DNA from: Olivibacter jilunii
GTDB taxonomy: Bacteria; Bacteroidota; Bacteroidia; Sphingobacteriales; Sphingobacteriaceae
Assembly (NCBI RefSeq): GCF_900607235.1
Contig: NZ_LR027848.1
Location: forward strand, 1,229,241-1,293,240
Length of the DNA: 64,000 nt
Direction: 5' to 3'
This document shows positions 1 to 64,000 of this stretch, one piece after another (position 1 is the first letter of the stretch; each line of letters begins with the position of its first letter). The translations under genes and the position numbers were made by a program. Under the pieces are notes generated by a model. The model saw only the letters and a list, made by a program, of their open reading frames with translations, did not search any database and was not told the origin of the DNA.

Positions 1-924
1 TGTTGATGAATTTGGTTTTTTCTTTAGTTTTTCGTCACTATTGATAATGCCCTCTAGGTAATCGATAATTTTGCGTATCTCCGTTTCTTTCCCTTTGAAA
101 TTGTTGTCGTAGTAGGATTTGCTCCAAGGCGGATTATTCTCCTTTCGCGCAGAGAATTTAAAATCCTCTTCCCACCAACGTTCATAAAACTTGATAAAGT
201 TCGAGACAGTTAGTGAGTTAGAAAAAAATAAACTATTATACCTTGTTGTATATTGAACTTTAAAAGTTTCTTCGAAATCTAAGAAATTAAGCAATTGTTT
301 TAGATTATTAACAAAGGAATCGTTTGTGATAGATGCACTAAACAGGTTGCCTATGGTTTTCCGTTGTGCAGCCCGGGTGCTTGTTGAGCCACTACCGCTA
401 CGGAGTCCTAAATACTGATAAAACTCATCGGGTTGACTATCTTTAAATGTGAATCTGTCGTTATAAATTAACGATACTGCTAAAACTTTGCTCGGAAGTT
501 TTAGATCTTTTAAATCTATATCGAAGGGCGTTTTATTTTTTTCAAAGGGGATATCATCTTCAAAATAATCAAAATTAAAAGGTCTGTCTTTGAAAAATCT
601 ATGGTTCCTTGTAACATTTGTTTTGTTCACAGCAATAAGCCTGTAAGTTGCGATTTCAAAGCTGCTTCCGTCTACGTGGTATCTCAATATAAATGAGTAC
701 GCTATCCTAACAACGCTTGTACCTGTAGCCTTGTATTCTTCGAACTGACGAAATATCTCCGCTATCTCGCGCAAAATATAACTCTTTCCAGTTCCATTCG
801 GTCCTATTATAACGGAAGTATATGGTTTAGAAGCATTATTTAACTCCGATAGTTCTAAAAGTGGTACATCAATGTCACCGAGCTGAGGATGTCCAATAAA
901 TTTTATTCGTTCTAATCTAAACAT
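1..924 (-). CDS. AAA-family ATPase, partial (C-terminus beyond window)
   Basis: An open frame of 308 codons starts at an ATG at 924 and runs off the left edge without a stop. Near residues 37-45 it carries a Walker A loop (IIGPNGTGKS) after a short beta-strand start (MFRLERIKFIG), the layout of SMC/RecF-like or OLD-like AAA ATPases whose head is split by an insert. The ABC-type signature and Walker B would lie outside the window, so the family cannot be fixed. Such stand-alone ATPases are often part of defence or accessory modules in Bacteroidota, which is context and not proof here. About 200 bp without a convincing gene separate it from the next gene. Confidence 0.7.
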   Translation of the reverse strand, partial: MFRLERIKFIGHPQLGDIDVPLLELSELNNASKPYTSVIIGPNGTGKSYILREIAEIFRQFEEYKATGTSVVRIAYSFILRYHVDGSSFEIATYRLIAVNKTNVTRNHRFFKDRPFNFDYFEDDIPFEKNKTPFDIDLKDLKLPSKVLAVSLIYNDRFTFKDSQPDEFYQYLGLRSGSGSTSTRAAQRKTIGNLFSASITNDSFVNNLKQLLNFLDFEETFKVQYTTRYNSLFFSNSLTVSNFIKFYERWWEEDFKFSARKENNPPWSKSYYDNNFKGKETEIRKIIDYLEGIINSDEKLKKKPNSST

Positions 925-1132
925 TCAATAATCATGGTTTTTTTTACCCCCAATGTACGATTTGTGGCAATTCGAGCAAATTAGCATAAGGTCTTCTAAA
1001 GTTTGTTTTTGTTTCTATTGTTAGTTCGACTAACGGAGTATAGCGCTATTAATGTGCGCATTTCCGCGAAACCGAGGTTAGAAGATTTAGTGCCATTAGC
1101 GTTGTTTGTATTATCTATTACCCATAAACCTC

Positions 1133-1519
1133 CTAAAAAAATGCATCTACCTTATGCTGGTCTTCTGGAAAGTTGTAAACCTCTACGATTTTACCATTGT
1201 CTATTTTCCGCAATAGGCACGACATATTATCTAGATTGATTTCACCTTCTAAATTGCTCCAGTTGCGGTGGCAGTCGATCACATATTGATCAGTTACACC
1301 CATTACAATAGGAGAGGCTTGGAATGCGGCTTTGCTTAGCTGCCCAAGGTATTCTACTACAGCTGGTATGCCGACTTTGGTTCCTGCTAGCGGACGCTTG
1401 CCCGGAATGTGCCATTTGATGTCTTCTGCTAGTACATTGCCGAGTTGATCGGTTTCATTGCTGGCATAGATGCGGAAAAATTCGTGTATTAGTGCTACGT
1501 TCGGATGATTTGTGTCCAT
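1133..1519 (-). CDS. SnoaL-like / NTF2-fold protein, copy 1
   Basis: A protein of 128 residues that looks like a nuclear-transport-factor-2 fold protein (SnoaL-like): N-terminal helix with HEFFRIYASN, then a cone-shaped beta-sheet segment (DIKWHIPGK, VGIPAVVEYLGQL, GKIVEVYNFPEDQHKVDAFF). Members are small pocket proteins, some isomerases or cyclases; no specific reaction can be assigned. A paralogue of 133 residues is at 15246-15647. This copy ends five codons early because the codon that is GGG in the paralogue is TAG here; the paralogue's terminal codons and stop are still readable downstream. The start MDTNHPNVAL matches MNTNHPNVAL of the paralogue. Confidence 0.8.
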   Translation of the reverse strand: MDTNHPNVALIHEFFRIYASNETDQLGNVLAEDIKWHIPGKRPLAGTKVGIPAVVEYLGQLSKAAFQASPIVMGVTDQYVIDCHRNWSNLEGEINLDNMSCLLRKIDNGKIVEVYNFPEDQHKVDAFF

Positions 1520-1549
1520 ATTATCAGATTTATATATTAGTCGTTTTCA

Positions 1550-2140
1550 TTATTTACTCTGTGCTCCTTTTATTTCATATCCGATCGTTTTCTTTTGCAC
1601 AGATGGTGTTGTTTCAATTTTTTCTTGAAGGCGATCTATGTAAGAAAATATAAGGTCAATATTTTTATTCTGACTCTCCTGTGTGCGGCTTTGTTTTTCC
1701 AACTCATTTTTGATATACTCGATCTCTAGCCGTAGGTCCGTATTGTCAGCTAATGCTTGTCTAAGCTTGGTAAATACTCTTATGATTTGGATATTTACTT
1801 GTATAGCCAGTTTACTGTTTAATACGCTTGAGAGCATAGCAACGCCCTGCTCAGTAAAAACATGGGGAAGATATTTACTGTGGGCGCCTCTTGTCTTTAA
1901 GGTCACAAATTGTGACCTTAAAGATTCATATTCTTTTAGTGATAGTTCAAACATGAAATCCTCAGGAAACCTGTCGATATTACGACGAACCGCCTGATTT
2001 AATACCTTTGTCTCTGCTCCGTACAAATCCGCTAAATCCCTGTCTAGCATTACCTTCTGATCGCGGATATAATAGATCTGATTCATCACCACTTCTTCAG
2101 GGATGATCAAGCTTTCATTTGATGGTTTGGTTTTGGTCAT
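1550..2140 (-). CDS. ORF6N domain-containing protein
   Basis: A 196-residue protein with an ORF6N domain over about residues 12-100: IPEEVVMNQIYYIRDQKVMLDRDLADLYG, then VLNQAVRRNIDRFPEDFMFEL and HVFTEQGVAMLSSVLNS in the usual order. ORF6N is a KilA-N-associated, probably DNA-binding domain common in phages and mobile DNA of Bacteroidota. The C-terminal 70 residues look like a coiled coil (IEYIKNELEKQSRTQES), as is usual. It lies 30 bp downstream-to-upstream of the SnoaL-like gene, on the same strand. Role in the cell is unknown; it marks accessory DNA. Confidence 0.85.
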   Translation of the reverse strand: MTKTKPSNESLIIPEEVVMNQIYYIRDQKVMLDRDLADLYGAETKVLNQAVRRNIDRFPEDFMFELSLKEYESLRSQFVTLKTRGAHSKYLPHVFTEQGVAMLSSVLNSKLAIQVNIQIIRVFTKLRQALADNTDLRLEIEYIKNELEKQSRTQESQNKNIDLIFSYIDRLQEKIETTPSVQKKTIGYEIKGAQSK

Positions 2141-2211
2141 TGGTTTAGGTTTTGTTGATTAGAGCTATAAGCGTTTATTTATTTGAGATCACAACTTGTG
2201 ACGCCTTATTT

Positions 2212-2751
2212 TTATGTGTACTCATTATATTCCTCCCGGCTAACTCGATACCAATTGCACTTAATTCCATTTAGAAAAAACACCTGTTTATGCCTCAAGC
2301 CTATTTTGGTTAATATTTTATTTGACCCTGTATTGTCGCAATCGGCAATGGCAAAAATCTCCGGTAAATTGAGCGTATTAAAGCCATACGCTAGCGAAGC
2401 TTTTGCGGCTTCCGTTGCGTAGCCCATTCCCCAGAATTTTTTTATTAGCCTGTAACCTAAATCATAGTAATCAATATGACTATTGGTTGTTTCTTTAATC
2501 AGCTTTAAACCCGCCCAGCCTATAAATTCGTTAGAGTTTTTCTTTACCACAGCCCAACGGCCAATATTATTTTCAGTGTACTGCTGCCGTATAAAATCGA
2601 TGCTTTTCTGCGCTTCCTCTTTGTTCTTTATAGGATTGTTTCCTAAATATCTATGTACTTCGTGATCGGAATCAAGCTCAAACATTCCATCTACATCCTC
2701 AGCAACGATCTCCCTTAATATCAGCCTGTCCGTTTCTAAATAAGTTTTCAC
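2212..2751 (-). CDS. GNAT N-acetyltransferase (RimJ/RimL-like), copy 1
   Basis: A 179-residue GNAT-fold acetyltransferase of the RimJ/RimL (Acetyltransf_3) type: TDRLILREI at the N-terminus, GWAGLKLI, the acetyl-CoA loop region GMGYATEAAKASLAYGF, and NTGSNKILTKIGL near the end. It would transfer acetyl from acetyl-CoA to an unknown amine. I set the start at the GTG at 2751 because the paralogue at 14677-15216 has ATG at the matching codon and an identical length. The longer open frame upstream overlaps the neighbouring PLDc_N gene. About 28 of 178 aligned residues differ between the copies. Confidence 0.85.
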   Translation of the reverse strand: MKTYLETDRLILREIVAEDVDGMFELDSDHEVHRYLGNNPIKNKEEAQKSIDFIRQQYTENNIGRWAVVKKNSNEFIGWAGLKLIKETTNSHIDYYDLGYRLIKKFWGMGYATEAAKASLAYGFNTLNLPEIFAIADCDNTGSNKILTKIGLRHKQVFFLNGIKCNWYRVSREEYNEYT

Positions 2752-2756
2752 GTTAT

Positions 2757-3005
2757 TTAGGCTTCCCCATAATATCTTTGTACAGGCTCTTTCTTCTTGT
2801 TTTTTCCATAAGCTATTAAATAGGCAATCGCACCAAAAAACGGAGCAACGCAAATAAGTAATATCCAAACAGCTTTTTCAATAGGAGTGAAATGCTTATT
2901 AGCTATGCACTTAACAAAGGCTATTACAAAAATTACTGCCCAAACAAAGGCACTGAACAGGATTAACATTTCTGGCATTCCGAGGTTTAGAAAATTTACA
3001 ATCAT
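2757..3005 (-). CDS. PLDc_N-domain small membrane protein
   Basis: An 82-residue protein with two hydrophobic segments (about residues 13-33 and 45-66) and the pattern of the phospholipase D/cardiolipin-synthase N-terminal membrane domain (PLDc_N): ...CIANKHFTPIEKAVWILLICVAPFFGAIAYLIAYGK. Stand-alone PLDc_N proteins are frequent in Bacteroidota; they have no catalytic HKD motif and an unknown role at the inner membrane. Its start MIVNFLN is shared with the next gene upstream, showing they are tandem duplicates. Only 5 bp separate it from the GNAT gene, so co-transcription is likely. Confidence 0.75.
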   Translation of the reverse strand: MIVNFLNLGMPEMLILFSAFVWAVIFVIAFVKCIANKHFTPIEKAVWILLICVAPFFGAIAYLIAYGKNKKKEPVQRYYGEA

Positions 3006-3032
3006 AATTTTAAGTTTTAAGTTATTTAATTC

Positions 3033-3245
3033 TTATCTTCTTACATAGTTCTTATTAAATAGGAGATAACATACGCATCCAAGTAGTGGTATGACGAGTA
3101 TTGCACACAACCATAGAAGCCTTTCTTTTGAAGAGAGCCTTGGGTTGGTCATACACTGGTACAGCGTATAGATCCCTATCGCCATAATCAGGGAAACAAA
3201 TACGAATACCTCTACTGAGCCGATATTTAGAAAATTTACTATCAT
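3033..3245 (-). CDS. PLDc_N-domain small membrane protein
   Basis: A 70-residue protein with the same two-helix PLDc_N layout as the neighbour: MIVNFLNIG start, then IYTLYQCMTNPRLSSKERLLWLCAILVIPLLGCVCYLLFNK. It is closer to the third family member at 15727-15960 (IGIYALYQCITNPQL) than to its immediate neighbour, suggesting the pair existed before the block was duplicated. Function unknown, inner membrane predicted. The overlapping longer frame at 3055-3300 has no family character and is ignored. Confidence 0.75.
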   Translation of the reverse strand: MIVNFLNIGSVEVFVFVSLIMAIGIYTLYQCMTNPRLSSKERLLWLCAILVIPLLGCVCYLLFNKNYVRR

Positions 3246-3415
3246 TACATTCTTCTATATTCTGTGCGAAGTGCGCCAAGTTCCCACTGTAGATGTCCAT
3301 TTTTTAGCCTACTTATTCTTGAAGGGCTGTTCAAGTAAGACCAGACAAAAGCTCTTTTGTCATATTTAATTTCCGTATTGTTATGGGCAGTTTGGAGAAA
3401 ATATTTATTACCACT

Positions 3416-4735
3416 GCCGTCCAAAACGTTGAAAAATAATTAAGGAAAAAAGAGGAGGTACGGCTAAAAAGCCGTAAGTTTTGATTGCGAAAAAAAACAT
3501 AACCTCCAATGGTAAATATAAGTTTATTCAGTCAATTGCTGTCGTATTTTCCGAGGGAAAAATTCGACAGGTTGGTAAAAAAGCACGGTAGCGATAAACA
3601 TAGTAAGGGAATCAACAGCTGGACACATTTTGTATCGATGCTCTTCTGCCATATAGGAGGTGCCGGTTCCGTCCGTGATATCAGTCAGGGCCTCAGGAGC
3701 ACCACGGGTAATATCAACCATCTGGGTATAGGCCGTGTCCCGTGCAAATCAAGTCTTTCCTATATCAACAGACACCGCAGTTATGAGCTTTTCCGGGACT
3801 TTTATTATAAGATGCTGGAAGAATTGTGGCAACGGCACACTTTTGCGCGTAACGGCCTTAAACAATTGAAACGGAATATCTACCTGCTGGATGCCACGGT
3901 CATCCCCCTGTGTCTGGAAATATTCGACTGGGCCACCTACCGCAGCAGCAAGGGTGCAGTGAAGATGCATACATTACTGGATTACGATGGCTGTCTGCCT
4001 GTCTTTACAGCCATCACCCAGGGCAGCGTCCACGAAATAAATGTGGCAAGGAAGCTTACTTTTCCGGTAGGGAGCGTCCTGGTAATGGACCGGGGCTACG
4101 TGGATTACAAATGGCTGTGGGTTTTGGACAGCAGCCGGTGCTTTTTCGTTACACGGGCCAAAACCAACATGGCCTATCAGATCATGGAGGACAATACCGG
4201 TAAAAGTGGCGGCAACGCCTTTATCCTTGCCGACCAGCTCATTACCCTTACCGCACCGCAGGCGCGCAGGGATTATCCCGAAAAGCTAAGGCTGGTGGTT
4301 TATTTGGACAGCAGAAGTGGACAGGAATACACCTTCATTACCAACAATTTACACTGGAAGGCCCAGACCGTGGCCGATATCTATAAAGAAAGATGGCATA
4401 TCGAGGTATTCTTCAAACAAATCAAACAGAACCTGAAAATAAAGTCCTTTGTGGGGACATCGGAAAATGCCGTAAGATACAGCTATGGACCGCCCTTATC
4501 GCTGTTCTGCTACTGAAATTCCTAAAGGAAAAGGCCCAATATAAATGGCACCTGTCCAATCTGGTTTCCTTTATTAGATTGAACCTCTTTGTGAAGATCG
4601 GACTGAAAAAATGGCTCGATAATCCTTTTTATGAACAAAAAGAGATTATCCAAATGGCGCAGCTGAAATTATTTGATGGTTAAATTTATACCAACACCCA
4701 GGGATTCTTTTCAATAAGAAGCGTTTGGATTGCTT
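3416..4735 (+). mobile_element. IS4-family element (DUF4372 type), inactivated; ends tentative
   Basis: The element carries the broken transposase at 3509-4683. Ends are placed by a weak inverted match: GCCGTCCAAAACG at 3416-3428 against CGTTTGGATTGC at about 4722-4733 (one gap, a few mismatches). No target duplication was found, so the boundaries are uncertain. If right, the right end lies inside the last codons of the lipoprotein gene at 4711-5292. A perfect hairpin (TACGGCTAAAAAGCCGTA) sits ahead of the transposase start, and a GGAGGT just before it can pair with AACCTCC next to the ATG. Such leaders in IS elements often limit read-through expression. Confidence 0.45.
3509..4683 (+). pseudogene. 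IS4-family transposase, frameshifted
   Basis: A DUF4372-type IS4 transposase. N-terminal domain FSQLLSYFPREKFDRLVKK, first Asp in IYLLDATVIPL, second Asp in VMDRGYVDY, and the Y-R-E-K box YKERWHIEVFFKQIK are all intact. Around position 4475 the frame shifts: frame 1 stops at 4516, while the true C-terminus (IQLWTALIAVLLL ... LKLFDG) continues in another frame to 4683. A single missing base in the AVR-IQLW junction explains it. Residues after the catalytic Glu are therefore detached; the element is probably no longer self-mobile. Programmed frameshifting is not expected in this family. Confidence 0.85.
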
Positions 4736-5292
4736 TTTAGACCGCTGAAACCCTTATTTTTTGTTCTCAAATTTATTTTGGACAGCTCTGATTTATTACC
4801 ATCCTTTCTGATTTCTATGGGGTCTAAGTCGGTAGCTTTTAAATTAATCCACTTGCCGATAAGAAAATCCGGATCATAAAATGCTTCCACTTTCTTTGTT
4901 CGTTCTTTCGCTTCTGTTTCCGATATTTTAGTGAATTCTGTGGAGCTATTAGCCATGGTTATTTTTAGGCGTTTACTATCTTCAAGATAAACGACCTGCA
5001 TGTCTAAGCTACCCGCTGGTGTAAGATGCTTCGCATTTAATGATTTTCCGTCTTCGTCGAAAGTGGCAGGCATCTCGATTTTTTCGCCATCATTGTCTGC
5101 TATGATAAAGAGTTTACCTGCTTGTTTTTTGATTTCCGTTGGTATAGTCAGATCACTGTTGCCTTCTACCCAATAACCCATATATTTTTCAGGATCTTTT
5201 CCGCTTGAGCATGCTGAAAATACCAACATGGCGATTAGCAGTTTGAAGATGGAAGAGGTAAACGTTTTTATTATGCAGTTGTTAGTTCTCAT
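4711..5292 (-). CDS. Secreted lipoprotein of unknown function
   Basis: A 193-residue protein with a lipoprotein signal (FKLLIAMLVFSACSSG, lipobox Cys about residue 28) followed by a beta-rich region (YMGYWVEGNSDLTIPTEI, FLIGKWINL). I do not recognise a named family; the GxW repeats resemble small lipocalin-like 'WxG' lipoproteins of Bacteroidota. The C-terminus (last about 7 codons) may be supplied by the end of the adjacent IS element, in which case the protein is slightly altered. It lies downstream of the decayed XRE regulator on the same strand. Confidence 0.6.
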   Translation of the reverse strand: MRTNNCIIKTFTSSIFKLLIAMLVFSACSSGKDPEKYMGYWVEGNSDLTIPTEIKKQAGKLFIIADNDGEKIEMPATFDEDGKSLNAKHLTPAGSLDMQVVYLEDSKRLKITMANSSTEFTKISETEAKERTKKVEAFYDPDFLIGKWINLKATDLDPIEIRKDGNKSELSKINLRTKNKGFSGLKSNPNASY

Positions 5293-5415
5293 TCAGTCAT
5301 TTTTTAGCAAGCTTTTTCAATTTTCTTTGTGTTTCCTATACGTGAAAGCCCTGCCTTTAAAATATTTAGTGTCATAATCATGAGTTCTTATTGGTTAGTA
5401 TCATAATTTGTGATA

Positions 5416-5640
5416 TCAAGATTGTTTGTTACTATCGTTATGTTGCCATTCGCTCTCATGAAGTAGTTGTCTTTTGTCGATCTTTAAGAATTTTGAAATC
5501 GTTTCTAAATTTTCAAGCGAGGGCTGCCTATGGTTATTACGCTATCGCGAAATCGTTTCTTCTGATTCACCCAAAATCTTGCAAGCTCCATTTGCAAGAT
5601 ATCTCGTGCACGTGCAAACCAACTTCAAAATCCTCAAATA
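5416..5640 (-). pseudogene. Decayed XRE-family HTH regulator, copy A
   Basis: Reading leftwards, one frame gives GESEETISR, then a TAG where Trp is expected, then RNNHRQPSLENLETISKFL and KIDKRQLLHESEW. This is the second half of a Cro/CI-type HTH protein. The first half (ISQTELA-like, DILQMELARF) is in another frame, so at least one frameshift and one nonsense change separate it from a working gene. A weaker homologous remnant lies at 16840-16985. A predicted leftward promoter (TATATTTG at 5808-5815) precedes it. The forward open frame over the same bases is a shadow. Confidence 0.6.
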
Positions 5641-5845
5641 CTTATAATAACAGCTCCTACATAAGCCTATAAATCTCAGTTTAATTATTTGCTAAATCTC
5701 ATTTTTTAAATGATTTAATGAATAATTATGTCTTTTTCAATTCAATTTTTCAATACCTAAATCTAAAAGAAAACGAGGTTTAAGTGCCTACAGGGACTCC
5801 TATGTCTCAAATATAAGCTTTATACATATATATTAAAACATTATT

Positions 5846-7207
5846 GTCCGGCTAAATTTCTAACGGGACTAAAAAGCCTGCCTTTTTTTTGTGAGTGCTG
5901 TTTTTCTGTTTAATACCGATAGCATGGTCATGTCTGAAAGATATTTAACTGATTTTGATCTCCTAATGTTAACCTATCCCATTTCACATCTGGATTATCC
6001 AGGAACTTATAGAGATTTATGTAAGTTAAAGCATGGTTCCTGATAAAGGATACCATATTGGAAAAGGCCCATCTACGTTTAGTCCTTTCTTTAATTACCA
6101 GTAGGATGAGCTGGGCGATCAGTGATACCCAGATCTGTATCTCTATGGCATTCTGGGATTCGCCCAGGAAATATTTAAGCGGGAAGTTCTGTTTGAGCCT
6201 TTTGAACAGCGATTCTATCTGCCAGCGCTGCCGGTAAATATCGGCGATAGCGGTAGCTTCCAGCTCGAAGTTGTTGGAGAGGAACTCATAGATGTTATCA
6301 TTTTCATGGTCGTAATAGAATACCCTGCGCAATAACAAAGGTCTACCCTTTACCTCTATGCTGATTACCTCATCCTCCATTACACCCTCTGCATCCTTTT
6401 GGTGGACAGTAAATTGCTCTAAAGATTTATAAACAGCGTTTTCCTTCTGTCTGGTCACAAAGAATACGCCTTCCATATCCCAGCTGGCATATTGGGTATA
6501 ATCAACATAACCTTTATCGAATACCACAAAGGATCCCTTTTTAAGCGCCAGTTCCTTCAGGAATACATGGTCATGGGTGGCCGCTGAGGAAAAACGTACC
6601 AGCGAAGGCACATCTTTCCGGGAATTGATCATGGTATGCACCTTGATACCCCCTTTCTTCTTTCCTTCTTTCGGGTTACGCCCAACTCCCCTGAGCACAT
6701 CGCTGAAAAGGCTAATGGTGGTCGAATCGACAATATACAGATCTTTCACCGGCAATCTTTCATTTGGGCTGTCCGGTAAAAAGGAACGGTAGCGCCTATA
6801 GAGCTTCTGGTATATCTTGGCGAAGACATCGCTGCTGCGCTTGCTGTTGGCTTCGGCAAAAGTGCTCCTGCGGGGGAAGTCTTTCAGTCCCAAATGGCCG
6901 ATACGACCCTGGCAGGCCAGAAACAGACCTGAAATCTCCCGAAGGGAACTACAGCCACTTATTACTGTCATTAACATCGTTACCAGATGATCATAGGTGT
7001 GAAACTTTTTATAGTATCGGTCACTTCGCTCTTTTTTGGCTGTCCGGTTAATTTCTTCCCTGTCCAAAAATTTTATCAGCTGACTAACCAGCGGCTGTCC
7101 GCTGAAATAATTACTTTTGTTCATGCTTTTTTGTCGCAACTCAAAAGTATGAATCTCGGAGCAGTCTGATTAATTTCTACTGCTCCTTTTTATTTTTCCC
7201 CGGACAA
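5846..7207 (-). mobile_element. IS4-family insertion sequence, apparently intact
   Basis: The element is bounded by an inverted repeat: TTGTCCGGCTAAATTTC at the left (from 5846) and the reverse complement of TTGTCCGGGGAAAAAT at the right (to 7207). It holds a single full-length transposase gene on the minus strand. The leader has a hairpin, GGAGCAGT ... ACTGCTCC. No clear target duplication is visible. It landed just beside the leftward promoter in front of the decayed XRE gene and cuts the homology between the accessory block here and its copy near 17.1 kb. Confidence 0.75.
5928..7124 (-). CDS. IS4-family transposase (DUF4372 type)
   Basis: A full-length DDE transposase of 398 residues. It has the DUF4372 N-terminal domain (SQLIKFLDREEINRTAKK), first Asp in YIVDSTTISLFS, second Asp in VVFDKGYVDYTQY, and the Y-R-E-K signature YRQRWQIESLFKRLKQNF. 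C-terminal hydrophobic helix IQIWVSLIAQLILLVIKERTK is in frame. It cuts and re-inserts its own element. The ATG at 7124 (MNKSNYFSG) is preferred to the TTG five codons upstream. Same subgroup as the broken transposase at 3509-4683, but clearly a different element. Confidence 0.92.
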   Translation of the reverse strand: MNKSNYFSGQPLVSQLIKFLDREEINRTAKKERSDRYYKKFHTYDHLVTMLMTVISGCSSLREISGLFLACQGRIGHLGLKDFPRRSTFAEANSKRSSDVFAKIYQKLYRRYRSFLPDSPNERLPVKDLYIVDSTTISLFSDVLRGVGRNPKEGKKKGGIKVHTMINSRKDVPSLVRFSSAATHDHVFLKELALKKGSFVVFDKGYVDYTQYASWDMEGVFFVTRQKENAVYKSLEQFTVHQKDAEGVMEDEVISIEVKGRPLLLRRVFYYDHENDNIYEFLSNNFELEATAIADIYRQRWQIESLFKRLKQNFPLKYFLGESQNAIEIQIWVSLIAQLILLVIKERTKRRWAFSNMVSFIRNHALTYINLYKFLDNPDVKWDRLTLGDQNQLNIFQT

Positions 7208-7597
7208 CAATGATTTTAATTTTATCCTATCAAATAAAAATCAACTAATATATGACTAGTCCTAAACGGATAATTTTTGCAGCCTCCAGGTGAGCTCGTA
7301 ACGGTCACCCGGATGAAAAGTAACTTTTCCTAACAAACGAAACTTTAGATTAAAAGGTCGCCCTAAAGAAAATAACGTACTTGCTTTTTTCACTTGTAAA
7401 ATATAGATTTGAGTAAGTTTAAATCACGTTATTGAATCTGGTTATATTGAAAAGAAGGAGACGCTCAATTGACTGAAACAAAAAAGTGATGACGACGGTA
7501 AAGTATAAAAATACCCTATAAACCTCTTGCATTATGGCTGCTTGGTAATTTGTATAAAAGCCGTTTGAACAAAATACATACTTAAATTTCATTGAAA
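7208..7597. other. Intergenic, no recognised feature
   Basis: About 390 bp between the IS end and the cupin-like gene. I see no convincing open frame, repeat or RNA. AT-rich stretches could hold the promoter of the cupin-like gene, but no clear TTTG/TAnnTTTG pair was found. Confidence 0.5.
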
Positions 7598-8107
7598 ATG
7601 AAAATAACGTATTTAATAACCGGCCTTCTGATTGGCGGAATTTTAAGTTTTTTCCTAGCAAAATCTTTCTATCAGACAGACGCTCAAACAGATCTTGTTA
7701 ATTCTGGAACAGAATCCGATACAGCGTTTGTTGAATCCAAATGGAACGTACCTAACGACGTGGACGCGGTAAAAGCAGCGCCTGAAAGTCACAAAATTGT
7801 TTATGAAGATTCATCCGTAAGAATTTTGCGGGTAATTCTTGAACCAAATAAGACGGAACCGGTACACACGCACAGATGGAAGAGTATCATGTGGTTTTCG
7901 CAGGCTACGCCGATGACTTATTACAAATACGTTTTGAAGGATAACGGATATATGATTCAAGACAGTATTGCAATTGCGCAAATGCCACCGGAAGTTTTGA
8001 ACCATGGTGAAATTATGGGAGCTGAAGGACCCCATGCGATCAAAAACCTGGGTAGCCGGGAGGGTGTTGCCTATCGGGTGGAATTTAAAAAAGAGTTTAA
8101 ACCCTAA
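7598..8107 (+). CDS. Membrane-anchored cupin-like protein
   Basis: A 169-residue protein with an N-terminal signal/anchor helix (YLITGLLIGGILSFFLAKSFY) and a cupin-like half barrel: ILRVILEPNKTEPVHTHRWKSIMWF resembles cupin motif 1 with two His and a later Trp, and GPHAIKNLG could supply the second motif His. It would sit outside the inner membrane. The ligand is unknown. I start at the ATG at 7598; a TTG two codons earlier is possible. It has no same-strand neighbours and so is probably a single-gene unit. Confidence 0.65.
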   Translation: MKITYLITGLLIGGILSFFLAKSFYQTDAQTDLVNSGTESDTAFVESKWNVPNDVDAVKAAPESHKIVYEDSSVRILRVILEPNKTEPVHTHRWKSIMWFSQATPMTYYKYVLKDNGYMIQDSIAIAQMPPEVLNHGEIMGAEGPHAIKNLGSREGVAYRVEFKKEFKP

Positions 8108-8600
8108 AATCCACAAACCAATAAAATAAATACTTGATTTTACTATCACGGCGGAAAGGGAAACTGAACCCAAAAATAAACTGCAGATACTGGATGATCT
8201 GAAAAGGCGGGCCAGCGACCTGAAGGGACCGCATGCATATACCACTGCCAGGCCTACAGGAACTGGAAAATGAAAGTGACCCGTATTTGCATGACCAAAG
8301 GAAGCCGGATGATAAGGAAGATCATGATTGATTTCACCAAACAACAAGGGCCATGAGTGTGTCAGGTTTGTCCACGTGGACGGGTAGCCGACGTTGGATA
8401 CATAGTGTACATTTTGTTGCCAGGTATTCTACCCGTGAGGGCGGCAGTGAGTGTGTAAAGCTCTTAAAGTTTGCTTCTACACCTTTCGCTGTAAAAGGGA
8501 AAATAGGCATTTAGAGACTCTTCTATATATAACAATGATGGCAACAGTCACCCCCGGAAGTGTTATTCCGATCTCTTCTTTAGATATCACTTTTGTTCGA
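8108..8600. other. Intergenic with a short unidentified open fragment
   Basis: Roughly 490 bp. A frame without a start codon at about 8128-8272 reads TITAERETEPKNKLQILDD and continues about 25 residues. It looks protein-like but I cannot name it; it may be a gene relic. Nothing else is supported. The small forward frames overlapping the lipoprotein gene downstream are shadows. Confidence 0.3.
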
Positions 8601-9185
8601 CTAATACCGAGGAACTTTGAATTGTCCATCTGAAATAATGACTGTTCCTATTAAAACATTCGTGCCGCTGCTGCTGTCGTACCAGCTCAATGTGCCGGAA
8701 ATGGTACCACTGATATGCGTGTTGGTAATCTCGGTAAATTCAATAAAGGCAGGTTCATACAAGCCATGCATATTCTGGTCGCCCATTCCCGAAGCTGAAA
8801 ACAGGTGACCATCCGCGTCGTAATATCCCAATGTGAACATGAAATTGGGGTAATCGTCACCTGCATCAGGAATATTGCTATAGCTAACTCCTTTAGAAAA
8901 TTCTTCCGTGTCACTCATGATAAAAGTGAGCGTATGGGTCTGCGGTTGATAGATGTCTTTCATCCCGGCTACATGGATGGTGTGGGTACGGGCGTTTTCA
9001 TCATAGCCCATAGTACCTGTAAGATTGATCTGGTCTGTTTGCATCGGGTATTCGATTTGTGTACCATCAACTTTGAATCGAAAGTAATAGTCTGAAGACA
9101 TATCCGGTCCGGGGTCACTTTTAGAACATCCGCAAAATAGCAAAACAGCCAGCATGAGGCTTGATGCATAAATCAATTTTTTCAT
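8601..9185 (-). CDS. Secreted lipoprotein of unknown function
   Basis: A 194-residue lipoprotein: MKKLIYASSLMLAVLLFCGCSKS signal with lipobox Cys about residue 19, then a beta-rich domain (YYFRFKVDGTQIEYP, THTIHVAGMKD, GTISGTLSWYDSSSGTNVLIG). The domain resembles the small surface lipoproteins of Bacteroidota that follow WG-repeat or TPR genes, but no named family is claimed. The start at 9185 is chosen because it opens directly onto the signal peptide; the open frame extends 29 codons upstream without a good start. It lies 37 bp after the WG-repeat gene on the same strand. Confidence 0.75.
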   Translation of the reverse strand: MKKLIYASSLMLAVLLFCGCSKSDPGPDMSSDYYFRFKVDGTQIEYPMQTDQINLTGTMGYDENARTHTIHVAGMKDIYQPQTHTLTFIMSDTEEFSKGVSYSNIPDAGDDYPNFMFTLGYYDADGHLFSASGMGDQNMHGLYEPAFIEFTEITNTHISGTISGTLSWYDSSSGTNVLIGTVIISDGQFKVPRY

Positions 9186-9222
9186 TTGTTGAATATTATT
9201 TAAAAGGTTTCTTGCTGTTCTA

Positions 9223-10707
9223 CTACCATGTGCTTCCTTTACTTTGAAGAACGATCCATTCTCCCTGTTCATTGATGTATCCCTTTTTGGTCTCTATGAT
9301 TTTATGACCGCTTTTTTCAACAATATTATCTATTTCTGCATAGGCCAGATGAGAAACCGGATCAAAATAACCTAAACGCGAAAATGCAGGCATCACCACC
9401 TGACCTGTCGCCAAGTTAATGAACCCTATATGGGCAGAAGGATTGATCGAAAAGTAAATCTTCGGATTGCTTTCTCCTATTACACTGAACAGCCCTTTCC
9501 CGGTGTGTCGCTTTCCGTTGCCACGATCATAATAAGCCCCTTTAAAATGAGCAACTCCAGCAATACCATAGCGTGCAAAAAAGTCGGCCTTGGGAATGAT
9601 GCGGAAGGTAGTGTCCATCACATAAAACCCACCTATGCTGCTCATCATGCCATAGTCCTGAAAATCTCCAAAGGTTACATTGTTTAGCCCATATTTTTTC
9701 CTGTCGGCCATCGTAATGGTAAAAATCAATTTTCCTGCTTTATTGATATAGCCATACTCAAATTCACTTTTATCCTTGGGTTCCACTTTGGCATATCCAC
9801 ACCAGAAATCGGACGGGCGCTTTGAGAACATACATGGAATGATTAACTTACCATCACTATTGATATAGCCATATTTTATCTGGCCAAACTGGTCCCGTTG
9901 ACCCACCAGTGCCATACCGTTACTGAATGGCCTCGCTTCGTCGTACACTGCCTCGGTTATACTTTCTCCGTTCAACCGCGCGTAGCCTGATTTCCAGGTG
10001 TTACCGCTATATGCGGAATATATGCCGATCCCTTCCCGAATATATCCCAGTTGTTTTTCATGCTGATAGACCTGTCCATCACTGGTCATATAGTAGAACA
10101 GGGTTGGGTGATGGCCTTGCGCATTTCTAGGTCTGTTATATAAAGTCTTTGTTTTGATCAAAATGGATTTGCTTTCATCAAATGAAAGACTGGAGCTGTT
10201 TTCCACCGTAGGGCCAGTAAGCTCCTTCCCTCCCGCGTTCATGAAATGTGTAAATCCTTCTTTTTCATTTGGGGCAAACTGGAAAATGCCATTAGCTGAG
10301 ACGTTATCATTGAAAAAACTATACGTATTGTCCAGCGCAAAGAAACGATACCGGTTGAACGGTACGACGATATTTCCCTTTGCATCGATCATGGCTGTAG
10401 CGGTTCCTTTTTGGATAATGGCTTTGCCTTTATTGAAGTCACATAAGCGGTCAGCTTCAATGTAAACTACATCGGCAGCCAATTTATCACCGACTATCTG
10501 GTTCCGACTTCGCGAAATAGACTGGTTCTCATTTTTTTCTATAGACTGGCTGTTATCGGTCCCTTTCTTCTTAAAGATCCCTTTCAGTTCTTCAAACGAT
10601 TCTTTCAGCGTAGGATTAGAAGTTTTTTTTGAAACCTGGCCATACGAAGGCGCATTTGACAGTAATATAATTAACAGCAGAAAGTTATATGGGTGAAACT
10701 TTAACAT
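9223..10707 (-). CDS. WG-repeat protein, secreted
   Basis: A 494-residue exported protein with a signal peptide (FLLLIILLSNAPSYGQ). From about residue 150 it has repeated WG-type units built on the pattern GYINxxGKxIIPxxF: YGYINSDGKLIIP, YGYINKAGKLIF, IGFINLATGQVVMP and KGYINEQGEWIV. WG repeats form beta-rich surfaces thought to bind ligands or partners; the role here is unknown. The gene lies 12 bp downstream of the membrane-protein gene at 10720-11412 and upstream of a lipoprotein, so the three probably form one operon. Confidence 0.85.
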   Translation of the reverse strand: MLKFHPYNFLLLIILLSNAPSYGQVSKKTSNPTLKESFEELKGIFKKKGTDNSQSIEKNENQSISRSRNQIVGDKLAADVVYIEADRLCDFNKGKAIIQKGTATAMIDAKGNIVVPFNRYRFFALDNTYSFFNDNVSANGIFQFAPNEKEGFTHFMNAGGKELTGPTVENSSSLSFDESKSILIKTKTLYNRPRNAQGHHPTLFYYMTSDGQVYQHEKQLGYIREGIGIYSAYSGNTWKSGYARLNGESITEAVYDEARPFSNGMALVGQRDQFGQIKYGYINSDGKLIIPCMFSKRPSDFWCGYAKVEPKDKSEFEYGYINKAGKLIFTITMADRKKYGLNNVTFGDFQDYGMMSSIGGFYVMDTTFRIIPKADFFARYGIAGVAHFKGAYYDRGNGKRHTGKGLFSVIGESNPKIYFSINPSAHIGFINLATGQVVMPAFSRLGYFDPVSHLAYAEIDNIVEKSGHKIIETKKGYINEQGEWIVLQSKGSTW

Positions 10708-10719
10708 GATGAATGTGAT

Positions 10720-11412
10720 TTAAAATGGTGTGGAAGGTGTTAGTAGGGACTGTGCAATTTTCATGGTTAAATAGCCTGCAAGGAGGATGGCAATGGGTGA
10801 AATATACCACCCTATAGTATCGCTGGTTCCGCTTGCGCGAAGTGATTGCTGGAAAATATTGACCATAAACAGGTAGATATACAGCACCAAAATCAGCAAA
10901 AATCCAATGCGCTGAATAATGCCTCCCGGACTCATCAGGTCGTACATATCCAAGCCGTTACCGAATATTCTTACCAGCAACAATATGAAAAGAAGCAAAA
11001 TGAGGCCGACACCACACAGCGCTCCGGTTAACAGTTCCTGTTTGAAAGCAGGTTTCCCATTGAAGGTTTTTATACCGAAGGACAGCAGACTGACCAGCAA
11101 CACGAAGATACCGGCAAGCAGAGCAAATTTAAACAGTGCGCCGAAGGAGAGCATTTCCCGGAGGTATTTTCCGGCAAGGAGATAAGGGCCGATAAAATAC
11201 AGGAGCATCGTGGTGCCGATCAGAAGCAGGGCATTCCCATAAGTTCCTGCCCCTTCCCCCTTAAATATCCGGCAGGTTCCATTAATAGGCTCTATAAAGA
11301 CGGTTTTCAAAAGTGCCGGAAGCTGTTTTTTATAAAAGTCTTTCAGATTCTCCCTGTTCATAAGCCCTTTGAGATCATCGCTGCCAGGACCGGATTGATT
11401 ACTGTTTTTCAT
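10720..11412 (-). CDS. Yip1-like polytopic membrane protein
   Basis: A 230-residue inner-membrane protein. After a soluble N-terminus with the phrase LLKTVFIEPINGTCRIFKGEG come five hydrophobic segments (about residues 61-80, 93-113, 127-150, 168-190, 203-222). The pattern of an amphipathic 'P..T.R.I' entry helix followed by five helices is that of Yip1-related bacterial proteins. Function unknown. It is first in the probable three-gene operon and divergent from the histidine-kinase gene. Confidence 0.65.
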   Translation of the reverse strand: MKNSNQSGPGSDDLKGLMNRENLKDFYKKQLPALLKTVFIEPINGTCRIFKGEGAGTYGNALLLIGTTMLLYFIGPYLLAGKYLREMLSFGALFKFALLAGIFVLLVSLLSFGIKTFNGKPAFKQELLTGALCGVGLILLLFILLLVRIFGNGLDMYDLMSPGGIIQRIGFLLILVLYIYLFMVNIFQQSLRASGTSDTIGWYISPIAILLAGYLTMKIAQSLLTPSTPF

Positions 11413-11526
11413 AAGCTGTTTGATTGATTCCTTCCCAAAATTAGCAGATGTAAGAAATGGTGAAAGTCAGAATGATTATATGCCGGTTTTGGATGATTTA
11501 CTGCCTGGGACTATTTATTTTATGAG

Positions 11527-11568
11527 GCATATGATTATTGCATATGACACAAATTTTGTCTAAGTTTG
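11527..11568 (+). promoter_or_regulatory. Promoter with direct repeat ahead of the LytS-type kinase
   Basis: ATTG (11537-11540), 20 bp, then TAAGTTTG (11561-11568) fits the Bacteroidota promoter form; transcription would start about 40 bp before the ATG at 11611. Two copies of GCATATGA (11527-11534 and 11540-11547) lie in direct orientation 13 bp apart across the -33 box. LytTR regulators typically bind direct repeats with about this spacing, so feedback by the downstream regulator is possible. Confidence 0.45.
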
Positions 11569-11610
11569 GTTATTTGTCAACTTTGTTATGCCCCCTTAAT
11601 CCTTTAGGCA

Positions 11611-13656
11611 ATGAAGCCGGTGCTTATTTTTTTTATGATGCTGTTGGTTGGTTTGCAGGGATTTTCTCAGCAATTGCAACGGGAAATAGATTCTCTCAAC
11701 CTTTTACTAACGCAAAATCTGCAGCAAGATACCGTAAGGGTGATCCTGCTTACTGAGCTCGCCTTTAATTATCATTATACCGATCCGGATAAAGGGCTGC
11801 AACGGGCAAAAGAGGCAGAAGAACTGGCAGGGGAGCTTCATTTTCTGCGGGGAATGGCGATGGCCTATAGCCGGATGGGAATCAATTACTGGGCCAAAGG
11901 GCAGGATTCACTGGCAATGCTGGCAACCGGTAAAGCCCTAGATATCTACCGGGAATCGGGTAACCGCCTGAGCTATGCCAAGACGCTCAATAACCGGGCC
12001 CTGAATTATTTTGCCCTGGGTGAATACGCCGAGGCCCTGCGTGATCATGAAGATGCGCTGGAGGTCTTTCGATCGCTTGACTATCCAGCCGGTATCAGGC
12101 ATTCTTATAACAATATTGGAACGGTCTTTATGACGATAAATGACTATCGGCGTGCTATGGATGCTTATGTCGCAGGATTAAAGGTGAATAGACCGGAAGA
12201 TAAAGGCCTTGAAGCAAACCTGCTCAGTAATATTGGTCTGGTACTCAAAAACCAGCGACAGTACCGCAAAGCGCTTGACTATGAACAACGGGCTCTTCGG
12301 CTGTATGAGCAACAGGGCAACCAACGAGGCCTCGCGCTTTGTTATGCCAATATCGGCTCGCTCCATGACTTTCTGAAGCAGCCTCAGCAGGCCCTGGAAT
12401 ATTACAATCGTTCCTTAGATCTTAACAAAAAGGCGGGCGATGCTTACGGAATTGCCTCTGATAAAACCAATATCGGAATCACCTTACGGGATATGGGTGA
12501 GCCGGAAGCATCTCTCGCATATTTGCAAGAGGCCGTGGGTGCTTACAGGAACCTGGATGACAAAGGCAACCAGTCACTTGCCCTCATTGCTTTGGCAGCC
12601 GCCAAAGGTAGTCTCGCCCGTAACAGGGAGGAGAAAATAGAAGTACTGAAATTGCAGCAAGAGGCTTTAAAGCTTGCAGAAGAAAGTAAAGTTCCTTTAA
12701 GAGAAAGCGAGGCTTTGGGTGCGGTTAGCAAAACCTATGAAGCGCTTGGCAGGTACCGGGAGGCGCTGGAGATGTACAGACGCCATGTGACTGTCAATGA
12801 TACCATATTCAATGAAGAAAAGACGAGAGAAATTACCCGTAAACAGGTCTCCTTTGAATTTGAGAAAGAACAGGCTGTGGCACATGCAGAGATAAGGCGG
12901 CAGAAGATGATCCGTAACGCGACCATGCTTGGCGGCAGTGGCGTGTTACTGGCATCCGTTGCTGCTTTTGTTTTTTACAAACGCCGTAAGGACCTTAAGA
13001 TCCAGAAACAGGAAGCAGAATATAAAGCCCTCGTGGCCGAGACAGAGCTACAGGTACTCAGGAGCCAGTTGAATCCCCATTTCATCTTCAATTCGCTCAA
13101 TTCTATTGGCGATTATATGGTTAACAAGGGAAGCCGCGAAAGCCAGGACTATCTGGCCGATTTTGCAAGGCTTATGCGCATGACCCTGGAATATTCTTAC
13201 CAAAGCGAGATTCCCCTGCGGGAGGACCTGAGCTTTCTTACACTCTATCTTGAATTGGAAAAAAGACGGTTGGCCAATCAATTATTTGACTATCGCATAG
13301 AGGTGGCAGATAATGTAGATCAGGATAATGTGATGGTGCCCCCCTTACTATTGCAACCTTTTATTGAAAACAGCATTAAGCATGGATTCGCATTCACGGA
13401 GGTAGCGGGATTAGTACGTATCTCAATAAATAAAGATAACCAGCAATTGGTTTGTTCTATAGATGATAACGGAACCGGAATAAAAAATAAGGAAGATAGA
13501 GGCAACCGAAAGTCCCGCGGGTTATCAATTTCGGAGAAAAGAGTGGCTTTGTTCGCACGTCAGCATAAGGGGCAGGGACATATGAAGCTGATTGATAAAC
13601 AGGAAGTGCAGGGCACGCGGATAGAAGTTAATTTGCCACTTGTGTTCAGATTTTAA
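11611..13656 (+). CDS. TPR-containing sensor histidine kinase (LytS/YehU type)
   Basis: A 681-residue sensor kinase. An N-terminal signal peptide (MMLLVGLQGFSQQ) leads into about eight tetratricopeptide repeats (residues 40-400: ALNNRALNYFALGEYAEALR, YNNIGTVF, YANIGSLHDFLKQPQQALEYY). A single transmembrane helix follows (about 437-457), then a coiled coil and a His_kinase domain with LRSQLNPHFIFNSLNSIG, His490 the likely phosphoacceptor, and an ATP-binding region (PPLLLQPFIENSIKHG, DDNGTGI). Periplasmic TPRs are the presumed sensor. The response regulator starts 12 bp downstream; this is a standard pair. Confidence 0.92.
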   Translation: MKPVLIFFMMLLVGLQGFSQQLQREIDSLNLLLTQNLQQDTVRVILLTELAFNYHYTDPDKGLQRAKEAEELAGELHFLRGMAMAYSRMGINYWAKGQDSLAMLATGKALDIYRESGNRLSYAKTLNNRALNYFALGEYAEALRDHEDALEVFRSLDYPAGIRHSYNNIGTVFMTINDYRRAMDAYVAGLKVNRPEDKGLEANLLSNIGLVLKNQRQYRKALDYEQRALRLYEQQGNQRGLALCYANIGSLHDFLKQPQQALEYYNRSLDLNKKAGDAYGIASDKTNIGITLRDMGEPEASLAYLQEAVGAYRNLDDKGNQSLALIALAAAKGSLARNREEKIEVLKLQQEALKLAEESKVPLRESEALGAVSKTYEALGRYREALEMYRRHVTVNDTIFNEEKTREITRKQVSFEFEKEQAVAHAEIRRQKMIRNATMLGGSGVLLASVAAFVFYKRRKDLKIQKQEAEYKALVAETELQVLRSQLNPHFIFNSLNSIGDYMVNKGSRESQDYLADFARLMRMTLEYSYQSEIPLREDLSFLTLYLELEKRRLANQLFDYRIEVADNVDQDNVMVPPLLLQPFIENSIKHGFAFTEVAGLVRISINKDNQQLVCSIDDNGTGIKNKEDRGNRKSRGLSISEKRVALFARQHKGQGHMKLIDKQEVQGTRIEVNLPLVFRF

Positions 13657-13667
13657 ATTTTTAATCC

Positions 13668-14423
13668 ATGAGAATCGCCATTGTAGATGATGAACAGCAT
13701 TGTGTCGACCGGCTGATGTCCTTACTTGAGCCTGAAATAAGTTCGGGTAGCAGCGTTCATGTGTTTAAGACTTTTACTGAGGCTGTAGTTGGAATTGATA
13801 CCCTGCAGCCCGAAATTTTATTCCTGGATGTTCAGCTTCATGGTAAGACGGGTTTTGATGTGTTGCAGCATATTTCCTTTAAGGGATTCAGCCTGATTTT
13901 TACTACGGCCTATGAACAGTATGCCGTCCATGCTTTTAAGTTCAGCGCATTGGATTACCTGTTAAAGCCGCTCAGACGGGTTGATCTAAGTTCGGCCCTT
14001 GAACAAGCAAAAAAAAGGATGGAAGAAAAGCAGTTCACAGAGAAGCTTAAGGTGCTGTTTTCCCACCTTTCACCTGCCGGGAAATCAAAAAGAATCAGCA
14101 TCGCCACCATGGAAGGCTATATTTTTCTTGAAATAAACCGGGTCATCCGCTGCCAGGCCGATGTGAACTATACGTATATTTATACTTTGGACGGCGATAA
14201 ATACACGGCATCTAAAACATTGAAATACTTCGAGGATCTGTTAACGGAGTATAATTTTTTCCGTGTACATAATTCACACCTGATAAACCTGGAGCATGTC
14301 TGTAAATATAATAAAGGTAAAGGGGGCTATATAACGTTGTCAGATCATTCAAAAATTGAAGTGTCAACCAGAAGACGAGATGCGTTCTTACAGGCATGCC
14401 GTATATTACATGCAGATCTGTGA
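13668..14423 (+). CDS. LytTR-family response regulator
   Basis: A 251-residue regulator with an N-terminal receiver domain (acidic pair Asp7/Asp8, phosphoacceptor Asp54 in ILFLDVQL, Lys in YLLKPLRR) and a C-terminal LytTR DNA-binding domain (ISIATMEGYIFLEINRVIRCQADVNYTYIYT ... FFRVHNSHLINLEHV). It should be phosphorylated by the adjacent kinase and bind direct-repeat sites. Candidate target: the GCATATGA pair in front of the kinase gene and, since the region is divergent, possibly the WG-repeat operon. Confidence 0.92.
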   Translation: MRIAIVDDEQHCVDRLMSLLEPEISSGSSVHVFKTFTEAVVGIDTLQPEILFLDVQLHGKTGFDVLQHISFKGFSLIFTTAYEQYAVHAFKFSALDYLLKPLRRVDLSSALEQAKKRMEEKQFTEKLKVLFSHLSPAGKSKRISIATMEGYIFLEINRVIRCQADVNYTYIYTLDGDKYTASKTLKYFEDLLTEYNFFRVHNSHLINLEHVCKYNKGKGGYITLSDHSKIEVSTRRRDAFLQACRILHADL

Positions 14424-14449
14424 ATATATAGGTGATATTTTCTAAAAAA

Positions 14450-14640
14450 GATAAAATATTATAAAGTTGGCCTGTCATCAGCCCTTATACAAAAAGATAA
14501 ATGCAGTAGCCCGGCTACAGGCCGGACATAGTGGAGGTGAGCAAAAAATACTTTATAATTTTGGTGGCGTAGATAATAACATTATACCACGTACGGATAC
14601 TGCTGTTCAATTTTCGCAAGATGCCCCTTATGCTTTTTAG
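14450..14640 (+). pseudogene. Unidentified C-terminal gene fragment
   Basis: After an in-frame stop at about 14447 a frame with no start codon runs to a TAG at about 14640. It contains QPLYKKINAVARLQAGHSGG and later FGGVDNNIIPRTDTAVQFSQ and DAPYAF. Composition is protein-like and the stop is followed by unrelated DNA, so it may be the tail of a lost gene. The family is not recognised; a polymorphic-toxin tail is only a guess. Confidence 0.3.
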
Positions 14641-14676
14641 TCATTAACTGGAGATAGCAATTTTTGCTTTCATTTT

Positions 14677-15216
14677 TCAAGTGTACTCTTTAAATTCTTC
14701 CGAGCCAATTCGATACCAATTGCACTTGATTCCATTTAGAAAGAACACCTCTTCGTACTTCAAGCCTATTTTGGTTAATATTTTATTCGATCCTGTATTG
14801 TTGCAATCTGCGATCGCAAAGATCTCTGGTAAATTGAGCTTGTCAAAACCGTATGAGAGCGTTGCTTTTGCAGCTTCTGTTGCATAACCCCGTCCCCAGA
14901 ATTTTTTTATTAGCCTATAACCTAGATCATAGTAATCAATATGATTATTGATCGTCTCTTTAATCAGCTTTAAACCTGCCCATCCTATAAATTGATTCGA
15001 GCTTCGCTCCACTACTGCCCAACGGCCAATCTTATTTTCGATATACTGCTGCCGTATGAAATCAATGTTTTTCCTTGCTTCTTCTTTGTTCTTTACAGGA
15101 TTGTTTCCTAAGTATTTATGTACCTCATGGTCGGAATCCAGTTCGAACATTCCATCAACATCTTCTGAAACGATTTCTCTTAGTATCAGCCTGTCTGTTT
15201 CTAAATAGGTTTTCAT
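14677..15216 (-). CDS. GNAT N-acetyltransferase (RimJ/RimL-like), copy 2
   Basis: A 179-residue paralogue of the enzyme at 2212-2751, same length, ATG start (MKTYLETDRLILREIV). GNAT features are intact: GWAGLKLI, the acetyl-CoA loop GRGYATEAAKATLSYGF and NTGSNKILTKIGL. In copy 1 the loop reads GMGYATE; this copy keeps the usual Arg/Gly-rich form (RGYATE). Substrate unknown. In this block the order is GNAT then SnoaL-like (moving upstream), whereas in the first block SnoaL-like, ORF6N and GNAT appear in the other order. Confidence 0.87.
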   Translation of the reverse strand: MKTYLETDRLILREIVSEDVDGMFELDSDHEVHKYLGNNPVKNKEEARKNIDFIRQQYIENKIGRWAVVERSSNQFIGWAGLKLIKETINNHIDYYDLGYRLIKKFWGRGYATEAAKATLSYGFDKLNLPEIFAIADCNNTGSNKILTKIGLKYEEVFFLNGIKCNWYRIGSEEFKEYT

Positions 15217-15245
15217 GCTAATAAGACAACATTGGTCCCTTAAAA

Positions 15246-15647
15246 TTACCCATAAACCTCCCCAAAAAATGCGTCCACCTTATGCTGATCTTCTGGGAAG
15301 TTATACACCTCTACGATTTTGCCGTTTTCAATCTTCCACAAAAGGCAAGACATATTATCAAGGTTGTTAGCTCCTTCGAGATTGCTCCAGTTGCGATGGC
15401 AGTCGATTACATACTGATCAGTTACGCCCATTACAATAGGAGAGGCCTGGAATGCGGCTTTGCTTAGTTGTCCAAGGTATTCTACTACGGCTGGTATACC
15501 AACCTTAGTGCCTGCTAGCGGATGCTTGCCCGGAATATGCCATTTGATGTCTTCTGCTAGTACATTGCCGAGTTGATCGATTTCATTGCTAGCGTAAATG
15601 CGGAAGAACTCATGTATCAGTGCTACGTTCGGATGATTTGTATTCAT
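15246..15647 (-). CDS. SnoaL-like / NTF2-fold protein, copy 2
   Basis: A 133-residue NTF2-fold protein nearly identical to the one at 1133-1519 (MNTNHPNVALIHEFFRIYAS start) but with the full C-terminus AFFGEVYG. It lies 29 bp upstream of the GNAT gene on the same strand, so co-expression is likely. This copy probably represents the ancestral length. Function cannot be specified beyond a small ligand-binding fold. Confidence 0.82.
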   Translation of the reverse strand: MNTNHPNVALIHEFFRIYASNEIDQLGNVLAEDIKWHIPGKHPLAGTKVGIPAVVEYLGQLSKAAFQASPIVMGVTDQYVIDCHRNWSNLEGANNLDNMSCLLWKIENGKIVEVYNFPEDQHKVDAFFGEVYG

Positions 15648-15726
15648 ATATTAGGTTTATGTGTTAGCTGTTTTTATTAATCGTTCTGTGTTCCGTTGTT
15701 TACCCTTGTAGAGAATAGATAGATTC

Positions 15727-15960
15727 CTACTTCCTTACTGCACCATTATTTTTATTGGTCTTGTTTGCTAAAAGGTACCCAACACATCCAAACAGCGGCA
15801 CCGAAAGAATAATGATAAGCCAGACAATGCGCTGTGTGGTTGTAAGCTGCGGATTAGTTATGCACTGGTATAGAGCGTAAATGCCGATCGCCATCACTGG
15901 AGCTACAAACAAGAGCATTACCATTTCTGAAGAGCCGATGTTTAGGAAACAAAGTGTCAT
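15727..15960 (-). CDS. PLDc_N-domain small membrane protein
   Basis: A 77-residue two-helix membrane protein of the PLDc_N type: CFLNIGSSEMVMLLFVAPVM, then IGIYALYQCITNPQLTTTQR and VWLIIILSVPLFGCVGYLLANK. It is the third copy of this small family in the window and closest to 3033-3245. No catalytic motif. Probable inner-membrane location; role unknown. Confidence 0.72.
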   Translation of the reverse strand: MTLCFLNIGSSEMVMLLFVAPVMAIGIYALYQCITNPQLTTTQRIVWLIIILSVPLFGCVGYLLANKTNKNNGAVRK

Positions 15961-16002
15961 ATCTCTTTAGTTTTTATATTTCCCACTTGTCCAGATTTTA
16001 CA

Positions 16003-16512
16003 TCATTTACTTCCTTTGTCATTGCCATCTCGTTCATATAAAGCCTTAAAAACTTCACTTGGTTTTTTGTCCAAAGCCAACGCAAGCAGATATATTTCAA
16101 AAGCATAAGGGCGTCTATCGTCACTCTTAACTAGCTTATTAAATCGAGTGCGTTCTATCCCAGTTTTATTCGCGATATCTCTTTGTTCTATCGTGAATTG
16201 CTCTATATAATTACCAAGTCTTGACAGCTTGCTACTATTCCCAATTTCTTTTTTATAGTCAGCTACCTTTAGGTCTCCGAAAATTACTTTGCAAGCGTCG
16301 TCAATGCTTCTGTCTATTTTTGTGATGATGTGAAAAAATTCATCGGCATACAATAGCGACGTTGCTTTAGTGCAAAGTGTATCCAGTCGTTCCAACGTAA
16401 TCTGTTCATCGGCTAAAATCATTTCCTCAAAGCCGTCAACGCGTAATAAATATTGTCCTAAAGGAGTTAATTTCTTTTCTTTTTTATTGTTATTATCTTG
16501 TCTGTCAAACAT
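16003..16512 (-). CDS. Putative HTH (XRE-like) regulator of accessory block
   Basis: A 169-residue protein whose C-terminal third (about 103-158) resembles a Cro/CI-type helix-turn-helix: IEQFTIEQRDIANKTGIERTRFNKLVKSDDRRPYAFEIYLLALALDKKPSEVF. The N-terminal half (GQYLLRVDGFEEMILADEQITLERLDTLCTK) is charged and helical, with no family recognised. The DNA-binding call rests on the HTH-like pattern alone. It is the likely terminal gene of a leftward transcript starting near 17.13 kb that first crosses a long hairpin and an XRE relic. Confidence 0.55.
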   Translation of the reverse strand: MFDRQDNNNKKEKKLTPLGQYLLRVDGFEEMILADEQITLERLDTLCTKATSLLYADEFFHIITKIDRSIDDACKVIFGDLKVADYKKEIGNSSKLSRLGNYIEQFTIEQRDIANKTGIERTRFNKLVKSDDRRPYAFEIYLLALALDKKPSEVFKALYERDGNDKGSK

Positions 16513-16654
16513 TTGACTATTATTAAAAATAAAATCAGCAATTATAGTTGCTATTTTTATTTTGATGTTTTATCTTTGTATTGTGAGTGTTAGTAATAGC
16601 ACCAACGATATTTTAACACATTAGCGATTTACGTTAATGTATACAGTCTCCAAT

Positions 16655-16781
16655 ATTTCGATTGGTACCCGAAGAGGAGGCGGTGAGATGAAAGCCTTTT
16701 TCCTTTCAAAAAGCTTATCTTTGCTTTTTGTGCAGGGAAGGGCCTCGCCGCTAATTGCTTTCGGGTACCAAACTTCGAAAT
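16655..16781. other. 127-nt long hairpin (nested inverted repeats), candidate structured RNA or transposon-like element
   Basis: Several helices nest collinearly. The outer stem is ATTTCGA plus TTGGTACCCGAA (16655-16673) against TTCGGGTACCAA (16760-16771) and TCGAAAT (16775-16781). The middle stem is GCGGTGAG (16680-16687) against CTCGCCGC (16744-16751), one G-U pair. The inner stem is CAAAAAGC (16707-16714) against GCTTTTTG (16723-16730). A further wobble-rich helix between middle and inner stems is possible. There is no open frame inside. No known class was recognised; no reverse transcriptase lies nearby, which argues against a retron. Confidence 0.6.
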
Positions 16782-16839
16782 GAGTAGTTAGTTTGTGAGG
16801 ATTCCTCCCTGCTTTTTTACTTACCGGAGACTCGTTTAA

Positions 16840-16985
16840 ACCTAACGAAAGATGAAAACGAGTTGTTCAAATAACCTAAAAAACCAACTAACTAAAACTC
16901 TCGCAAGTTCGGTTTGCGAAGTGGTTCCTGCACATGCAATGCCGCTTCAAAATCCTATTATCCTTATCATTACAGCTCCAACCTA
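16840..16985 (-). pseudogene. Remnant of XRE-family regulator, copy B
   Basis: Homologous to the decayed XRE gene at 5416-5640. Leftward reading gives TSQTELARVL in one frame, the usual start of a Cro/CI helix-turn-helix, but it falls apart within about 15 codons (LVSWFFRLFEQL, stop). Nucleotide similarity to copy A covers this stretch and the AT-rich leader up to about 17140. No functional product is expected. Confidence 0.4.
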
Positions 16986-17131
16986 ATCTCGTAAATCCTA
17001 TTCTTATTTTCGACTTGATGAGCTATTTATATAGCCCAAATGGGTGGATTATATTTGAAATTTTTTAACAAAAACACCTAAATCTAATTTAAAAAAATGA
17101 CGGTTTACGTTCATAGGGGATACCTATGTCT

Positions 17132-17163
17132 CAAATATAGGCTTTATAGGCATACGTGCCAAA
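17132..17163 (-). promoter_or_regulatory. Leftward Bacteroidota-type promoter
   Basis: On the minus strand TTTG (17160-17163) is followed after 20 bp by TATATTTG (17132-17139), an exact match to TTTG-N19/20-TAnnTTTG. Transcription would run left over the XRE relic and the long hairpin toward the HTH gene at 16003-16512. The copy at 5808-5815 keeps TATATTTG but has a weaker -33 box, and an IS inserted about 30 bp upstream of it. Just inside the transcript CATAGG/CCTATG forms a small hairpin. Confidence 0.55.
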
Positions 17164-17270
17164 TGATTTTGCTCACATTTGCACGTTTTATTAAAAATTC
17201 AACGGTTTTTAAATTATGTAGAAATTGTTTGATTAAAACAGAGCCTATTGAAAATTCCAAATCTGATCGG

Positions 17271-17606
17271 CGACTTGCAGAAAAAGAGCTGCAGATTACA
17301 AGAAAACTGGCGCAACTGGTAGGAAAAGGGGGGCGACCTGCATTCGACGAAAGGCGAGATGCAACGAAAGGTGTGCCAAATGCATTCAATAAGGGGCGAA
17401 ATGCGGGTACGGAGGGGCGAAATACAATCTGGCAGGGTCAAAATGCATTTAACGGTGAGCGAAATGCAAAGAAGTTTAGGCGAAATGCATTTGCTAAATG
17501 GCGAGATGCAACGAATGCTATGCCAAAAGCAGTCAATAGAGGGCGAAATGCAGGTACGGAGGGGCAAAATACAATTTGGCGGGGACGAAATACAATATTC
17601 AGGGAC
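17271..17606. repeat. 21-bp repeat array 1 (about 16 units)
   Basis: Units built on GGCGAAATGCA recur exactly every 21 bp with cores at 17271, 17292, 17313, 17334 and so on to 17586; the next core slips by one base. Individual units differ in their last 10-12 bp, and the order of unit types repeats after seven units: the unit at 17355 (CGAGATGCAACGAA) returns at 17502, 147 bp later, and its successors follow in the same order. The stretch is open in several frames on both strands because 21 is a multiple of three and units lack stops. Confidence 0.85.
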
Positions 17607-17680
17607 GAACGACGTTTTTGGGCGGGCGCGCAAAAGCCTTCTTTAGTGATGAATGATGAATTATTAGTGATGAATATTCC

Positions 17681-17825
17681 TTGTACCTTTTCCCGCAAAA
17701 GGTACCCAAAGCTCCTGGCTGCAAACCTTCTTTCAAAGTTTGTGCCGTTACTTAGCTTCTACTACCAGAAGCTTTGGAGGCCAGTTATTCGCTGTCGAGC
17801 AGATATTCCTTCGAGACCTTTCCAT
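17681..17825. repeat. 145-bp repeat R2, copy a
   Basis: Near-identical to 18179-18323 (same length). It begins with a 9-bp hairpin, GTACCTTTT/AAAAGGTAC, followed by a stretch resembling the start of the 385-bp repeat at 32581 (CCGCAAAAG ... CAAAG ... CTGGCTG). It separates repeat arrays 1 and 2, so it belongs to the amplified structure. The small differences between copies show the duplication is not recent. Confidence 0.8.
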
Positions 17826-17861
17826 AGCATCTACAGGGAAGGCGTCAATTTAAGGTTGGGA

Positions 17862-18038
17862 CGAACTGCAGAAAAACTGTTGCAGAATGCAAGAAAACTG
17901 CCTCAACTGGTAGGGAAATGGGTGCGATCTGCATTCGACGAAAGGCGAGATGCAGCGAATGCTATGCCAAAAGCAGTCAATAGAGGGCGAAATGCAGGTA
18001 CGGAGGGGCAAAATACAATTTGGCGGGGACAAAATGCA
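17862..18038. repeat. 21-bp repeat array 2 (9 units)
   Basis: Cores at 17862, 17883, 17904, 17925, 17946, 17967, 17988, 18009 and 18030, all 21 bp apart. The first four units match the first four of array 1 in order, followed by the same unit types as at 17502-17586. After 18038 the regular phase is lost; GGGACGAA variants recur with irregular spacing up to about 18170. Confidence 0.85.
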
Positions 18039-18178
18039 TCTTTATGCTTTTCGCTTTCAACCACTTTATTCTGTGCTTTTCAGTATTTGTTGGGACGAAC
18101 TGCAATATTCAGGGACGAACAACCTATTTGTAGTACTGTTTTGGGACGAACGACCGTTAATAGGGACGAATTTTCTTT

Positions 18179-18323
18179 TTGTACCTTTTTCCGCAAAAGG
18201 TACGCAAAACTCCTGGCTGCAAATCTTCTTTCAAAGGTAGTGCCGTTACTTAGCTTCTACTACCCGAAGCTTTGGAGGCCAGTTATTAGCTGTCGAGCAG
18301 ATGTTCCTTCGAGACCTTGCCAT
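18179..18323. repeat. 145-bp repeat R2, copy b
   Basis: Second copy of the repeat at 17681-17825, again with the GTACCTTTT-type hairpin at its left end and ending in TTCGAGACCTT. It lies between array 2 with its variant units and array 3. No gene is apparent within it, although the frame leading to the SusC gene stays open through it. Confidence 0.8.
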
Positions 18324-18365
18324 GAAGGGTTCGGCAAATCGAGGTGGTATGTGACGTGCGTTAGG

Positions 18366-18584
18366 CGAGATGCAGGTAAATTATGGCGAAATGCAAGGAA
18401 ATTAAGGCGAAATGCATTTGCTAAATGGCGAGATGCAACGAAAGGTATGCCAAATGCAGTCAATAGGGGGCGAAATGCAGGTACGGAGGGGCGAAATACA
18501 ATTTGGCAGGGGCGAAATGCATTTAATGGTGAGCGAAATGCAAATAAAATATGGCGAAATGCAAAGAGATTTAGGCGAAATGCA
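18366..18584. repeat. 21-bp repeat array 3 (11 units)
   Basis: Eleven units in exact 21-bp phase (18366, 18387, 18408 ... 18576), mostly GGCGAAATGCA cores, with the same sequence of unit types as array 1 (for instance the units at 18408-18513). It ends about 50 bp before the signal peptide of the SusC-like protein, so it forms its upstream region. Confidence 0.85.
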
Positions 18585-18632
18585 TCGGCTTTAACGCAAG
18601 GTGCTATACCTTCGAGAGATAGCTTTTTTGGC

Positions 18633-21600
18633 TTGTTGTGTAAGTGGGCCTCGCATACCCTTAAACCCTATACCATATACCTTACAGCCTTAAACGTCTT
18701 GTTCTGTGTTTGTTTGGCACACGCCCGGCAGTCCTCCTCCCCGGAGGCTGCCCACGGCGTGGCTTTGCAGAGTGATTATTTTGTAACGGGAAGAGTCATG
18801 GCGGGAGGTACAGATGAGCCACTTACGGGGGCAACCGTGCGAATTAAAGGGAGCACTATTTCTGTACGCGCTGATGCGAAAGGTTTATTTAGAATAAGTG
18901 CTAAAGAGGGGATAGGTGTACTTGTCATTAGCTTTCTCGGTTATAGAACACAAGAAGTGGATTTTCAAAGAGGCCAAGCGGAAGGCTTGACGATTCGTTT
19001 GGAACCCAATGATAATCAGTTGGATGAGGTAGAGGTGAGCACGGGTTATCAAACCTTACCCAAAGAACGTGCTACGGGCAGTTTTGTACAGGTTGATAAC
19101 GAATTGTTCAATCGGAGTGTTAGCACCGACGTTATCAGCCGACTGAAGGGCGTGACACCATCGCTGGCCTTTGATGAGCGAGGGGGAGGGGAGCCAAAGT
19201 TGAGTGTACGAGGCAGGAGCACCATCTTCGCAAATGATCAACCGTTGATTGTACTGGATAATTTTCCTTACGAAGGCGATATCAATAGTATCAATCCCAA
19301 TGATATTGCAAGCATCAGTATTCTACGTGATGCGGCTGCCGCTTCTATTTGGGGTGTTCGAGCCGCTAACGGCGTTATTGTGATTACAACAAAAAATGGC
19401 TCGGGCGAGACACCTTTGTCCATCGGAGTCAATACGAACCTGACCGTGGGCAACAGACCTAACCTATATTATCAACCTAGAATGAGTTCAGGCGATTTTA
19501 TTGAGGTGGAACGTATGCTATTTGAAAATGGATATTTTGATAACGACATCAACAATGTAACGAGCTATCCACCTTTAAGTCCTGTAATTGAACTGTTGAA
19601 TGCCGCACGAAATGGAACGGTTGCCGTGGCTGAGTCGGAAGCCTTAATACAGCAGCTCAAACAGTATGACGTAAGAGATGATTTAAAGAATTATTTCTAC
19701 CGCAAATCAGTAAAACAGCAATACGCGCTTAATTTTAACGGAGGCGGTAAAAGTTACAGTTATTATTATAGCGCCGGTTTTGATCATAACAAGGATAACC
19801 TGGTGGGGAACGGTCTTCGGAGGATAAGCCTGAGTACACGCCAAAATGTGCGGCCTATACAGAATCTTCAACTTTCTTTTGGACTCGATTATATCTTGAG
19901 CGATAATCCGGCTAACACTGCATTAAATACGATCCGTTTGGGATCTCGTAATATTTATCCATATGCCCGCTTAAGTGGAAACAATGGAGAAGCACTACCC
20001 ATTAGCAATAAATATCGGACAGATTTTATACGTGAAAGTAGTTCGATCGGATTGCTGGATTGGGGTTACCGCCCCTTGGATGAAAGAAACCTTACAAAGC
20101 GAACAGCCGACGCAAACAATGTAAGGGTTCAAACGGGCATACGGTACAGAATATGGGAGGGTTTAAATGCCGAAGTACGTTATCAATACCAACAGCAAAG
20201 GGGTGACACTGAAAATCTTTATCATCCGGATGCTTTTTACACGCGCGATCTGATCAATCGATATACAACTTTTGAGAATGGGACACTTATAAGAAATATA
20301 CCTGAAGGTAGTATCTTGAATAGGTCACAGAATAAATTAAACGCCCATAATGGAAGGATACAACTGAATTACACGCAAACATGGGAAGATCATGCTGTAG
20401 CGGCCATCGCAGGATTTGAAGTAAGGGAAATAAAAACTGCGGGCAGTACCTTCGGCTTTTATGGTTATGATGAGGCGAACGGCTCCTCACGTCCGGTCAA
20501 TTACAATACTTATTATCGACTTTATCCTTCAGGTTATGCACTCATTCCCGATCCGAGAAATGTATCGGGAACGATTGATCGGTTCCGATCTTATTATTCC
20601 AATGTGTCATACAGTTACAAAAACCGTTATACTTTATCAGCCAGTGGGCGGATCGACCAGTCCAATCTGTTTGGTGTAGCGGCCAACTTGAAAGCGGTGC
20701 CGCTATGGAGCTTGGGCGGGAAGTGGGTGTTGAGCGATGAGCCCTTTTATAAGTGGGCGGCACTGCCTTCACTCACGCTGAAAGCAACCTATGGATATAA
20801 TGGCAATCTGGACAATTCCGTGACGGCCTTTACGACGGCCCGATTGGCGAATGCAAGCTTTACGGGAAAACCTGCCGCTTTTATCATTTCACCGCCCAAT
20901 CCAAATTTGAAATGGGAACGCGTTTCCATGTTGAACCTGGGAGTGGAATTTGCAAGTAAAAATGAGCGTATTTCGGGTAGTTTCGAGTATTTCAAAAAGC
21001 GGGCGTCGGATCTGATAGGCGAGGGGCCACTGGGTGCTACCACAGGGTTAACAAGCTTTCGCGGAAATGTGGCAGATATGATAGGCAAGGGTTTTGACCT
21101 TACACTCAGCACCGCCAACATTCGCAAAAAGTTAAGCTGGCGAAGTACTTTACTGTTCAGCTATGCCATCGACGAAATTACGGCTTACAAACGTACAGCG
21201 AGTAGTTTGAGTGCTTATTTCCCTGATCAGAGTATCAATCGCGAGAGCTTATTTTATACACCGGTAGAGGGCAAGCCACTGTTCAGTATCTACAGCTACA
21301 GATGGGCAGGCCTCGATGATGGCAATGGAAATCCCTTAGGTTATCTGAACGGAGTGCCGAGCGATAATTACACAGCAATCAGTTCCATGAACAATACTCC
21401 TTTAGATAGCCTGATCTACCACGGAAGGGCAATAGCGCCATTTTTCGGCTCATTGCGAAATGATTTCACATATAAGCAGTGGAGTTTGTCAATCAACATT
21501 TCCTACAGTTTCGGGCATTATTTCAGGAAGCCGACAATCAGCTACGGTGATCTGTACAGAAACTACAGTTCGCTCCATGCCGACTATAATAAGCGATGGC

Positions 21601-21911
21601 AAAAGCCAGGTGATGAATTGTTTACTACGGTGCCATCTATGGTGTTTCTGGATATAAATGGTCGTGACGCTTTCTACGTGAACAGTGAAGTCAACGTAAA
21701 GCGGGCGGATCTGATCCGTTTACAGGATGTACGTTTGGCCTACGATTTTGCTATCAAACAACGAAAAGGATTTATTAAAGCTTTACAGGTGTACGCTTTT
21801 GCTAATAACATAGGCCTGTTGTGGACGGCAAATGGAGAAGGGATCGATCCGGATTTTCCTACAATGCCAATACCCTTTGCCCTGAGTTTTGGCGCACAGC
21901 TCACACTTTAA
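18633..21911 (+). CDS. SusC-like TonB-dependent outer-membrane transporter
   Basis: A SusC/RagA-type transporter. Signal peptide (KPYTIYLTALNVLFCVCLAHA), a carboxypeptidase-regulatory-like domain (VTGRVMAGGTDEPLTGATVR ... FLGYRTQEV), plug domain (LDEVEVSTGYQTLPKERATG, VRGRSTIFANDQPLIVLDNF, SILRDAAAASIWGVRAANGV) and a beta-barrel ending FALSFGAQLTL. The frame is open back to an ATG at 17097, but that would add about 510 Arg/Asn-rich residues from the 21-bp repeats in front of the signal peptide, and the ATG is absent from the homologous copy near 5.77 kb. I therefore place the start at TTG 18633 (or 18636). The SusD partner follows 12 bp downstream. Substrate unknown. Confidence 0.8.
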   Translation: MLCKWASHTLKPYTIYLTALNVLFCVCLAHARQSSSPEAAHGVALQSDYFVTGRVMAGGTDEPLTGATVRIKGSTISVRADAKGLFRISAKEGIGVLVISFLGYRTQEVDFQRGQAEGLTIRLEPNDNQLDEVEVSTGYQTLPKERATGSFVQVDNELFNRSVSTDVISRLKGVTPSLAFDERGGGEPKLSVRGRSTIFANDQPLIVLDNFPYEGDINSINPNDIASISILRDAAAASIWGVRAANGVIVITTKNGSGETPLSIGVNTNLTVGNRPNLYYQPRMSSGDFIEVERMLFENGYFDNDINNVTSYPPLSPVIELLNAARNGTVAVAESEALIQQLKQYDVRDDLKNYFYRKSVKQQYALNFNGGGKSYSYYYSAGFDHNKDNLVGNGLRRISLSTRQNVRPIQNLQLSFGLDYILSDNPANTALNTIRLGSRNIYPYARLSGNNGEALPISNKYRTDFIRESSSIGLLDWGYRPLDERNLTKRTADANNVRVQTGIRYRIWEGLNAEVRYQYQQQRGDTENLYHPDAFYTRDLINRYTTFENGTLIRNIPEGSILNRSQNKLNAHNGRIQLNYTQTWEDHAVAAIAGFEVREIKTAGSTFGFYGYDEANGSSRPVNYNTYYRLYPSGYALIPDPRNVSGTIDRFRSYYSNVSYSYKNRYTLSASGRIDQSNLFGVAANLKAVPLWSLGGKWVLSDEPFYKWAALPSLTLKATYGYNGNLDNSVTAFTTARLANASFTGKPAAFIISPPNPNLKWERVSMLNLGVEFASKNERISGSFEYFKKRASDLIGEGPLGATTGLTSFRGNVADMIGKGFDLTLSTANIRKKLSWRSTLLFSYAIDEITAYKRTASSLSAYFPDQSINRESLFYTPVEGKPLFSIYSYRWAGLDDGNGNPLGYLNGVPSDNYTAISSMNNTPLDSLIYHGRAIAPFFGSLRNDFTYKQWSLSINISYSFGHYFRKPTISYGDLYRNYSSLHADYNKRWQKPGDELFTTVPSMVFLDINGRDAFYVNSEVNVKRADLIRLQDVRLAYDFAIKQRKGFIKALQVYAFANNIGLLWTANGEGIDPDFPTMPIPFALSFGAQLTL

Positions 21912-21923
21912 AAATTGAATGCA

Positions 21924-23291
21924 ATGATGAATAGATATATTTTTTCTCTACTCCTCCTGATGTCTGTCCTAATGCAGGGATGCAAAAAAGATTGGTTGGA
22001 AGAAAAAAGAGATCTCTCCGTAGTTGTCCCCACTTCGATCGGAGATATGAGAAGACTGATGAACGAAACCAACACCTTTCGAAATGACTATCGGATGTTG
22101 GCTGTTTTTGCAGGTGATGAATATTATGTTACTGATAATACGTGGAATACCATGACCTGGCCGATTTCGCGGCTTAGCTATATCTGGGAAAGTGATATTT
22201 ACGGCGGTGAAACGAATGTTGCACTCTGGAATGGTCCGTATACACAAATATTCTATACAAACATCGTATTGGAAGGCCTTGACAAAATTACTGCCAAACC
22301 TAATGAACTGGAAGAATACAATGATATAAAAGGTAGTGCACTGTTTTTTAGGTCGCGCGCTTTTTATGCGTTGGTAACTCAGTTTGCTTTGCCTTATATA
22401 AATGGTGAAAATAGTAATGCATTGGGAATTCCGCTCAAGTTGAAATCTGATATAAACGAACCTGTTCATAGAAGCAATCTGGCTGAATCTTATGGGCAGA
22501 TCACCAATGATCTGAAAGCAGCGGTGCAACTATTGCGCATCGCGCCGGAGATAAAAACAGACGCCTCGAAACCAGCGGCTATGGGGTTGCTGGCCAGAGT
22601 TTATCTGGCCATGGCAGATTATGAGGCAGCTTATCATTACGCTGATTCTTGTCTAGCGCTTTACAATAGTCTTCTGGATTTTAACGAGCTGGACCTTTCT
22701 CCCCGATATCCTTTTGCTCTCTATAATGCAGAAGTGATTTTTGAGTCTGCTTTACAGCCTTATTCTTCTTTTGTAGGGGCGCCAAATGGCCGAGTGGATA
22801 GTAATCTTCTCGTCAAGTACGACATTGGTGATTTACGTCGCGAGGCTTTCTTTGTGAAGAACAGCGATGGATCTTATAGTTTCAGAGGCGTTTACAACGG
22901 AGCTACGGGTTTATTCGGAGGTATCAGTGTAAACGAAGTCCTGTTGATAAGAGCGGAAACGGCGGCGCGTTTGGGCAGAACAGAGGTGGCGCTTGCTGAT
23001 CTGAACAGCTTGCTTGAAAAGAGGTACCGAACCGGCTTCTACCGTCCCATACAACAAAACGATACAGATTCGCTGATCGATCTGATTCTGATGGAAAGAC
23101 GAAAGGAACTTCTTTTTAGGGGCTTACGGTGGGAGGATTTGAAACGATTGAACAAGGAACCGGGTAGAGAAACCACGTTGAAGCGGACTGTAAACGGCCA
23201 GCCGTATGTGCTGGAACCGGAAGGCAAAAGATATGTGTTCAAAATCCCCGAATATGTCTTAATCGAAACCGGTATTGAACAAAATGACTGA
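21924..23291 (+). CDS. SusD/RagB-like outer-membrane lipoprotein
   Basis: A SusD-family ligand-binding lipoprotein of 455 residues. Signal and lipobox FSLLLLMSVLMQGCKKDW, N-terminal SusD-like helices (DMRRLMNETNTFRNDYRM), the central TPR-like region (AMGLLARVYLAMADYEAAYHYADSCL) and the C-terminal SusD domain (EVLLIRAETAARLGRTEVALADLN, LIDLILMERRKELLFRGLRWEDLKRL). It should cap the preceding SusC-like barrel. Start at the first ATG (21924) instead of the TTG at 21915. The next gene overlaps its last codons. Confidence 0.9.
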   Translation: MMNRYIFSLLLLMSVLMQGCKKDWLEEKRDLSVVVPTSIGDMRRLMNETNTFRNDYRMLAVFAGDEYYVTDNTWNTMTWPISRLSYIWESDIYGGETNVALWNGPYTQIFYTNIVLEGLDKITAKPNELEEYNDIKGSALFFRSRAFYALVTQFALPYINGENSNALGIPLKLKSDINEPVHRSNLAESYGQITNDLKAAVQLLRIAPEIKTDASKPAAMGLLARVYLAMADYEAAYHYADSCLALYNSLLDFNELDLSPRYPFALYNAEVIFESALQPYSSFVGAPNGRVDSNLLVKYDIGDLRREAFFVKNSDGSYSFRGVYNGATGLFGGISVNEVLLIRAETAARLGRTEVALADLNSLLEKRYRTGFYRPIQQNDTDSLIDLILMERRKELLFRGLRWEDLKRLNKEPGRETTLKRTVNGQPYVLEPEGKRYVFKIPEYVLIETGIEQND

Positions 23292-24624
23292 TTTAAATTT
23301 TATGACCATGTACCTATACAGATGGAGATATAGTATCGTATTACTAGGGTTTATTTGGCAAGCGGCAACTTCGCGGCTACTGTTCGCTCAACAAAAATCC
23401 ATCGGCGACAGCGCGCCTGAACACATCTTGAATAATGTAGTTAATTATGATAGCGGCTCATTGCAATTATCCGATTTTCGCGGAAAGATTGTATTGTTGG
23501 ACTTTTGGTCAATTGGCTGTCCTAGTTGTATTGCTGCTTTTCCAAAGCTGGATTCGCTGCAACGCAAATTTGATAGACAATTACAGATCGTTTTGGTAAC
23601 GTCTAACAAGCTGGATGCAGTAAAGGCCTATATGAAGGCAAGCAAATATCAATTACCGGATTTACCCTTAATCTACGCTGATACTGTCTTGAAGCAGGCC
23701 TTCCCCTATAAGATGGTGCCTATGCAGGTATGGATTGACGAGAAGGGCAGGGTACGTGCTATTACTAATCCTTGGTATGCTACGGAGACAATTGTAAAGC
23801 GGATGTTGGCAGGAGATTGGCCGAACATGGAAGTACGTCGTGACAATCTGCAGTACGATAGAAGTAAGCTGTTAGGTGAACAGAACCTATTGGATTTGGT
23901 GAATTACACTTCTTCATTTGCTAGATTTATACCTGAAATTCCGGGCCATATGATTCTGGAAAAGGATACGGCAAAAAAAGTGAGCCTGAAAGCTTTTTAC
24001 AATAAATCCGTCTTGAACCTTCTCCAGATCGCTTATAGTCAAAATACATTTCCTAATCCCAGTCCGTATCGAAACATCAAACGAATACGGTTTGAGGGGG
24101 TAGATACAGCGGACTGGTTTAGCCAGAGAGCCGATGAACATTACGAAGAATGGCGGAGCCGTAACCTTTTTTCTTATGAGCTGAAGATTCCATTGGAAAG
24201 GGATAGTTTATGGTTCGACTTTATGCAAGCAGATCTAAATCGATTTCTTGCCTTGGAGTATGGTGTTACCGCTAAATTGGAAAGAGAAGAGGTTACGGGA
24301 ATGATGCTGGTAAAATTAAGGGAAGGTGTAGAAAAGGATAAGTTTGACTATGCCGTTCGACGGCGACGGGAAGTGAAGGGTCAACCATTTAGAACTTACC
24401 TTAATCCTGAAGAGCTGACATTCTTTTTAGAACGGAACTATGCAGGTGACGATATCTTTTTCCTAAATGATACGGGCATCAAAAGTTATTTTCCTATTGT
24501 GTTGAAACAAGATATTCCGGATTTGAACCATGTGAATGAAGCGTTGGCGCCTTACGGTCTTTATTTAAAAAGAGGAAAATTTGAATTGGAGCGGTTGGTT
24601 ATAGCTAAGGTAGTAAATCACTAA
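23284..24624 (+). CDS. TlpA-like thioredoxin-domain protein with DUF3738-like C-terminus
   Basis: An exported protein of about 446 residues: signal segment (YSIVLLGFIWQAATSRLLFAQQ), then a redoxin domain (IGDSAPEHIL, KIVLLDFWSIGCPSCIAAFPKL; CPSC at about residues 79-82) with the cis-Pro region YKMVPMQVWID. The second half is unrelated to thioredoxin and ends FELERLVIAKVVNH, resembling the DUF3738/TIGR03435 ending (LVIDH). It overlaps SusD by 8 bp, so it is translated with the transporter pair. Possible role: thiol redox chemistry on the imported ligand or the transport complex. A second start at 23302 is also possible. Confidence 0.8.
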   Translation: MTDLNFMTMYLYRWRYSIVLLGFIWQAATSRLLFAQQKSIGDSAPEHILNNVVNYDSGSLQLSDFRGKIVLLDFWSIGCPSCIAAFPKLDSLQRKFDRQLQIVLVTSNKLDAVKAYMKASKYQLPDLPLIYADTVLKQAFPYKMVPMQVWIDEKGRVRAITNPWYATETIVKRMLAGDWPNMEVRRDNLQYDRSKLLGEQNLLDLVNYTSSFARFIPEIPGHMILEKDTAKKVSLKAFYNKSVLNLLQIAYSQNTFPNPSPYRNIKRIRFEGVDTADWFSQRADEHYEEWRSRNLFSYELKIPLERDSLWFDFMQADLNRFLALEYGVTAKLEREEVTGMMLVKLREGVEKDKFDYAVRRRREVKGQPFRTYLNPEELTFFLERNYAGDDIFFLNDTGIKSYFPIVLKQDIPDLNHVNEALAPYGLYLKRGKFELERLVIAKVVNH

Positions 24625-24656
24625 AAAAGAGAGACCCTTCTAAAGGGCTCTCTTTT
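24625..24656 (+). terminator. Rho-independent terminator
   Basis: GAGAGACCCTT, loop CTA, AAGGGCTCTC, then TTTT, directly after the stop of the redoxin gene. It ends the SusC/SusD/redoxin operon and, with A-rich flanks, may also work for the convergent gene at 24687-24944. Confidence 0.85.
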
Positions 24657-24686
24657 CCGCATTGCTGAACAAGATGCTGTCTAGGG

Positions 24687-24944
24687 CTATTGTAATGGAA
24701 TGCCATTGGCTTCCTGACCTGTTGCTTCCAAAGGATTGTTCTCTGAATCGACAAAGTATTCCTTGGAACACAAGGGGCCCGATTGTTCACAATTTGGATT
24801 ACTCATGGCTTCACCTGTAGGTTGGCCATTTGAATCTACGTGAAACCACCTTGTTTCTTGTTGAAAGGCTTTTGCGGCAGCCGTTCCGCCGATGGTGAGT
24901 AAGAAGGCAGCTACTGCCACTTTACTCAGAGAAGTTTTTCTCAT
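24687..24944 (-). CDS. Small secreted DUF6520-like protein
   Basis: An 85-residue exported protein: N-terminal signal (LSKVAVAAFLLTIGGTAAAKAF) and a short Cys-containing mature part (WFHVDSNGQPTGEAMSNPNC, GPLCSKEYFVD). The length, the signal and the Cys pair match the DUF6520 group seen beside MauE-like genes in Bacteroidota. Function unknown. It is 30 bp from the MauE-like gene, same strand; the two probably form an operon related to the redoxin on the other strand. Confidence 0.65.
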   Translation of the reverse strand: MRKTSLSKVAVAAFLLTIGGTAAAKAFQQETRWFHVDSNGQPTGEAMSNPNCEQSGPLCSKEYFVDSENNPLEATGQEANGIPLQ

Positions 24945-24974
24945 AATTTTGTTTGTTAATAGGGCCTTAAAGGA

Positions 24975-25430
24975 TTACGGGCTTAAGGCATATCCCGTTT
25001 GTTGCAACAAATTCTTTCTCTGTTTTCGTTCCTCCTTTAGCAATAGAATTACTAATAGCAGAAGAACGGCGTTCATTACCAATTGCCATGTCCAGGTAAT
25101 ACTTTCTGAAAAGCCTATACAGGTGCATGGCTTGAATTTAGCGATTGTTAAAATCCCAATGATATATAAAGTGAATGAACCGATGACAGCTATATATAGA
25201 CGGAGCACTCTTTCCCTCAGTGGTTTTATACACAATAGACCGGCGATAGCAATGAGTGTTAATGGCACAACCCACGATAAGATCGTGGTGCTCCATTCTG
25301 GAATGAGTGGCGAGAAATCCAGTTGAGCGTTAAACTTTTTCCTTGAAATAAGCTTATCCACACCTGGGTATCCATAAGCAGCTATTAATAAGATAATCAT
25401 GATTTCATTAATAGTTTTGTCTCTCTTCAT
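24975..25430 (-). CDS. MauE/DoxX-like membrane protein
   Basis: A 151-residue protein with four transmembrane helices (about residues 10-28, 47-65, 76-97, 112-130) and a Cys pair in KFKPCTCIGFSE. This is the MauE/DoxX-like fold; MauE is required with a thioredoxin-like partner (MauD) for disulfide handling during methylamine dehydrogenase maturation. Here the TlpA-like protein encoded at 23284-24624 is the natural candidate partner. The physiological electron acceptor is unknown. Confidence 0.75.
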   Translation of the reverse strand: MKRDKTINEIMIILLIAAYGYPGVDKLISRKKFNAQLDFSPLIPEWSTTILSWVVPLTLIAIAGLLCIKPLRERVLRLYIAVIGSFTLYIIGILTIAKFKPCTCIGFSESITWTWQLVMNAVLLLLVILLLKEERKQRKNLLQQTGYALSP

Positions 25431-25663
25431 TTTCTATATCTCCTTTCTTTTTAACCGGCGGGCTGCCAATGCTCCGCACTCATCCTACTGATCGGCAGCC
25501 GGCCGGTAATGGAACTTTGCCTACGGTCTGGCTCCGCTACTCCTCGTTTCCATTAAAAGCAAATTTAGTAAGGTGCAAAGGCGAAAAATTGTGCTGCTGA
25601 AACAGAAATAATTCGAAAAAAAATTGTAGGGAATCCATAGCTAGATTGCAAAATGCTATAGAT

Positions 25664-26236
25664 TCAACCTTTAAGATGTCTTTTCAAACCTTGGTAATAC
25701 CACCTATGGTTAATATCGAGCAAGTCGCAGCATTCATCAACCTTCAAAATCGTTACCCAACTATTTAGATCTTCTAAAGCCTTATACATCCGTTCAGCGG
25801 GAGGAAGCTTTAAGATTTTTACAAGGGCTTGAAAGTGCTTTAACTTTTGTTCTTTCATCACGTGAAGAAGCTCGGCAAACGCTGGGTATCTATGCTGGGC
25901 CATGCGCAGTGCAGAGTACGGAAATTCTAACAGCTCACTGGACTGGAGAAATTTAAGCTGTAGGCCATGGGGCTGATAGCTAAAGGCATGTTTGCTCCCG
26001 GTAAAATATTGGTTCTTGACGCTTAACCACTGTAAAAATTCATCGCCTTCGCTGTCAATTTTGAAACCAGCTATCGCGCCATCTAAAATGAAACACCAAT
26101 TGGTTTTGTATTCACCGGCAAGCAAGTAATAGTCATGCCTATTATAGCTTCGTAACCGACAATTGGTGATGATAAACTGCTTCTCTTGTTCAGTTAAAAT
26201 GCAATACTGTTCTGCATAAGTAAAAAATCTTTCCAT
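25664..26236 (-). CDS. Crp/Fnr-family transcriptional regulator
   Basis: A 190-residue regulator with a cyclic-nucleotide-binding-like beta-roll (RHDYYLLAGEYKTNWCFILDGAIAGFK, about residues 35-115), a long dimerisation helix, and a short C-terminal DNA-binding part (DECCDLLDINHRWYYQGLKRHLKG). The C-terminal HTH is shortened compared with classical Crp; this is common for the Bacteroidota branch. Ligand unknown. It lies upstream of the MauE-like/DUF6520 genes and could control them. Confidence 0.75.
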   Translation of the reverse strand: MERFFTYAEQYCILTEQEKQFIITNCRLRSYNRHDYYLLAGEYKTNWCFILDGAIAGFKIDSEGDEFLQWLSVKNQYFTGSKHAFSYQPHGLQLKFLQSSELLEFPYSALRMAQHRYPAFAELLHVMKEQKLKHFQALVKILKLPPAERMYKALEDLNSWVTILKVDECCDLLDINHRWYYQGLKRHLKG

Positions 26237-26325
26237 ATTGTTCCTTTAAGTTAATAGGCAATCCGCCGCTACCGCTGGGGTCCAAAACAGGGGTAGGCGG
26301 CGGAAGCCTTGTTGGTGCCTATGTC

Positions 26326-26715
26326 TTAATCACGCTCATAACGTATATTAATGATCAGGCTGGAAACGCTGCGCAAACCGTCATCAAGTTTGAAAGCGCT
26401 TTGCCGCACGTAATTGGTTTCAATTACTTTGCCTTCTCCATCGTCATCGTCTGCCGGTTCTTGCTTCTGCAACATAATGGGGCATTGGTTCTCTATAGCT
26501 TTGCTCACTTCTTGGCTAAGGAGATAGAGATAGTCCGCATCAAGTTCGTTCACGTAGGCTTCTTGCCTTGGAGTGAAATCAAAATGCACTAGCAGCCAAG
26601 TGCGGAAGTCCGATTGTATGTCATACAATTCGCGTTGATAGTCTGCTACGGGTAGCCGATAAATGTCGGCCAGAAGGAGTTGTACTCCTTCATTGTTGAA
26701 AGTTTTTCTTGTCAT
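26326..26715 (-). CDS. Conserved hypothetical protein (Sphingobacteriaceae type)
   Basis: A 129-residue soluble, acidic protein with no signal peptide (RKTFNNEGVQLLLADIYRLP ... FDFTPRQEAYVNELDADYLYLL). A DDDDGEG stretch near residue 90 is followed by a C-terminal beta-rich part (SSLIINIRYERD). I do not recognise a family with a known function. It diverges from the LytTR membrane regulator, with a perfect palindrome between them. Confidence 0.5.
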   Translation of the reverse strand: MTRKTFNNEGVQLLLADIYRLPVADYQRELYDIQSDFRTWLLVHFDFTPRQEAYVNELDADYLYLLSQEVSKAIENQCPIMLQKQEPADDDDGEGKVIETNYVRQSAFKLDDGLRSVSSLIINIRYERD

Positions 26716-26792
26716 TGTAAAATGATTTTGTGTTAATAAATGGGTTGGCCAACCTTTGCCGGTAAAATTAGGTGTAAAATGATTGTTTTTTA

Positions 26793-26814
26793 CCTGTAAC
26801 TCGCGAGTTACAGG
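26793..26814. promoter_or_regulatory. Perfect 22-bp palindrome between divergent genes
   Basis: Half-site CCTGTAACTCG followed immediately by its exact reverse complement. It lies 78 bp from the start of the leftward gene (26715) and 91 bp from the rightward LytTR gene (26905). No T-tract follows, so an operator is more likely than a terminator. Confidence 0.6.
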
Positions 26815-26904
26815 ATTTCGGCCTTTATAGTACTTTCTTGGCTGTTTTATTATTTATTCTTATGTTTATAATTTCACTTTTTAAAAACCGAAATTTAGCC
26901 TTAC

Positions 26905-27873
26905 ATGAACACGAACAAGCAACTGGCGGTGTTTTTATGGAAAGGAAAGAAAGCTGTTACCTATTTGCCTTGGTTATGTTTACCGCCCATAGCCTTATTA
27001 GCTGCGTTGTTTTTTACCTACATGCAACAATCCCGTTCGCCTTGGGAAGCTTTACAGAATGAACGCTTTTTGATAGCGGCTGCCTGGAGTTTTTTGCCGG
27101 CACTGATAATCGCTTTTTATATACAAGGCCTGAGTTATGTGCTGGATCTAAAATTCCACCGGAGAGGTTATCAGTCGGCACGTATCAAGAAGCAATTCTT
27201 CTACGGTGTATTGATACCCTGTTTATTTTTAGCAACCTATTACAGTATTTATTATACTGCCTACGGTAAAAACATCTTCAAACGGAAGTATTTTCAGATT
27301 GAATTTCCCATGGCGACGTCGGTTATTACCGGGGTTAACATGGGTTACATGATTTGGTACTTGTATAGGATAGAAAGGCGAAGATCGGCTAGGCGGAACC
27401 GATTACTCGATGCGAACCGGGCCAAAAGGCAGGGCTATCACAACGAGATCACCGTAAATAATGGCAGAAGGAAAACGGTGGTTGTTACCAAAGACATTAT
27501 CTGTATTATACGCTGGGATAAGGTAGGGGTCATTTTGCTGAAAACGGGAAAGGTTGTTCAGATAGATAACACCTTGAATGAAATGTTAGCGATGTTGGAT
27601 CTCCGCTTTTTTGCTAAAAGTAATCGCTGGTGCATCATTAACCTGCGGCAAGTGGCGCTTACAGTTTATGAAAACGAGAACTTTAGCGAGATACGGTATA
27701 AACCGACAGCGTTAAAGGTGTTACAACATCTCGAATCTGATGTGGATAAGACGCTGGAAAAGGAGGGGAGAAGTGAGTTTTTGACGATGGATAAGTATAG
27801 GCTGAACCGAAATTTTCGGAAATCTTTCGAAGCGAAGTTGTATGCCTTGCGCAAAACGCCGATGTCATCCTAG
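26905..27873 (+). CDS. Membrane-bound LytTR-domain regulator
   Basis: A 322-residue protein with four predicted transmembrane helices in the first 160 residues (LPWLCLPPIALLAALFF, FLIAAAWSFLPALIIAFYIQ, FFYGVLIPCLFLATYYSIYY, VITGVNMGYMIWYLY) and a C-terminal LytTR-like DNA-binding domain from about residue 180 (VTKDIICIIRWDKVGVILLKTGKVVQIDNTLNEML ... FFAKSNRWCIINLRQV). It lacks a receiver domain, so it probably senses a signal at the inner membrane and binds DNA directly. A second frame over its 5' end is a shadow. Confidence 0.75.
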   Translation: MNTNKQLAVFLWKGKKAVTYLPWLCLPPIALLAALFFTYMQQSRSPWEALQNERFLIAAAWSFLPALIIAFYIQGLSYVLDLKFHRRGYQSARIKKQFFYGVLIPCLFLATYYSIYYTAYGKNIFKRKYFQIEFPMATSVITGVNMGYMIWYLYRIERRRSARRNRLLDANRAKRQGYHNEITVNNGRRKTVVVTKDIICIIRWDKVGVILLKTGKVVQIDNTLNEMLAMLDLRFFAKSNRWCIINLRQVALTVYENENFSEIRYKPTALKVLQHLESDVDKTLEKEGRSEFLTMDKYRLNRNFRKSFEAKLYALRKTPMSS

Positions 27874-28038
27874 CTCATTTTGTTCACTTTTTTGATTTGA
27901 CTGCGTTTTAATTTTATAATTATTAAATTGGTCACCATTATTAACCTACCGGTAATACGGGAGTATTCAATTGAGTTTAATGATTTTGCTGCTTGGATAC
28001 TGGGTCCAAACCAATACACCGGCCTAAACAGCTAAAAC

Positions 28039-28389
28039 ATGACACAATTCGATCGTATCATTCAATTGCTAGAGTTAATTCGCCAATCTATTAATGTGCT
28101 TGCCGAGCGGCAAGCTTTACAAACCTTAGTTGAAATCGCTGATGAACAGTTGCGGATTATGCAACACTTGAAGGAGCAAAGCATGAGTTATGGCTCTAAG
28201 CATAATGCTGAATCTACGCTCATGACGAAACAGGAGGTACTTGCTTATCTCAATATCAGTGATAGTACCTATAAAAGGCGCGTGAGGGAAGGCTTGTTGA
28301 AACCTATGCGTTTGGGTGGTGGGGATGTGTTCTATAAAGAGGATTTAGCGGCAGCACTTTGGGAAAGTAAAAGAAAAGGCAAGATTTAA
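28039..28389 (+). CDS. Helix-turn-helix protein (excisionase/MerR-like HTH_17)
   Basis: A 116-residue protein. An N-terminal helical part (FDRIIQLLELIRQSINVLAE) is followed by an HTH_17-type winged helix: MTKQEVLAYLNISDSTYKRRVREGLLKPMRLGGGDVFYKEDLAAAL. Such proteins occur in conjugative and phage-like elements as excisionases or regulators. It sits directly upstream of an 11-bp iteron-like array and a lysis-like gene cluster, which could be its targets. The stop codon lies in the loop of a strong terminator. Confidence 0.75.
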   Translation: MTQFDRIIQLLELIRQSINVLAERQALQTLVEIADEQLRIMQHLKEQSMSYGSKHNAESTLMTKQEVLAYLNISDSTYKRRVREGLLKPMRLGGGDVFYKEDLAAALWESKRKGKI

Positions 28390-28405
28390 TCTTGCCCTTT
28401 CTTTT
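28367..28405 (+). terminator. Rho-independent terminator overlapping the HTH gene stop
   Basis: A long stem, AAGAAAAGGCAAGAT with ATCTTGCCCTTTCTTTT, surrounds the TAA stop of the HTH gene. The T-rich 3' arm acts as the tail. Confidence 0.75.
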
Positions 28406-28701
28406 AAACGTGGCTGTTCCTATAATTGGCAGAAACTGCCATCAATATAATTAAGCGTTGCTTAAGGAGTTGCCACATAAGCAACGTGGCCGTTCCCGGT
28501 AAAGATCAAGTTTTTTAGATGTGTGACCTTTACTTACAGGTACTGACCGAAATCTGTTGGCATATAAGCCAAATAAGCGCACCGTTGTTGTCTTTATTTT
28601 CCATCGTACCTGCAAAGGTAATAACCCACTTCTTCCATTTGGCCATGCTAGTGTCGTTTTTCGTCCCTTTTTTTCTTTGATGACTTTAGTATTGCCTTAG
28701 T

Positions 28702-28800
28702 TTTTGATTACCCTTTGATTACCCTTTGCTTACCTTTTGTTTACCTTATAGTTACCCAAACTATACCCTTCCTTTACCTTGCGCTTACCCTTTGTTTACC
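28702..28800. repeat. 11-bp iteron-like tandem array (9 units)
   Basis: Nine units of CTTTGNTTACC in exact 11-bp phase; ACC ends each unit at 28712, 28723, 28734, 28745, 28756, 28767, 28778, 28789 and 28800. Units 1-4 and 9 are closest to consensus; unit 6 (CAAACTATACC) is the most diverged. The period is one helical turn, so each unit shows the same DNA face, as in iterons or stacked binding sites. No open frame covers it. The surrounding 28406-29033 has other small hairpins (CGTTGCTTA/TAAGCAACG near 28460) but no gene. Confidence 0.8.
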
Positions 28801-29033
28801 TGGGAGGTAGCGTGGGGGGCTGCTTAAGGATAAGAGATGGTAACTTATCACTTTAACCGGCATAAAAGAACAATAGATCTGGGTCAAATAGGGTCAATGG
28901 AAATCAATGAGGGGCAAGATGGTTCAAAAATCGTTGCATTGCTCAGTGTGCTTTTATGTTTGAACCGTGGATGAAAAAATACCGGTATTGAAGCTCATCC
29001 TTAACAGAATGTTTCATTTTAATTTTTTCAATC

Positions 29034-29675
29034 ATGGGAAGATATGTTAAAGGCGCCAATGGCGCATTCTCCGGAAAGGTAGGAAGTGTGGTAGGAAGCA
29101 GCTGGCGTAGCATCAATTACTTGCGTAGTTTGCCTAAGATCACTAAAAAGGGTGCTTCCGAAGCGCAAATTGCGCATCGCACGAAGTTTGCTATCAGCTC
29201 GCAATATTTGCGTCCTTTAAAGGACATCTTGAATATTGGTTTCAGCGATCAGCAACAGGCGAAAAGTTCGGGCTATAACATGGCGGTACGTGCTTTTTTC
29301 AACAACGCTATTATAGGGGAGTATCCTGATTTTGAAGTCGATTTTTCAAAGATGGAATTGAGCCGCGGTTCCATCAATCCGCTTCCAGGGTTAGGTTATG
29401 TAGAGGCTAATCCGGGTGAACTTTCCTTCACGTGGCAAACGGATACGAATAAGTATAATGCCTTTGCTGATGATGCGGTTTTGCTGGTGATTTACAATCA
29501 ATCAAAACGGATGTACATGATCTATGATGAAGCGTCCAGAGCAGATGGAACCTTCAGTGTAGCGATTTCCATCAACTATTCAGGTGATGTGCTGCACGCT
29601 TGGGGCTTCGCTTTGCATCGCGATGGTAAGCTGGCTTCGACTAGTCAATACCTCGGAACGCTAACCGTTTCCTAG
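29034..29675 (+). CDS. DUF6266 family protein
   Basis: A 213-residue protein matching DUF6266: GANGAFSGKVGSVVGSSWRS at the N-terminus, SSQYLRPLKDILNIGF, FNNAIIGEYPDFEVDFSKM, and a C-terminal FTWQTDTNKYNAFADDAVLLVIYN region. DUF6266 is frequent in Bacteroidota, usually near lysis-like genes; its function is unknown, with a structural or surface role suggested only by context. It is first in a rightward cluster with a holin-like gene and an endolysin. Confidence 0.8.
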   Translation: MGRYVKGANGAFSGKVGSVVGSSWRSINYLRSLPKITKKGASEAQIAHRTKFAISSQYLRPLKDILNIGFSDQQQAKSSGYNMAVRAFFNNAIIGEYPDFEVDFSKMELSRGSINPLPGLGYVEANPGELSFTWQTDTNKYNAFADDAVLLVIYNQSKRMYMIYDEASRADGTFSVAISINYSGDVLHAWGFALHRDGKLASTSQYLGTLTVS

Positions 29676-29714
29676 GGTGAAATCAGGTAGGGCGGCTATT
29701 GCCGCCTTGCTTTT

Positions 29715-29770
29715 AACCAATAACGAGTAACGAACAACGAGTAACCAATAACGAACAACGAGTAACGATT
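29715..29770. repeat. 7-bp tandem repeat ending at a start codon
   Basis: Eight perfect-phase heptamers of the form AACNNNN: AACCAAT, AACGAGT, AACGAAC, AACGAGT, AACCAAT, AACGAAC, AACGAGT, AACGATT, then the ATG at 29771. A GGCGGC/GCCGCC hairpin (near 29691-29706) precedes it. The repeat forms the whole leader of the holin-like gene. The same heptamer family appears reversed at 30134-30168 and inside the endolysin gene. Confidence 0.85.
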
Positions 29771-30124
29771 ATGGAAAATTTTATCATCATTTATAGAAAA
29801 TATCTTTTAACAACCCTTTTAATAGCCAGTATCTTGGCTTACATCGCTTATCAACCGCTTATCCGTTTAGTGGATGTTACGGCAGCGCCTATTGACTATG
29901 GGGTGTTAAGTGCGATTTTAGTAGCTGCGGTAGCTGTATTAAGTTTTGTGCAGCTCTGCTTATGGGTGCTTCACAGGCATTGGCCGTTCTTAGGGGAATA
30001 CGCCGCCGAACATTTTGAACGCAACTTTAAATCGTTGCTCTCTTGGCAGAAGGTTGGTGTTTACTTGGGTTTCTTTTTGGCTTTGCTGTATGCTTTTGTT
30101 ATCGCTTTAGGGGCGTTGCTTTAG
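29771..30124 (+). CDS. Holin-like small membrane protein
   Basis: A 117-residue protein with three hydrophobic helices (YLLTTLLIASILAYIAYQP, YGVLSAILVAAVAVLSFVQLCLWVL, VGVYLGFFLALLYAFVIALGALL) and a charged loop between helices 2 and 3. Size, topology and position upstream of an endolysin gene are those of a holin or holin-like pore protein; no sequence family is claimed. The start is set by the ATG directly after the heptamer repeats. No Shine-Dalgarno is visible, as is usual in this phylum. Confidence 0.6.
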   Translation: MENFIIIYRKYLLTTLLIASILAYIAYQPLIRLVDVTAAPIDYGVLSAILVAAVAVLSFVQLCLWVLHRHWPFLGEYAAEHFERNFKSLLSWQKVGVYLGFFLALLYAFVIALGALL

Positions 30125-30133
30125 GAGAGTTGG

Positions 30134-30168
30134 TTGTTAGTTGTTAGTTGCCCGTTGTTAGTTGTTGT
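30134..30168. repeat. 7-bp tandem repeat, reverse orientation
   Basis: Five heptamers in phase: TTGTTAG, TTGTTAG, TTGCCCG, TTGTTAG, TTGTTGT. They are the reverse-strand form of the AACNNNN repeats upstream of the holin-like gene. They begin 10 bp after its stop, so this gene is bracketed by heptamer runs of opposite orientation. Confidence 0.75.
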
Positions 30169-30238
30169 TTGCCGATGTGGGTATTGAGGAGTGAAGGTAA
30201 TAGTCGTGGCATTAAGGTTGACAAGTGTTATTAGACAG

Positions 30239-30535
30239 TTATTTGCTGGGGTAATTTGGTGCCCTAGAGGTATGGAAAATAGATATTACGTAAATAACAT
30301 CGCTAGGTTGATCAAACCAATAAATGATAACGAACGGGAAAACTTTTACTGGTGCAAAACGGATATCATCACCAGTCCTAATAGGAAAAATGAGGGGTGA
30401 ACTCTTTACTGAATTTAATGTTGCTGCAATTCGTTTAATGAACTTGCTAGATAAGCCCTTTTGTTGTTCTTCATACCATTCGATAGAGGCATAAAGCTCT
30501 TTTTCCGCTCTTTCTAGTAATTTAACGGAACGCAC
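30239..30535 (-). CDS. RelE/ParE-family toxin
   Basis: A 98-residue toxin of the ParE/RelE superfamily: KLLERAEKELYASIEWYEEQQKGLSSKFIKRI at the N-terminus, FPFVIIYWFD and IYVISIFHTSRAPNY at the C-terminus, all in the usual order. Such toxins either cleave mRNA on the ribosome or poison gyrase; this cannot be told from sequence. It starts with GTG and overlaps the last 14 bp of the antitoxin gene, typical translational coupling. The forward frame here is a shadow. Confidence 0.85.
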   Translation of the reverse strand: MRSVKLLERAEKELYASIEWYEEQQKGLSSKFIKRIAATLNSVKSSPLIFPIRTGDDIRFAPVKVFPFVIIYWFDQPSDVIYVISIFHTSRAPNYPSK

Positions 30536-30752
30536 GGTCTAGCTCTTTTTGAACTTCAATCCAATCTTTAGCGGTTGTTTTACCGTCTTTAAAGGCTTGT
30601 TGAGTATCACGGAAACTTTTGAGATCGGCTTCGGTAAACGGGAATGCATCTGTATCCTCATTTACCGTATATGGGATACCAAAACGGTTGAGTACTTCTT
30701 GTAAGAGCTTAACATCTTTACTATTATGAAGTGTAGCAGTTATCGTCGTCAT
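30522..30752 (-). CDS. Antitoxin of the RelE/ParE-type module
   Basis: A 76-residue acidic protein (MTTITATLHNSKDVKLLQEV ... FTEADLKSFRDTQQAFKDGK, DWIEVQKELDRAFR) directly upstream of and overlapping the toxin. The beta-strand N-terminus and helical acidic C-terminus fit small antitoxins that wrap around ParE/RelE toxins. I use the ATG at 30752: the earlier ATG at 30761 lies inside the predicted -7 box and cannot be transcribed from that promoter. Confidence 0.8.
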   Translation of the reverse strand: MTTITATLHNSKDVKLLQEVLNRFGIPYTVNEDTDAFPFTEADLKSFRDTQQAFKDGKTTAKDWIEVQKELDRAFR

Positions 30753-30758
30753 AATAAT

Positions 30759-30789
30759 CAAATATACTAAAATTTAAAATCATGGCAAA
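30759..30789 (-). promoter_or_regulatory. Promoter of the first toxin-antitoxin module (probably leaderless)
   Basis: TTTG (30786-30789), 19 bp, TATATTTG (30759-30766), an exact Bacteroidota consensus. The ATG begins 7 bases after the -7 box, at the expected transcription start, so the mRNA would have almost no 5' leader. Confidence 0.75.
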
Positions 30790-30948
30790 AAGTGAATTTT
30801 ATTAAGGTCTTTTCTGATCGTTGTATGCGATGGTGATTGCAGTGAGGTCGGTTGCCTGTTAGTAGTTATTAGTTGTTTTGATAGTGGTGAGATGATAATA
30901 GTAACGGTTGGAGTAATACGAAATATTGCCGTTTGTGAATGTACGGTA

Positions 30949-31200
30949 ACACGACCTCATGAGATGAAGCTTTAATTTCGTCTACTTTTTTTCATTTGTG
31001 TTAATTCTTAAAGGTCAAGCTTTCTCTTTGCAAGAGAAGGTTCCTTCAGCTGAAAAAGTAGCAAGACTTAGCGAAGCGACTTCATGAGCACCACTAATAA
31101 CAAACAATAGCGAATAAACGCCTAGGCCATTTAGTATTTATCAACGTTGGTGCAACGGGGCTCTGGCGGGTAGGGCAGGACGGCCTCACGGAGTGAGCGT
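30949..31200. repeat. Partial copy of interspersed repeat R3 (copy c)
   Basis: Two blocks match the longer copies near 33.5 kb: CACGACCTCATGAGATGAAG and onward at 30949-30988, and the stretch from CCTAGGCCATTTAGTATT to GGCAGGACGGC at about 31123-31180. The middle is replaced by unrelated sequence containing a hairpin (TTCTCTT/AAGAGAA). It lies between the first toxin-antitoxin module and the endolysin. No gene is seen from 30790 to 31411. Confidence 0.65.
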
Positions 31201-31411
31201 TAAGAAGATTTAGGATAGCCTAGGCTAAAAAATCATGTGAAGAAGCGAAGCATTGGCATGTGCTTTGGCGCGGCTCCACAGGATTGAGGGTGAGCCCTAA
31301 ATCTTTAGCGAAATACGTGCAGCCTTGATGTTTTGCCCCTTTTGCATCTAAGGTAAAAGGGGAATAAGTTTTTATCAAGAAAAAGTTGAAAACAATTTTA
31401 ACGTTTTAAAA

Positions 31412-32113
31412 ATGAAAAAGAAAGTAAACCCTTTAATAATTATACTAAGTGTTTTAATTATAAAAGCACTGATATCCTTCTTAGTTCCTGCTATGATGGA
31501 TAACAACAGTAATGCAAGTATTTCTATTTCGTCCAAGAAAAAGGAGGTGTTTTTGAGAAAAAGTTCATTTCGTCCAACAGATTCGTTGGTTTTGGAAAAG
31601 AATCGTATAGAAACTACTCGTTTAAGGGTCAAGAAAGTTTACGATAGCCAACTCGGGGTACGGGAGGCTACGGGGCGTAACGATGGGCCGCAGGTAGAAG
31701 CTTACTTAGCTTATACGGGCCTTGGCAAAGGCTATGCCTGGTGTGCGGCTTTTGTCTGTTGGGTGCTGGGGCAAGCGGAGGTGGAGAACCCTAAAACTGC
31801 TTGGGCCGCCAGCCTCTTCCCTCATGATAAATTGGTGTGGCCACGAGGGAGGGTGCCTACAACGGGATCACGAACAACTAATAACGGACAACCCATAACG
31901 AAAACAGCCTGTGTGTTTGGCCTCTATTTCCCCTCGCTCAAACGCATTGCGCATTGTGGTTTTATTGATGAATGGGGTGAAAAGGAAGTGATTACAGTGG
32001 AAGGGAATACCAACGATACGGACAGTAGGGAAGGTGATGGCGTATATCGGAAAAGAAGGCCGATCAAAAGCCTCTACGCGGTGGCTGATTGGATAGGGAA
32101 GGAGGCGAAATGA
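31412..32113 (+). CDS. Endolysin-like peptidoglycan hydrolase (CHAP/NlpC-like)
   Basis: A 233-residue protein with an N-terminal membrane/signal helix (LIIILSVLIIKALISFLVPAMM) and a Cys-His amidase/peptidase domain: GKGYAWCAAFVCWVLGQAEV with Cys111, RIAHCGFIDEW with His181, and TVEGNTN as third active-site strand. It would cut cell-wall peptides or amide bonds in the periplasm. A heptamer-repeat run (31869-31903) is inserted inside the coding sequence, adding the segment around SRTTNNGQPITKTA in a surface loop. It overlaps the following lipoprotein gene by 4 bp. Confidence 0.8.
   Translation: MKKKVNPLIIILSVLIIKALISFLVPAMMDNNSNASISISSKKKEVFLRKSSFRPTDSLVLEKNRIETTRLRVKKVYDSQLGVREATGRNDGPQVEAYLAYTGLGKGYAWCAAFVCWVLGQAEVENPKTAWAASLFPHDKLVWPRGRVPTTGSRTTNNGQPITKTACVFGLYFPSLKRIAHCGFIDEWGEKEVITVEGNTNDTDSREGDGVYRKRRPIKSLYAVADWIGKEAK
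31869..31903 (+). repeat. Heptamer repeat run inside the endolysin gene
   Basis: Five units of the AACNNNN family (CACGAAC, AACTAAT, AACGGAC, AACCCAT, AACGAAA) in exact 7-bp phase within the coding region, between the Cys and His catalytic parts. Confidence 0.65.
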
Positions 32114-32559
32114 AATATTACATCCTTGTCGGTGCAGGACTGTTGTTGTCTTGCACCGCCTCTAAACTCAAAACGAAGTATTCAACGAAAGAGAGCGTAT
32201 CAAATTCAAATGATTCATCCCTGAGCGAAACCAGCTGGCGTGGTTATATAGCCGAAGATCAGTGGGAATATGATGCTTTATGGTGGTTAAAAGGAAATGC
32301 GCGTTGGCATCCGGATAGTGGTTTGACCGCGGACGAGCTTTGGTTCCGCTACCGTGGTCGTGATGAACGCAGTGTGCGTTTGTTGGATAGCCAAGGGCGG
32401 CTATTGGAGGGAAAGAAAGTGATGCAGCAAGAAGTATCTTCGCAGTTTCAAGAAAAACAGAAAGAAAAATCAGGCTTGTTTCGCTTACCTTGGTGGGTTT
32501 ATGTGATTTTGTTAGTAGGTGTCTACTTCTTTATGCAGGTAAAAGGGAAGAAGAGGTAG
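32110..32559 (+). CDS. Lipoprotein with C-terminal membrane helix, lysis-cluster associated
   Basis: A 149-residue protein starting at the ATG that overlaps the endolysin stop (ATGA). Lipoprotein-type signal (MKYYILVGAGLLLSCTASK), a central region with Trp/Tyr-rich text (WRGYIAEDQWEYDALWWLKG), a helical stretch, and a C-terminal transmembrane helix (LPWWVYVILLVGVYFFMQV). Position after holin- and endolysin-like genes recalls spanin-type proteins linking inner and outer membranes; this is inference from order and topology alone. Confidence 0.65.
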   Translation: MKYYILVGAGLLLSCTASKLKTKYSTKESVSNSNDSSLSETSWRGYIAEDQWEYDALWWLKGNARWHPDSGLTADELWFRYRGRDERSVRLLDSQGRLLEGKKVMQQEVSSQFQEKQKEKSGLFRLPWWVYVILLVGVYFFMQVKGKKR

Positions 32560-32580
32560 TGTCGATTATTAAAATAAATA

Positions 32581-32968
32581 TCGTCTACTTTCTTTCCCCG
32601 CGAAAGAAAGATAGCAAAGAAAGCTCTGGCTGGCTTACTCCCTTGCAATTCGTTGCCACTTGTCCGTTCGCAAAAGGAGACACGCCCGGCAATGGCTATC
32701 CCTTCGTTTGTCTTTTGCTTTATGACGTTAGCTTCGCGTGAAAATATGTTTAGGGACAAGCTAGGCTGCCGATTGCTGCGTCCGCAGGCCTAGGCCATTT
32801 GGTATTTATCAACGTTGGTGCAAACGGGGCTCTGACGGGTGGGGCAAGATGGCTTTATAGGATGAGACGTTAATAAATAAGTTGAGAAGATGTGAAAATG
32901 TTCCGTGTGTTGTTGTTTAAAATAAATCAGAATGAGTACCTGTTCGGACCAATTCTAATAGACTAATT
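32581..32968. repeat. Interspersed repeat R3, copy a (388 bp)
   Basis: Nearly identical to 33505-33888. It begins TCGTCTACTTTCTTTCCCCG and contains the hairpin TTCTTTCCCCGCGAAAGAA; it ends within the toxin gene so that its last 52 bp encode the toxin's last 17 codons. Apart from the toxin tail no gene is present. Confidence 0.85.
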
Positions 32969-33198
32969 TCTTCGTCTTCGGCCCAGATTAGAAGTAAATC
33001 CGATTTTACATGGCACTCCCAATAACCCTTGTAATTACCACTAAGCTTGTGTGGCCTATGCTTTTTGGAAAGGCCTTTATGCCCGTTTTCAGCTAATACG
33101 CTGATTAGTTCCTGTAATAGCTCTAAATCTTTGGTTGATCGCTTTTTGAGTAGTTTTAGGTCTTTTAGAAATTTGGTTGAGGTAACGATTTTAAACAT
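32917..33198 (-). CDS. YafQ/RelE-family mRNA-interferase toxin
   Basis: A 93-residue toxin of the YafQ branch: KIVTSTKFLKDLKLLKKRSTKDLELLQELI at the N-terminus, KKHRPHKLSGNYKGYWECHV and DLLLIWAEDEEISLLELVRTGTHSDLF at the C-terminus. YafQ-type toxins cleave mRNA in the ribosome and use the conserved His and Arg of the GxxxCHV and RTGTHS regions. The antitoxin gene starts 10 bp upstream end-to-end on the same strand. The toxin's terminal 17 codons lie in the R3 repeat and reappear as a relic at about 33836-33888. Confidence 0.9.
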   Translation of the reverse strand: MFKIVTSTKFLKDLKLLKKRSTKDLELLQELISVLAENGHKGLSKKHRPHKLSGNYKGYWECHVKSDLLLIWAEDEEISLLELVRTGTHSDLF

Positions 33199-33207
33199 TA
33201 GGTTAAA

Positions 33208-33405
33208 TCATATGCTATCAAATAATTCATCTACATTATTGAATTTTTTTCCTTTGCCTGCTTTTAATTCGTTCATCGCAGCAACAGTTTCAGCATTGGG
33301 TTCCTTGCTTACCTTTTTTACTTTGACGATCACCCCAAGTTCTTTTAAATATGCTTTTACTAAAGCTGTTTTGTTGTCAGGGACTTTTATTTCAAGCGTT
33401 TCCAT
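33208..33405 (-). CDS. Antitoxin of the YafQ-type module
   Basis: A 65-residue protein (METLEIKVPDNKTALVKAYL ... MNELKAGKGKKFNNVDELFD) directly upstream of the YafQ-like toxin. The C-terminal LKAGKGKKFNNVDELFDSI phrase is characteristic of Bacteroidota RelB/DinJ-like antitoxins paired with YafQ toxins. The start at 33405 is preferred to the upstream frame because the promoter's -7 box lies at 33411-33418. Confidence 0.82.
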   Translation of the reverse strand: METLEIKVPDNKTALVKAYLKELGVIVKVKKVSKEPNAETVAAMNELKAGKGKKFNNVDELFDSI

Positions 33406-33410
33406 ACATA

Positions 33411-33442
33411 CAAAAATACGAGAATAGCTCTTTTTTTGCAAA
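33411..33442 (-). promoter_or_regulatory. Promoter of the YafQ-type module (probably leaderless)
   Basis: TTTG (33439-33442), 20 bp, TATTTTTG (33411-33418). The ATG at 33405 starts 6 bases after the -7 box, giving the same near-leaderless arrangement as the first toxin-antitoxin module. Confidence 0.7.
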
Positions 33443-33504
33443 TGCAACGAGCTGAATTCTAAAGATTAAAACAAACACGACCTCATGAGATGAAGCTTTA
33501 ATTT

Positions 33505-33888
33505 CGTCTACTTTCTTTCCCCGCGAAAGAAAGATAGCAAAGAAAGCTCTGGCTGGCTTACTCCCTTGCAATTCGTTGCCGCTTGTCCGTTCGCAAAAGG
33601 AGACACGCCCGGCAATGGCTATCCCTTCGTTCGTCTTTTGCTTTATGACGTTAGCTTCGCTTGAAATAGTTTAGGGACAAGCCAGGCTGCCGATTGCTTC
33701 GTCCGCAAGCCTAGGCCATTTAGTATTTATCAACGTTGGTGCAAACGGGGCTCTGGTGGGTGGGGCAAGATGGCTTTATATGATGAGACGTTAATAAATA
33801 AGTTGAGAAGATGTGAAAATGTTCCGTATGTTGTTGTTTAAATAAATCAGAATGAGTACCTGTACGGACCAATTCTAATAGACTAATT
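33505..33888. repeat. Interspersed repeat R3, copy b (384 bp), with toxin-gene relic
   Basis: Second long copy of R3. Its right end still carries the last 17 toxin codons (SLLELVRTGTHSDLF readable leftwards), but the stop is lost by a 1-base deletion and the rest of a toxin-antitoxin module is absent. Directly after it comes AATTCTAAAGATTAA (33885-33899), which elsewhere lies just upstream of the antitoxin gene (33455-33469). This is the expected scar of a deleted second module. Confidence 0.8.
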
Positions 33889-33912
33889 CTAAAGATTAAG
33901 TTTGTAACTACT

Positions 33913-34404
33913 TTAATCGAGATACCCTTTGGGATAGGTCTTTTGACCAAATTGCTTGTCAATCCGTGCCATCAGTTCCCGACGTTCGTCTGTAAGTTCC
34001 GGAATGGGGGCAAATTCACCGCTACCTACCGGAACACCGACTAGTTCGAAAACTTTTTCCAAACCGGCGGGCATGACGGTACAAAGTAGCTTGGCCACAG
34101 TGCTGGAGGTATTCGTAAAACAATGAATAGCTCCTCCAAGTGGGATGGTTATAAAACCTCCGGCACTAACTATGGATTTCCCCTGTTCCGTCTGAAATTC
34201 AACTTCTCCTTCCAATACATAAAAGGTTTCGTGTGTATCGGGATGCGAATGGGGCGGAGGTCCGCCTCCGGGTGGGACAATCATCTCAATGACTGCATAT
34301 TTATTATCCGTTTTATCTCCGGGTACAATGATGCGGTAATTGCCACCTGCTACTCCTAAAATTTGTCCCTTGTCTTTTTCGATAATCTCGATCCCTGATT
34401 TCAT
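33913..34404 (-). CDS. Cupin-domain protein
   Basis: A 163-residue single-domain cupin. Motif 1 is GGGPPPHSHPDTHETFYVLEGEVEF (three His and Glu as metal ligands) and motif 2 is GGFITIPLGGAIHCFTNTS with the fourth His. It should bind a divalent metal and act on or sense a small molecule; no substrate is suggested by neighbours. Start MKSGIEIIEKD at 34404 is the only one that fits. It has no operon partner. Confidence 0.88.
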   Translation of the reverse strand: MKSGIEIIEKDKGQILGVAGGNYRIIVPGDKTDNKYAVIEMIVPPGGGPPPHSHPDTHETFYVLEGEVEFQTEQGKSIVSAGGFITIPLGGAIHCFTNTSSTVAKLLCTVMPAGLEKVFELVGVPVGSGEFAPIPELTDERRELMARIDKQFGQKTYPKGYLD

Positions 34405-34687
34405 ATAGTGCTAATTTAAATGCCCATGTCTCCGTCAGCCTAAACGCTTACAGCCGGTTTTTCTGCAAGATACTTAACCTCATACTGTTCTGAAGAATTT
34501 ACTTCCCGTATTCTTCTTAGGATTCTTTTTTCGTAACTTAACTTTTTAAAAAGATATAAAAAGGAACCGAAATTAGGGGTAAATGTTTTAGGGTGGATTG
34601 ATTGAAAATGGACCGGCTATAAACTCGGAACCGTAATGGAAAAATTTGTAACTTCCGTGCAGTTGACATCAACATAAAGGAAGTGAT

Positions 34688-34837
34688 ATGAAAAGACAGA
34701 ACCATAATCCGTTCCTTCTTGCCCTGAAAGCCCGCAACCTATCGGTTGAAATTCATCATCATGCCGCGTATCAAATCGTTTTATCGGATGATACGCCGTT
34801 TAATTCAACGATCGGCGGAATACATTATGAACAGTAA
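34688..34837 (+). pseudogene. Short ORF resembling N-terminus of an AraC/cupin-type regulator
   Basis: A 49-codon frame with a good upstream AAAGGAAG reads KRQNHNPFLLALKARNLSVE, then IHHHAAYQIVLSDDTPFNST. HHH..YQIVLS resembles the cupin-like sensor start of AraC-family regulators, but the stop follows at once and no HTH part is found downstream. It is probably the leftover of a truncated gene. The rest of 34405-34939 shows no other feature. Confidence 0.4.
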
Positions 34838-34939
34838 ACTAAATAGTGGCAGTCTGTAACGGACAGCGGAAATCTATTTATCAAAGGAAAACAGCGATCT
34901 GATACATATGTGCACTTGTATCGCTGCACCTTTGTATCG

Positions 34940-36109
34940 TTAATACGTCATTCCAAGTTGCCAAAGCGGAATGGTGTTTAAAAATCCGGATTCGATATCG
35001 TCTTTTACAACATAACCGTTTTTAACACCTTGTAGCTGTTTTTGACTTTTTGTTTTTCCTCCGATTTCGAAGACCATATCACCGATCTGAAAGTCACCGA
35101 CGGTTGAAGCGATGACTTCATGTTTGACCCGTAGTTGATTCAAAAAAAACGTTTCCCGAATATTCCCAATGTTCGGGGAGCTTTCAGCTAAACTATAAAT
35201 GAGATTGGTATTATCCAGGTATATTTTATCAACCTTACCTAAGCCTCTTATCCCCCCGGTGTCGTCCCGCAATTGGGCAATCATTCCTGCTTCTTCTATA
35301 TATAGGCAATAATCAGCGATATTGTTTCTGCTTGCAGAGAGCATAGTTGCAATGTTGGAAAAATTGGGTTTGAAAGGAACGCTCTTGGCGATGATGGCTA
35401 ACAGCTGTTTCATTTTCCGTCCGGTTGCCACGTTCATATCAGCAAACAAAGGAATATCAGATTCTAACGTTTGATTGATTATCTGTTGCAACCGTATATC
35501 AAAATCGCCTTCTAATGCAAATGGGTAATATCCTCTTCTTAAGTACTGAGCAAAGAATTTGAGCGGATGCTTCAAGTTCGGTATTTTTACCTGATGCGCC
35601 AGAATGTCATCCAAAGAGTATACATCCGAGGATATTTGATGAAAGAGTTGTAAATATTCCCTAAATGATAGCCCCTGCATATGGTGCATAACAGCTCTAC
35701 GACTTAAATCGGAAGCACCCTTGTTAATGTCCAATACGGAAGATCCGGTGAAGATAACTTGCAATTCGGCATAATAGTCATAAATTAACTTGAGCTCTTT
35801 TGACCAGTTTTTATATTTATGAATTTCGTCTATAAAAAGGTGTTTTCCCCCCTGTTTGACGAAGGCGTCGGCTAAGTCTATTAACTTGTGATCGGCAAAA
35901 TAAAAGTCCTCAGTGGTAACATAAAGCGCTTCTGCCGGATTCAAATTTTTCCTGATGTATTGTAGGATGAGCGTAGTCTTACCGACGCCTCGCGGTCCGG
36001 TAAGGCCGATCATTCGGCTTTCCCAATTTATTTCTGCATAGGTATAGCGAAGAAAGCTTGTATCAATAGCCTGTAAAAGCTTATGAAAATATTCCAATAA
36101 TTTCTCCAT
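34940..36109 (-). CDS. AAA_14/DUF4143 ATPase
   Basis: A 389-residue predicted ATPase. N-terminal AAA_14 domain with Walker A GLTGPRGVGKTTLILQYI, Walker B-like HLFIDEIHKYKNWSKELK, and sensor region VIFTGSSVLDI; C-terminal DUF4143 domain (IPLFADMNVATGRKMKQLL, NIGNIRETFFLNQL, FEIGGKTKSQKQLQGVKNGY). These proteins are widespread and poorly characterised; a nuclease-like fold has been suggested for the C-terminal part. A relic of a second copy's last codons lies at 36499-36556. Confidence 0.9.
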   Translation of the reverse strand: MEKLLEYFHKLLQAIDTSFLRYTYAEINWESRMIGLTGPRGVGKTTLILQYIRKNLNPAEALYVTTEDFYFADHKLIDLADAFVKQGGKHLFIDEIHKYKNWSKELKLIYDYYAELQVIFTGSSVLDINKGASDLSRRAVMHHMQGLSFREYLQLFHQISSDVYSLDDILAHQVKIPNLKHPLKFFAQYLRRGYYPFALEGDFDIRLQQIINQTLESDIPLFADMNVATGRKMKQLLAIIAKSVPFKPNFSNIATMLSASRNNIADYCLYIEEAGMIAQLRDDTGGIRGLGKVDKIYLDNTNLIYSLAESSPNIGNIRETFFLNQLRVKHEVIASTVGDFQIGDMVFEIGGKTKSQKQLQGVKNGYVVKDDIESGFLNTIPLWQLGMTY

Positions 36110-36214
36110 AGCAGTTAATTTTCACAAAGATAGCTATTTTGCACTGTAATAGTGCAAATTTCAGTAAAAAATGCACTGTGAGAGTGCAGAATGAGTATGG
36201 CTATTTATATAGTC

Positions 36215-36352
36215 TCATCCACTACCGTAAATTAAGGTTTTCTTCACTGGCTGTGGGCTTGCCGGTTCATCGAAATAATCCATGTTGGCGAAGGGTTTAG
36301 GTGTAACGGTCCGGGTGGCTGCTACTTCGAAAACCTCAAAACCATTGACTTT
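36215..36352 (-). pseudogene. Unidentified open fragment without start codon
   Basis: A 45-codon stretch flanked by stops reads NGFEVFEVAATRTVTPKPFA, then NMDYFDEPASPQPVKKTLIY. It looks like the tail of a gene but is not recognised. The region 36110-36620 holds this, the DUF4143 relic and no intact gene. Confidence 0.3.
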
Positions 36353-36498
36353 TTAGAAGAAAACCAATTTCATGTTGATAATATACCGCACCTTACAAAG
36401 ATCGGGCAGGGGGCGATAAGATAGAGGAATTGCCCGATGATTCGTGTTCTTTTCCCGCCTTGGTAGCTTGGTGGAGCAGGGCCAGCTGTTTCTCATGT

Positions 36499-36556
36499 TA
36501 ATAAGTCATTCCCAACTGTCAAAGAGGGATGGTGTTTAAAAATCCTGATTGGGTAT
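36499..36556 (-). pseudogene. C-terminal relic of a second DUF4143 ATPase
   Basis: Leftward reading gives SGFLNTIPL, a TGA in place of TGG, then QLGMTY and a stop. This equals the last residues of the intact protein at 34940-36109 (SGFLNTIPLWQLGMTY). Only the tail survives, so a paralogue once occupied this place. Confidence 0.65.
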
Positions 36557-36652
36557 ATTTTCTAATAAATTATATTTGGTAATACAGCTTAAACCGATCA
36601 CAAGTGTAAGTGTATAAACAAATTTTTGAGTGATATATTTAATAAAAAAATG

Positions 36653-36669
36653 TATTTTTGTATACAAAA
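36653..36669 (+). promoter_or_regulatory. gntR-type promoter and autoregulatory palindrome O1
   Basis: TTTTGTATACAAAA (36656-36669) is a perfect palindrome whose last A is the first base of the regulator's ATG. The likely -7 box TATTTTTG (36653-36660) overlaps it, with its final G as the first base of the GTATAC core. A regulator bound here would block its own transcription and translation. Confidence 0.8.
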
Positions 36670-37307
36670 TGAAAGAAGATTCACTTGCAAATAAAGTGTA
36701 TAATGAGATTCGTAAAAAAATTTTGGCGAATCAATTGGTAGGTGGTGCCCGCTTGAAAGAAAGCTCATGGGCGGAAAAGTTAAATGTTAGCCGTGTTGCC
36801 GTTCGTGAAGCGCTAATTCGGCTATCGGGTGAAAATCTGGTGGAATTCGGTGAAAAGGGTGGATGTTTTGTTAGAAATATGACCGCTGAAGATGTGCGTG
36901 ACATCAGGGAATTGCGTGAAATTTTCGAAGTAGGGGCGCTGAAATTGCTGTTTAAGAAAATCGACAAAGATATTATTAAAGAGCTGGAAGCAATTTGTGA
37001 TGATTTTACCTCCATGACAGAGCGGGGGTATTATAGTGGCGCCTGCGAAGCAGATGTGCGTTTTCACGAAACTATTATGGAGCGATCTGGAAATAAACGT
37101 CTATTGGCTCTGTATAAAAACAGTAATATTCCGTTGTTCCATTTGAAATTAGGTAATTCGCTGAGCCATATGGATGACTATAAGCAAACGGATACGGAGC
37201 ATCGTAGAATTGTGCAAAGCCTGAAATCCGGAAACTTTGACGATGCGTTAAATACGCTTATTAACCACTTGGACCGAGGTGAAAAAGAAGCACTTGAACT
37301 AATCTAA
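36669..37307 (+). CDS. GntR-family (FadR/FCD subfamily) transcriptional regulator
   Basis: A 212-residue regulator: N-terminal winged HTH of the GntR type (NKVYNEIRKKILANQLVGGARLKESSWAEKLNVSRVAVREALIRL) and a C-terminal FCD effector domain of helices (DIRELREIFEVGALKLLFKK, RFHETIMERSGNKRLLALYK, EHRRIVQSLKSGNFDDALNTLINHL) with the Asp/His residues that bind a metal and a sugar-acid-type ligand. I start at 36669, since the longer frame would run through the promoter. Matching palindromes in three promoters make it the local regulator of the 37.4-64 kb locus. Confidence 0.92.
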   Translation: MKEDSLANKVYNEIRKKILANQLVGGARLKESSWAEKLNVSRVAVREALIRLSGENLVEFGEKGGCFVRNMTAEDVRDIRELREIFEVGALKLLFKKIDKDIIKELEAICDDFTSMTERGYYSGACEADVRFHETIMERSGNKRLLALYKNSNIPLFHLKLGNSLSHMDDYKQTDTEHRRIVQSLKSGNFDDALNTLINHLDRGEKEALELI

Positions 37308-37335
37308 TATAAAAGCCTGAAAAAATGAGTTTGCG

Positions 37336-37360
37336 AACCGCTTCCATGAAGCGGTTTTTT
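37336..37360 (+). terminator. Rho-independent terminator after the GntR gene
   Basis: AACCGCTTC, loop CAT, GAAGCGGTT, then a T run. It separates the regulator from the first catabolic operon. Confidence 0.88.
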
Positions 37361-37384
37361 CATTTAAAATATTCCCAAATATTT

Positions 37385-37421
37385 TTATGTATACAAAAAT
37401 ATTATATATTTGTATACAATT
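37385..37421 (+). promoter_or_regulatory. Operator pair O2 and promoter of the transport/lyase operon
   Basis: Two palindromes with core GTATAC: TTATGTATACAAAA (37385-37398) and ATTTGTATACAATT (37408-37421), centres 23 bp apart. The -7 box TATATTTG (37405-37412) shares its last G with the second core, as in O1. Binding of the GntR regulator at both sites would cover the promoter. Confidence 0.82.
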
Positions 37422-37474
37422 CTGCTTAACTGATTATAGCCAATAAACTGTCGGAAAACATTTTAAAAACAAAC

Positions 37475-39010
37475 ATGTGCCAAGCTATGCGTCCTTTTGT
37501 GCTTTTCAGCTTTCTGTCCATTATCTGTGGGTCTTGTCAAATTGGCAATTCCCCCTTGATGTCAGGCAAACTTGTAGGTATCTATAGGCTTGATACGACC
37601 GCCGTTCGGATCGATGCCTTGGCCGAACATCTCGATGTTCCTTGGGAGTTATGTTACGTGGGGAGCGATGAACTTTGGTATACGTTGCAATCCGGTGAAG
37701 TTTGGCGTCTCAATTTGCGTGATAGCACAAAACAGCGTTTGTTGTTAATCCCTGAGGTTTACCGATACCGCACCTTGGGCCTGCTCGGAATGACGGTTCA
37801 CAAGTCCGGGGAAAACACACAGGCTTATCTGATTTATAATAAACAATTGGACAGCGCACATATTGTCAGTCGTCTCGTGCAATATACATTGCGTGGGGAT
37901 TCGCTGGTTCAACCAAAGAAACTATTGGAATGGCCGGGTAATACCGGACATAATGGTGCGCGCGTTGTTTATGGTGCCGATAACAACTTATACCTAAGTG
38001 CTGGGGACCGGGCAGAAGGCCTGCTTGCGCAAGATTTGCATTCACCGAATGGGAAAGTTTTACGACTGAAACCGGATGGACAAATACCTGCTGACAACCC
38101 CTTTACCAATTCATATGTATGGAGTTATGGGCACCGAAACATTCAGGGATTAGCTATTGGTCGCGACGGAAAGCTCTACGCTTCTGAACATGGGGACGCA
38201 ATTGAAGACGAAGTAAACTGGATTCAAAAAGCGAAAAACTACGGATGGCCCCTAAAAGAAGGGAAGGTTTACGCACCACAAACGGATTCAAGCAGCAACC
38301 TGGATTTCACGGATCCGCTCGAAAGTTGGACGCCTACCATCGCACCGGCGGCAATGACCTATTATAAAGACGGTCCGATTAAGGAATGGCGCAATTGTTT
38401 ATTATTGGTGACATTGAAGGGGAGTGCTTTGTATGCGCTGCAGTTGAATGAGGAAGGGAACCGTGTTGTAAAAGAGCAAGTTTATTTCAAAAATAGTTTT
38501 GGCCGACTTCGCGGAATTTGCATAGGGCCGCTGGGTGAGGTGTACCTAAGCAGTAGCAACCGCGACTGGAACCCCGCACCGGGATATCCGAAAGTATACG
38601 ACGACCGGATTTTGCGCATAGCTGTTGCACACACAAGTAGTTTGGGAGGTGTGATAAAACCTGCCATGCAGGTAGTAGAAAAGCGCGTGGATGCTGCGGC
38701 ACTTTATCAGAATTATTGTGCTTCCTGTCATAAAGAGAATGGATTGGGTGTGGAAGGGGTATTCCCTCCATTAAAAGGGAACCCGATTCTAAACCGCCCT
38801 ACGGATTTGTTTCATGTGGTGTTTAATGGGAAATCGCCCGGCGGGAAGATTATGGGAAAAACCTATGATCAGGCCATGCCGGGCTTTTCCTTTTTAAAGG
38901 ATGAAGAAGTGGCTGAGATACTCACTTACATTTCACAAACATTTGGCAATAACTCAAATGTCTTTTCTGCTACTCAGATAACAGAAGAGCGAGAAAAAAG
39001 GAAGAAATAA
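37475..39010 (+). CDS. PQQ-dependent sugar dehydrogenase fused to cytochrome c
   Basis: A 511-residue lipoprotein (FLSIICGSCQIG lipobox). About residues 45-390 form a GSDH-type six-bladed propeller of soluble aldose dehydrogenases: GHNGARVVYGADNNLYLSAG, WSYGHRNIQGLAIG, SEHGDAIEDEVNWI and RLRGICIGPLGEVYLSSSNR. A C-terminal cytochrome c domain follows with CASCH at 415-419 and axial Met in QAMPGF. It would oxidise a sugar at C1 to a lactone in the periplasm and pass electrons through its own haem to the respiratory chain. It is first in the operon behind operator pair O2. No PQQ synthesis genes are in the window. Confidence 0.88.
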   Translation: MCQAMRPFVLFSFLSIICGSCQIGNSPLMSGKLVGIYRLDTTAVRIDALAEHLDVPWELCYVGSDELWYTLQSGEVWRLNLRDSTKQRLLLIPEVYRYRTLGLLGMTVHKSGENTQAYLIYNKQLDSAHIVSRLVQYTLRGDSLVQPKKLLEWPGNTGHNGARVVYGADNNLYLSAGDRAEGLLAQDLHSPNGKVLRLKPDGQIPADNPFTNSYVWSYGHRNIQGLAIGRDGKLYASEHGDAIEDEVNWIQKAKNYGWPLKEGKVYAPQTDSSSNLDFTDPLESWTPTIAPAAMTYYKDGPIKEWRNCLLLVTLKGSALYALQLNEEGNRVVKEQVYFKNSFGRLRGICIGPLGEVYLSSSNRDWNPAPGYPKVYDDRILRIAVAHTSSLGGVIKPAMQVVEKRVDAAALYQNYCASCHKENGLGVEGVFPPLKGNPILNRPTDLFHVVFNGKSPGGKIMGKTYDQAMPGFSFLKDEEVAEILTYISQTFGNNSNVFSATQITEEREKRKK

Positions 39011-39052
39011 AATGAACAGACCTAATAATAAGCTAGTCCTAACCCCTTTTAT

Positions 39053-42000
39053 ATGAGAACTAATCAATTTATTTTGTTAATCGGCATATTCAGTATGCTG
39101 TTTGCGACAAACCTTCATGCATGGGCGCAAGGTACCCGGGTAGTGGAAGGATATGTCATCAGCGCAACGGATAAGGGTCCTTTGCTTGGTGTAAGTGTGC
39201 ATGCTACCGGTACGGCCGTAGCAACCAAAACGAATGAGCAAGGGTATTTTTCGCTTCAATTGACGCTGCCAAGCGTCCTGCGCTTTTCCTATTTAGGATA
39301 TACAACGGAAGAACTTGAGGTGAAGGAGGTGGGTAATCCGCTTCGTATCCTATTGGAAGAAACTTTTGCTAATCTTGATGAGGCTGTGGTGGTGGGCTAT
39401 GGAGCCGTTAAACGGAGCTCCTTGACGGCGGCTGTTACTAAAGTGGAAAACAAGGGGCTCGACGAAATTCCAACCGCCCGACCCGAAGTTGCACTACAGG
39501 GAAAACTAGCAGGTGTCAATATTTCGCAGACCAGGAATGCGCCCGGCTCAGCACCGATAATCCGCATTCGAGGTGCGGGTTCTATTTCGGCGGGGAATGA
39601 TCCCCTAATTGTGGTGGACGGTTTTCCAGGTGCCAGTTTTAGCAACATCAATATGAACGACGTGGCATCAATTGAGGTGCTTAAGGATGCCTCGTCTGCT
39701 GCTATCTACGGATCGCGTGCGGCCGGAGGTGTAGTGATTGTAACCACCAAGTCCGGAAAGCAGGGAAAGCCTGTTTTATCAGTTAATGCGTTTGGCGGTT
39801 TTTCAAAGGCGAAGCTCCACAACGATTGGCTCAATGTGAACGAGTATTATGATGCTATCACGAAATACCAGAACCGCGAATATGCGTGGATTGGTGGCGA
39901 CACATCAATTCCAGTGTGGGGCGATAGCAATCGTCCGGCGGGTTATCAGGTGAGCCCTGCCGTATTGAATGGTACGGATGTGAACTGGCAGGATGCGGTG
40001 ATGGAAACAGCTCCTTTTCAAAATTATGATCTGGCGGTGAATGGAGGAAATGACAATGTCAATTATTATATATCCGGCATTGTCAGGGATCAGCAGGGAA
40101 CGCTACGGAATACTTGGTATCGAACCTATGGTGCCCGGGCCAGCTTAAATATCAAGGTAAACGAGCGTGTCGACCTGGGGCTAATGCTGAACCCCAACTA
40201 TGCAACAAGCCGTATCGCACCCAATAATATGATCGACTATGCGAAATACCCTCCATTTGTGGCAATCCAAAACCCGAATGGTACGTACCCAACCGCTAGG
40301 AGTTATTGGGGTGCCGCGGTAACCAGTCAAGCTAATCCAATGGCCATACTGGAAGGGACCAATTATCGAGCTAATACCCTAAACACCATTGGTAATTTTT
40401 ATGCTTCTGTAAAGCTGGCGGAAGGTCTGCTTATCAAATCTACCATAGGTACAAATATGGCTTATAACATAACCGATCGGTTTCAAGCGTCCTGGGCGTC
40501 TAGCTCAAGTACATCGTCAGGTTCTGCCATTGATTCGCGTACCATTAGCTTAATCAATGAGAATACCATCAATTATCAAAAGACTTTCGGAGCTGATCAC
40601 GATTTCGGCGCATTAGGGGGAGCTTCTTATCAACACAACTTCTCCAGGTCGATGACAACATTGGCCGTTAACGGCTCTTTCAATAATGACATCATCCAAA
40701 CCTTGAATAATGCAACCATTAATCCGGTTGGTACCAATACCCTTAAATCGGAATGGGGTCTCGTTTCCTATTTCGGACGTGTTAATTATGGCTTCAAAAA
40801 TAAATACCTGTTTACTGCCTCCATCCGAACGGATGGATCGTCCCGTTTTGGCCCCGATCGTAAATGGGGGTGGTTTCCTTCGGCATCTGCTGCGTGGCGT
40901 ATTTCCGGTGAGCGTTTTATGGAAAACTTAACCGTGTTGAGCGACTTAAAGTTACGGGCGAGTTTCGGGACTACCGGAAATATGAATATTGGTGACTTTG
41001 CGTATTTAGGTACGATAGGCGGCGGTATCTATACGGTAAACGATCAGATTACCAACTGGCAGGCCCAATCGACCTATGGCAACAGTAGGCTGGGATGGGA
41101 GAAAACACGGGAGCTTGACTTTGGTGTAGATGTCAGTTTATTCAATAACCGAGTAACCATTAATGCCGACTATTACCGAAAACGTACTGATGGATTACTT
41201 TATGCCGTATCAATTCCTGGTATTACAGGTTTTACATCTTCCCTTTCGAATGTCGGTGAGGTGGAAAATAAAGGCTTTGAGATTGAGTTGAGCACCAAAA
41301 ACCTAGTGGGTGATTTTAAATGGGAAACCAGCTTTAATGTGGCGGCCAACAGAAATAAAGTGCTGAGCTTAGGAGGAGTGAAGGAACGCATCACAACCGA
41401 CGGTTATGGGATGAGTTGGTTATTGCGTGTTGGCGAACCGATGTTTTCCTACTATGGTTACAAACAAATAGGCGTTATTCAAAGCCAGGAACAATTGAGC
41501 TCAAGCCCTGTGATGGCGGGATCTAAATTGGGTAACCCTATTTATGAAGATATAAATCAAGACGGTCTTATCAATCAACAGGATCGGGCAGTGCTCGGCA
41601 ACTTTATGCCGAAGGCCACTTTTGGGATGACTAATAGTTTTGCTTATCGGAATTTCGATCTGTCCTTTACAATACAGGCCTCCATAGGAGCGAAGATGTA
41701 CAATTTTGAAAATCAGTTTTACCAAGGTTCCGTACTGGGTGCTATGCGGAAATCCCTGATTGCTAATCAGTGGTGGTCTGCCGATGATGCCGGTGACGGT
41801 TTGCATCCGGCAGTATCGTTGAGCCAGCTTTCGTTCAACGCAAATTCAGATTACTACATAGAAGATGCCTCCTTTTTGGCGGTACGGAATATAAATGTAG
41901 GTTATAATTTTCCGGTATCAATTAGTCGTAAGATCGGTGCTAATAAATTACGGCTATTTGCTTCTATAAACAATGCGATATTTTTAACGAAAGGCGAATT

Positions 42001-42127
42001 CCATGGCTATAATCCGGAAGGATATACCGCAGGAGAAATAGCGGGTATAGATAGCAAACCTGGTTACAATATCGGTTCAGAACCTATAAACCGCGTATAT
42101 ACATTTGGAGTCAACCTAGGTTTTTAG
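39053..42127 (+). CDS. SusC-like TonB-dependent transporter 1 of the glycan locus
   Basis: A 1024-residue SusC/RagA protein. Signal peptide (ILLIGIFSMLFATNLHAWAQ), carboxypeptidase-regulatory-like domain (VEGYVISATDKGPLLGVSVH ... FSYLGYTTEELEV), TonB-linked plug with LDEAVVVGYGAVKRSSLTAA, RIRGAGSISAGNDPLIVVDG and IEVLKDASSAAIYGSRAAGG, and a barrel ending RVYTFGVNLGF. It imports the oligosaccharide with energy from TonB. Its SusD partner starts 39 bp downstream. Typical length. Confidence 0.95.
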   Translation: MRTNQFILLIGIFSMLFATNLHAWAQGTRVVEGYVISATDKGPLLGVSVHATGTAVATKTNEQGYFSLQLTLPSVLRFSYLGYTTEELEVKEVGNPLRILLEETFANLDEAVVVGYGAVKRSSLTAAVTKVENKGLDEIPTARPEVALQGKLAGVNISQTRNAPGSAPIIRIRGAGSISAGNDPLIVVDGFPGASFSNINMNDVASIEVLKDASSAAIYGSRAAGGVVIVTTKSGKQGKPVLSVNAFGGFSKAKLHNDWLNVNEYYDAITKYQNREYAWIGGDTSIPVWGDSNRPAGYQVSPAVLNGTDVNWQDAVMETAPFQNYDLAVNGGNDNVNYYISGIVRDQQGTLRNTWYRTYGARASLNIKVNERVDLGLMLNPNYATSRIAPNNMIDYAKYPPFVAIQNPNGTYPTARSYWGAAVTSQANPMAILEGTNYRANTLNTIGNFYASVKLAEGLLIKSTIGTNMAYNITDRFQASWASSSSTSSGSAIDSRTISLINENTINYQKTFGADHDFGALGGASYQHNFSRSMTTLAVNGSFNNDIIQTLNNATINPVGTNTLKSEWGLVSYFGRVNYGFKNKYLFTASIRTDGSSRFGPDRKWGWFPSASAAWRISGERFMENLTVLSDLKLRASFGTTGNMNIGDFAYLGTIGGGIYTVNDQITNWQAQSTYGNSRLGWEKTRELDFGVDVSLFNNRVTINADYYRKRTDGLLYAVSIPGITGFTSSLSNVGEVENKGFEIELSTKNLVGDFKWETSFNVAANRNKVLSLGGVKERITTDGYGMSWLLRVGEPMFSYYGYKQIGVIQSQEQLSSSPVMAGSKLGNPIYEDINQDGLINQQDRAVLGNFMPKATFGMTNSFAYRNFDLSFTIQASIGAKMYNFENQFYQGSVLGAMRKSLIANQWWSADDAGDGLHPAVSLSQLSFNANSDYYIEDASFLAVRNINVGYNFPVSISRKIGANKLRLFASINNAIFLTKGEFHGYNPEGYTAGEIAGIDSKPGYNIGSEPINRVYTFGVNLGF

Positions 42128-42166
42128 GAAAAATAGATCAAAAATCAGTATTCAAATAACAAATTT

Positions 42167-43645
42167 ATGAGAAGAAATTATGTTATAATAAGCTTGTGTT
42201 TGTCGCTTCTGGCTTTAAGCGCCTGTCACGATGAACTGTTAAATCCGGTGCCCGAGTCATCGCTGACAAATGTGAACTTTTATCGATCTGCCGACGATAT
42301 TGACCAAGCGGTGCTGGGTATTTATGGACAGCTACAACTGCGTAAACCTACGGATTATCAATTACTGGAGATTGGTACGGATAATCTCTATATGTCTACT
42401 AATACGGTGATTGCGGGAATTCCGGAGGTAGATGGTTTAACGGTTTCTACCACAAATCCCCTGGTTTTGAGTTTTTGGCAAAGTACGTACAATGGCATTT
42501 TTAGAGCGAATGCAGTGCTGGCTAATATCGATACACCTACCGATTATCCTTCGGGTATGAAAGAGCAATATAGAGGTGAAGCGAAATTTATGCGGGCGCT
42601 TTTTTATTTTGATCTGGTGCGCGTTTTTGGAGCGGTGCCGTTGGTGACGACGCCGATTTCGGCAGAGGAAGCGACAAATGTTGGACGGACTGATGCTGAG
42701 GCGGTGTATCAATTGATCATAGCGGATCTTACAGGGGCGGTAGATTTGCTTCCGCTTAAGGGCGCAATTGCGAGCGGACGTTGTAACCGTGAAACTGCAT
42801 TAGGACTGTTAGCAAAGGTCTATGTGAGTAAAAATGATTGGCAGGCGGCAAAACAAACGTTGGATCGTTTTTTTACGGAGTTTGGATCAACCTTTAGTTT
42901 GATGGAAAATTTTGGCAGCCTTTGGCAGGTGGCTACTGAAAATAACGCGGAAGTATTGTTTGCAATGAAATACACGGATGGAACCAATGGGCATAGCTTG
43001 TCTACGGCCTTTATCCCGAATGCCGGCGTACCGAACGTGGTGAGCAGGGGCGCAGAGATTGCACTTCCTTCCTGGAGTTTGCATAAACTGTTTGATGAAG
43101 AGGATAGTAGAAAAACGGCTACTATTGCAGAGCAATATGTGCCTGCTTTATCGCCAGGTGATGACCCGATCTGGTATCCCTATGTCTCAAAATACGCAAT
43201 AACCCATACTTTTAATGCTTCCGGACTGGATTTACCGGTATTGCGATATGCCGATATTATTCTCTTACATGCGGAAACCTTAAATGAACTGGGGCAGCTC
43301 AATGCGGCATTATCTGAGTTGAATAAGGTGCGGGCACGGGCTTTCGGGAATACAACACATAACTATACGGCCCGCGAGGTGGCAGGCCAGGATGAATTTA
43401 CGGATGTGCTGCTCAAAGAACGTCAACTCGAATTTGCGTTTGAAAATGAGCGCTGGTTTGACTTGGTGCGGAAGGAAAAATTTGTGCAGGTGCTGCAATC
43501 GGAAGAACGGAACTATAATCCTGCTAATGGGCAAGCACAGGTGGTTCCTTTACAGCCTGCTGCCTATATGCAGTTGTTCCCTATTCCACAAGCTGAAATT
43601 GATCTGGTGGGTAGTAGTGTGCTTACGCAAAATCCCGGTTACTAG
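42167..43645 (+). CDS. SusD-like lipoprotein 1 of the glycan locus
   Basis: A 492-residue SusD/RagB lipoprotein: signal and lipobox SLCLSLLALSACHDELLN, N-terminal SusD_RagB-like part (SSLTNVNFYRSADDIDQAVL), TPR-like ligand scaffold (ALGLLAKVYVSKNDWQAAKQ) and the C-terminal domain (LRYADIILLHAETLNELGQL, LLKERQLEFAFENERWFDLV, LFPIPQAEIDL). It binds the glycan at the cell surface and caps the preceding SusC barrel. Confidence 0.95.
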   Translation: MRRNYVIISLCLSLLALSACHDELLNPVPESSLTNVNFYRSADDIDQAVLGIYGQLQLRKPTDYQLLEIGTDNLYMSTNTVIAGIPEVDGLTVSTTNPLVLSFWQSTYNGIFRANAVLANIDTPTDYPSGMKEQYRGEAKFMRALFYFDLVRVFGAVPLVTTPISAEEATNVGRTDAEAVYQLIIADLTGAVDLLPLKGAIASGRCNRETALGLLAKVYVSKNDWQAAKQTLDRFFTEFGSTFSLMENFGSLWQVATENNAEVLFAMKYTDGTNGHSLSTAFIPNAGVPNVVSRGAEIALPSWSLHKLFDEEDSRKTATIAEQYVPALSPGDDPIWYPYVSKYAITHTFNASGLDLPVLRYADIILLHAETLNELGQLNAALSELNKVRARAFGNTTHNYTAREVAGQDEFTDVLLKERQLEFAFENERWFDLVRKEKFVQVLQSEERNYNPANGQAQVVPLQPAAYMQLFPIPQAEIDLVGSSVLTQNPGY

Positions 43646-43770
43646 TGAAATATCAAAGAAAGAAAATCAACCAAATTTCATCCTAAGCTCTTTTTATATG
43701 AAAACATACTATTTTATTTCAACGAAAAAACAACCTAAAAACGACTTGTCCCTAAATCCTATTAATCCGA

Positions 43771-46700
43771 ATGCGAATGAGACAGAATCTATTTAAAATC
43801 AAAACGGCCACGAAAGGGGACTGGCTGTTATTAAGCATTCTACTTATTTCATTGCATGTATCTGTCGGAATACATGCAAGCTATGCCAAGGATTCGGATG
43901 CTGATCAACGCGTTTCCGCTGCGCTTCCTAAAGGGCTTGTTCTTCAAAGTGATTTAATTGGACAGGTACTGGATGGTAACGGGCAACCAATACCGGGTGT
44001 TGAAGTTAAAAATCTCACCAATGCTGCCGTCACTGTAACAGATCAGGAAGGTAAATTCCGGGTGAAAGGAACGAAAACTGATCGGATTCAGTTTCGAATG
44101 ATTGGTTATATATCAACAACGGTAGATGGTAAGGACATTGGAAATATTGTATTGGCAATGGACGAAAAGCTACTCGATGAAGTCGTAGTGGTAGGTTATG
44201 GTACGCAAAAGCGGGCGAATGTTACGGGGGCTGTGGCAAGTATGAGCTTTGATCAATCTACCAGAAGCAGGGGCTTGTCAAACGTTTCACAAGCATTACA
44301 AGGTGCTATCCCTGGATTGGCTGTTAACCAAAATTCAGGGATGGCCGGTAATAATGCAGCAGAAGTATTGATAAGGGGGCTCGGAACAGTAAACTCCGCT
44401 GGTCCTTTGATTGTCGTTGACGGCATGCCCGATGTTAATATGAATCGAGTTAATGTGAACGATATCGAGAGCGTTACGGTTTTAAAAGACGCATCTTCTG
44501 CAGCTGTTTACGGTTCGCGCGCGGCGAATGGTGTGATTTTGATCACAACAAAATCTGGAAAAAGAAATACGAAAGCCAGCATTTCGATCGATGTGAAGCA
44601 ATCCTTGGTGAAACCGACACGTTCGTTCGACTTCGTGAACAATTATGCAAAAGCGATGACGGCGACGCAACGAGCGCAAGCAGTCAATACCGCGGCCAAT
44701 AATTTCAATTTCAAGAATGGGACGGTTGATGAATGGCTTGCTTTAAGTATGATCGATCCAAAGCTTTATCCGAGTACCGATTGGTGGGATGTGGTGTTAC
44801 GAAATGGGGAAAGCGGAAATTATAATATCTCGGCTAATGGCGGAAGCGAAAATAGCAATTATTATCTATCGGTTGGCGTGTTGGATGAAAAAGGGATCCA
44901 AATAGGCAATGATTTTAAACGCTATAATACTGCATTTAATTTTGAGACGAATGTCACCAAAACGATTAGCGCAGGTATTCGATTTTCCGGCAACTGGTCA
45001 GACTATAAGTACAATTACGAGCAGGGAATGACTGCCAATTCTACAAGCGGCCTGGATTTGTTCACATCACCAGCGGGGATTTTACCCTATGATCCGGAGA
45101 CGGGTTATTATGGTGGCGCCATGGCTTACAATGAAAGCCCACAGGCTAATAATATTTATGCCGATTATATGGTGCGCAATCTGAACAACATGAACCAAAA
45201 GCAGGCATTGGCCAGTGGTTATTTAGATTGGAAACCCTTCAAAGGGCTTTCCGCACGCGCCAATTACACATTAAATTACGAGACCCGATTTCAATGGAGA
45301 GCAGATATGCCAACGCAGCTTTATAATTTTCAATTAAACCAATGGACGCGCACGCTGGTGTCCGAAAATGAAGGTATATCAAATGTTGACCAGGAAAATT
45401 ATAAAACCCAATTGAATTTACAGGTACAATATGAAACTAAAATCGCTGAACAACATGATTTTTCCGTGTTGGGTGTTTATAGCGAAGAATACTGGAAAGA
45501 TCGAATTTTATCCGGAAGTAGATTAGACCGTTTGCATCCTAATCTACATGAGATCGATGGCGCCTCTCAAGATGTACAAACGGTTTCAGGATCTTCTTCT
45601 ACAGAAGGTATGCGGTCTTATATTGGGCGTGTCAATTATGTCGGTTTTGGCAAATACCTGTTAGAAGGGAGCTTTCGTGTCGACGGGTCTTCGCGCTTCC
45701 TTCCGGGAGATCAATATGGGTTTTTCCCTTCTGGATCTGTTGGTTGGAAGATTTCCGAAGAATCTTTTATGCAATCGTTCAATAGCAAAATTGGCTTGAG
45801 CGCAGCAAAGTTGCGCGCTTCTTATGGTGCCTTAGGTAACAACAGCGGGGTAGGACGTTATGAACAATTGGAGACCCTAATCGCCAGCCCTTATTTTTTA
45901 GGAGAAAGTGTAGTTACCGGATTAATCAATAAAAAGTTGATCAATTATAACCTGACCTGGGAAAAAACACGTGTATTCAATATCGGGCTTGATCTGGCAT
46001 TTTTTGATCATCGATTGACTTCTGAGTTAGAATATTACGAGCGAAAGACGATCGGTATGAACAGGCCTTCTGATATTTCGATCCACTTATCAGGGCTGTA
46101 TACAGCGCCCCGGAGAAATATAGGCGATATGCTCAATAGAGGTGTTGAAGCAAATGTGACGTGGAACGATCGAAAGGGTGATTTTCATTACATGCTTAAC
46201 TTTAATGTAGGTTATAATAAAAATAAGCTTTTATCCTGGAATGAGCCGTTGCAGCGAGGGTCTGTGTTCTTGGACATGCCTTATAATTTCGTCTACGCAT
46301 TCGAGTCATTAGGAATTGCGCAGACTTGGGAGGATGTTTACCAAGCAACGCCCCAAGGCGCTTCTCCAGGCGATATTTTGTTGAAAGATGTGAATGGTGA
46401 TGGTAAGATAGATGCCAATGACCGCGTTGCATATCCAGCCTATCAACTGGGGCGGCCAAAGACCAATTTCGGACTGCGAGGAAGTGTTGATTATAAAGGA
46501 TTTGACTTTTCCTTCCTGTTGCAGGGCGCTACGGGAAGAAAAGAATTTTGGATGAATAGAGCTAATTCCAATTTTATCGGTGCGGCCAACCAGGCAATCA
46601 CAGTTGATCAGTGGGAAAATACGTGGAGTTTGGATAATCGGGATGGAACGTATCCGCGATTGCAGCCAAGCACGTTGGGGTCTACCAGCACAAATGGTTA

Positions 46701-46944
46701 TTTAAGTACCTTCTGGTTACAGAATATGAATTACCTGCGTATAAAAAACCTGCAATTGGGCTATACCTTTCGAAAGCAATTCGCATCTAAACTCGGGATT
46801 CATGGAATCAGGATATATGGCTCTGTCGACAATCTGGCCGTTTTTACTTCATTTAGTGGTTTAGATCCCGAAAAAAGTACCTACACGAATGATGCCTACC
46901 CGATAACCAAAAGCTTCGTGTTCGGACTTAATGTTGATTTATAA
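43771..46944 (+). CDS. SusC-like TonB-dependent transporter 2 of the glycan locus
   Basis: A 1057-residue SusC/RagA protein: signal helix (LLLSILLISLHVSVGIHASYA), a linker with LPKGLVLQSDL, carboxypeptidase-regulatory-like domain (IGQVLDGNGQPIPGVEVKNL), plug with LDEVVVVGYGTQKRANVTGA, LIRGLGTVNSAGPLIVVDGM and VTVLKDASSAAVYGSRAANG, and barrel ending KSFVFGLNVDL. It differs strongly from transporter 1, so the locus takes up more than one ligand form or size. Start is the first ATG of MRMRQNLFKI. A SusD partner follows with a 28-bp gap. Confidence 0.94.
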   Translation: MRMRQNLFKIKTATKGDWLLLSILLISLHVSVGIHASYAKDSDADQRVSAALPKGLVLQSDLIGQVLDGNGQPIPGVEVKNLTNAAVTVTDQEGKFRVKGTKTDRIQFRMIGYISTTVDGKDIGNIVLAMDEKLLDEVVVVGYGTQKRANVTGAVASMSFDQSTRSRGLSNVSQALQGAIPGLAVNQNSGMAGNNAAEVLIRGLGTVNSAGPLIVVDGMPDVNMNRVNVNDIESVTVLKDASSAAVYGSRAANGVILITTKSGKRNTKASISIDVKQSLVKPTRSFDFVNNYAKAMTATQRAQAVNTAANNFNFKNGTVDEWLALSMIDPKLYPSTDWWDVVLRNGESGNYNISANGGSENSNYYLSVGVLDEKGIQIGNDFKRYNTAFNFETNVTKTISAGIRFSGNWSDYKYNYEQGMTANSTSGLDLFTSPAGILPYDPETGYYGGAMAYNESPQANNIYADYMVRNLNNMNQKQALASGYLDWKPFKGLSARANYTLNYETRFQWRADMPTQLYNFQLNQWTRTLVSENEGISNVDQENYKTQLNLQVQYETKIAEQHDFSVLGVYSEEYWKDRILSGSRLDRLHPNLHEIDGASQDVQTVSGSSSTEGMRSYIGRVNYVGFGKYLLEGSFRVDGSSRFLPGDQYGFFPSGSVGWKISEESFMQSFNSKIGLSAAKLRASYGALGNNSGVGRYEQLETLIASPYFLGESVVTGLINKKLINYNLTWEKTRVFNIGLDLAFFDHRLTSELEYYERKTIGMNRPSDISIHLSGLYTAPRRNIGDMLNRGVEANVTWNDRKGDFHYMLNFNVGYNKNKLLSWNEPLQRGSVFLDMPYNFVYAFESLGIAQTWEDVYQATPQGASPGDILLKDVNGDGKIDANDRVAYPAYQLGRPKTNFGLRGSVDYKGFDFSFLLQGATGRKEFWMNRANSNFIGAANQAITVDQWENTWSLDNRDGTYPRLQPSTLGSTSTNGYLSTFWLQNMNYLRIKNLQLGYTFRKQFASKLGIHGIRIYGSVDNLAVFTSFSGLDPEKSTYTNDAYPITKSFVFGLNVDL

Positions 46945-46972
46945 CGAGATAGCCTTTAAAATATTTATAAAA

Positions 46973-48805
46973 ATGAGAACAAAATATAAAGAAATATGGG
47001 TCTTTGTTTTGCTGGGGTTAGGGCTTTTCTCCTGTAGAAAAGACCTTTTAACACAAGATCCAACCACCACACCGAGCACGAATACCTTTTGGGTGAATGA
47101 AAACGATGCATTGTCTGCCTTGATGGCCAACTACGCCACTTTTAGACCTTGCTTTGATCGTGATTACCATTTTGATGGGCATGGCGAATTTTTGAAAATG
47201 TGGAATACTGGCGCGGCGCCCATATCGATTTCAGTCAATAATCCAAGTAGTTATGGTGGTGGTGCCTCTGCGATGTACCGAGCATTGTATGGTTCCATTT
47301 TCAGCTCCAATTATGTAATTGAAAACGTGCAGAAGTACTTATTGCCAAAAGCGAATTCGGAAACTTCAAGAAGTACCTTGGAGGCGATCATTGCGGAAGC
47401 TCGTTTGTTAAGAGGAATTACTTATTTTAGGTTGATTTCCTTATGGGGTGATGTCCCATTCTTTAATCAGGCAACTCCTGCTCCCATTGAGGCAGATACA
47501 GTTTCGCGTAGCCCTATCGCAGTTGTGAAGGATTCCATTATGGCAGATTTTACGTACGCGGTAGAAAAACTTCCCAATAATGGCAGCGAGATTGGAAGGG
47601 CGGGGAAACCTGCAGCATTGGCTTTTCGCGGTAAATTACAATTATTTTGGGCTTCTTGGAAAAAGAACGGCTGGCCCGAATTAGCCGGGTTTTCAACTTC
47701 CTCTGCGGAAGCGCAGGAAGCATTTGCAGGTGCAGCCGCTGATTTTAAACGGGTCATTCAGGATTTTGGAATTGTATTGTTCCGGAATGGAGAACCTGGA
47801 GAATGGGGAGAAATGGGGAAAGCGGATGTTTTGCCTAACTATTACTACATGTTTATCCCTTCTACCGGTAACTTAAGTCAGAACGAAGAGATGATTATGG
47901 TGTTGACACATGGCGGGCCAGGTACGAGCCAAAGTGAGGAATACCAACGGGTGTGGACCGGGCCACTAGTAGCATACGGTCAGAATCAAGCGATACCGCG
48001 TTATGAATTAGCCGATCGTTATCAATCAACTATTACAGGCGATTTTTTACCCAAAATGGTTCAGATGAATCCGCAGACAAATCCCAATGCCCGTACAGCA
48101 CCGAACTCGGCCGTGAACCCTGCATCTTATCAAAATCGCGACTACCGGATGAAGGCGACCTTGCTATGGGATTATGAAAAAATAATGGGCATGACGGCGA
48201 CGGATGCAACGGGATACCTGCCTTTTATTTATAAGACTTGGGGAGCACCTGTAACATTGGATGGCATTTATTATCCATCCACATTTACAGATAATACCAC
48301 CAATCTTTCCGGTTTACAATCGCGCAAATTTGTGCGTAACTATGCAGGTGTTGCAAGAAGCGATGGTAATTACAATTGGCCGCTTATTAGACTTGCGGAT
48401 GTTTATCTAATGTATGCTGAAGCAAGCAATGAAGTGAGCGGTCCTCAAAATGACGCGATCGAGTTGGTTAACCGCGTGCGTCATCGCGGAAATCTTCCAC
48501 CTTTAGCACCTGATAAAGTGGGTACAAAAGCTGATTTTTTCGCTGCGATCGAGCAAGAGCGTATTGTTGAGTTGTTTGGTGAAGGGCAACGTGCTTTTGA
48601 CCTGAGAAGATGGCGTAAATTGGAAGACGTATTCGGACAAGCTTATGGCGAAGGCAAGTGGTTTATGGATACGTATGGAAATAATTGGGAACGGTTTTTT
48701 TATAATGAGCCGGAGTTGACCTACCAACGCTGTTATATTTATCAGATTCCTGAAACAGAAAGAACCCGAAATCCGAACCTAAGTCAGAATATTCCATGGA
48801 GATAA
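46973..48805 (+). CDS. SusD-like lipoprotein 2 of the glycan locus
   Basis: A 610-residue SusD/RagB lipoprotein, longer than partner 1. Lipobox WVFVLLGLGLFSCRKDLL; N-terminal SusD motifs (TPSTNTFWVNENDALSALMA), a scaffold (EAIIAEARLLRGITYFRLIS) and the C-terminal domain (PLIRLADVYLMYAEASNEVS, IEQERIVELFGEGQRAFDLRRWRKLEDVFG). The start at 46973 (MRTKYKEIW) is chosen because it leads directly into the signal peptide; the frame also opens 14 codons earlier inside the SusC gene. Confidence 0.93.
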   Translation: MRTKYKEIWVFVLLGLGLFSCRKDLLTQDPTTTPSTNTFWVNENDALSALMANYATFRPCFDRDYHFDGHGEFLKMWNTGAAPISISVNNPSSYGGGASAMYRALYGSIFSSNYVIENVQKYLLPKANSETSRSTLEAIIAEARLLRGITYFRLISLWGDVPFFNQATPAPIEADTVSRSPIAVVKDSIMADFTYAVEKLPNNGSEIGRAGKPAALAFRGKLQLFWASWKKNGWPELAGFSTSSAEAQEAFAGAAADFKRVIQDFGIVLFRNGEPGEWGEMGKADVLPNYYYMFIPSTGNLSQNEEMIMVLTHGGPGTSQSEEYQRVWTGPLVAYGQNQAIPRYELADRYQSTITGDFLPKMVQMNPQTNPNARTAPNSAVNPASYQNRDYRMKATLLWDYEKIMGMTATDATGYLPFIYKTWGAPVTLDGIYYPSTFTDNTTNLSGLQSRKFVRNYAGVARSDGNYNWPLIRLADVYLMYAEASNEVSGPQNDAIELVNRVRHRGNLPPLAPDKVGTKADFFAAIEQERIVELFGEGQRAFDLRRWRKLEDVFGQAYGEGKWFMDTYGNNWERFFYNEPELTYQRCYIYQIPETERTRNPNLSQNIPWR

Positions 48806-48923
48806 TGGGTTTAAGTAAAAAGTAAAAATTCAAAAGTAAAAATAAATGCTGCATGCTGGAAAGTCGTCATTCTGACCGACGTGTCTTTTAGGACTTTTTA
48901 GACTGCTCTCAAAAAAAAATAAT

Positions 48924-49328
48924 ATGGGAAATATGAAATATAGGTGTCTAATATACGTATTACTGAGCGTCCTTATTACTGCTTGCAAAGATGACTATCC
49001 CATCGATGATGATCACTTGTTGATCACGGATAGAGCAGAATGTTATGTAAGTAATTTTGAATTACTCGGCGCCGATTTCCAGACTGTGCGAACAAAAGCT
49101 GCTGTAGTTGATACAGTGGCTCAAACGATCAATGTAAGCGTGATGTTCGGTACCGATCTGAAAAATTTATATCCACAATTTAGTTTGGTAACGGATGCTA
49201 CCTTGGAGCCGAAGATTCAAGGCAAAGAAGATTTTTCCGTGCTGGATCAACCCAGGGAGTGGACGGTAGTCTCAGGGAACCGAAAGGTACGTAAAACATA
49301 TAAAGTGTATCTAACCATTCAGCAGTGA
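48924..49328 (+). CDS. DUF5018-like surface lipoprotein
   Basis: A 134-residue lipoprotein (LIYVLLSVLITACKDDYP) with a single Ig-like domain of the DUF5018 type: ECYVSNFELLGADFQTVRTK, then VAQTINVSVMFGTDLKNLYP and WTVVSGNRKVRKTYKVYLTI. These domains occur at SusC/SusD loci as short surface glycan-binding or spacer proteins. Function is inferred from context. Confidence 0.75.
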   Translation: MGNMKYRCLIYVLLSVLITACKDDYPIDDDHLLITDRAECYVSNFELLGADFQTVRTKAAVVDTVAQTINVSVMFGTDLKNLYPQFSLVTDATLEPKIQGKEDFSVLDQPREWTVVSGNRKVRKTYKVYLTIQQ

Positions 49329-49560
49329 TGGTTAAGTCCGCATAAAATGCATGTGGTTTAGCTTTTAAATACTTGTCTAACGGTAGATTAATAAATAAAA
49401 AGACGAAACTATCCTGATTTGCCAACCACGCGATGAAATGAACTAAGCATAGCGCGCTCTTGAACGCCGCTGAAAAACATACAAAAAGTGGAAAATAGAT
49501 CATGATACCTGCCTGCGGTAAACAGGGTTTCATCACCTTAATAGAATAAATTATATACGG

Positions 49561-50550
49561 ATGAAAAACATCGTTTTATACAAAAATAGGTTGTTGCTTT
49601 TTTGCTTGATCGTGTTATTAGCAAATTGCAGCGACGATGCCTATGAAATTCCCCAAGCAGGGGAAGGCCTACAAAATGATCTTATCAAAAGGTCTGTCGG
49701 GCCTAATGTAGTCGGTACTACTATCGACTTTGCATATGCTGCTGCAATTTCTGAACAGAGCCTGCTGAGCACGATAACGGTTGAATCGAGTATTGTTGGT
49801 GCAGCTGGAACCGGGTTGGAGAATGTATCTTATCATACCAACAGTAGCGGCTTAGATGTTGGCGTTCAGGTCGGCGCGCCGGCCGTGCAAGAAGGTAACT
49901 CATGGAAAGTCAACTTTACTACAGATACCGCTGCTGCAACATTAAGGTATCATTATGTTATTCCTGAAGAAGCAAGAGGGCAGTCCATTGTATTTACATT
50001 TAAGGCAAAGGCCAAGGATGGAAAAGAGATTTCAATCAAGACCGAGCCCTATGAAATCAGCAACATGAGCATGCAGTTAGACTTGGTGGGAAAAGATGGC
50101 GAAACAGCTTTCTTTTCCATAGAAGATATGAAATGGTACAATGCTTCCGAAGCGGTAACCAAAGCGGATAAAATTGATTTGATTTACCTGTATCGAAATT
50201 TGCCGACCGTAACTTTTGGTCATTCGTTGGTATCCCCGTCTGCTGATCCAATGTATTTGCCTAACCTTACTTTGCCGAATGGTGTTGATAGAAAATCGAA
50301 ATTCGTCAAGGCCTGGCAGCTTCAAGATCAACAGTTGGCGCGACTGCAATATGGTGTTTATGTAGATGATGTAGATCTGCTGGGAAAAAGCTTTACAGAT
50401 GCACCGGATTTTGCCATCAATTTAAAAGCCGAAAGTGGACTCTGGGTTGAAACTGCCGATGGTAAGTACCGTGCATACATTTTTATCAATGCATTGAATA
50501 ATGTCAGTAAGGAGATTAAAGTAAGTATAAAGCGGCTAACGGTTAAATGA
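49561..50550 (+). CDS. DUF4466-like surface lipoprotein (putative glycan-binding)
   Basis: A 329-residue lipoprotein: LLLFCLIVLLANCSDDAYE, then PQAGEGLQNDLIKRSVGPNVVGTTIDFAYAAA, two beta-sandwich parts, and a C-terminal domain (DKIDLIYLYRNLPTVTFGHS, LWVETADGKYRAYIFINALN). This agrees with DUF4466 proteins of Bacteroidota polysaccharide-utilisation loci. It overlaps the lyase gene by 4 bp, so production is coupled to the enzyme; probably a surface glycan-binding protein. Confidence 0.75.
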   Translation: MKNIVLYKNRLLLFCLIVLLANCSDDAYEIPQAGEGLQNDLIKRSVGPNVVGTTIDFAYAAAISEQSLLSTITVESSIVGAAGTGLENVSYHTNSSGLDVGVQVGAPAVQEGNSWKVNFTTDTAAATLRYHYVIPEEARGQSIVFTFKAKAKDGKEISIKTEPYEISNMSMQLDLVGKDGETAFFSIEDMKWYNASEAVTKADKIDLIYLYRNLPTVTFGHSLVSPSADPMYLPNLTLPNGVDRKSKFVKAWQLQDQQLARLQYGVYVDDVDLLGKSFTDAPDFAINLKAESGLWVETADGKYRAYIFINALNNVSKEIKVSIKRLTVK

Positions 50551-53207
50551 AAGTTATGAAAATGCGTTTTATGGCGCAATCCTATTTGTGGAGAGGTTGC
50601 CTTGGCGTTCTCTTGGTGACGCTGCTTCCCTATCTGACCTATTGTCAAGATACCGCTTTTTCTGCCTCCTATCGGGCGGCGCAGGGCCGTGGGGATAAAC
50701 GTCAACTAAAATTTGAAGTATCTGTGCCAACAGCAGGTTTATATAAACTGCATACTCATGTAAAAAATAAAGTAAAAACGGTCGATCCGTCAGCCATCGA
50801 AACCGTCTATGCTACGTTGAAGTGGGAAAACGAAAGGCCTACCAAACGGATTTTTTTTGATCGCCACAATAAGGGCGAACAAGTAGCCGGCATTTTCCCG
50901 CTGCGACAAGGGAAGCAATACCTGACTTTTTGGTTACCTCCGGATATCAGCTTTGATGGGTTTACAATAAGTCCTTACAATGCGCCAAAAGTACCAGAAG
51001 CAGCTCAACACTATCAGCCGCAGGTTTTACCTTCAGAAGGACACCCACGACTATGGTTTACGCAAGAAACATTAGCGCTTATCAAAGCGCGTTTAGAGCA
51101 GGGAGAGAATCATGCCCGATGGGAGGACGTAAAGACCCGGGCGAAAGCTGTGCACTCCTTTATTATTGATCCGAAGCAGGAGATGTTTTATAACGAAGCG
51201 GTTGAGAAAGCAGCGGAGGCAAAGGCCTTCTATTATGCGATGACGGGAGATATTGATATAGGACGGGAAGCTATTCAATTAATGACTGATTATTATTCCG
51301 TGCTTGAATTTGGCAACGTAAGTTATGGGGATATCAGTAGGGAAATCGGGCGCGCTATCTATATCGGCGCCTTAGTTTATGATTGGTGTTACCCTTTGCT
51401 GGAGCAGGGCGAAAAAGAGCTCCTACGTAAACATATGATGCGCCTGGCCCGGGATATGGAGATCGGTTGGCCACCCTTTTACGGAGTTGAAAGTATTGTA
51501 AATGGACATGGTAACGAAGCACAAATTTGTCGTGACTTATTAGCAATGAGTATTGCTATCTACGATGAAGACCCGCTTCCTTACCGATACACTTCCTATA
51601 CTGTATTGGAGCAATTGCTGCCCATGCGCGCTTTCGAATACCAATCGCCCCGACATAATCAAGGGGTAGATTACGGAGCCTATCGCTTTGGTTGGGAGAT
51701 GCATGCGGTTTGGTTGCTATATCGAATGAGTGGACGACGGGTATTCGATGAGAATATTAAAAACTTAGCCTATTACTGGCTTTACATGCGTCTTCCGAAT
51801 GGCGAAATGTTGCGGGATGGTGATATGTTCAGCCTTGTTAACAACAAAGGCCGCTTTTACTGGAAGCAGCCGCAGACAATGCTACTGGCTTATGCTTATG
51901 GCGATGACCCCTATATTAAGGGTGAATTTGAGCGGGAGGGAGGCCTGCCGGATAATCCCATACTTTTTCTATTGGTAAATGACCCAAACTTAAAGGCCGA
52001 GCACAATCTGCAAGCGCTGCCTTTAACGAAGACATCGGGTACGATCCTGGGCTCGATGGTGGTACGTACGGGCTGGGATAACCGGCCGCAGAGCGAGGAT
52101 GTCATCGCTGAAATCAAGGGAGGCGGCTATATTTTCGGTAATCATCAACACCCAGATGCCGGCGCAATCCAATTGTATCATCACGGGTTTCTAGTTGGTG
52201 ATATAGGGTTGTATTTATCGTATGGGCCGCCATACGATTTTAATTTCAACAAGCGCTCCATCTCACATAGCATGCTTTTAGTTCGCGATCCTAAAGAACC
52301 TTTACTTTTCCGAACCGAGGCAAATGACGGTGGTGCACGTTTTAATCAGCGTTTTCCACGAAGCCCCGAAGAAGTGACGTCAGATGCTTGGTTTGATAAC
52401 GGTGTAGTATGTTCAAGCAGTTTCGGACCTTCCAAGATAAGTCCTCGTTTCAATTACTTTAAAGCTGATTTAACCGGGGCTTACACGAGTAAAGTTAGTT
52501 CTTATGTGCGAGGTTTTTGTTTCTTGAAATTGAACCGAAAGGACATCCCTGCCATTATAATCTTAACAGATGATATAACAAGTGCTGATTCAAGCTTTGC
52601 TAAGTACTGGCAGATCAATACATTGAACAGTCCGGATACGCTTGGCGATGGTTGGGTCTTGCATAGCGAAGCGTCCGGTCTTCGAGGGAAAGCTTTTGTA
52701 TCCATGCTCTTGCCAAAAACATCGGATCGGGAAGTCGATATTTTATCGGGTAAACGTGCCAACAGCACCTTTGAATTTCAATACGAGCCGAAATCGAGCA
52801 GACCCGAAGCCAATGCACACCGCATTATGGTTTCTCCCAAGAAAAAAGAAAAACACCATCGATTCATTGCCTTATTTCAGATTGGTAGTGAGGAAACTGG
52901 AAAATTGCCCTTTCAATTTCAAGAGGAACAAGGGCGTTATTCGCTCGTTATCGAAGATCAGGTGGTAAATCTAGGAGCTGGTTCTAACCTACAACAAGAC
53001 CGGCTCGTGCTTACCGTTCCTTCGGAAAAATCACATTATCAGGTGTTGATTACGGATTTACAGGCAGGTTATTGGCATATAAAGACTGGAGCAGGTGATT
53101 TCTTTCGTAATGTGAAGGTGATGCCCGGAGAAAATACACTTCATTTTGAGGCGGACCCTGGTGTTTATCAGGTGATGCCTGGTAGATTATACCAAGAGGA
53201 GAAGTGA
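50547..53207 (+). CDS. Heparinase II (PL21)-like polysaccharide lyase
   Basis: An 886-residue exported enzyme (GVLLVTLLPYLTYCQ signal). A beta-rich N-terminal extension precedes HPRLWFTQETLALIKARL, the start of the alpha/alpha-toroid. DISREIGRAIYIGALVYDWC and CRDLLAMSIAIYDEDP match heparinase II of Pedobacter heparinus, recalled from knowledge. His321 and Glu324 (NGHGNE), Tyr376 (GVDYGAY) and the His533/His535 pair (NHQHPDAG) match its catalytic His, Glu, Tyr and His; the His-Tyr distance (55 residues) is the same. The family splits uronic-acid glycans by beta-elimination. The precise substrate is open: no sulfatase or unsaturated-uronyl hydrolase is present here. Confidence 0.88.
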   Translation: MKVMKMRFMAQSYLWRGCLGVLLVTLLPYLTYCQDTAFSASYRAAQGRGDKRQLKFEVSVPTAGLYKLHTHVKNKVKTVDPSAIETVYATLKWENERPTKRIFFDRHNKGEQVAGIFPLRQGKQYLTFWLPPDISFDGFTISPYNAPKVPEAAQHYQPQVLPSEGHPRLWFTQETLALIKARLEQGENHARWEDVKTRAKAVHSFIIDPKQEMFYNEAVEKAAEAKAFYYAMTGDIDIGREAIQLMTDYYSVLEFGNVSYGDISREIGRAIYIGALVYDWCYPLLEQGEKELLRKHMMRLARDMEIGWPPFYGVESIVNGHGNEAQICRDLLAMSIAIYDEDPLPYRYTSYTVLEQLLPMRAFEYQSPRHNQGVDYGAYRFGWEMHAVWLLYRMSGRRVFDENIKNLAYYWLYMRLPNGEMLRDGDMFSLVNNKGRFYWKQPQTMLLAYAYGDDPYIKGEFEREGGLPDNPILFLLVNDPNLKAEHNLQALPLTKTSGTILGSMVVRTGWDNRPQSEDVIAEIKGGGYIFGNHQHPDAGAIQLYHHGFLVGDIGLYLSYGPPYDFNFNKRSISHSMLLVRDPKEPLLFRTEANDGGARFNQRFPRSPEEVTSDAWFDNGVVCSSSFGPSKISPRFNYFKADLTGAYTSKVSSYVRGFCFLKLNRKDIPAIIILTDDITSADSSFAKYWQINTLNSPDTLGDGWVLHSEASGLRGKAFVSMLLPKTSDREVDILSGKRANSTFEFQYEPKSSRPEANAHRIMVSPKKKEKHHRFIALFQIGSEETGKLPFQFQEEQGRYSLVIEDQVVNLGAGSNLQQDRLVLTVPSEKSHYQVLITDLQAGYWHIKTGAGDFFRNVKVMPGENTLHFEADPGVYQVMPGRLYQEEK

Positions 53208-53224
53208 TTCTACTCTGTACTATA

Positions 53225-54070
53225 TTAGGTTCTTTGAGTTATAATAGGGTATCGTATGGCTCCTTTCGCGCGACGATTTATTTGCAATAACTGCCCTTTT
53301 TCCGCTTCGGTAACAATCAGGCCTAATTTACCTGATGGATCAAATGCGCAATTGGTCGGGTTGTTGCCGGGTAAAGGAATTCTTTCGATCGTGCTCCCTG
53401 TTGGGTCAAAAACGCATATAGATCCGCTGCCGTAAACCGCCACGTATAGATTGCCTTCATCGTCAAAGGCGATCCCATCGGGGCCAATAGGCCCGCCTGT
53501 GTGGGCAAATATCCGTGGGTTTTGCCAGCTGGCCGTTGCGCTGTGCCAGGTTCCTATCCAAAGGCGATGCTTGGCAGTCTCGGCAATTACTAGTTGATTG
53601 CCATCAGGTGTGAAAGCCAATCCGTTTGGATATTGCAAGCTACGGGCAACTATAAGGAGTTGTCCGTCTTGCTTGTAGCAACAGACGTAGGCATCTGTAG
53701 CATCAAGGCTTGGTCCTGGGCAGGTAAATACCAAATTACCCAGATCATCAAAGGCGAGATCATTCGGCATGTTCAACGGTATGCCTTTAATGCTGCTGAG
53801 AACAGTTTCTAACTGCGTTGAAACAGGATCGTAAACCCGGATGGCGTTAAAACCCGCATCGCAGAACCATAAACGTCCCTGGGCATCGAAAGTTAAGCCA
53901 TTGGGCCGACCACCGGTATGCACGTTTATCAAGCCCTCGTTTGTATAGGCAAGTAATGATTCGCCCTGCTGTTCAACACACCAGAGGGTACCATCCGGCG
54001 CGAAAGCCGGGCCTTCGGGAAAACGGATGCCTTGTGCGAGTATATGTATTAAAAGCGGTGGATGTGCCAT
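53225..54070 (-). CDS. SMP-30/gluconolactonase-family lactonase
   Basis: A 281-residue six-bladed beta-propeller of the SMP-30/gluconolactonase/LRE family: RFPEGPAFAPDGTLWCVEQQ with the metal-binding Glu, GGRPNGLTFDAQGRLWFCD, MPNDLAFDDLGNLVFTC and IGPDGIAFDDEGNLYVAVYG. Glu, Asn and Asp at the usual places should hold a divalent metal for hydrolysis of a sugar lactone to its acid. No signal peptide, so cytoplasmic. It is convergent with the lyase gene (17-bp gap) and divergent from the second operon, with operators in between. Confidence 0.88.
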   Translation of the reverse strand: MAHPPLLIHILAQGIRFPEGPAFAPDGTLWCVEQQGESLLAYTNEGLINVHTGGRPNGLTFDAQGRLWFCDAGFNAIRVYDPVSTQLETVLSSIKGIPLNMPNDLAFDDLGNLVFTCPGPSLDATDAYVCCYKQDGQLLIVARSLQYPNGLAFTPDGNQLVIAETAKHRLWIGTWHSATASWQNPRIFAHTGGPIGPDGIAFDDEGNLYVAVYGSGSICVFDPTGSTIERIPLPGNNPTNCAFDPSGKLGLIVTEAEKGQLLQINRRAKGAIRYPIITQRT

Positions 54071-54126
54071 TTTTCTATCGATCGATTAAGATACTATAAT
54101 GCTACAAAGAAAATAAAAATACAGTT

Positions 54127-54163
54127 TTTTGTATACAAAAAAATAATATATTTGTATACAAAA
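54127..54163 (+). promoter_or_regulatory. Operator pair O3 and promoter of the catabolic operon
   Basis: TTTTGTATACAAAA (54127-54140) and ATTTGTATACAAAA (54150-54163), centres 23 bp apart, exactly as in O2. The -7 box TATATTTG (54147-54154) again shares its last G with the second core. The divergent lactonase gene starts at 54070 and may be controlled from the same sites. Confidence 0.85.
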
Positions 54164-54215
54164 TTATTTTATCCCAATTGAAATATTAAAATCAATCATA
54201 AAAAATAAAAAGATC

Positions 54216-55544
54216 ATGGTAAATAAGAGGCAACGGTCTGCCGAGATACTGGAGACCAACGCGCAATGGATTCCCGGAGGAGTCGTGTCCCTTAATAGAA
54301 AATCAGACCCAAATATCTGTTTCGAAAAGGGAGTAGGCAGTAAAGTTTACGACGTTGATGGCAATGCCTATATTGATTACCAAGCAGGTTTTGCTGCTTC
54401 CTTTTTAGGTCATAATGACCAAGATATAAATGCGGCGGTATCAGCTACCTTATCAAATGAGAGCCTGTTGATGGGTGCTGGGCCTACCGTACTTGAAGGC
54501 GAGTTTGCCAAGCTTTTTTGTGAGGCAGTGCCAACGGTAGACAGCATTCAGATTACCACTACGGGTTCCGAAGCCACGTATCATGCTATACGCATTGCGC
54601 GGGCAGTTACCAAGCGAGACCATGTTATTGTGATGCAGGGAGGTTATAATGGTTGGCATAACGATGTTGCCTGTAATGTGATCAGCGCTAAACAGGATGT
54701 GGGGGTACGCGTGAGCCCGGGTGAGTACCCTTTTGATGCGGGCTCCGCAGGGATACCAAATGCGCATAAAAATTTAGTGCATATCGTTAATTACAACGAC
54801 CTGGATTCAGTGCGTTACGTATTGAAACGTTATCCAATAGCTTGCATCATTCTGGAACCTATCTTACAGAACGTGGGAATTGTGAAGCCGCAGGCGGGTT
54901 ATTTACAGGGACTGCGTGCTTTGGCAGATGAAGAAGGTTTTCTGTTGATTTTTGATGAAGTAAAAACAGGTTTTCGACATGCTTTAGGAGGATATCAGTC
55001 TATCTGCGGCATTCAACCTGACTTGTCAACCTTTGGAAAAGCTGTAGCGAATGGTTACCCGATGGGGGTTATTGCCGGAAAAAAGAAATATATGGATTAT
55101 TTTGTGCATCCAGAGAGAGCGGAGCGTGTATTGATAGCAGGTACGTATAATGCGTTTCCTTCTACCACCGCCGCAGGTATTGCTACGCTAAAAAAACTTG
55201 CATCACCTGAATTTGATGTTTATGGACATGTTAATGCTTTAGGGGATCTAATGGAAAACGGATTGAATGATATTTTGAGTAAATTAGGTCGACCTTTTTA
55301 TGTGGCACGTCAAGGATCGGCTTTTTGTACCTATTTTATGGATCATCAACCGGTGGATTTTCATGATATTTTGGATCATCATGATTTTGACTTGGATAAA
55401 CGCTATCGCCTTCAATTAATTGACAGAGGAGTTTACCATTTTCCGCTTCCAATTAAACAGGGTAGTATATCTTATGCACATAGCCTGGCAGATATTGAAC
55501 AGACATTAGAGGTTACAAAGCAAGTTATTGAAGCATTATATTAA
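54216..55544 (+). CDS. Class III PLP-dependent aminotransferase (GSA-aminomutase-like)
   Basis: A 442-residue class III aminotransferase of the glutamate-1-semialdehyde aminomutase branch: [80 protein letters not shown] with the PLP-binding Asp, and Lys275 in [16 protein letters not shown] as Schiff-base residue. Not a haem enzyme here: it heads a sugar-acid operon, so an amino-sugar-acid or a keto acid is the likely substrate. First gene behind O3; the next gene starts 1 bp after its stop. Confidence 0.88.
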
Positions 55545-55545
55545 A

Positions 55546-56724
55546 ATGAAAATTACAAAAATTGAAACCTATGTTTGCCATGCGCGTATGCGTAATTGGA
55601 TCTTTGTAAAGGTCTTAACCGACCAACCCAGTTTGTGGGGATGGGGCGAGGCTACACTCGAATGGCATACAAAAGCTGTAGTGGGGGCAATCGAGGATTT
55701 ATCGCAATTACTTATCGGCGAAGATCCCCGGCGGATCGAACACCTTTGGCAGATGATGTACCGCCAGCATTTTTGGCATGGCAATGGCATCGTACGCGGT
55801 ACCGCAATCAGCGGCATCGATATTGCGCTATGGGATATTGCCGGTAAAATCCATGGTGTTCCCTGCCATGAGCTATGGGGTGGTCGCGTACGCGACTATG
55901 TACGTCTTTATTGTCATTTAGGTGGGGGACGCATGGAGGACTTTTATGAGACGAGCCCCGCTGATGCCAATCGTTTCGCAGCGCTTGCCCTTCAGGCTGT
56001 AGAACAAGGTTTTACGGCCTTCAAGTCAATGGCGGTTCCAGAAACCATGTCGTTGGAAGGTCTACAGCCCCTTAAATACGCGGAAGCCTGTGTCCGTGCT
56101 ATGCGTGACGCGGTGGGGGATCAGATTGATATTATGGTGGATTGTCACGCGCGTCCCAGCCCGCGTATGGGATTGCTCTTTGCCAAAGCCTTAGAACCTT
56201 ATAACCTTTATTTCTTCGAAGAGCCCTGTTGGCCGGAAGCGATGGATGATATTGCGATGATTCAACGAGCGGTTAAGACACCGATTGCATCAGGCGAACG
56301 GTTGGTGGGCGTGTATGCTTTTCGCGAGATGCTCGAAAAACGCGCGGTTAGTGTTATTCAGCCCGACATTACCCATTGCGGTGGATTAACGGAGGCGCGT
56401 CGCATCACTGCATTGGCTGAAGCCTATCGTGTATCGGTAGCTCCCCACAATCCACAAGGACCTATCAGTACAGCGGCATCACTTGAGCTGGGTTTTGCTA
56501 CCCCATCGTATATCATTTGCGAGAGCGTTCATCAGGATGTTCCCTGGCGGAATGAAGTTGTAAATGAGGGCTTTTCCTTACAGGAAGAAGGGCGATTGAT
56601 CTTCCCTAACAAGCGGCCCGGATTAGGCATCGAGATTAATGAAGAAGAGGTCAAAAAACATCCTTTCCAGACGGAGATTTTACAAAGAACCTTTTATAAG
56701 GATGGAAGTGTAGGCGATTGGTAA
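55546..56724 (+). CDS. Enolase-superfamily sugar-acid dehydratase (galactonate-dehydratase-like)
   Basis: A 392-residue member of the mandelate racemase/muconate-lactonising enzyme family, close in layout to D-galactonate dehydratase: [40 protein letters not shown], metal ligands in [20 protein letters not shown] and [17 protein letters not shown] as base region and the ending DGSVGDW (DNSVAEW in DgoD). It removes water from an aldonic or uronic acid to give a 2-keto-3-deoxy acid. Start at ATG 55546. The stereochemistry accepted cannot be read from sequence. Confidence 0.88.
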
Positions 56725-56733
56725 AATTGTTTT

Positions 56734-57519
56734 ATGGAAAAAACAAAAGCATTTAAAGAACAGGTTGTCATGATTAGTGGCGGTCTTGGCGACATTGGAC
56801 AGGCAATAGCAAAAGCTTTTGCCAGCGAGGGGGCCTACGTGGCTATAGGTGACATCCTTCCCGTAAGCGAGGCCAATAAAGTACGCATCAACCTGGGCAT
56901 TGCGGAAGGGTATTATCATTACCAACAAGTGGATGTACGTGATGGGCAGGTGGTTGCAGATTGGGTAGAAGCGGTTACACAATATTGGAAATTGCCGAGT
57001 ATCGCCATTGTCAATGCGGCCACGGTAACACTGAAGAATTTTCAGCAGTTAACGGATGTGGAATGGAATAATGAATTGCAGGTGAACCTTTCGGGTGCTT
57101 ATTTTTTTGCCAATGCACTTGCCAAGCGCCTGGAAGCTAAAGGGCAGCCCGGAAATATAGTGTTTTTGGGCAGCTGGGCAGCCCATGCGGTGCACAGTCA
57201 TATTCCCGCTTACAGTGTCTCTAAAGCAGGGATCCGGATGCTGTGCCGTTCTATGGCCTTAGCCTATGCCGCTGTTGGCATACGGGTTAATGAACTGGCT
57301 CCGGGCTATGTAAATGCGGGCCTCAGCAAAGCAGTTTGGGAACAAGATCCTGATTTAGCAGCACAAGCGAAAACTAAAGTGCCTTTACACAGCTTGATCG
57401 AAACGGATGAGCTTGCATCGCAGGTATTATGGCTTTGCCATGCTCAAAATAAGCATATTACAGGAAGCACTTTTTTAATTGATGGCGGTCTTTCCTTGGT
57501 AAGCATAAGTGAAAAATGA
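56734..57519 (+). CDS. Short-chain dehydrogenase/reductase
   Basis: A 261-residue classical SDR: cofactor loop MISGGLGDIGQAIAKAFASE, Asp in IGDILP (NAD preference), NAATV, Ser in FLGSWAAHA, catalytic Tyr160-Lys164 in AYSVSKAGIRML, and C-terminal NKHITGSTFLIDGGLSL. It should oxidise or reduce a hydroxyl/keto group of a sugar-derived acid. It starts 9 bp after the dehydratase stop and is surely co-transcribed. Confidence 0.9.
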   Translation: MEKTKAFKEQVVMISGGLGDIGQAIAKAFASEGAYVAIGDILPVSEANKVRINLGIAEGYYHYQQVDVRDGQVVADWVEAVTQYWKLPSIAIVNAATVTLKNFQQLTDVEWNNELQVNLSGAYFFANALAKRLEAKGQPGNIVFLGSWAAHAVHSHIPAYSVSKAGIRMLCRSMALAYAAVGIRVNELAPGYVNAGLSKAVWEQDPDLAAQAKTKVPLHSLIETDELASQVLWLCHAQNKHITGSTFLIDGGLSLVSISEK

Positions 57520-57531
57520 TGATCGAATAAG

Positions 57532-58905
57532 ATGAAGAAACAGGAATTGGTAGATACATGTCCCGGCTTGCAGGGTTTTTTTGGACTAGCGGAGGCTGAT
57601 ATTACGCCCACACTAGATATCTATGCCCGTAATTGGGGTGCAGCAAAACAGGATCGATACCAAGAAATTCATCGGCCATTATGCATGCAATGCTTGGCCA
57701 TTTCAACGACGAAAGATGCTAAAGCTCTTTTTTTGCTGACGGCTGATTTGGGCTGGTGGAAAAATGCAGCGGACGAACAGCAGATCAGGCAAGCAATTCT
57801 TTCGGCTTGTCAGCTCACTGAGGATCAGCTCTTGCTGTGTTTGTCGCATACGCATGCCGGACCTGTCATTTGCTCTACGGATTATGATAAACCGGGTGGC
57901 GAACACATTGTTCCCTACTTGCAATTATTGGTAGAAAAAGCCATTACCCTCATTAGGCAATGCACCGAAAATAAGGTATCGGCGAAACTGACATGGACGT
58001 ACGGAACCTGCGATTTAGCAGCAAATCGCGACCTGGACCTGGAGGGCGAAATGCTAGTGGGCTTTAATCCAGTGGATGCCGCAGATCAGACTTTATTGGT
58101 TGGGCTCCTTGAAAAAGATAATGGTGAAAAGCTCGCCGTTCTGGTAAATTATGCCTGCCATCCAACTACCTTGGCGCATGAAAATATAGCGCTTTCACCC
58201 GATTATGTAGGCGCCATGCGCGAGCTGGTAAGGGCGCATACAGGTGCCGCCTGTCTTTTCTTGCAAGGCGCCTCGGGCGAATTGGCTCCCCGAGAGCAAT
58301 ATGTGGCAGACCCGGCAATAGCAGATGCGCATGGACGTAAACTGGGTTATGCCGTTTTATCGACCTTAACGGGAATGTTGCCCGCCGGGGAAGCATTGCT
58401 TTATACAGGGAAAATACCATCCGGCGCTGACCTTGCTGTATGGACACGTGCTGAATACGAGATGCCAGATACGATACAGGCTATGCTGTTAACCGTTGAT
58501 TTGCCCCTAAAGCCTTTGGGTGCAGTGGAAGAAATAGAACAGGCCTGGACAAACTGCCAGGATCGGGTATTGAAGGACCGACTTTGGCGAAAATTGAACA
58601 CGCTTCGTAGCCTAGGAAATGGAAATACAGCAAAAGCAAAGCTATGGATTTGGAAATTGGGAGCCGTGTTATTAGTTGCCCAACCCAATGAAACATATGC
58701 TTGCTATCAACAACAGTTACGAGCTGCTTTTCCGGATACAATACTCGCCGTGGTTAATATAGCCAATGGTTACATAGGTTACTTACCACCCGCTAGCCTA
58801 TACGCAAAAACGATGTATGCGGTGGAACAAACGCCTTATGCAAAGGGAGCACTTGAAATATTAATAGAATCGACCATTAGCGCCTTGCAAACCATTAAAC
58901 CATGA
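57532..58905 (+). CDS. Neutral/alkaline ceramidase-like hydrolase
   Basis: A 457-residue protein with the neutral/alkaline non-lysosomal ceramidase N-terminal fold: GLAEADITPTLDIYARNWG, LCLSHTHAGPVICS with zinc-ligand-type His106 and His108, VNYACHPTTLAHENIALSPD and FLQGASGELAP, and VNIANGYIGYLPPASLY. No signal peptide, unlike secreted ceramidases, and shorter than those (it lacks the C-terminal Ig-like domain). In this operon it is more likely to hydrolyse an N-acyl or ester bond of a sugar derivative than ceramide. It overlaps the symporter gene by 4 bp (ATGA). Confidence 0.8.
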   Translation: MKKQELVDTCPGLQGFFGLAEADITPTLDIYARNWGAAKQDRYQEIHRPLCMQCLAISTTKDAKALFLLTADLGWWKNAADEQQIRQAILSACQLTEDQLLLCLSHTHAGPVICSTDYDKPGGEHIVPYLQLLVEKAITLIRQCTENKVSAKLTWTYGTCDLAANRDLDLEGEMLVGFNPVDAADQTLLVGLLEKDNGEKLAVLVNYACHPTTLAHENIALSPDYVGAMRELVRAHTGAACLFLQGASGELAPREQYVADPAIADAHGRKLGYAVLSTLTGMLPAGEALLYTGKIPSGADLAVWTRAEYEMPDTIQAMLLTVDLPLKPLGAVEEIEQAWTNCQDRVLKDRLWRKLNTLRSLGNGNTAKAKLWIWKLGAVLLVAQPNETYACYQQQLRAAFPDTILAVVNIANGYIGYLPPASLYAKTMYAVEQTPYAKGALEILIESTISALQTIKP

Positions 58906-60467
58906 ACTTAAGTACACTGGATATAACCATCTTTTCTCTCTACATACTTTGTATTCTATTGCTCGGTTTGTATGCATCCAAGCAGAATAAACGAACAAAG
59001 CGGGATTACTTTTTAGCAGGGGATAAACTTCCGTGGTGGATGATTGGTGGTAGTATTATCGCGGCTAATATAAGCAGTCATCATCTGGTGGGTGCTATGG
59101 GTGCTGCCTATAGTCATGGTTTTGTGGCAGTTACCTTGGAGTGGGGGGCTATATTAATTGGTTTCAATGTACTATTATGGGTTTTTTTACCCTTTTATAT
59201 CCGTAACGGCTTTTATACGGTTCCCGAGTATTTGGAGAAGCGATTTGGTCGATCTACCCGGGCTTTATACGGCATTCTGATTCTTTTCACGTATGTATTT
59301 GTTGAAATTGGCGCAGTACTCTATCTGGGCGCACTCTCCTTATACGCTCTTTTTGATATTCCTATTTTATATAGTGTGCTCGCCTTAGCCATTTTTACAG
59401 GAATTTATACCATCATTGGGGGGTTAAGAGCGGTTATCTGGACCGAGATGGTGCAACTTTTAGTGCTGCTGGGTGGTGGCTTGGTGTTGACTTTTGCAAC
59501 GGTAAAAGCGGCTGGCGGTATTCAAACCATTGCTGCATCTGCTCGCCATTGGAAAATGCTGTATCCTGCTGATCATCCGGATTTTCCATGGACTATGTAC
59601 CTTGGAGGACTATTGTGTATCAGTGTTTTTTATTGCGCAACCAACCAGTTTATTGTGCAACGTGTATTGGCTGCAAAAAATGAATGGCACGGGCGTATGG
59701 GTGTTATTTTTGGCGATTACCTGAAATTTTTGGTACCGCTTATTATCACCGTACCTGCTTTGGTAGCACCGGCTTTTTTACCAACTTTAGAAAGGCCAGA
59801 CTTACTTTTTGCGACACTTGTAGAGACATTGTTGCCCAGCGGTTTAATTGGACTGGTGATGGCAGGCTTAATTTCTGCTATTATGTCGCACATCTCGGGT
59901 GCTATCAATTCTTGCACAACAATTTTGACGGTTGATTTCTATTTACCTTATATCAATAAAGAAGCAAACGATCATACTGCCGTGCGGTTTGGCCGATTGG
60001 CCGGTATCTTGATTGTTTTAATCGGTATCGGTTGTGCGCTGCTACTAATGCGGCATGCTGATAAGCCGGTTTTCCTTTACTTAATGAACTTATATGGACT
60101 GTTTACACCGGGTATCGCCACCATGTTCCTATTAGGTGTTTTTTGGAAAAGAACCACTTCGTCAGGCGCGATGTCAGCGGGTATTTTAACTATCCCACTT
60201 TCTTTATTGTTGGAATCCACATTTCCCGATATGCCGTTTTTCAATCGTACGGGTATTGTTTTCTGGTCATGCATGCTCCTATGCGCGGTAGTAAGTTACT
60301 TAACGAAAGCGAAGCCTGCCGAACAGCTGCAAGGCTTGCTTTGGAAAAAAGAGGTGCTAAAACTACCAGAGGTAGAAAGGAAAAATTATGGCGGATGGAA
60401 AAATCCCTTTTATTGGTGGCTTTTAATTACACTCTTCGTATTATACTTCTATGTCCGATATGCATAA
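58902..60467 (+). CDS. Sodium:solute symporter (SSS family)
   Basis: A 521-residue SSS-family symporter with about 13-14 transmembrane helices: N-terminal LDITIFSLYILCILLLGLYA, KRDYFLAGDKLPWWMIGGSI, IIAANISSHHLVGAMGAAYS, YTVPEYLEKRFGRS and GLIGLVMAGLISAIMSHISG, all SSS hallmarks. It brings the mono- or disaccharide (acid) across the inner membrane with Na+. It is translationally coupled to the gene before (ATGA overlap) and overlaps the transporter after it. Confidence 0.92.
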   Translation: MNLSTLDITIFSLYILCILLLGLYASKQNKRTKRDYFLAGDKLPWWMIGGSIIAANISSHHLVGAMGAAYSHGFVAVTLEWGAILIGFNVLLWVFLPFYIRNGFYTVPEYLEKRFGRSTRALYGILILFTYVFVEIGAVLYLGALSLYALFDIPILYSVLALAIFTGIYTIIGGLRAVIWTEMVQLLVLLGGGLVLTFATVKAAGGIQTIAASARHWKMLYPADHPDFPWTMYLGGLLCISVFYCATNQFIVQRVLAAKNEWHGRMGVIFGDYLKFLVPLIITVPALVAPAFLPTLERPDLLFATLVETLLPSGLIGLVMAGLISAIMSHISGAINSCTTILTVDFYLPYINKEANDHTAVRFGRLAGILIVLIGIGCALLLMRHADKPVFLYLMNLYGLFTPGIATMFLLGVFWKRTTSSGAMSAGILTIPLSLLLESTFPDMPFFNRTGIVFWSCMLLCAVVSYLTKAKPAEQLQGLLWKKEVLKLPEVERKNYGGWKNPFYWWLLITLFVLYFYVRYA

Positions 60468-61719
60468 AAATAACTCAAAAAAAATAGTTGACATGAAAGC
60501 GCAGCCCTCTGGCCCCAAAGCGCTCCAATGGTTAAATGCCCTTGTTCCCGGTATTATTACAGCTGCCGTTGTTTTTGGTCCGAGTAAAATGACCATCACA
60601 TCAAAAATGGGCGCAAGTTACGGCACATCCCTGCTTTGGATCGTTGTGGTAGCTATTGCGCTGATGGCTATTTATACCGGGATGGCCGCCCGTATAGGGC
60701 GGGCGAGTAAGCTTTCTTTTTTAGGACTTGTACGTCAGAAATGGGGGCAACCCGTTACCATGTTTATTGGTGTTGGAATTTTTTTGGTAACTACTTCCTT
60801 TCAGGCAGGTAATGCCATCGGTGCGGGAGTGGCCATGGCTGAGCTAACGCATACATCTACAACAGCTTGGGTTATCCTCTTCAGTCTATTAGCTATTACG
60901 ATGCTCTTTTTCCGTTCTTTCTATAAGTTATTGGAAAAGGTGATGATCAGTATTGTCTTATTGATGTTATTTTCTTTTGTAACGACACTCGTGTTATCGC
61001 GTCCATCACCGGCGATTTTATTGGAAGGATTAAAGCCGAGTATTCCAGACGGTTCCATGCCCTTGGTTATTGCTTTTGTAGCGTCTTGCTTTTCGTTGGT
61101 TGGTGCGCTTTATCAATCGTATTTGGTGCAAGAGAGGGCTAAAAGCTTAAAGATGCAAGATAATCGGAAAGTGGAGGACAGAAGTTTGCCCGGTGTTTTG
61201 CTGCTTGGTGTGATGAGTGCCTGTGTAATGATCTGCGCAGCAACGGTACTGCATACACGTGGAATAGCTATCGTGAGTGCGGCTGATATGGGTAAGTCAC
61301 TTGAACCCTTATTTGGAAGTTTTTCAACCATTTTATTTTTAGTGGGGCTATTGGGGGCCGCTATTTCGTCGTTGATTGGCAATGCCACCTTGGGAGGGAC
61401 CTTGTTGGGAGACGCTTTGGGTAAGGGTTACAGCATGAATGATGCAGGTATTAAAATGTACATCGCTGCCGTGATGCTTATCGGCGGAATCATAGCCATT
61501 TGTTTTGGTAAACTGCCCTTGGAACTGATTGTCTTTGCACAAAGCATCACCATTTTTGTGGTACCCACTATTGGCGTTGCTCTATTTTCAGTAGCTAACG
61601 ACCGACAAATCATGGGCGATCTGGTAAATTCGGGTTCAACTAAATTTTTTGCAGCCATCGGCCTGCTCGTTGTATTCTGTTTGGCGGCGATTCATCTTCA
61701 ACAACTTATTTTCAATTAA
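60451..61719 (+). CDS. NRAMP-fold transporter lacking the metal-binding motif
   Basis: A 422-residue membrane protein with about 11 helices and overall NRAMP pattern (ALVPGIITAAVVFGPSKMTITSKMGASYGTSLLW in helix 1). NRAMP metal transporters have DPGN in helix 1 and a Met-Pro-His type motif in helix 6. Here helix 1 reads GPSK (residues 43-46) and helix 6 reads ASCFSLVGALYQSYLVQE, so all canonical metal ligands are absent. A manganese or iron role is therefore unlikely; an organic solute from this pathway is the better guess. ATGs at 60451, 60460 and 60493 are all possible; the first overlaps the symporter by 17 bp. Confidence 0.8.
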   Translation: MSDMHKNNSKKIVDMKAQPSGPKALQWLNALVPGIITAAVVFGPSKMTITSKMGASYGTSLLWIVVVAIALMAIYTGMAARIGRASKLSFLGLVRQKWGQPVTMFIGVGIFLVTTSFQAGNAIGAGVAMAELTHTSTTAWVILFSLLAITMLFFRSFYKLLEKVMISIVLLMLFSFVTTLVLSRPSPAILLEGLKPSIPDGSMPLVIAFVASCFSLVGALYQSYLVQERAKSLKMQDNRKVEDRSLPGVLLLGVMSACVMICAATVLHTRGIAIVSAADMGKSLEPLFGSFSTILFLVGLLGAAISSLIGNATLGGTLLGDALGKGYSMNDAGIKMYIAAVMLIGGIIAICFGKLPLELIVFAQSITIFVVPTIGVALFSVANDRQIMGDLVNSGSTKFFAAIGLLVVFCLAAIHLQQLIFN

Positions 61720-61723
61720 ATAT

Positions 61724-62743
61724 ATGGAAGCACTTAAACAACGGTACGAAACATTATTGGCACCTTCCGCTGCACTTATTAATGATCTGAAGGACATCGA
61801 GGGAGATTTGCTGATTCTGGGTGTAGGCGGTAAAATGGGTCCTAATTTAGCACGTTTGGCCAGACAGGCACTGAACGAGGCTGGTAAAGCGGATGTACAG
61901 GTAATTGGGGTTTCCCGCTTTTCCGATACCCAACTGCAACAGCAGTTGGAGGCTGAAGGCATTCGGACAATTGCTGCAGATTTGCTGAACGATAACGACC
62001 TACAAAGCTTACCTTTCGCGCCAAACGTGATTTTTATGGCCGGCAATAAGTTTGGAACTACCGGTAAAGAAGCCTTCACCTGGGCGATGAATGTCTATCT
62101 TCCCGGCCGGGTAGCTGAAAAATACAAAAATGCCCGCATGGTGGTGTTTTCATCGGGTAATATCTATCCATTTGTATCGGTTACATCGGGTGGCGCTTCT
62201 GAAAAAGTGGCTCCAGAACCCATCGGTGAATATGCGCAATCTTGTTTAGGACGCGAACGCATTTTTCAGTACCACGCACAACAGAATGGTACACCTATGT
62301 TGATCTATCGTTTAAATTATGCAAATGATGTCAGTTATGGAGTACTCGTAGAAATCGGAAAAGCAGTAAGAGATGGCCAGGCGGTTGATCTCACAACCGC
62401 CAATGTGAATGTCATCTGGCAAGGTGATGCAAATGAGTATGCCCTGCGAAGCTTGAAATATTGTAGTACACCGCCAAAAGTGCTGAACATCACTGGCCCT
62501 GAAACCGTATCGGTGAAATGGGTAGCTGAAATCTTCGGCGAATTTTTCAATCGTAAACCAACGTTTGAAGGTACAGAACAAGGGGTGTCTCTGCTCAATA
62601 ATGCGGCTGAGTCGTTTGCGCTTTTTGGTTATCCTCGTACGCCATTAAAAACCATGATCGGTATGATTGCGGCTTGGTTGGATGCGGGAGCACCATTACT
62701 AAATAAACCGACACATTTTCAGGAACGGGAGGGGAAATTTTAA
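61724..62743 (+). CDS. NAD-dependent epimerase/dehydratase-like protein with altered active site
   Basis: A 339-residue extended-SDR protein: glycine-rich loop LLILGVGGKMGPNLARLARQ, FMAGNKFGTTG, VVFSSGNIYPFVSVTSGGAS and EPIGEYAQSCLGRERIFQYH. The catalytic Tyr (Tyr170) is present but the Lys four residues later is Cys174 (YAQSC instead of YxxxK), so the usual proton-relay chemistry is doubtful. C-terminal part VLNITGPETVSVKWVAEIFG is normal. The ATG at 61724 is chosen, 4 bp after the preceding stop; the longer frame lies inside the transporter. Confidence 0.82.
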   Translation: MEALKQRYETLLAPSAALINDLKDIEGDLLILGVGGKMGPNLARLARQALNEAGKADVQVIGVSRFSDTQLQQQLEAEGIRTIAADLLNDNDLQSLPFAPNVIFMAGNKFGTTGKEAFTWAMNVYLPGRVAEKYKNARMVVFSSGNIYPFVSVTSGGASEKVAPEPIGEYAQSCLGRERIFQYHAQQNGTPMLIYRLNYANDVSYGVLVEIGKAVRDGQAVDLTTANVNVIWQGDANEYALRSLKYCSTPPKVLNITGPETVSVKWVAEIFGEFFNRKPTFEGTEQGVSLLNNAAESFALFGYPRTPLKTMIGMIAAWLDAGAPLLNKPTHFQEREGKF

Positions 62744-62753
62744 TTCATCGTAT

Positions 62754-63785
62754 ATGTTAACAAAGGAAAAAAGAGCATTATTACAAGAGGGAACAGTAAT
62801 ACCTGCACACCCTTTAGCTTTGACTGCCAAACTCGATGTGGACGAGGAAAAGCAACGAAATCTTACTCATTATTATATCAATAGCGGTGTCGGCGGCATT
62901 GCGGTAGGTGTCCACACAACTCAATTTGAAATTCGTGATCCAAGGTTCAATCTATATGAAACCGTTTTGCGCTTTGCGGCCGAGGAAATAGCGGATGCAG
63001 GTTTAAACCGTCCTTTCATTAAAGTAGCTGGTATTTGTGGGCCTACGGCACAAGCGCTTCAGGAAGCTGAGTTAGCTATTAAATATAACTATGATCTGGC
63101 TTTGCTGAGCCTTGGCGGATTAAATGATTGGACGGATGACCAATTGATTACACATGTAAAAGCGGTTGCTGCCCGTATTCCGGTTATTGGGTTTTACTTA
63201 CAACCCGCCGTGGGGGGGCGTTTGCTTAGCTATCACTTCTGGGAGCAATTTGCGCAAATAGAAGGGGTAGAAGCCATCAAAGTAGCTTCTTTTAATCGCT
63301 ACCAGACTTTAGATGTGGTACGCGCTGTTTGTACTTCGCCTCGTAGTGAGGATATTGCCTTATATACAGGCAATGATGATAATATTGTAGCGGATTTGCT
63401 GACACCCTATAAATTTTTGATTGATGGTACCTGGAAAGAGAAGCGTTTTGTGGGAGGGCTGCTTGGCCATTGGGCTGTTTGGACTGAAACGGCGGTGAAG
63501 CTTCATCAGCAGATTAAACATTGCATTGCCAATCAATATCAAGGTGTTGAAGATCTTTTAAGGCTAGGTGTGCAGGTTACAGATATGAATGCGGCGCTTT
63601 TTGATGTTAGCCATAATTTTAAAGGGAGCATCGCCGGTATTCATGAAGTACTGCGTCGAAACGGACTGATGGAGGGTATTTGGTGCCTGAGTCCAAAAGA
63701 GATTTTGTCTCCAGGACAGCTTGAAGAGTTAGATCGTGTTATAGCGGCTTACCCGCACCTTAGCGGTGCACAACCTTCGTATTGA
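62754..63785 (+). CDS. Dihydrodipicolinate-synthase-family aldolase
   Basis: A 343-residue class I aldolase of the DapA/N-acetylneuraminate-lyase family: VIPAHPLALTAKLDVDEEKQ, NSGVGGIAVGVHTTQFEIRD, Tyr148 in VIGFYLQPAVGG and Schiff-base Lys176 in GVEAIKVASFNRYQ. It would split a 2-keto-3-deoxy acid into pyruvate and an aldehyde, the step after the enolase-type dehydratase. It is longer than DapA (about 290), owing to a C-terminal extension. Lysine biosynthesis is unlikely in this operon. Confidence 0.88.
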   Translation: MLTKEKRALLQEGTVIPAHPLALTAKLDVDEEKQRNLTHYYINSGVGGIAVGVHTTQFEIRDPRFNLYETVLRFAAEEIADAGLNRPFIKVAGICGPTAQALQEAELAIKYNYDLALLSLGGLNDWTDDQLITHVKAVAARIPVIGFYLQPAVGGRLLSYHFWEQFAQIEGVEAIKVASFNRYQTLDVVRAVCTSPRSEDIALYTGNDDNIVADLLTPYKFLIDGTWKEKRFVGGLLGHWAVWTETAVKLHQQIKHCIANQYQGVEDLLRLGVQVTDMNAALFDVSHNFKGSIAGIHEVLRRNGLMEGIWCLSPKEILSPGQLEELDRVIAAYPHLSGAQPSY

Positions 63786-63795
63786 TAAGGTAGCC

Positions 63796-64000
63796 ATGAT
63801 AACAAAGCAGCAGATTGATCAACTGGTGGATCAGATTTTACCGCAGATGATCGGTATACGAAGACATTTTCATCAATTTCCGGAACTTTCTTTTGAAGAA
63901 TACGAAACATCGGCTTTCATCAAAAGCTATTTGAATGAGCAAGATATTCCCTGGAGACCGCTGGCCAATACAGGTATTGTGGCGACACTAGAGGGAAACA
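63796..64000 (+). CDS. M20-family amidohydrolase, partial (3' end beyond window)
   Basis: The first 68 codons of an M20D peptidase/amidohydrolase (N-acyl-amino-acid or IAA-amino-acid hydrolase type): QIDQLVDQILPQMIGIRRHF, then HQFPELSFEEYETSAFIKSY, the family's standard N-terminus. Metal-ligand motifs are outside the window. It starts 10 bp after the aldolase stop, so it belongs to the operon. If complete, it could remove an N-acyl group from an amino-sugar-derived acid. Confidence 0.8.
   Translation, partial: MITKQQIDQLVDQILPQMIGIRRHFHQFPELSFEEYETSAFIKSYLNEQDIPWRPLANTGIVATLEGN

Follow-up and report, generated by a model that had tools for sequence, protein, structure and literature searches.

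Why should a SusC gene carry arrays of short repeats between its start codon and its predicted signal peptide? The locus lies in a stretch of 64,000 nucleotides from Olivibacter jilunii (the window, whose first letter is position 1). A preliminary description reported about 36 repeat units in strict 21-bp register upstream of the gene, and suggested either that every core faces the same side of the DNA helix, to suit a DNA-binding or nucleoid protein, or that the repeats are translated as a heptapeptide. The repeats, their place and the two R2 copies that separate the arrays all stood up to analysis; the unit count, the register, the higher-order period and the position relative to the gene did not.

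The last of these is the most consequential. A single frame is open from 17097 to 21911 (1604 codons) and is recognisable as SusC/RagA from residue 563, and the arrays are therefore inside the coding frame and not upstream of it. They sit between a conserved start and a predicted signal peptide (codons 522–543), and the frame continues from them into SusC. The features of the locus are as follows.

16003..16512, minus strand: divergent gene of 169 amino acids, possibly a helix-turn-helix regulator
16662..16771, no strand assigned: inverted repeat with perfect 12-nt arms (16662–16673 and 16760–16771)
16716–16723, inside the inverted repeat: promoter-like TATCTTTG, found by eye
16852..16986, plus strand: short open reading frame of 44 amino acids, MKTSCSNN...LIITAPT
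17097..17154, plus strand: conserved start module ATG..., MTVYVHRGYLCLKYRLY
17097..18701, plus strand: extension of SusC before the signal peptide, 535 codons up to the core, with content that varies between loci
17332..17594, plus strand: repeat array 1 (xRNA heptads), from core positions
17681..17825, plus strand: R2 copy 1, from repeat comparison
17860..18038, plus strand: repeat array 2, from core positions
18179..18323, plus strand: R2 copy 2, which begins 498 nt on from the first copy, a multiple of 3
18364..18584, plus strand: repeat array 3, from core positions
18660..18725, plus strand: predicted signal peptide LKPYTIYLTALNVLFCVCLAHA, with signal and cleavage site judged by eye
18699..18718, plus strand: invariant 20-nt core TTGTTCTGTGTTTGTTTGGC
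18717..18763, plus strand: hairpin of the structured element, from covariation and folding (z −3.94)
18726..21911, plus strand: mature SusC/RagA TonB-dependent transporter (TIGR04056, 3e-145; Pfam plug and barrel)
21915..23291, plus strand: SusD-like protein (SusD-like_3, 4.9e-29)
23275..24624, plus strand: TlpA/ResA-like thioredoxin-fold protein (AhpC-TSA, 8.5e-11)

The transporter has CarboxypepD-like, plug and barrel domains, it scores 485.9 bits against the TIGR04056 cut-off of 368.25, and its SusD partner adjoins it. The ATG at 17097 is supported by the start module, which shares 91% identity across 58 nt with its counterpart at a related locus in genome G052 (S_3340k) and differs from it at five sites, none of them a third codon position. 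The extension has no stops in frame; the remaining forward frames have 17 and 37. The octamer TATCTTTG resembles the promoter motif of Bacteroidota. The 169-aa divergent gene has no match in Pfam (E 0.001) or NCBIfam (E 0.01); by eye, the C-terminal part of its product resembles the C-terminal parts encoded by divergent genes at two of the related loci described below (S_2534k and D_1541k).

The repeats themselves are far above chance. With up to one mismatch, GGCGAAATGCA occurs 21 times in the window against 1.84 expected and a maximum of 7 in 100 shuffles, and 19 of these matches fall in 17353–18584. The two R2 copies are 145 nt long and 93% identical. Between the ATG and the signal core, 30 cores were counted when up to two mismatches were allowed, some of them weak and isolated, in place of the roughly 36 units proposed. 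Of 29 successive core spacings, 26 are multiples of 21, but the arrays do not share one strict register, because the core spacing on passing from array 1 into array 2 is 276 bp, or 13 × 21 + 3. Similarly, the 147-bp step taken as a higher-order period was seen once, the others in that family being 483 bp and 444 bp, of which 444 is no multiple of 21. The window has further short tandem repeats at 28703–28757, 29714–29768 and 30133–30173, whose units measure 7 to 22 bp.

The preliminary description overlooked that 18 loci have a variable slot at this place, which in the window happens to be filled by the array. A search with the signal-peptide stretch gave six strong places in the same genome (8 matches at E up to 10) and matches in four of 399 genomes of the family, all from one genus. 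A profile built from 21 such stretches, used in a protein search that is blind to codon choice, gave 27 matches at E up to 0.05 in the five Olivibacter genomes: 21 coding copies, three apparently non-coding, one decayed tandem copy (D_182k), one relic and one weak match (G037). Copies outside genes and decayed copies are left out of the coding counts. Complete loci number 18, in four Olivibacter genomes: six in the window's own genome (O_) and four each in XZL3 (G015; X_), G052 (S_) and O. domesticus DSM 18733 (G063; D_). A further locus, X_C49, is cut by a contig end and is excluded from the frame count. All 18 have the same organisation, namely a conserved start, an extension of 38–535 codons and a conserved signal-peptide stretch, followed by SusC or TlpA; the start modules fall into a few classes within the genus. 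A survey of SusC genes in the window's own genome scored 56 of 206 candidates, and none of the counts given here is taken from it.

Several other features recur around these operons. Short open reading frames of 17–87 amino acids ending in APE, APT, SPE, SPV or KPE lie upstream of the start at 15 of the 18 loci, among the two longest short frames per locus, and one more of this type was seen by eye at O_C4; they could encode leader or secreted peptides. At the four loci tested (window 16662–16771; L153:3291–3412; L157:5181–5301; L084:2712–2829), inverted repeats 86–100 nt apart flank promoter-like TAnnTTTG motifs identified by eye, an arrangement for which an invertible promoter or an operator may be considered. 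Divergent genes near the related operons look, mostly by eye, like helix-turn-helix regulators of different kinds, and two of them (L084, L087) match regulator families below the cut-off.

Is the extension translated? From the ATG to the core all 18 frames are open, with no stop in 2900 codons, while the other five frames of the same extensions contain 208, 191, 160, 83 and 192 stops; a Markov model predicts a mean of 159 and, over 300 runs, a minimum of 122. The two longest extensions, those of the window (O_win) and D_C13, are rich in repeats, and therefore their codons are not independent trials. The frame is also kept when sequence is exchanged. Of 109 local DNA matches between different extensions, 102 agree in both strand and frame; many of the 109 pair the same conserved ends, and with the end modules left out the figure is 23 of 27. 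The 21-bp repeats of the window recur in the extensions of X_C110 and D_C13, where, together with those of the window, all 47 cores share one codon frame. In the window they read as xRNA in the SusC frame, which fits the heptapeptide option. In D_C13 a 240-bp unit comprising repeats and signal peptide is present three times in tandem, in frame.

Some observations count against reading the whole extension as a leader. SusC proteins normally have short leaders, and a predicted signal peptide behind 535 residues is unusual. Two in-frame TTG codons in the window, at 18633 and 18636 (22–23 codons before the core), could start a SusC of normal length, in which case the long upstream frame would be translated separately or in a coupled fashion; likewise, some ATG, GTG or TTG is present within 45 codons before the core at 15 of the 18 loci. 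Such an internal start would, however, leave the open frame in 18 of 18 loci and the in-frame exchange without a reason unless the coupling were strict. A close internal start is also unavailable at O_C2b, S_3647k and D_C13, because these have no in-frame ATG, GTG or TTG within 45 codons before the core. An ATG lies within that distance at only 8 of 18 loci, the positions are not shared between loci, and in the window no in-frame ATG occurs between the last array and the signal peptide. We therefore regard an internal start as improbable, and translation from the conserved ATG as the better account of the frame.

If the frame matters, does the amino acid sequence? The extensions are under little amino-acid constraint. 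In nine chosen segment pairs, pooled pN/pS is 0.87 over 433 codon pairs, and changes are spread over the three codon positions as 70, 77 and 61. The picture is similar for the repeats of the window itself, and in neither set is selection on the amino acids evident. Individual segments range from 0.21 (X_C110/X_C91, 27 codons) to 1.48, with two further low values of 0.53 and 0.60. R2 and other pieces of the extension resemble short repeats elsewhere in the same genome, the relatives of R2 being partial only; there are 13 such repeat places that belong neither to these loci nor to the window array, and at none of them is a match covered by a stop-to-stop frame of more than 118 codons. We conclude that the slot accumulates whatever leaves the frame open.

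A different explanation would be that the extension is a functional basic domain, for instance one binding nucleic acids or a membrane surface, that is selected for composition and not for sequence. All 18 loci have an extension with a net positive charge, between +0.03 and +0.26 per residue, and the pN/pS values of 0.21–0.60 in three of the nine segments are in its favour. The charge is not used here as evidence of selection, because most other frames of the same DNA are positive too; moreover the pooled pN/pS is close to 1 and no Pfam domain is found in the window protein before residue 563 (E up to 0.001). We consider such a domain unlikely.

The distribution of the array also bears on the proposal that it acts as DNA. 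In the window's own genome the exact pattern for a pair of repeats has five matches, all at the window locus. With two mismatches it is found in five of the 399 genomes, three of them Olivibacter, which are taken as real arrays; the matches in the other two (G130 and G269) look like chance, and backward controls also matched two genomes. The array is thus not a satellite or transposon, in the sense that it does not recur at many unrelated places. The preliminary description would have counted as refuting its view an array that is missing from close relatives and keeps no phase: the array is present in three of five Olivibacter genomes, and its 21-bp phase is not conserved between them. A spacing of 21 bp amounts to two helical turns, and the cores are regular within each array, as would be expected if a protein were to bind along one face of the DNA. 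Against this, array 2 is 3 bp out of helical phase with array 1, the two related extensions show internal shifts of 9, 12 or 18 (mod 21), all of these shifts being multiples of 3, and 15 of the 18 extensions contain no core at up to two mismatches. The DNA-face option is accordingly very hard to sustain, and it was the translation option that gained support. It is worth adding that the 21-bp array is not confined to the extensions. A fourth array, on contig C44 of XZL3, lies outside any complete extension and has six cores in two frames, with no signal-peptide stretch or SusC following it within the locus examined. This loss of frame is what is expected if only the extension selects for it.

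The borders of the slot are quite different from its content. At the 3′ border there is a conserved hairpin, also overlooked earlier, which follows the 20-nt core. Among the aligned copies, which were collected by exact pattern, TTGTTCTGTGTTTGTTTGGC is identical in 24 of 24, including the three apparently non-coding ones. The protein search gives the same result independently of codon choice: the LFCVCLA part of the predicted signal peptide is the same in all 21 coding copies, and the core codons TTG TTC TGT GTT TGT TTG are identical in 21 of 21. In the mature parts, by comparison, 55.6% of the codons for identical residues differ on average (50 pairs, limited to those whose lengths differ by no more than 600 nt and whose identity exceeds 35%). 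In the hairpin alignment 98.1% of cells pair. Five of 13 tested pairs have changed on both sides (in one cell each), which none of 500 shuffles reached, and RNAalifold finds changes on both sides in 8 of 17 pairs, three of these in 8 to 11 sequences; the number of further pair types, the weakest of the four covariation measures, was reached by 9 of 500 shuffles. Folding of five copies gave z-scores of −3.6 to −5.3.

The core and hairpin also occur outside such genes, at O_C5x, X_C75x and D_C7x. Read in the signal-peptide frame, these copies have open stretches of 38 to 77 codons; O_C5x lies under a stop-to-stop frame of 135 codons in another phase, and for this reason the copies are called only apparently non-coding. 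X_C75x lies under stop-to-stop frames of 77 and 85 codons. At a fourth place, in G052 (L207:1510), a variant with one inserted base is followed by a different hairpin and then by TTTTTT, and has the look of a small RNA with a terminator. On contig C10 of O. domesticus, at 1269473 (1269490 in the protein search), the core is changed and the hairpin lost; this is read as a relic, and thus copies do decay. At about 182 kb on the same contig, the locus D_182k (L158) has a decayed, frame-shifted module of start, extension and core immediately ahead of its present module, which gives the impression that the latter was inserted as a new one.

Confident matches to the element are confined to Olivibacter among the 399 family genomes. 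A covariance model finds it in four of the five Olivibacter genomes; with stricter filters, 392 of the other 394 genomes give nothing and two give weak matches (G265, E 0.008; G372, E 0.003), in which a conserved core followed by a hairpin was not seen and which are attributed to chance. The exact coding pattern was found in 23 stretches in a collection of 84,980 species, a scan that may omit records of the window's own genome; 10 are from Olivibacter and the other 13 are read as chance. Rfam gave no match in the window at gathering scores. Pairing between the core and the 300 nt before the ATG is unsupported, because the mean z of the duplex energy over the 18 loci is +0.17 (100 shuffles each).

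The core and hairpin may act as an RNA regulator, an attenuator or a recombination site. Recombination at the 3′ border would be consistent with the way in which start classes and downstream genes are combined differently between loci, and with the older module at D_182k. An attenuation-like role is the strongest rival to the explanation given below, and could hold together with it. Here the ribosome translating the extension would have to pass the hairpin, and its passage would set expression, possibly tuned by length or repeats. Such a regulatory leader would fit a conserved, stable hairpin at the end of extensions that vary in length and keep their frame open with little constraint on amino acids, and one copy of the element, outside such a gene in G052, does have the run of T. 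In the coding copies the hairpin is followed by a short run of T at best, and since a long one is lacking, an intrinsic terminator is not evident in them; also, a leader peptide is separate from its gene, and the extension continues into it in frame. We regard the regulatory leader as possible, but on the doubtful side.

On the basis of these observations, we hypothesise that the arrays are the filling of an insertion-tolerant, translated leader in a special class of Olivibacter SusC and TlpA genes, a leader that is removed with the signal peptide and whose borders are conserved; we hold this explanation with fair confidence. Translation would start at the conserved ATG at 17097 and run through the extension to the conserved signal-peptide stretch. 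The mature transporter would be exported, and the extension would stay on the cytosolic side and be removed together with the signal peptide, as would be expected from the way in which signal peptides work. The content of the slot would then be almost free provided that the frame stays open, and could therefore gather repeats of intergenic origin, segments gained by exchange and tandem duplications; the 21-bp arrays and R2 would be material of this kind. The borders would be constrained: the start module is conserved as nucleotides and the 3′ border even more so, from which we infer that they act as an RNA (or DNA) element. At the 3′ border it is probably an RNA that controls the expression of these operons.

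One may go further, more tentatively. The core and hairpin might form a genus-specific element that is translated as the signal peptide in a class of SusC/TlpA operons and is also present as free non-coding transcripts that share a partner with the mRNAs, preceded by a translated slot of foreign repeats that gives each operon its own leader length. This is put forward as a conjecture that we would not yet call likely.

Four known systems resemble parts of this arrangement. Rickettsia palindromic elements, of about 150 bp, are found in frame in many unrelated protein-coding genes (PMC10969869). The likeness lies in short repeats held in frame inside a coding gene, as they are here; in Olivibacter, in contrast, the filling is varied, it occupies one slot before the signal peptide, and the slot has conserved border modules. 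Nor is a single element spread through many unrelated genes, the exact array pattern being present in the window's own genome at the window locus only. Autotransporter signal sequences of more than 40 residues also place a positively charged sequence before a Sec-type signal peptide, but have a common two-domain organisation in 79 of 90 cases (PMC2805444), whereas the Olivibacter extensions run from 38 to 535 codons with unconserved content. The FopS family of small RNAs in Bacteroides thetaiotaomicron, which binds susC mRNAs by complementarity (PMC11697453), is similar in having a conserved unpaired stretch followed by a hairpin and in its link to susC mRNAs; in Olivibacter the element has one and the same sequence and orientation in the mRNAs and in the other copies. 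Finally, the pil1 leader of Streptococcus gallolyticus encodes a leader peptide, has GCAGA repeats and ends in a premature terminator (PMC3894217), and shares with the present loci a repeat-driven change of a translated leader before a stem-loop. It is a separate leader, unlike the in-frame fusion in Olivibacter, where the units are of 21 bp and no terminator is evident in the coding copies. As far as the available parts of these sources go, none of the four combines these features. A search by title or abstract of the open-access literature, outside which most subscription journals lie, found no description of such extensions.

If the hypothesis is true, a gene for a secreted protein tolerates up to 535 fast-changing, repeat-derived codons before its signal peptide. 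Such a gene would be a natural trial of the limits of the export machinery and a cradle in which new coding sequence can arise. In Bacteroides, small RNAs have been reported to control susC mRNAs (PMC11697453), and a signal-peptide stretch whose conservation is at the nucleotide level, and which turns up again in apparently non-coding copies, would, if true, be a new kind of link between an RNA element and protein sorting in Bacteroidota.
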